15,869 nucleotides of DNA, taken from assembly GCA_020216625.1 (NCBI GenBank), contig JAIUYB010000004.1, positions 1-15,869 on the forward strand, written 5' to 3'. Each line of letters opens with the position of its first letter. Within the stretch, counting starts at the first letter, position 1. This DNA is from Desulfarculus sp. GTDB taxonomy: Bacteria > Desulfobacterota > Desulfarculia > Desulfarculales > Desulfarculaceae. The translations under genes were made by a program, and so were the position numbers. The notes beneath the pieces are model-generated. The model saw only the letters and a program-made list of their open reading frames with translations, searched no databases and had not been told where the DNA came from. This document shows, one piece after another, positions 1 through 15,869 of this stretch.

Positions 1-598
1 GAAAACGGGAGGGGCTGGCGGCCAGACCGGTCAGGGCGCGGCTGGTCAGGTCATGGGGGTCGCTGCCGCCGAAATTGAGGAAGACCCGCCGGGCCTGCTC
101 CGGGTGGACCCGCGCCGCCGGGCGGGCGGCCAGGAACTCCGGGCGCAGCACCGCGTAGCGCGGCCCCAAAAGCAGGCGCACGCCCGGCGCGGCGCGATAG
201 GCCAGCTCCCCGGCGTGGTGGTTCTGGTTCAGGACCAGGGCGCAGGCGAAGTCGAACTCGGCCAGCTCGTCGAAGAACAAGAGCGGCAGGGCGCGGCCCA
301 GGCCGTCCAGATAGGCCTGGTCGAACTGGTAGCCGTCCAGCACCGCGCCGGCAACCCCGCCCTGGACCACCCGCTGGCGGGTCAGCTCCAGGTCCTGGGC
401 CAGGTCCAGCCCTTCGGGCAGGGAGTGGAGCGCGGCCCCGGCCGCCGCCACCTTCTCCGCCACCACCGGCGAAGGCTCCACCATCAAAAACTCCAGCTCC
501 GCCCCCCGGGCGCGCAGTTGGGCGGCCAGGGTAAGGCAGCGGGAGAGGTGGCCCATGCCGATGGCGGGGGTGGCGTCGGTGCGGATCAGGATCTTCAT
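1..598 (-). CDS. pseG: PseG-like UDP-sugar hydrolase (pseudaminic acid pathway), 3' end cut by window edge
   Basis: The minus-strand frame from an ATG at 598 stays open to the window edge, giving 199 residues of N-terminal part. It begins MKILIRTDATPAIGMGHLSR, the glycine/histidine loop (GxGHxxR) typical of PseG/SpsG proteins, a GT28-like fold. Near residues 181-184 it has a GGSD motif followed by P-H-D-L-T, which is the second nucleotide-binding loop of this family. PseG removes UDP from UDP-2,4-diacetamido-2,4,6-trideoxy-altrose in the cytoplasm on the way to pseudaminic acid, used for flagellin or surface glycans. Other genes of that pathway would lie beyond the left edge. The family usually has about 330-360 residues, so roughly the last 40 percent is missing. 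No strong ribosome binding site is visible before the ATG, but the start matches the family. A legionaminic-acid or spore-coat SpsG role is an alternative. Confidence 0.8.
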   Translation of the reverse strand, partial: MKILIRTDATPAIGMGHLSRCLTLAAQLRARGAELEFLMVEPSPVVAEKVAAAGAALHSLPEGLDLAQDLELTRQRVVQGGVAGAVLDGYQFDQAYLDGLGRALPLLFFDELAEFDFACALVLNQNHHAGELAYRAAPGVRLLLGPRYAVLRPEFLAARPAARVHPEQARRVFLNFGGSDPHDLTSRALTGLAASPSRF

Positions 599-659
599 GC
601 TCGGCGCGCCAGGGTAGGGGTGGGTCGGTGGGCTTGCCTGGCGACCGCTGGGGAGCTTT

Positions 660-677
660 GCGAAGCCGGCCCTTCGC
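660..677 (-). other. Small hairpin in the pseG leader
   Basis: A perfect 6-bp stem (GCGAAG at 660-665, CTTCGC at 672-677) with a six-base loop lies between the predicted promoter and the pseG start. It has no U-run, so it does not look like a terminator. It may be chance in GC-rich DNA. Confidence 0.25.
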
Positions 678-709
678 CCAATTTGCGAGCTATCGTCAAC
701 ATCGCTGGC

Positions 710-738
710 ATTTTAGCAGGTTTCGCGGTGCGGCCCAA
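710..738 (-). promoter_or_regulatory. Predicted sigma70 promoter for pseG
   Basis: On the minus strand there is a TTGGGC -35 box (733-738), a 17-bp spacer and a TAAAAT -10 box (710-715) preceded by TGC, an extended -10. It sits about 110 bp upstream of the pseG ATG and just after the stop of the lipoprotein gene. pseG could therefore be transcribed independently of that gene. Confidence 0.5.
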
Positions 739-753
739 CCGCTTTGGCCAGCC

Positions 754-1440
754 CTAGCGGCGGCGGATCAGGGCCAACCGGGGGTCGTCGTCCTCGACCA
801 TGAAGCTCACCGGCTGGCCGCTGGACTGGCCCAGAACGCTGACTCCGCCCACGATCAGGTAGTTAAGGGCGTCGCGCAGGTCGCCCGCCCCGGCGTAACC
901 CTCCTGGCGCTCGCTGGTGCTGATATCGGCCGACCAGACCGCCAGATCGCGCCGGATCTGGCCCTGGGCCTGGTTGAGATAGACCACCAGGCGCAGGCTG
1001 TAGGCGTGGCTGGTGACCAGTTGGGGGACGTAGTGGGTGCGCCCCTCCTCCTCCACCACGGTGGTGGATTTCCTGCCGTCCTTGTCGGTGGTGACCACGT
1101 TGACCTTGCGGCCGGGTTCGCGGATGGCCCGCATCTCGGTGCCCTGGCTGCTGGAGGCGCCATAGGAGTAGGTCAGCAGGTATTCGGCGGTCTGGGGCGG
1201 GGCCAGGCGGTACATGGAGTTGGTCAGCACCAGCCCGAGCTTGTCGCCCACCTCGCGCTCCAGCAGGGGATTGGGCTCGCGGCTCTGGGGCACCAGGGCG
1301 AAGCTGGCCCCGGGAAAGAGCCCCTGGGCGCGGGCCGGGTCCAGGTAGGAGTTGACGGTGACCATCTTGCCGCAGGCCGCCAGGGCCAGGAGCAGGCCCA
1401 GCAACGCCAACTGAACGCAACCTGCCTTGATGCGCGCCAC
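754..1440 (-). CDS. DUF4136-like lipoprotein
   Basis: I chose a GTG start at 1440. AGGGGAG lies nine bases upstream, and the resulting 228-residue protein begins with a short charged segment (R3, K5), a hydrophobic stretch and a lipobox L-A-A-C with C23. A longer reading from an ATG at 1467 or 1539 is possible but has no good ribosome binding site and puts a long tail before the signal. After the lipid cysteine the protein reads V-T-V-N-S-Y-L-D-P, then an N-P-L-L segment and an E-Y-L-L-T-Y-S-Y strand. This order resembles DUF4136 outer-membrane-associated lipoproteins, whose function is unknown. The residue after the cysteine is Gly, not Asp, consistent with outer-membrane sorting. It appears monocistronic, with the next minus gene 200 bp upstream. 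The lipoprotein call is firm; the DUF4136 call is moderate. Confidence 0.72.
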   Translation of the reverse strand: MARIKAGCVQLALLGLLLALAACGKMVTVNSYLDPARAQGLFPGASFALVPQSREPNPLLEREVGDKLGLVLTNSMYRLAPPQTAEYLLTYSYGASSSQGTEMRAIREPGRKVNVVTTDKDGRKSTTVVEEEGRTHYVPQLVTSHAYSLRLVVYLNQAQGQIRRDLAVWSADISTSERQEGYAGAGDLRDALNYLIVGGVSVLGQSSGQPVSFMVEDDDPRLALIRRR

Positions 1441-1530
1441 CAATCGAATCTCCCCTGGGTTTGGCATGCGGGTGCGGTGGTTCTGGGAGGAGGATAGCAG
1501 AAAAGCGCCCGGCCGGGGCCACGATCTTAA

Positions 1531-1550
1531 TACTACCAAATGTGGTAGTA
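1531..1550. promoter_or_regulatory. Perfect 20-bp dyad, candidate operator upstream of lipoprotein gene
   Basis: TACTACCA and TGGTAGTA form perfect 8-bp arms around a 4-bp centre, in an AT-rich patch that contrasts with the GC-rich surroundings. It lies about 90 bp upstream of the predicted GTG start of the lipoprotein gene and overlaps a possible -10 box (TATACT on the minus strand, 1547-1552). A dimeric repressor site is the simplest reading. Confidence 0.5.
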
Positions 1551-1574
1551 TAAAAATATGCCGTTACAACATAA
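1547..1574 (-). promoter_or_regulatory. Possible promoter of the lipoprotein gene between two dyads
   Basis: On the minus strand, TATACT (1547-1552) is a good -10 box, and TTATGT (1569-1574) 16 bp upstream is a weak -35 box. The -10 overlaps the first dyad and the -35 lies at the centre of the second, an arrangement expected for a repressed promoter. The weak -35 keeps confidence low. Confidence 0.35.
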
Positions 1575-1585
1575 TGTTGTTACGG
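1561..1585. promoter_or_regulatory. 25-bp near-perfect dyad, second candidate operator or terminator stem
   Basis: Twelve-base arms (1561-1572 and 1574-1585) match with one mismatch around a single central A. The site is 10 bp from the first dyad. On the minus strand it is followed by CATATTTTTAT, so it could also serve as a weak terminator for the membrane-protein gene ending at 1648. The AT-rich stem makes an operator at least as likely. Confidence 0.45.
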
Positions 1586-1647
1586 TCGCGGCTAACCGCC
1601 GCCATGGGCCACCGCTCCCGAGAGGGGGCCGGGATGCCCTTCGCCTG

Positions 1648-2190
1648 CTAGGCCATCAGGTCCCAGGCCAGAAGCCCCAGCCAGAGCAGACTCACCGACC
1701 ACAGGTGGCGCGACAGGGGCCGGGGAGCCAGGCGGCGGGCCAGGGCCATGCCCCGCAGCAGCCACCAGGCCAGGCTGAGGCAAAGCAGGCTCAGCACCAG
1801 GGAGGGCGAGAGCATCAACAGGGGCGCGGTCAGCCCGGCCAAGTCCAGGGGCGGGTTGGAGGAGTAGTAGATCAGCAGCGGGCGCGCCAGGCTGGCGCCC
1901 AGCATGACTCCCGCCCCCAGCTCCACGGTCAGGGCCGGAAGGCCCGCCCACCAATAGCCGCGCCAGAGCAGATAGGTCAACACCCCGGCCAATCCGGCCA
2001 GGGACAACAGACCCAGGGGGCCCAACCCCCAGGCCGCCAGCAGGGCCTGGGGGTTGCTGACCAGCGTCACCAGCGCGACCACCGCCGGGGCGAGTCCGGC
2101 CATGGCCGCCCGCAGTTGCCGCCGGCGCAGGGCCAGGGCCGCCAGATCGTTCTCGCCGCGCAGGGCTCCGGTCATGATCGCTTCCCTCAT
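1648..2190 (-). CDS. Small multi-pass membrane protein of unknown function
   Basis: The 180-residue product is very rich in Leu and Ala. It has about five hydrophobic segments at roughly residues 29-46, 52-76, 80-102, 115-145 and 160-179, and a positively charged N-terminus (R21-R27) that should be cytoplasmic. The ATG at 2190 has AGGAG six bases upstream; an in-frame ATG at 2175 is an alternative. It is the last gene of the DUF4212-SSS symporter operon on the minus strand, 66 bp after the symporter stop, with a stable hairpin in between. I recognise no family. Its position suggests an accessory role to the symporter or plain co-transcription, which is inference. Confidence 0.7.
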   Translation of the reverse strand: MREAIMTGALRGENDLAALALRRRQLRAAMAGLAPAVVALVTLVSNPQALLAAWGLGPLGLLSLAGLAGVLTYLLWRGYWWAGLPALTVELGAGVMLGASLARPLLIYYSSNPPLDLAGLTAPLLMLSPSLVLSLLCLSLAWWLLRGMALARRLAPRPLSRHLWSVSLLWLGLLAWDLMA

Positions 2191-2213
2191 CGCGCGCTCC
2201 TGATATATGGGAG

Positions 2214-2248
2214 CGGCGGGGCCCAGGGGGGAGGATTGGGCCCCGCCG
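2214..2248 (-). terminator. 12-bp GC-rich hairpin after the large symporter gene
   Basis: Two perfectly complementary 12-base arms (2214-2225 and 2237-2248) with an 11-base loop begin nine bases after the stop codon of the symporter gene. No U-run follows (CTCCCATATATC), so intrinsic termination would be weak. It may be a partial terminator or an mRNA-stabilising stem that lowers expression of the downstream membrane protein. Confidence 0.45.
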
Positions 2249-2256
2249 GTTGGGGG

Positions 2257-4122
2257 TTAATGCGCCGCAGCCGCGCCGGCGCCCTTGGGAATGCGAACGT
2301 GCTCCACGATGTCCTGGACATGCTGGGGCGGGGCCTTGGTGACCATGGACACCGCCCAGGCCGCGATGAAGTTGAAGCACATGCCCACGGTGCCAATGCC
2401 CTCGGGCGTGATGCCCAGGAACCAATTGGAGACGCCCATGAACTTGGTCTGGATGATGTAAGTGGCGGTGAAGACTATGCCCACCACCATGCCGGCGATG
2501 CACCCCTCCTTGGTGGTGCGCTTGGTGAAGATGCCCAGGATGATGATCGGGAAGAAGCTCGAGGCCGCCAGACCGAAGGCGAAGGCCACCACCTGGGCCA
2601 CGAACGCCGGGGGATAGACCCCGAAGTAACCGGCCGCGCAGACCGCCACGCCGATCATCACCCGGGCCACGGTGAGCCGCTGCTTCTCGGTGGCGTTCTT
2701 GTTGATGACCCGGTAGTAGAGGTCGTGGCTGATGGCCGAGCCCACCACCAGGAGCAGGCCGGCGGCGGTGGAGAGCGCCGCGGCCAGGCCGCCGGCCGCC
2801 ACCAGGGCGATGACCCAGGGCGGCAACGAGGCGATCTCCGGGTTGGCCAGCACCATGATGTCCTGGTCCACGTACAGCTCGTTCTTGTTGGTGGTGGCCT
2901 GGTTCTTGATCAGGGGTTGGCCGAACTTGCCGGTCTGACCGGAAAATTCAGGCTTGCCCGCGAAGGCCGCGCCGGCCGAGTAGTGGATGCGTCCATCGCC
3001 GGCCTTGTCGAACCAGATGATCAGGCCGGTCTTTTCCCAGTTCTTGAACCAACTGGGCGCCAATTGATCCGCGTATTGGGCCCGCATGGCGGCCAGGGCG
3101 GCCGGGTCGCTGGGCAGGGTTATGCCCTTGGCCTGAGCCATGATCTCCAGGCTGTAGTACTTGCCGTTGAGGGAGTTGATCATGTTGTAGCGGGCGAAGG
3201 CCGCCACCGCCGGGGCGGTGGTGTAGAGCAGGGCGATGAAGACCAGGGCCCAGCCGGCGCTGATGCGGGCCGCCCGCACGCTGGGCACGGTGTAGAAGCG
3301 GATGATGACGTGCGGCAGGCCGGCGGTGCCCACCATCAGGGCGAAGGTGATGCAGAAAACGTTGAGCATGTTGGTGGCTTCGTTGGCGAAGGTGGCCGTG
3401 TAGGCATGGAAGCCCAGATCCTTGGCTATCAAGTCCAGGGTGTCCAGCAGGTACTTGCCCGCGTCGGGACCCGAGGAGATGGTGCTGCCGAAGCCGATCT
3501 GCGGGATCGGCACCCCGGTGACGTGGGAGCTGATGGCCCAGGCCGGGATCAGGTAGGCGACGATCAGCACGCAGTACTGCGCCACCTGGGTCCAGGTGAT
3601 GCCCTTCATGCCGCCCAGGGTGGCGTAGATGAAGACGATGATCATGCCGACGATCACGCCGGTGTTGATCGGCACCTCCAGGAACCGGCTGAAGACGATG
3701 CCCACGCCGCGCATCTGGCCGGCGACGTAGGTGAAGCTGACGAAGATGGCGCAGGCCGCCGCCACCAGGCGGGCGGTGTCGGAGTAATAGCGGTCGCCCA
3801 CGAAGTCGGGCACCGTGAACTTGCCGAACTTGCGCAGATAGGGGGCCAGCAACAGGGCCAAGAGCACGTAGCCCCCGGTCCAGCCCATCAGGTAGTAGCA
3901 GCCGGGATAGCCCAGGAAGCTGATCAATCCGGCCATGGAGATGAAGCTGGCCGCGCTCATCCAGTCGGCGCCGGTGGCCATGCCGTTGGCCACCGGGGGC
4001 ACGCCCATGCCCGCCACGTAGAAGCCCTTGACGTCCTGCACCCGTGAGCGCCAGGCGATGACAATGTAGAGAGCGAAGGTGAGGCCGACGATCACGTAGG
4101 TCCAAATCAGGATCTCTGACAT
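2257..4122 (-). CDS. Large sodium:solute symporter subunit, SSS family, VC_2705 type
   Basis: The 621-residue permease has many membrane helices in the LeuT-like SSS pattern. Family landmarks include the N-terminal G-A-D-W-M-S-A-A-S-F segment (51-60, the TM2 region), the G-G-M-K-G-I-T-W loop (170-177) and G-L-P-H-V-I-I-R-F-Y-T-V-P (268-280). A hydrophilic insertion at about 315-430, absent from the neighbouring ActP-like protein, is characteristic of the VC_2705 subfamily that works with a DUF4212 small subunit. The small-subunit gene lies directly upstream with a 15-bp gap. The ATG at 4122 is preceded by GGGAGGG. Family members import short-chain carboxylates with sodium, but the exact substrate cannot be read from the sequence; acetate or lactate-like acids are reasonable guesses. 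The hydrophilic C-terminus ends in an Ala-rich tail. Confidence 0.9.
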   Translation of the reverse strand: MSEILIWTYVIVGLTFALYIVIAWRSRVQDVKGFYVAGMGVPPVANGMATGADWMSAASFISMAGLISFLGYPGCYYLMGWTGGYVLLALLLAPYLRKFGKFTVPDFVGDRYYSDTARLVAAACAIFVSFTYVAGQMRGVGIVFSRFLEVPINTGVIVGMIIVFIYATLGGMKGITWTQVAQYCVLIVAYLIPAWAISSHVTGVPIPQIGFGSTISSGPDAGKYLLDTLDLIAKDLGFHAYTATFANEATNMLNVFCITFALMVGTAGLPHVIIRFYTVPSVRAARISAGWALVFIALLYTTAPAVAAFARYNMINSLNGKYYSLEIMAQAKGITLPSDPAALAAMRAQYADQLAPSWFKNWEKTGLIIWFDKAGDGRIHYSAGAAFAGKPEFSGQTGKFGQPLIKNQATTNKNELYVDQDIMVLANPEIASLPPWVIALVAAGGLAAALSTAAGLLLVVGSAISHDLYYRVINKNATEKQRLTVARVMIGVAVCAAGYFGVYPPAFVAQVVAFAFGLAASSFFPIIILGIFTKRTTKEGCIAGMVVGIVFTATYIIQTKFMGVSNWFLGITPEGIGTVGMCFNFIAAWAVSMVTKAPPQHVQDIVEHVRIPKGAGAAAAH

Positions 4123-4137
4123 GTCGCCCTCCCTTCC

Positions 4138-4389
4138 CTATTCTTCCACGTCGAATTCACGGTCAAGCTTTCTCATCGCGGCGCAGTAGACGAATATCAA
4201 TGCCACGAAAACGTAGATGGACCCCTGCTGGGCGAACCAGAAGCCCAGCGGAAAGCCTCCCATGCGGATGTGGTTGAGCTGGTTGACCAGGAAGATCGGC
4301 AGGACGTAGCCCACCAGGAACCAGATCCCCAATAGCACCAGCAGCAACTTGAGGTTGCGCAGCCAGTACTGCTTCAGGTCCTTTTCCAT
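4138..4389 (-). CDS. DUF4212 small symporter subunit
   Basis: This 83-residue protein starts MEKDLKQYWLRNLKLL and has two transmembrane helices at about residues 13-34 and 48-70, followed by an acidic tail ending D-V-E-E. The Y-W-x-x-N-L start, the central G-F-P-L-G-F-W-F-A-Q-Q-G-S segment and the size are those of DUF4212, the small partner of VC_2705-type sodium symporters. I chose the ATG at 4389 because AAGGAGG lies about eleven bases upstream and the family begins near this residue; a longer frame from 4428 adds 13 charged residues without support. It is the first gene of its operon. The partner permease follows after 15 bp, so the two are probably made together and act as a complex in the inner membrane. 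Confidence 0.9.
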   Translation of the reverse strand: MEKDLKQYWLRNLKLLLVLLGIWFLVGYVLPIFLVNQLNHIRMGGFPLGFWFAQQGSIYVFVALIFVYCAAMRKLDREFDVEE

Positions 4390-4609
4390 AACCCTACTTC
4401 CCTCCTTTTCCGGCCGCCTCCGGCCCATGCCTCCTCTTGACTTAATGGCTCCCCAGAAGCGCGTGTCTTGTGTAATTGTGAATGTTCCCTTGTGCCAGTC
4501 TAGGAGGAGGCCCCGGGGGGTTGTCTATGGGGGGCAACCCGTATTGCTGGGGCGGGAAAGCCCTACTTTTGTGCGGTTGTGAATTATGGCGCGGGCTGGT
4601 CGGGCGATT
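4390..4609 (-). other. Leader and promoter region of the DUF4212-SSS operon
   Basis: There is no gene here. The stretch contains the conserved element (4523-4568) and, downstream on the minus strand, a relatively AT-rich segment at 4455-4490 where a promoter is expected. I could not find a convincing -35/-10 pair. The segment before the start codon is purine rich and carries the ribosome binding site. Confidence 0.5.
4523..4568 (-). promoter_or_regulatory. Copy B of a conserved 46-bp element upstream of the DUF4212-SSS operon
   Basis: Read on the minus strand (the direction of the operon), the blocks are AAGTAGGG, 16 bp, ATACGGG, 4 bp, CCCCCAT, 1 bp, GAC. The same blocks occur at 6751-6795 before the yjcH-actP operon. 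The ATACGGG and CCCCCAT blocks form an imperfect 18-bp dyad. A second dyad, GGGTTG (4518-4523) with CAACCC (4535-4540), surrounds the G-run. The element ends 133 bp before the DUF4212 start codon. An activator or repressor binding site is the likely role. Confidence 0.6.
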
Positions 4610-4637
4610 AAAAAAGGCGCGCCCTGGTGGACGCGCC
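4610..4637 (-). terminator. Rho-independent terminator of the yjcH-actP operon
   Basis: On the minus strand a stem of GGCGCG (4632-4637) with CGCGCC (4616-4621) and a ten-base loop is followed directly by six T residues (4610-4615). It lies about 55 bp after the actP stop codon and cleanly separates the two symporter operons. Confidence 0.8.
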
Positions 4638-4650
4638 CGACGGTTGGGAT

Positions 4651-4677
4651 CGGCGGCGGGGCGACGCCCCGCCGCCG
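4651..4677 (-). other. 13-bp GC-rich hairpin just after actP
   Basis: A perfect 27-bp palindrome with one central base (4664) begins about 15 bp after the actP stop and precedes the U-tailed terminator. No U-run follows it. It may protect the 3' end of the mRNA or act together with the terminator. Confidence 0.5.
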
Positions 4678-4691
4678 GCGGGTGACGAAAC

Positions 4692-6260
4692 CTACTCCGC
4701 GCCCACCCCCAGGTAGGTGCGCAGCTTCTGGTCCACGAACTTGGCCTCGGCCTCCTTCTCCTGGGTGGCCAGGGAGACCAGCCAGCCGGCCACGAAGGCC
4801 AGGGACATGGAGATGATGGCCGGGTTGCGCAGGCCGATGATCGGCTGCGGGTTCTTGAGCACGTCCACCCAGACGGTGGGGCTCAGGATGATCATCCCGG
4901 CCGAGACCGCGGTGCCCACCAGGATCGACCAGACCGCGCCCTGGGTGGTGAACTTCTTCCAGACGATGGACAAGAGCAGGGCCGGGAAGTTGGCGCTGCA
5001 GGCGATGGCGAAGGTCAGGCCCACCATGTAGGCCACGTTTTGGCCCTTGAACAGGATGCCCAACAGCACCGCGCAGGTGCCGAAGATCACGGTGGCGATC
5101 TTGGCCACCTTGACCTGCTCCTTCTCGCTGGCCTCGCCGTGCTTGACCACGTTGACGTAGATGTCGTGGGACAGCGCCGAGGCCCCGGCCAGGGTCAGGC
5201 CGGCCACCACCGCCAGAATGGTGGCGAAGGCCACCGCGGCGATGAAGCCCAGGAAGGGGGTGCCGCCCAGCAGCTCGGCCAGGAGCGGCGCGGCCATGTT
5301 GCCGCCGGCGTCGATGCCGGTGATGACGCTGCGCCCCACCAGCACGCTGGCCCCGAAGCCCACGATGGGGATGATGCAGTAGAAGTAGCCGATGAACCCG
5401 GTGGCGTAGAGCACGCTCTTGCGGGCGGCCTTGGCGTCGGGCACGGTGTAGAAGCGCATCAGGATGTGGGGCAGGCCCAGGAGGCCGAACATCAGGGCCA
5501 GACCCAGACTGACGGCCTCCAGCGGGCTGGTGACCAGGCTGCCGGGCTCCAGGGCGGTCTGGCCGTACTTGGCCGCCACCGCGCTATAGAGCGCCCCCGG
5601 GCTGAAACCGAACTGGGCCAGCACCAGGATGGTCAGCAGGGTGACGCCAAACAGCAGCAGCACCGCCTTGATGATCTGCACCCAGGTGGTGGCGATCATG
5701 CCGCCGAAGAGCACGTAGGCCAGCATCACCACGCCCACGATGATCTCGGCCACCTCGTAGGGGATGCCGAACATCAGCTTGATCAGGCTGCCCGAGCCCA
5801 CCATCTGGGCGATGGTGTAGGTGAGCAGGGTGATCACGCCGCCGATGGCGCTGGCGATGCGCACCGGGCGCTGCTTGAGGCGGAAGGCCACCACGTCGGC
5901 GAAGGTGTACTTGCCCAGGTTGCGCAGGGGCTCGGCGATGAGGAACATCAGGGCCGGCCAGCCCACCAGCCAACCCACGGCGTAGATCATGCCGTCATAA
6001 CCCTTGAGCGAGGTGAGCCCGGCGATGCCCAGGAAGGAGGCCGCCGACATGTAGTCGCCCGACAGGGCGAAGCCGTTCTGCAGGCCGCTGACGCTGCGGC
6101 CGGCGGCGTAGAACTCCTTGGTGGTCCGGGTGCGCTTGGCCGCCCAATAGGTGATGGCCAGGGTCAGGGCCACGATAACGAAGAAAAAGATGATGGCTTC
6201 GACGGTGGGTGTGCCCAGCGTCGTCTTGATCGCCTGTTCCGCGGCTGCTTGCATTGTCAT
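4692..6260 (-). CDS. actP: ActP-like cation/acetate symporter (SSS family)
   Basis: The 522-residue inner-membrane permease has the SSS pattern of about 13 helices. Landmarks are K-E-F-Y-A-A-G-R (48-55), the G-D-Y-M-S-A-A-S-F-L-G segment (68-78), G-G-M-I-A-T-T-W-V-Q (186-195), G-L-P-H-I-L-M-R-F-Y-T-V-P (262-274) and A-S-A-L-S-H-D-I-Y-V in the second half. Length and motifs fit ActP (about 549 residues in E. coli), which takes up acetate and related short-chain acids with a cation. The DUF485 partner gene lies 12 bp upstream, as in the yjcH-actP arrangement, but no acs gene (acetyl-CoA synthetase) is in the window. The ATG at 6260 follows AAGGGGGGA; an in-frame ATG at 6254 is also possible. 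Substrate is inferred from family and context. Confidence 0.9.
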   Translation of the reverse strand: MTMQAAAEQAIKTTLGTPTVEAIIFFFVIVALTLAITYWAAKRTRTTKEFYAAGRSVSGLQNGFALSGDYMSAASFLGIAGLTSLKGYDGMIYAVGWLVGWPALMFLIAEPLRNLGKYTFADVVAFRLKQRPVRIASAIGGVITLLTYTIAQMVGSGSLIKLMFGIPYEVAEIIVGVVMLAYVLFGGMIATTWVQIIKAVLLLFGVTLLTILVLAQFGFSPGALYSAVAAKYGQTALEPGSLVTSPLEAVSLGLALMFGLLGLPHILMRFYTVPDAKAARKSVLYATGFIGYFYCIIPIVGFGASVLVGRSVITGIDAGGNMAAPLLAELLGGTPFLGFIAAVAFATILAVVAGLTLAGASALSHDIYVNVVKHGEASEKEQVKVAKIATVIFGTCAVLLGILFKGQNVAYMVGLTFAIACSANFPALLLSIVWKKFTTQGAVWSILVGTAVSAGMIILSPTVWVDVLKNPQPIIGLRNPAIISMSLAFVAGWLVSLATQEKEAEAKFVDQKLRTYLGVGAE

Positions 6261-6272
6261 TCCCCCCTTGTC

Positions 6273-6569
6273 CTAGAGCTGTTCCTTGAGGCGCTTGACC
6301 TCGTTGTCATAGGAGGTGTTGGCCCAGATCACGTAGATCACGGTCAGCACCCAGGACAGCACGATGACCAACACCCCCAGGGGGATGCCCAGGGTGGTGG
6401 ACTGCCCCACCTTCTGGGCCAGAAAGGGCTTGTCCACCGCCACCAGCAGGATGTAGCCGTAGTAGATGATGAACAGAAGGGCGGTGAGCACGATGGAAAC
6501 CGTCCAGCGCTTGCTCACCAGGCTTTTGAACTCCCGTGAGGAGAGCATCTCCTCCGCCGACTTGGCCAT
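6273..6569 (-). CDS. yjcH: DUF485 membrane protein (YjcH-like), ActP partner
   Basis: This 98-residue protein has two transmembrane helices at about residues 24-47 and 60-84, with a charged cytoplasmic C-terminus (K-R-L-K-E-Q-L). The N-terminal F-K-x-L-V-x-K-R-W segment and P-L-G-V-L-V-I-V in the second helix are typical of DUF485/YjcH. The start at 6569 is preceded by GGAGGT at ideal spacing; longer frames upstream have no support. It is the first gene of the operon with actP. In family operons it is always found beside the symporter and is presumed to be a small accessory subunit, but its biochemical role is not established. Confidence 0.9.
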   Translation of the reverse strand: MAKSAEEMLSSREFKSLVSKRWTVSIVLTALLFIIYYGYILLVAVDKPFLAQKVGQSTTLGIPLGVLVIVLSWVLTVIYVIWANTSYDNEVKRLKEQL

Positions 6570-6750
6570 ACGCACCTCCGACTGGGTTGATTGGAGTCGC
6601 CTGGTCCGGGGCTCGCGCCCCCGGCCCCGTGTCCGGAGAGGCCGGGGTGGCGGCGGTTGGCCCTCCCGCTGCACCGCCGCCGATGGCGGCCCCGCGACCA
6701 GGAAGAGGACTCGCCACCATGGCTCATCATGTGGCGGGGCCCAGGCGGGC

Positions 6751-6795
6751 GTCCATGGGGGATGCCCCGTATTTCGTTGGAGGTTGCCCCTACTT
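6751..6795 (-). promoter_or_regulatory. Copy A of the conserved element upstream of yjcH-actP
   Basis: Read on the minus strand, it contains AAGTAGGG (6788-6795), 15 bp, ATACGGG (6766-6772), 4 bp, CCCCCAT (6755-6761), 1 bp and GAC (6751-6753). The blocks, order and spacing match copy B at 4523-4568 with one base less in the first spacer. A surrounding dyad (GGGC at 6747-6750 with GCCC at 6764-6767) is kept despite different bases from copy B. It ends about 180 bp upstream of the yjcH start codon. Confidence 0.6.
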
Positions 6796-6910
6796 GGCTC
6801 AGGTGGTTCACCCGCCGGGGCGGATGAGCGGCCGCTGGAGGCGGGCCTGGCCGCCCAACCAGGGAGTGACGGCGGGCCACAACCCACGCATCGATCCTGG
6901 CCAAGGCCAG

Positions 6911-6936
6911 AAAAGACTCCGCGCGGCCACGGCGTC
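6911..6936 (-). terminator. Weak terminator after the holin-like/helical-protein operon
   Basis: On the minus strand GAC-G-CCG pairs with CGG-A-GTC across an eight-base loop with one internal mismatch, followed by TTTT. It lies about 50 bp after the stop codon at 6986. The stem is imperfect and the U-run short. Confidence 0.35.
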
Positions 6937-6985
6937 CGCCATGCGTCGGAATGATGATCTGGTGATTAGAATTGCGGGGGCGGGG

Positions 6986-7273
6986 CTAGTGGACGACGAC
7001 GTCGTAGAGGCTGCCCATCTGCTGGTGCTCGAACAGCACCCCCAACTCGCCCATGAGTTGGTTGGTGCAGGCCTCGATGCGGGCCAGGTCGGCCTCGGTG
7101 ACCACCTGCTGGTCGATGTAGGAGAGCAGCTCGTCCAGGCGGGAGAGCTGCTCCACGATCTTGGGGTTGACCGTCTCGCCGGCCAGGCGCTGGCTGACGT
7201 CGTGGATCAGGCGCTGGCAGGAGTCCATGCGCAGACGGATGGTTTGGCTCGCCAGTCCGTTGGTCGCCATCAT
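6986..7273 (-). CDS. Small helical protein of unknown function
   Basis: The 95-residue product looks entirely alpha-helical and has no membrane segment or signal. It carries heptad-like Leu/Ile spacing around residues 40-80 and two Cys (C19, C69). Its ATG overlaps the stop codon of the upstream membrane protein gene (ATGATG across TGA), so translation is probably coupled; the second ATG at 7270 is an equally good start behind GGGAGAG. I recognise no family. The tight coupling suggests a cytoplasmic partner of the membrane protein, which is only an inference. Confidence 0.65.
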   Translation of the reverse strand: MMATNGLASQTIRLRMDSCQRLIHDVSQRLAGETVNPKIVEQLSRLDELLSYIDQQVVTEADLARIEACTNQLMGELGVLFEHQQMGSLYDVVVH

Positions 7274-7671
7274 CTCTCCCGCCAGACGCCGCGGCGGTCG
7301 CGTCTTAGTTCGATGACTTCCCAGCGCCCCTGGTCATTGACCAGGGAGTTGACCGCGAAACTGATCAGGCTGAGCACCAGGGAGCCGCCCAGGGCCGGCC
7401 AGAAGCCCTCCACCCGGAAACCGGCCAGCAGGTTGCCCACCAGCCACAGCATCAGGGCGTTGATCACGAAGGTGAACAGCCCCAGACTCAGAATGTTGAT
7501 GGGCAGGGTGAGAATCAGGACCACCGGACGGATCAGGGCGTTGACCACGCCCAAAAACAGGGCCGCGATCAAAGCCCAACCCAGCCCCGCCACCTGGATG
7601 CCATCGAACAGGTGGCTGACCAGGAGCAGGCCGCCAGCGTTGATCAGCCATCGGAAAATCATTCCTCGCAT
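7270..7671 (-). CDS. PF04020-type (YvlD / 'phage holin 4-2') membrane protein
   Basis: The 133-residue protein begins M-R-G-M-I-F-R-W-L-I-N-A and has four predicted transmembrane helices at about residues 5-22, 31-53, 57-84 and 92-112. The conserved A-L-F-L-G-V-V-N-A-L-I-R-P segment (37-49) and the L-P-I-N-I-L-S-L-G-L-F pattern identify the widespread PF04020 family. Despite its 'holin' name, the family is mostly chromosomal, and no phage genes are present here. Its function is unknown, with proposed roles in the cell envelope. The start at 7671 fits the family's N-terminus although no clear ribosome binding site is visible. It is the first gene of a two-gene operon and is divergent from the gene at 7806. 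Confidence 0.85.
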   Translation of the reverse strand: MRGMIFRWLINAGGLLLVSHLFDGIQVAGLGWALIAALFLGVVNALIRPVVLILTLPINILSLGLFTFVINALMLWLVGNLLAGFRVEGFWPALGGSLVLSLISFAVNSLVNDQGRWEVIELRRDRRGVWRER

Positions 7672-7715
7672 GGTTCAAAGCTAACATGACCCAGGCGGGG
7701 GCGCAAGGCCAAGGC

Positions 7716-7744
7716 TTGCCGGAATCGGATTCAACAGCTACATT
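7716..7744 (+). promoter_or_regulatory. Predicted sigma70 promoter of the USP-hydrolase operon
   Basis: TTGCCG (7716-7721), a 17-bp spacer and TACATT (7739-7744) form a reasonable -35/-10 pair about 60 bp upstream of the first gene of the plus-strand operon. Confidence 0.5.
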
Positions 7745-7805
7745 GTAACCATGGAGACCCGGCGCCGGTCCGGATGCCGGAAGCCATGCCAGGAGGAGTC
7801 CAGAC

Positions 7806-8099
7806 ATGAGCCGGTTAGATTGCGGCCGCCCCAGCGGCCCCACCCCCTCCCCCCTGGCCAGCCCCCTGGACCAGCCCGAGGTCCGGGAGCGGATGGCGGT
7901 CCTGGAGGGCGAGATTGCCGAGTTGGCCCGGGAGCAGGCCGCCTGCGCGGCCGAAGTCCGCGGCCTGATGGAGCGCGAGGCGGCCGGGGAAGGCCCCTTC
8001 GCCCAAGAAATCAACGCCCTCAAGCAGCGCAAGATGATGCTGGCCACCGAGGTCCAGCATCGCAAGGTCAAGCTCAACGCCCTGCTGCTGGGGGCTTGA
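7806..8099 (+). CDS. Small coiled-coil protein, unknown function
   Basis: This 97-residue protein has a Pro/Ser-rich, probably disordered N-terminus (residues 1-22) and two helical coiled-coil segments at about 25-57 and 64-93, rich in Glu, Arg, Leu and Ala with heptad spacing. The ATG at 7806 has a strong AGGAGG a few bases upstream, which supports real translation. It is the first gene of an operon with the tandem universal stress protein, 32 bp away, and the hydrolase. I recognise no family and no catalytic motif. It could be an oligomerising partner or a small stress-related protein. Confidence 0.65.
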   Translation: MSRLDCGRPSGPTPSPLASPLDQPEVRERMAVLEGEIAELAREQAACAAEVRGLMEREAAGEGPFAQEINALKQRKMMLATEVQHRKVKLNALLLGA

Positions 8100-8131
8100 T
8101 CCGATTCCGATCCCAAAACCTGGGGGCGCGC

Positions 8132-9067
8132 ATGGAAAAGAAGCTCTTGATCGCCATCGACGGCAGTCCTTCCGCCGAGCGGGCGGTGGACTACGTGGGC
8201 CTGATGGAAGGGGCCATGATCCGGGAGCTGAAGGCCACCCTCTACTATGTCATGAACCCGGTGCCCCCTTACTTGCAGCGGGAGGCCCAACGCGACCCGG
8301 ACGCCTTCCGCCGCCTGACCGCCCTGCAGGCCAAGAACCGCGAGCAGGCCACCAAAGTGCTGGAGCACGCCCGTCAGCGCCTGTTGCGCCATGGCCTGAA
8401 AGAGGAGCAGGTGGAGCTCAAGGCCCACCCCCGCACCTCGGCCGTCGCCCAGGACATTCTTTTCGAGGCCGAGCAGGGCCTCTACGACGCGGTGGTCCTG
8501 GGCCGCCGGGGGCTCAGCAAGGCCCAGGAGCTGTTCATGGGCAGCGTCACCAACCAGGTGGTGCAGCACGCCCAACGGGTGCCGGTCTGGGTGGTGGGCG
8601 GCCGGGTGACCAGTCTCAAGGTCCTCTGCGCGGTGGATGGCAGCGAGGGTAGCCTCAAGGCGGTGGACCACCTGGCCTACATGCTGGGCCAGAATCCGGA
8701 GGTGGAGATCACCCTGCTGCACGTGGGGGCGGTGTTGGCCTCCTATTGCCCGGTGGAGTTCGGCCAGGACCTGGCCCGGGAGATCGAGGGCGACCTGATG
8801 CACTCGGACCAGGAATGCATGGACGACTTCATGACCCGGGCCTTGAAGGTCCTGGCCGAGGGCGGCTTGGAGCCCGCCCAGATCCAGGTGGCCCTGGTGG
8901 AAGGGGCCCTGGGGGTGTCCAAGGCCATCCTCAAGGCCGCCAGCGAAGGGGATTTCGGAACCGTGGTCCTGGGCCGACGGGGCGAGAACCGCTCCTTCTT
9001 TTTGGGTCACGTCAGCGACAAGGTTCTGTCCGGAGCCGAGGACTCCGCGGTTTGGGTGGTGGGTTAA
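8132..9067 (+). CDS. Tandem universal stress protein (two UspA domains)
   Basis: The 311-residue cytoplasmic protein has two UspA domains, at about residues 1-156 and 160-311. Each starts with a strand ending in the nucleotide-contacting Asp (I-A-I-D-G-S, D10; C-A-V-D-G-S, D169). The first domain carries the complete ATP-binding motif G-x2-G-x9-G-S (G124, G127, G137, S138). The second has G281-x2-G284, then only seven residues to G292-H293, so it lacks the usual spacing and the Ser/Thr. This suggests that only the first domain binds ATP in the usual way. The ATG at 8132 lies behind a purine-rich GGGGGCG; upstream extensions overlap the preceding gene. The stop codon overlaps the next start (TAATG), so the hydrolase is translationally coupled. 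The role is likely stress adaptation. Confidence 0.9.
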   Translation: MEKKLLIAIDGSPSAERAVDYVGLMEGAMIRELKATLYYVMNPVPPYLQREAQRDPDAFRRLTALQAKNREQATKVLEHARQRLLRHGLKEEQVELKAHPRTSAVAQDILFEAEQGLYDAVVLGRRGLSKAQELFMGSVTNQVVQHAQRVPVWVVGGRVTSLKVLCAVDGSEGSLKAVDHLAYMLGQNPEVEITLLHVGAVLASYCPVEFGQDLAREIEGDLMHSDQECMDDFMTRALKVLAEGGLEPAQIQVALVEGALGVSKAILKAASEGDFGTVVLGRRGENRSFFLGHVSDKVLSGAEDSAVWVVG

Positions 9068-9975
9068 TGAGTGAAAGCATCCCGGCTACACAGCGCCTCT
9101 CCAGCCATCTCTGGCGGCTGGGCACCCGCTATCAACCCAGCTACCTGATCCGGGGAAGGGACCGGGCGGCCATCTTCGAGGCCGGGGTCACCGCCAGCGC
9201 CGGGGTGGTCCTGGCGCAACTGGACGCCCTGGGCTGCCCCCGGGCGGAGGTGAGCGACGTCATCGTCTCCCACCCCCACGCCGATCACGTGGCTGGCCTG
9301 GCGGTGCTGTTGGCCGGTCTGCCGGCGGCCCGCCCCCGGCTAACCGCCCTGGCCCGCCAGACCCTGGCCAAACCCAGCCTGCGCCAGAAGTTCGCGCTGG
9401 AGGAGGGTTTCACCTCCCGGGCCATCACCCGGCGCGAGGCCCTGCCCAACGGTCGGCCCCACCGCCCGGACCTGGCCCCCCCGCCCCCGGGGCCGGACCT
9501 GGAACCCGGCGACACCCTGGACCTGGGCGCGGTGGAGCTGGTCTTCCGCGACGCCGCTGGCCACGTGCCCGGCGGGCTCTTTTGCCTGCTGCCCCAGGAC
9601 GACGCGGTCCTGGCCAGCGATTCCGCCGGCTTTTTGCAAGACGGCGCCCCGGGCTTCCCCCTGGGCTACGTCTCCTGGGATATCTACGCCCAGACCTTGG
9701 CCGGGATCGCGGACCTCTCCCCCGGCCTGCTAGCCTTGGCCCACCAGGAGGTGCTGACCGGAGGCCAGGCGGCCGAGTTCCTGCGCCGGGCCGACGAGAG
9801 TCAGGCCCAGGAGCGGGAATGGCTGCGCAGCGCGGCCCGGAATCTGGACCCGGAGGAGGTGGCCCGGGCCTATTTTCGGCGTTGGTACCACGGCGACCTG
9901 ACCGTCTATTCGCCCCGGGGCATCCTCAACTGCTGCCGGCTGCTGCTGCGCCGGGCCCTGGAGAACGGCAACTAG
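9067..9975 (+). CDS. Metallo-beta-lactamase-fold hydrolase
   Basis: The 302-residue protein has the full metal-ligand set of the MBL fold: H69-P-H71-A-D73-H74, then H166 in A-G-H-V-P-G, D185 in A-S-D-S and H226 in L-A-H-Q. Y-L-I near residues 26-28 and I-F-E-A-G (36-40) form the usual first strands. A Pro-rich loop at 131-148 and a C-terminal helical region (about 235-300) follow the core. There is no signal peptide, so it should be cytoplasmic. The start overlaps the USP stop by one base. Substrates in this superfamily range from thioesters and lactones to nucleotides, and nothing here fixes the choice; a glyoxalase-II-like or quinolone-signal-type thioesterase is possible. Co-expression with a stress protein hints at detoxification. 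Confidence 0.85.
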   Translation: MSESIPATQRLSSHLWRLGTRYQPSYLIRGRDRAAIFEAGVTASAGVVLAQLDALGCPRAEVSDVIVSHPHADHVAGLAVLLAGLPAARPRLTALARQTLAKPSLRQKFALEEGFTSRAITRREALPNGRPHRPDLAPPPPGPDLEPGDTLDLGAVELVFRDAAGHVPGGLFCLLPQDDAVLASDSAGFLQDGAPGFPLGYVSWDIYAQTLAGIADLSPGLLALAHQEVLTGGQAAEFLRRADESQAQEREWLRSAARNLDPEEVARAYFRRWYHGDLTVYSPRGILNCCRLLLRRALENGN

Positions 9976-9976
9976 G

Positions 9977-9991
9977 GCCGCCGCCGGCGGC
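9977..9991 (+). other. GC-rich hairpin after the hydrolase gene
   Basis: A stem of GCCGCC and GGCGGC begins right after the stop codon of the hydrolase gene, in the 62-bp gap between two convergent genes. No U-run follows, so any termination would be weak. A 9-bp direct repeat (GGCAACTAG at 9967-9975 and 10000-10008) flanks it. Confidence 0.3.
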
Positions 9992-10037
9992 TGGCATGGG
10001 GCAACTAGCGGATATGGAAGGCTAATATGGCGCTTGC

Positions 10038-12293
10038 CTAGACTCGGGCCCGAACGCCCCGGGCCGGCAGCTCGATGATGATGCGGGTGCCGTGGGGCGG
10101 GTTGTCCTGCACCCGGAGATAGCCGTTGTGGTCGGCCACGATGGTGCTGACGATGGCCAGACCCAGGCCGGTGCCGGTCCGCTTGGTGGAATAGTAGGGC
10201 TCGAACATGCGCAGGCGGTCCTCGGGCGGCACCCCGGGGCCATTGTCCTCGATCTCCAGGCGCACGATCTTGAGGATGTCGTCGTGGCTCAGGCGCAGCA
10301 CCACCTGCCGTGGCGGCGGTTGATCCTCCAAGGCAGCCACGGCGTTGTCCACCAGGTTGACCAGGGCCCGCGACATCTGCTCCCGGTCCAAGTCGAAGAT
10401 CGGCACCCCCTCCTCGGCCTCCAGCTCAAAGCTCACCTCGGCATGGGCCTGGCGGAACAGGCTCAAGACCTCCCCGGCCAAGGCCACCAGGTCGTGGGGG
10501 GCCAGACGGGCGCTGGGCAGACGTGCGAATGTACTGAATTCGCTGACTAATTGGCGCAGAACCTCCACTTGGCCGATGATGGTGTCGGTGCATTCGCGAA
10601 AGATCTGCAGGTCCTCGGCCGGCAGGCGGCCCTCGTAGCGCCGGATCAGGCGTTGGGCGCTGAGCTTGATGGGGGTCAGCGGATTTTTGACCTCGTGGGC
10701 GATGCGCCGGGCCACCTCGCGCCAGGCGGCCATGCGCTGGGCCTTCTCCAGCTCCGACAGATCCTCGAATACCACCACCAGGCCCTGGGTGCGGCCGGTC
10801 TCGTCGCGCATCTGGCCGGCGTGGACCATCAGGGTCAGGGCCTCGCCGCCGATGGTCAGCCGCACCTGGCGGTCCACTCCCGCGCGCGCGGCGGAGCCCA
10901 GGTCGGCCATCAGGTCTTCCACCAGGGCCCGGTTCTGGGGTTCGATGAAGCCTCGCCAGTCCCCGCCCAGCACCGCGTCGGCCTGGACCTTGAGCAAGCG
11001 CTCGGCCGAGGGGTTGAAGATGGTGACCTTTCCCTGGGCGTCCACCGCCACCACCCCGGCGGCCACGTTGCGCAACACCACCTCCATGTGGCGGCGGCGC
11101 TGGTCCAGCTCCAGGTTGGTGCGCCGCATCTCGGCCTGGGCCTCGTCCAGGCGGGCCTTGCTGGTCTTGAGGTCGGCGGTCATGCGGTTGAAGGCGTTGA
11201 CCAGGGTGCCGATCTCGTCGCCGCCGGCCGGGCGGATAAAGACGTCGTAGTCGCCCTCGGCGATGCGCTGGGTGCCCTTGGCGATCTCCATCAGGGGCAC
11301 GGTGATGGTCTTGGCCAGGTGGAAGCCGAACCAGGTGCCGGCGAAAATGATCAGCAGGGTGACGATGGAGAGGGTGATGTACTGGTTGGTCTTGATGGGT
11401 TGTTTCAGGGCCTTGAGCTGGCGGTAGTTTTCCAGGCCCTGGCGCACCCCCTGCAGGCGGGACAGGCTGCCCCGGGGCAGGAACTGGTAGGCCACCAACA
11501 CCGCCGACGCCCGCCCCCGTCCGCCGCCCACCGGCGCGGCCGCGGCCACGAAATCACCGGCCGGCGCGGGCTGGAGCTGGGTCAGAACCTGGCCGGCGGA
11601 GAGCGCCCGGCTGACCAGGTCCAAGGGCAGGGCCTCCAGGTGGACCAGGTGAACCCCGCTCTGGGTGGCCAGACCCAAGGGGGCCAGTTCCGAGGAGAAA
11701 ACCCGCAGGCCTCCCAGGTCGTACTGGGCCCGCCGGGCGGCCAGGAATTCGTTTAGGCCGCGGCCCGAGCCCAACAGGCCCCCGCCCCGGCCGGCCAGGT
11801 CCCCGGCCAGTTGCCCCGCGAAGTGGGCGGTCTGCTCCATCATCTGGCGATGGTGGGCCTCGCCCACCTCCAGGGCCTCCAGCAGGGAGTTCTCCACCTG
11901 GGCGCTGAACCAGTATTCGATGGAGGTGCCCACGAACTGGTAGACCGAGAAAAAGAGCAGCGCGGTGGGGGCCAGGGACATCACCACGAAGGCCACCACC
12001 AGCTTGGAGCGCAAGCCGCTGCCCCAGCCGCCCCGCTTGCGCTCCAGGGTCAACTTGAAGATGTTGCGCAGGAGCAGGAACAGAAGCAGGAGCAAAAGCA
12101 GGGCGTTGAGGTTGATTAGGGCGAAGACCAGCAGCGAGGCGCCCAGGGGCAGCTCCCCGGGCAGGCGCACCACCTCGGTCTCCAGCCAGGTGATCAGCAC
12201 CACCGCCACCAGCAGGACGGCGATGATGACCCGCTCCCGCTTGCGCCGGGCCTGCTCCCGGGCTTCTATCAGGGCATCCTCGGCCGCCACCAC
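10038..12293 (-). CDS. ntrY: NtrY-type sensor histidine kinase
   Basis: The 751-residue inner-membrane kinase has hydrophobic helices at about 22-37, 51-76 and 98-120, a periplasmic sensor part to about 303, and a last helix at 304-325. A HAMP domain follows (about 325-378), then a PAS domain (about 404-510), a HisKA box with H533 (A-H-E-V-K-N-P-L-T-P) and a HATPase domain. The HATPase shows an N box (N646, N650), G1 D-N-G-P-G-V-P (683-689), an F box F-E-P-Y-Y-S-T-K (697-704) and G2 G-T-G-L-G-L-A (707-713). The A-W-R-E-V-A-R-R-I block before the histidine is a hallmark of NtrY. No ntrX response regulator lies in the window; the downstream neighbour is convergent. Start codons are GTG at 12293 or 12290, the latter better spaced from AGGAG. 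It probably phosphorylates an NtrX-like sigma54 activator encoded elsewhere. Confidence 0.88.
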   Translation of the reverse strand: MVAAEDALIEAREQARRKRERVIIAVLLVAVVLITWLETEVVRLPGELPLGASLLVFALINLNALLLLLLLFLLLRNIFKLTLERKRGGWGSGLRSKLVVAFVVMSLAPTALLFFSVYQFVGTSIEYWFSAQVENSLLEALEVGEAHHRQMMEQTAHFAGQLAGDLAGRGGGLLGSGRGLNEFLAARRAQYDLGGLRVFSSELAPLGLATQSGVHLVHLEALPLDLVSRALSAGQVLTQLQPAPAGDFVAAAAPVGGGRGRASAVLVAYQFLPRGSLSRLQGVRQGLENYRQLKALKQPIKTNQYITLSIVTLLIIFAGTWFGFHLAKTITVPLMEIAKGTQRIAEGDYDVFIRPAGGDEIGTLVNAFNRMTADLKTSKARLDEAQAEMRRTNLELDQRRRHMEVVLRNVAAGVVAVDAQGKVTIFNPSAERLLKVQADAVLGGDWRGFIEPQNRALVEDLMADLGSAARAGVDRQVRLTIGGEALTLMVHAGQMRDETGRTQGLVVVFEDLSELEKAQRMAAWREVARRIAHEVKNPLTPIKLSAQRLIRRYEGRLPAEDLQIFRECTDTIIGQVEVLRQLVSEFSTFARLPSARLAPHDLVALAGEVLSLFRQAHAEVSFELEAEEGVPIFDLDREQMSRALVNLVDNAVAALEDQPPPRQVVLRLSHDDILKIVRLEIEDNGPGVPPEDRLRMFEPYYSTKRTGTGLGLAIVSTIVADHNGYLRVQDNPPHGTRIIIELPARGVRARV

Positions 12294-12401
12294 AGCTCCT
12301 GCCTCGGGGAATGGTCAAAGACAAGGCTATGTTACGGGAGCGGAGGCCGAAGGGCAAGCGAATGCGAGCGTCCCGGGGCCGCCCCGGCGAGCAGGAACGC
12401 G

Positions 12402-12430
12402 AAAAAGCCCCCGCCGTGGTGGCGGGGGCT
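12402..12430 (-). terminator. Rho-independent terminator of lpxC
   Basis: On the minus strand a perfect 10-bp stem (12421-12430 with 12406-12415) and a five-base loop are followed by TTTT. It lies 28 bp after the lpxC stop codon and about 110 bp before the ntrY start, so lpxC and ntrY are probably separate units. Confidence 0.85.
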
Positions 12431-12458
12431 GGGCTGAATGCGGGAGAAAACCGGGGCG

Positions 12459-13394
12459 CTAGGCGGCCGAGACCTGGCCCACCCGTCCGCTGGCCGGCCG
12501 GGCCTGGCCGGCGGTAGCCGGCGTGGGCTCCTCCTGGCTGGGGGTGACCAGCTGCCAGGCGCTGGGGTCGGCCAAGAGCTTTTTGAACAGCTTGTTGTTC
12601 AGATCGTGGCCGGACTTGGACGCCACGAAGCGGCCCTGGATCGGCCGGCCCACCAAGGCCAGATCGCCCAGGAAATCCAGCACCTTGTGGCGCACGAACT
12701 CGTCCGGGAAGCGCAGGCCGTCGTCGTTGAGCACCCGGTGGCTGTCCAACACCACCGCGTTGTCCAGGCTGCCGCCCAGGGCCAGGTTGGCCTGGTGCAG
12801 CCGGCGCATGTCGCTCAAGAACCCGAAAGTGCGGGCCCGGCTGATCTCGCGGGCGTAGGACTTATCGTCCAGCTTGAAGCCCAGACGCTGGGTGCGGATG
12901 GCCGGGTGGGTGAAGTCAATGGTGAAGTCCACGCTCAGACCCTCGCCCGGGCTGACGCTCACCGTCTTGCCGTCCTCGCTCAGGCTGACCTCGCGCTGGA
13001 CGCGGTAGAGCTGGCGCGGCCGGGCCTGGCTGGTCAACCCGGCGTTTTTCAGCAAAAACACGAAGGGCGCGGCCGAACCGTCCATGATCGGCAGCTCGGG
13101 GGCGTCCACCTCGACGATGGCGTTGTCCACTCCCAGTCCGGCCAGGGCGCTGAGCAGGTGCTCCACGGTGGAGATGACCACGCCGTCCACGCCGATGGTG
13201 GTGGAAAAGCGGGTGTCCACCACGTGGTGCACGTCGGCCGGGATCAGGGGGGCGCCGGGCAGGTCGGAGCGTTTGAACAGAACCCCGGTGTCCGGATCGG
13301 CCGGGCGCAGGCTTAAGTTCACCTTGCGACCACTGTGCAGACCAATGCCGGTGCAGGACACGGTGCGGGTCAGGGTATGTTGAAAAATCTGCAT
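12459..13394 (-). CDS. lpxC: UDP-3-O-acyl-N-acetylglucosamine deacetylase
   Basis: The 311-residue protein is LpxC, which performs the first committed step of lipid A synthesis in the cytoplasm by removing acetate from UDP-3-O-acyl-GlcNAc with a zinc ion. All key residues are visible: the catalytic E78 and zinc ligand H79 in T-V-E-H-L-L-S-A, zinc ligands H236 and D240 in V-R-H-K-V-L-D-F-L-G-D, and the catalytic H263 in S-G-H-D-L-N-N. The N-terminus has the usual T-G-I-G-L-H-S-G. Length is close to the 305 residues of E. coli LpxC, with a Pro/Ala-rich C-terminal tail (about 285-311) that could be a protease-recognition tail by analogy. The ATG at 13394 has AAGGA upstream. It appears monocistronic with its own terminator. 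Confidence 0.97.
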   Translation of the reverse strand: MQIFQHTLTRTVSCTGIGLHSGRKVNLSLRPADPDTGVLFKRSDLPGAPLIPADVHHVVDTRFSTTIGVDGVVISTVEHLLSALAGLGVDNAIVEVDAPELPIMDGSAAPFVFLLKNAGLTSQARPRQLYRVQREVSLSEDGKTVSVSPGEGLSVDFTIDFTHPAIRTQRLGFKLDDKSYAREISRARTFGFLSDMRRLHQANLALGGSLDNAVVLDSHRVLNDDGLRFPDEFVRHKVLDFLGDLALVGRPIQGRFVASKSGHDLNNKLFKKLLADPSAWQLVTPSQEEPTPATAGQARPASGRVGQVSAA

Positions 13395-13417
13395 CGCGGT
13401 TCCTTTGCGGCTGATTG

Positions 13418-13445
13418 CTTGCCGGCAAGGCTTATTGCAATAAGC
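13418..13445. promoter_or_regulatory. Two adjacent perfect palindromes in the lpxC leader
   Basis: CTTGCCGGCAAG (13418-13429) is a perfect 12-bp palindrome, and GCTTATTGCAATAAGC (13430-13445) is a perfect 16-bp palindrome directly beside it. The nearer one ends 24 bp before the lpxC start codon. They may be operator sites or small stems in the 5' untranslated region that influence lpxC expression. Confidence 0.45.
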
Positions 13446-13568
13446 GGGCCAGGCCTTGGCGGGTTCAGGGCCGTCTCAGCCCCAAAAAACGCTCACGATA
13501 TAAGCATGTTGTACTAGGCGGGGTTGTCGCGGCGCCAAGTGGGGGGCGGTCCGGATCGGCCAGTGTGG

Positions 13569-14225
13569 TCAGCCGGACACAGGCTGGCGCGAGAGTGTGT
13601 CAATCAGGCCACAGTCCCTGGCCCGAACCTCGGCCTCGGCCAGATCCTCGGGCCGGTTGAGGTTCAGGAAACTCAGCCCCTCGGGGTCCAGCGTCCGCAC
13701 CTCCTCCGGGTCCAGGGTGGCCAGGCGCACCGTCTCCACCAGGCGGCGGATCCGGGTCTCGCCCTGGGCCAGCAGGCGTTGGGCCGGGGGCAGGCAGGCC
13801 CGGGAGTAATAGGCCAGCAGGTACTCGGGCCAGCCCTGGGGTCCGATGGGGGCCAGGACCTGGGGCGGCCGGGGCTGGGCCTGGGCTTGGGCCAGGCGGC
13901 GCAACAGGGCCGGCCGGGCCAGGGGCAGGTCCACCGCCAGCAACAGCACCCCCTGGGCGTCGGTGTCCAGCAAGGCGGTGACCAGGGCCGCCAGGGGGCC
14001 CTGGCCCGGCCAACGGTCGGTGATGATGGTCCGGGGCAGGTCGGCCATCTCCGCCGCGTCGGCGGCCAGCACCACCACTTGGTCGCAGGCTTGGTCCAGG
14101 GCGTCCAGGGACCATTCGATCAGCGGCCGTCCGCCCAGGGTCCGCCAGGGCTTGCCCCCGCCCATGCGCCGTCCCGGACCCCCGGCCAACAGCACCCCCA
14201 CCAGGCCGGCCGGGGCCGGGCTCAC
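13569..14225 (-). CDS. mobA: Molybdenum cofactor guanylyltransferase
   Basis: This 218-residue cytoplasmic enzyme attaches GMP to molybdopterin to form the guanine dinucleotide cofactor used by formate dehydrogenases and related oxidoreductases. The N-terminal nucleotide-binding motif L-A-G-G-P-G-R-R-M-G-G-G-K-P (13-26), the G-P-L-A-A-L segment (76-81), the metal-binding Asp in A-V-D-L-P-L (97-102) and N-L-N-R-P-E-D-L (188-195) are those of MobA. I chose a GTG start at 14225 because it gives the family's N-terminus and overlaps the upstream merR stop codon (GTGA). The frame stays open farther upstream, but that part is only antiphase to merR. It is slightly longer than the 194-residue E. coli MobA because of a short C-terminal extension. 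Confidence 0.9.
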   Translation of the reverse strand: MSPAPAGLVGVLLAGGPGRRMGGGKPWRTLGGRPLIEWSLDALDQACDQVVVLAADAAEMADLPRTIITDRWPGQGPLAALVTALLDTDAQGVLLLAVDLPLARPALLRRLAQAQAQPRPPQVLAPIGPQGWPEYLLAYYSRACLPPAQRLLAQGETRIRRLVETVRLATLDPEEVRTLDPEGLSFLNLNRPEDLAEAEVRARDCGLIDTLSRQPVSG

Positions 14226-14644
14226 TCCCGGACCTCCATCGGACCCCGGCCGCTGGATTCCAGGATGCGCATCCGTTCCTGACCCTTGGCCAGCCAGACC
14301 GCGCAGTGCTCGCAGGGGCCGGCGCAGAGGGTCTCGGCCTGGTTGCGAATCTCGTAACAGGGGCGATGGGGTTCCTGGAAGGCGGCGCAGCTCTGCCGTT
14401 GCAAACAGGCGAAGATGTTCCAACAAGGGGCCAGGACCAAGAGGTTGCGCAGGCAGGCCAGGGTGAAGCCATGCTCGTGGATGAGTTGGGTGATGCGCCG
14501 GATCTGGGCCACCTCGAACTCGGAATAGAGGCGGTTGTTGGTGCGCGGCTCGCGCCGGGGGCGGATGAAGCCCTCCTTCTCGTATTCCCGGATGCGCTTT
14601 TGTGAGAGGTCCACGGTGCGGGAGACATCGTTGATCAGGTACAT
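14222..14644 (-). CDS. MerR-family regulator with C-terminal cysteine cluster
   Basis: The 140-residue protein has a MerR-type winged helix at about residues 1-70, with V-D-L-S-Q-K-R-I-R-E-Y-E-K-E-G-F-I (11-27) and N-N-R-L-Y (36-40). The C-terminal half has eight cysteines: C64, C74, C80, C86, C96, C107, C111 and C114. C74 is followed by W and C96 by Y-E, and the set ends with C-x3-C-x2-C. This looks like a metal or iron-sulfur binding sensor, not the classical mercury or SoxR pattern. The ATG at 14644 lies behind GGGGAG and begins at the normal MerR N-terminus. Its stop overlaps the mobA start by four bases. It probably regulates its own operon and perhaps molybdoenzyme genes, which is inference. 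Confidence 0.85.
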   Translation of the reverse strand: MYLINDVSRTVDLSQKRIREYEKEGFIRPRREPRTNNRLYSEFEVAQIRRITQLIHEHGFTLACLRNLLVLAPCWNIFACLQRQSCAAFQEPHRPCYEIRNQAETLCAGPCEHCAVWLAKGQERMRILESSGRGPMEVRE

Positions 14645-14874
14645 GGGGCTCCCCGGCGTTGACGGTTCTATACGCAATTAGGTGCAAGCTGGCCGTTGAT
14701 AGCACATCCTCGGGGGCTTGGCAAGCCTCCGGACACCCTGGCGCCGCCGACCCTCGCGCTGGGCCTTGCCCCCGACCACCCCCGGAGGTTATCCTGGGCC
14801 AACCTTAACGGCCACGCCACACACCGGCGGGGGCGGCCGCCGCACCCAGAGCCAGCCCCCGGAAAGGGAGACCC
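14645..14874. other. Divergent intergenic region between merR-mobA and the TPR gene
   Basis: No gene is visible in these 230 bp. The half nearest merR (14655-14705) is AT-richer and should hold the promoters; TATAGA at 14667-14672 on the minus strand is a possible -10 box without a convincing -35. I found no clear MerR-type dyad. Confidence 0.4.
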
Positions 14875-15618
14875 ATGGCACCGAGACGCTTGCTCCCCCT
14901 GGTCCTGGTCCTGCTCCTGTCGGCCTGTCCGGCGCCGCCGGTTTCCGCGGCCGACGACCTGCTGGCCCAGGCCAACGCCGCCTACGCCCAGCGGGGCGAT
15001 CTGGCCCAGGCCCAGCGCGCGGCCGATCTCTACGCCCAGGCCCTGGCCGCCAATCCCAAGAGCGAGGAGGCGGCCTACCGCCTGGCCATGGCCTGGTTCT
15101 GGCTGGGCACGAACGCCCCGGAGGGCAAGGACCTGGAGCCCTTCGAGAAGTCGGTCAACGCCGCCAAAAAGGCCGTGGAGATCAACCCCGACTCCCTGCC
15201 TGGCCACTACTGGCTGGGGGTGGCCTATGGGGTCTACGGCAAGGCCAAGGGCATCATGAAGAGCCTGTCCCTGGTGGATCCCATCAAGGAGGAGATGAAC
15301 TGGGTGCTCGCCAGGGATCCCAACTACGAGAAGGGCGGCCCCCAGCGGGTTCTGGGCCGGCTCTACTTCAAGCTGCCGGGGCTGTTTGGCGGCGACACCG
15401 AAAAGGCCATCGCCAACCTCAAGCAGGCGGTACAACTGGGCCCCGACCGCTGGATCAACCATCTCTACCTGGCCGAGGTCTATCTGAAGGAGGGCGAGAA
15501 GGCCCAGGCGGCGACCTTGCTGAAAAAGATCATCGCCGGACCGCCGGAGCCTGGATTCGAGCCGGAATACAAACTGTGGAAGGCCGAGGCCGAGAAGCTT
15601 TTGAAGGAGAGCCATTAG
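14875..15618 (+). CDS. TPR-repeat lipoprotein (TatT-like)
   Basis: The 247-residue protein starts with R4-R5, a hydrophobic stretch and a lipobox L-L-S-A-C with C18; cleavage after V-S-A at residue 25 is an alternative. The mature part is made of helical hairpins with TPR character at about 27-60, 64-104, 107-150 and 165-235. Clear repeat signatures are A-A-D-L-Y-A-Q-A-L-A-A-N-P (48-60), A-V-E-I-N-P-D-S (100-107) and the late A-I-A-N-L-K-Q-A-V-Q-L-G-P block. The L-P-G-L-F-G-G-D segment resembles TatT-type periplasmic TPR proteins of TRAP-associated systems, but no TRAP transporter genes are nearby. The ATG is preceded by GGGAG. It probably acts as a periplasmic scaffold attached to the outer membrane. 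Confidence 0.82.
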   Translation: MAPRRLLPLVLVLLLSACPAPPVSAADDLLAQANAAYAQRGDLAQAQRAADLYAQALAANPKSEEAAYRLAMAWFWLGTNAPEGKDLEPFEKSVNAAKKAVEINPDSLPGHYWLGVAYGVYGKAKGIMKSLSLVDPIKEEMNWVLARDPNYEKGGPQRVLGRLYFKLPGLFGGDTEKAIANLKQAVQLGPDRWINHLYLAEVYLKEGEKAQAATLLKKIIAGPPEPGFEPEYKLWKAEAEKLLKESH

Positions 15619-15634
15619 CCAGACCGCGATAGCC

Positions 15635-15643
15635 TGATAGAAT
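15635..15643 (+). promoter_or_regulatory. Possible extended -10 promoter for argJ
   Basis: TGA followed by TAGAAT (15638-15643) forms an extended -10 box; the -35 region (TTAGCC at 15615-15620, 17-bp spacer) is poor. It lies between the TPR gene stop and the hairpins of the argJ leader. Confidence 0.35.
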
Positions 15644-15646
15644 AAC

Positions 15647-15717
15647 CTCCCGTTGGGTCGGTCCCGGCCCGACGGGAGACTCGCCGCCGACCCCCGCTCC
15701 CACCCGGACGGGGGTCG
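15647..15717 (+). other. Two tandem hairpins in the argJ leader
   Basis: An 11-bp stem with one G-U pair (15647-15657 with 15668-15678) is followed by a perfect 9-bp stem (15688-15696 with 15709-15717). Neither is followed by a U-run. They could end transcription of the TPR gene inefficiently or shape the 5' end of the argJ message. Confidence 0.4.
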
Positions 15718-15750
15718 CCGCCGCCAGGAGCCGCGAAAAGGAGCGCCGCG

Positions 15751-15869
15751 ATGGATGCCTTGCCGTCCCTGGGCCAGGGCCCGCTCAAGACCCCCAGCCT
15801 GATCGAGACCCCGGTGGCCGGCTTCCGGGCCGGCGCGGCCGCCGCCGGCCTGCGCAAGGACGGCCGCAT
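15751..15869 (+). CDS. argJ: ArgJ (ornithine acetyltransferase), N-terminal part, cut by window edge
   Basis: An ATG at 15751 with AAAGGAG seven bases upstream opens a frame that runs to the window edge (39 complete codons). The segment V-A-G-F-R-A-G-A-A-A-A-G-L-R-K-D-G-R (residues 22-39) matches the conserved N-terminus of ArgJ, where a G-F-R-A-x-G-x-x-A-G-x-K stretch is typical. ArgJ transfers acetyl from N-acetylornithine to glutamate in arginine synthesis and in some bacteria also makes N-acetylglutamate from acetyl-CoA. Only about one tenth of the protein is visible, so mono- or bifunctionality cannot be judged. Confidence 0.8.
   Translation, partial: MDALPSLGQGPLKTPSLIETPVAGFRAGAAAAGLRKDGR

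Follow-up and report, generated by a model that had tools for sequence, protein, structure and literature searches.

Two similar elements in front of two different symporter operons of Desulfarculus sp. are likely to be operators through which a sensor kinase of the SLC5-transporter type and a response regulator of the NarL/LuxR type control a regulon for the uptake and activation of acetate in the Desulfarculaceae. The window, i.e., the whole stretch of DNA that was analyzed, comprises 15,869 nucleotides. Both elements reside on its minus strand where the preliminary description had placed them (Table 1) and read AAGTAGGG, 16 bp, ATACGGG, TTGC, CCCCCAT, A and GAC in copy A and AAGTAGGG, 15 bp, ATACGGG, GCAT, CCCCCAT, G and GAC in copy B. 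It had also been stated that the remainder of the two leaders is not obviously similar, and indeed the sequences flanking the two copies are not shared when the leaders are compared. The make-up originally proposed for the element needs partial revision: the order and positions of its parts hold, but the terminal GAC is not general, with GGC being the commonest ending among the sites found, and the supposed spacer of 15-16 bp contains the CCCC arm of a first box, such that the element is made of two tandem boxes.

Table 1. Proposed operator copies, possible promoter elements and downstream genes in the window
Feature	Position	Strand
Operator copy A: two boxes + AGAC, upstream of the DUF4212-SSF operon	4523..4568	-
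Copy A, box 1: AAGTAGGG-CTTT-CCC	4554..4568	-
Copy A, box 2: AATACGGG-TTGC-CCCCCAT	4527..4545	-
Copy A, possible -10 element TAGACT, 24 nt after CCCCCAT (usual distance 22-23)	4497..4502	-
DUF4212 small symporter subunit (TIGR03647)	4138..4389	-
SSF symporter, VC_2705 family (TIGR03648, 823.6 bits, cut-off 320.75)	2257..4122	-
Membrane-type protein without Pfam match, last gene of the DUF4212-SSF operon	1648..2190	-
Operator copy B: two boxes + GGAC, upstream of the DUF485-ActP operon	6751..6795	-
Copy B, box 1: AAGTAGGGGCAACC	6782..6795	-
Copy B, box 2: AATACGGG-GCAT-CCCCCAT	6755..6773	-
Copy B, possible -10 element CATGAT, 23 nt after CCCCCAT; C for the usual first T	6726..6731	-
DUF485 protein	6273..6569	-
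ActP-like SSF symporter	4692..6260	-

Judging from family resemblance, acetate would be the substrate of the symporters. The closest NCBIfam model for the ActP-like protein is NF006903 (ActP), with 698.2 bits under a cut-off of 750, and the membrane-type protein ending the DUF4212-SSF operon shares 41% identity with the protein at the equivalent place in another genome of the set (G017).

In its general form, the operator consists of (A/G)GTAGGG-N3/4-CCCC followed about 22 bp further on by ATACGGG-N4-CCCCCAT. A strict two-box pattern, TAGGGN{12,20}TACGGGNNNNCCMCCAT, was run together with a reversed control on 63 genomes of the class Desulfarculia and retrieved 29 sites in 17 of them, while the reversed pattern gave none. 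The period from GGG to GGG is 22 bp in 24 of these sites, 23 bp in four and 21 bp in one, and a -10-like TAnnnT follows the operator after 22-23 nt in 26. Both window copies are among the exceptions and deviate either in the -10 word or in its distance, an observation that speaks against the regulon model. The genome of the window, which is 70% complete, contains four strict copies, the two outside the window being located upstream of acs for acetyl-CoA synthetase and of a gene for a cNMP/CBS/DUF294 protein; the narrower pattern AAGTAGGGN{13,18}ATACGGG occurs there only at the two window positions and its reversed form nowhere. The genes following the 29 strict sites (the script behind this tally omitted loci L005-L008) are DUF4212-SSF in nine cases, DUF485-ActP in one, acs in five, DUF294 in 13 and a kinase gene in one, the last site lying between a response-regulator gene and the kinase gene. 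The case for the element is comparative: four strict copies in the genome, 29 in 17 of the 63 class genomes, and 28 of the 29 upstream of four acetate-type gene sets. These numbers support the shared cis-regulation of both symporter operons that had been suggested originally, and they show that the sites are not scattered at random.

Conservation at orthologous genes points in the same direction, as the operator precedes all seven DUF4212 and three of the four DUF485 orthologues found in 23 genomes. The two findings that the preliminary description had named as refuting its proposal thus did not materialize. In the upstream DNA that was scored, it is absent at the DUF485 gene of G001 and at the acs genes of G001, G002, G004 and G007. 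DUF294 genes gave 36 matches at 30 loci, 29 of which were scored (L204 has no upstream DNA), and the operator score exceeded 26 at 12. Looser copies outside the set of 29 are present at DUF485 genes of G002, G004 and G052, DUF4212 genes of G009 and G010, acs genes of G008, G012 and G014, and DUF294 genes of G009 and G013; the copy at the DUF485 gene of G004 scored 30.4, and one of 100 shuffles reached 27.1. Since the scoring matrix was built from the 29 strict sites (23 distinct box-2 words), only the looser copies and that of G087, a genome outside the class, are independent of it. Matches to box 2 in G060, G032 and G037 lack box 1 and were dropped as chance; they represent three of the 23 matches of a scan whose reversed control gave two. 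A box-2 match in G087 (contig C163) was likewise taken as chance, the reversed control of that scan yielding three matches in 98 genomes. When 85,000 species were scanned with a 20-base form of the operator, only 12 loci emerged, on contigs matching Desulfarculaceae genomes. The TAC-N10-GTA layout initially read into box 2 was not borne out, as its most symmetric relatives are TTGGGGG-N4-CCCCCAT and ATGGGGG-N4-CCCCCAT. A transcribed RNA element was set aside because both boxes are situated upstream of the -10-like word.

The operator is closely linked to a gene for a NarL/LuxR-type response regulator. Of the class genomes, 16 carry this gene; in 14 of them it is located directly upstream of the operator, and in 13 a symporter operon comes next after the operator. 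A binding protein of the NarL/LuxR type, as surmised from the two copies alone, is thus likely. The regulator gene is preceded by a kinase gene encoding an SLC5-transporter sensor and a DesK-type transmitter, and in eight genomes the kinase and regulator genes adjoin acetyl-CoA hydrolase-GNAT genes or acs. Among 62 genomes, with kinship not factored in, strict operator and regulator occur together in 15, the regulator alone in one, the operator alone in two and neither in 44; the respective numbers for both, regulator only, operator only and neither within family f1 are 14, 0, 2 and 4, again without regard to kinship. Both operator-only genomes are incomplete (about 70%), with the orthologous kinase gene truncated by a contig end in each. 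One of them is the genome of the window: the regulator gene was not found there, and the matching kinase gene is present and cut by the end of contig C420. Operator, gene sets, spacing, linkage and co-occurrence with the kinase and regulator genes were all established computationally. Copies outside the matrix set that follow the regulator genes of G002, G004, G009, G010 and G052 scored above 200 shuffles. The same holds for the copy after the regulator gene of G087, which has a clear operator and is one of nine out-of-class genomes with a related regulator. Downstream DNA was scored for three of these nine (G067, G087 and G261) and judged by eye only in G214, G245, G342 and G391. No operator was detected in the DNA searched of G067, G138 and G283, the latter two scanned as a whole, and the downstream score of G261 was no better than that of six of 200 shuffles.

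By its sequence, the kinase combines an SLC5 transporter domain and a histidine kinase part in one chain. The match to 10ed_A covers residues 7-616 (E 1.6e-66) and that to DesK residues 811-1033; the transmitter is of the HisKA_3 type, the match to the Pfam SSF model stays short of E 0.001, and the domain-model search found no receiver domain. The sensor may carry a STAC domain: there is no separate match to a STAC model, and 10ed_A, an SLC5-STAC construct, is matched up to its residue 584 of 606.

With respect to signal, regulator binding, activation and promoter positions, we infer the following. The membrane kinase, with its SLC5-transporter sensor, PAS domain and HisKA_3 transmitter of the DesK/NarX type, would sense acetate or a related monocarboxylate and phosphorylate the NarL/LuxR-type regulator. 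Regulator dimers could then occupy the two boxes which, being about 22 bp or two helical turns apart, would lie on the same side of the DNA helix. Box 2 would end near position -36, and the bound regulator would activate sigma-70 polymerase at promoters that show a -10-like element but lack an evident -35 consensus. The putative targets are acs, the DUF4212-SSF operon, the DUF485-ActP operon and the cNMP/CBS/DUF294 gene. In this way a transporter-linked signalling system probably switches on the genes for uptake and activation of acetate jointly.

Would chance resemblance, or a functionless duplicated piece of leader, suffice to explain the two copies? Taken alone, the likeness of the two leaders is above chance only marginally (Smith-Waterman score 21; 60 Markov shuffles averaged 13.7 and did not exceed 21, a score that one of them reached), and box 2 with up to two mismatches matches 60 times in the genome of the window versus 145 times for the reversed control. 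The relaxed box is thus rarer than its control, and further targets in this genome are not claimed; the best additional relaxed match (C167, L114) lies inside an open frame and is without box 1. Against such an explanation, the strict two-box pattern marks four gene sets here and the same kinds of genes in 16 further genomes with no reversed match, and the flanks of the two copies differ. On the strength of the strict-site counts and the downstream genes we reject it as extremely improbable. It is less far-fetched, yet still unlikely, that operator and regulon are real and another transcription factor binds, the kinase/regulator pair being a mere neighbor or one of the regulated gene sets. Linkage and co-occurrence do not amount to binding, G000 and G001 have operators without a regulator gene having been found, and no operator adjoins the regulator genes of G003 and G005. 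On the other hand, the position directly 3' of the regulator gene is retained even where the type of the downstream transporter differs and recurs in G087, operator and regulator are both absent from G006, G007, G011 and G016 of the same family, and the paired box geometry suits a NarL/LuxR regulator such as RpuR.

The preliminary description had named CrbR as a possible regulator and recommended looking for a CrbS/CrbR pair. It is, however, very improbable that we are dealing with a genuine CrbS/CrbR (MxtR/ErdR) system and its ACTU operator. There are parallels: according to the excerpts of PMC5715377, CrbR targets in Pseudomonas fluorescens overlap with those proposed here (acs, DUF485-actP and a cAMP-binding/CBS/nucleotidyltransferase protein), the site is promoter-proximal, with ACTU at -52 to -36 and box 2 inferred at about -53 to -36, and CrbS shares the SLC5 sensor with the linked kinase and acts with a LuxR-type regulator. 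Nevertheless, regulator subfamily, kinase transmitter and operator sequence all differ. The orthologous regulator of G017 attains 78.2 bits on the NCBIfam ErdR (CrbR) model with its cut-off of 390, and in contrast to CrbS, a hybrid kinase, the linked kinase has a HisKA_3/DesK transmitter and lacks a receiver domain. The ACTU core, searched with a pattern that summarizes the sequences in Table 4 of PMC5715377, is absent from both leaders and present in two of the 29 sites; the sole near-match in the window (8159-8171) falls below the number of three expected by chance. Regulator model, motif and kinase type thus led us to reject this identity.

With a regulon of the kind proposed, the uptake and activation of acetate in one family of sulfate-reducer-related bacteria would be assigned to four gene sets with an operator and a probable regulator. 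A sensor kinase of the transporter type that has a DesK-type transmitter is thereby connected with a defined DNA site, rendering signal and binding directly testable. The regulon also suggests that a set of acetate targets like the one controlled by CrbR in Gammaproteobacteria can be governed through another sensor output, another regulator and another operator. We tentatively propose, as a reading that is about as open to doubt as to belief, that the Desulfarculaceae have kept this target set while sensor output, regulator and operator were swapped for an SLC5-DesK kinase, another NarL/LuxR subfamily and an RpuR-like AAGTAGGG/22-bp code.

Titles and abstracts of the open-licence PMC literature searched contain no description of the motif or the regulon in Desulfarculaceae, and no match to the operator was seen among the response regulators of D. 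vulgaris in the excerpted text of PMC3333781. Among known systems, MctS/MctR of rhizobia provides the best NCBIfam match for both proteins, although the scores are under the cut-offs (180.7 versus 300 bits for the regulator with MctR, 155.7 versus 700 for the transmitter part of the kinase with MctS); as stated in the excerpts of PMC9100948, MctS senses via a Cache domain and not an SLC5 domain. The SLC5-STAC transceptor CbrA (PDB 10ED, PMC13022988 as excerpted) has the same transporter-type sensor as the linked kinase, whose transmitter, in contrast, matches DesK. The closest known operator is that of RpuR in Sinorhizobium fredii. RpuR has 25% identity to the regulator linked in Desulfarculaceae and is not orthologous, and RpuS, which was identified by gene place in an unannotated record, contains a receiver domain, and HisKA in place of HisKA_3. 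The boxes of S. fredii show no evident CCCC arms, and in the excerpted text of PMC9100948 the repeat was not found at the other candidate genes of that study, as opposed to four gene sets in Desulfarculaceae. Both window copies have AAGTAGGG as their first box and AATACGGG, not AAGTAGGG, as their second. The same excerpts describe a tandem direct repeat upstream of a monocarboxylate symporter operon, an SLC5 kinase with a LuxR-type regulator, and a promoter with a -10 box for which no -35 box was identified. On pNGR234b of S. fredii NGR234, two copies of AAGTAGGG with a distance of exactly 22 bp precede the mctP operon, and both this word and the usual 22-bp period are common to the S. fredii repeat and the operator of the Desulfarculaceae.

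Both elements claimed in the preliminary description, AAGTAGGG-N15/16-ATACGGG-N4-CCCCCAT on the minus strand ahead of two symporter operons, were found in their places (see table). Taken alone, the likeness of the two leaders is marginal, with an alignment score of 21 as against a mean of 13.7 and a maximum of 21 for 60 shuffles, one of which equalled 21. The strict two-box pattern TAGGGN{12,20}TACGGGNNNNCCMCCAT has four matches in the whole genome, namely the two window copies, a site before acs on contig C548 and a site before a cNMP/CBS/DUF294 gene on contig C535. Across the 63 genomes of the class it retrieved 29 sites in 17 genomes, and the reversed pattern had no match. Behind these sites tblastn placed DUF294 genes (13), DUF4212-SSF operons (9), acs (5, of which the one in G003 is assigned from 40 residues where a contig stops) and a DUF485-ActP operon (1); the remaining site lies in the gap between a response-regulator gene and a kinase gene. 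A scan of 84,980 species, one genome each, returned a 20-base form of the operator at 12 loci, which were matched to genomes G001-G005, G009, G010, G012, G013, G015 and G017, the match to G005 not being distinctive.

The motif is also conserved upstream of symporter orthologues, as expected for the shared element that had been proposed: with 23 genomes searched per gene, it precedes DUF4212 in seven of seven cases, DUF485 in three of four (G001 lacks it) and acs in seven of 11 (G001, G002, G004 and G007 lack it). Among DUF294 homologues, it was present at 12 of 29 scored loci and operator-less paralogues are common. In G007, which has no regulator, both acs and a DUF294 homologue are without it. 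There is good support for both the operator and the set of genes behind it; the operator is new and lineage-restricted, though of a kind known in general, and its regulon is probably an acetate regulon. Acetate is the likely substrate of the ActP-like symporter behind copy B, short of proof because its top NCBIfam model, ActP, scores below the cut-off (698.2 versus 750).

Coordinates of the operator copies and of other genes and words mentioned in the text
Feature	Location	Strand	Remark
Operator copy A	4523-4568	minus	upstream of DUF4212 + VC_2705-family SSF symporter
Operator copy B	6751-6795	minus	upstream of DUF485 + ActP-like symporter
Possible -10 word, copy A			TAGACT, 24 nt after CCCCCAT
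Possible -10 word, copy B			CATGAT, 23 nt after CCCCCAT
Membrane-type protein	1648-2190; L029:4061-4900 (G017)		no Pfam match; last in DUF4212-SSF operon
MerR-type regulator	14222-14677		then a MobA-like NTP transferase domain, same strand; pair 13569-14677
Orthologous kinase, window genome	C420:8056-10170 (of 10173 bases)		64% identity over 706 residues
Second SLC5-type sensor kinase, window genome	G000:C485:1978-4842 (L153)		955 aa, HisKA transmitter
HisKA/HATPase protein, G021	L030:3588-4643		351 aa; sole gene behind a strict operator outside the four acetate-type sets

The membrane-type proteins closing the DUF4212-SSF operon in the window and in G017 are 41% identical and are perhaps a third part of the symporter.

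The 29 aligned sites give the consensus GTAGGG-N3/4-CCCCC for box 1 and AATACGGG-TTT-CCCCCCAT-GG for box 2, with a GGG-to-GGG spacing of 22 bp in 24 sites, 23 in four and 21 in one; by hand count, G018 carries three successive boxes with a 22 bp period. We read box 2 as a putative decayed 18-bp dyad, symmetric at 10 of 18 positions in the consensus and at 14 of 18 in G391. Its closest-to-symmetric relatives are TTGGGGG-N4-CCCCCAT upstream of acs in G008, G012 and G014, and a further one, ATGGGGG-N4-CCCCCAT, lies 3' of the G391 regulator gene. In 26 of the 29 sites CCCCCAT is followed by TAnnnT, after 22 nt in seven and 23 nt in 19, and at any other offset from 0 to 59 the word occurs in fewer than four; the exceptions are both window copies and G021. 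If TAnnnT is the -10 element, box 2 would cover roughly -53 to -36, with the centre of box 1 near -67.

Orthologues of the probable regulator (at least 62% identity) are encoded in 16 of 62 genomes, and in 14 of these the operator lies immediately 3' of the regulator gene, followed by DUF485 (G002, G004 and G052, the last with a variant scoring 23.6 versus a shuffle maximum of 15.4), DUF4212 (G008, G009, G010, G012-G015, G017-G019) or a kinase gene (G021). G003 and G005 have the regulator and no operator beside its gene. Strict operator and regulator occur together in 15 genomes, the regulator alone in one (G052), the operator alone in two (G000, the window's own genome, and G001) and neither in 44 (Fisher p 2e-11, uncorrected for kinship); within the family taken here as Desulfarculaceae the split is 14, 0, 2 and 4 (p 0.003). 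Both G000 and G001 are assemblies of ~70% completeness in which the orthologous kinase gene is cut short by the end of its contig. In G017 the order is acetyl-CoA hydrolase-GNAT, kinase, response regulator, operator, DUF4212 and SSF; kinase genes adjoin acetyl-CoA hydrolase-GNAT there and in G001, G003, G008, G012 and G014, and acs in G009 and G010. The G017 regulator is of the NarL/LuxR type (Response_reg and GerE). Residues 7-616 of the kinase match 10ed, the CbrA SLC5 structure (E 1.6e-66), and residues 811-1033 match DesK; Pfam detects PAS, HisKA_3 and HATPase_c in the kinase and no receiver domain. The second SLC5-type kinase of the window genome shares about 44-47% identity with the first in the sensor part. 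We infer that the linked regulator binds the operator and activates, with acetate as the signal.

A regulator search at E 1e-75 in 395 genomes of the phylum found 16 with a regulator, nine of them outside the class, in other families. A clear operator lies 3' of the regulator gene in G087 (score 26.6 versus a maximum of 11.3 in 200 shuffles). The best scores in G067 and G261 were 6.1 each, equalled by 14 and six of 200 shuffles, respectively, and the DNA scanned in G067, G138 and G283 contained no matrix match of at least 14. By eye, putative tandem or palindromic words lie 3' of the regulator gene in G214, G245, G261, G342 and G391. The matrix found nothing 3' of six more distant paralogues (L050, L051, L056, L057, L058, L060; best 3.5). 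At L162, L163 and L165 (G261, G214, G342), regulator relatives lie upstream of other uptake-type genes, judged by eye from translated starts to encode a GntP-like permease or periplasmic-binding-type protein, with differing palindromic words between.

The genes behind the operator resemble the CrbR targets of Pseudomonas fluorescens, which passages of PMC5715377 give as acs, DUF485-actP, Pflu5625 (with cAMP-binding, CBS and nucleotidyltransferase domains) and Pflu0110, an acyl-CoA hydrolase; passages of that article also put the ACTU motif at -52 to -36. CrbR, which had been suggested as a possible regulator, and its ACTU system were rejected, since the regulator reaches 78 bits on the ErdR model against a cut-off of 390, the CrbR-system kinase has a transmitter unlike the HisKA_3/DesK-type one found here, and ACTU is absent from the leaders of both window copies. 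The acs primers in the primer table of that article show GTAGGGGC just upstream of ACTU, perhaps by chance; by hand count, these primers hold no second copy 22 bp off. In layout, the tandem operator with its 22 bp period resembles that of RpuR: GCGAAAGTAGGG occurs twice, 22 bp apart, upstream of the mctP operon in the unannotated pNGR234b record. According to PMC9100948, the RpuR repeat spans -80 to -43 at a promoter where a -10 box was identified and a -35 box was not, and ~40% of promoter activity remains when AGTAG in the second repeat is replaced by TTGCA. With an identity of only 25% between RpuR and the Desulfarculaceae regulator, the common layout does not make the two orthologues, and the operators may have become alike by convergence.
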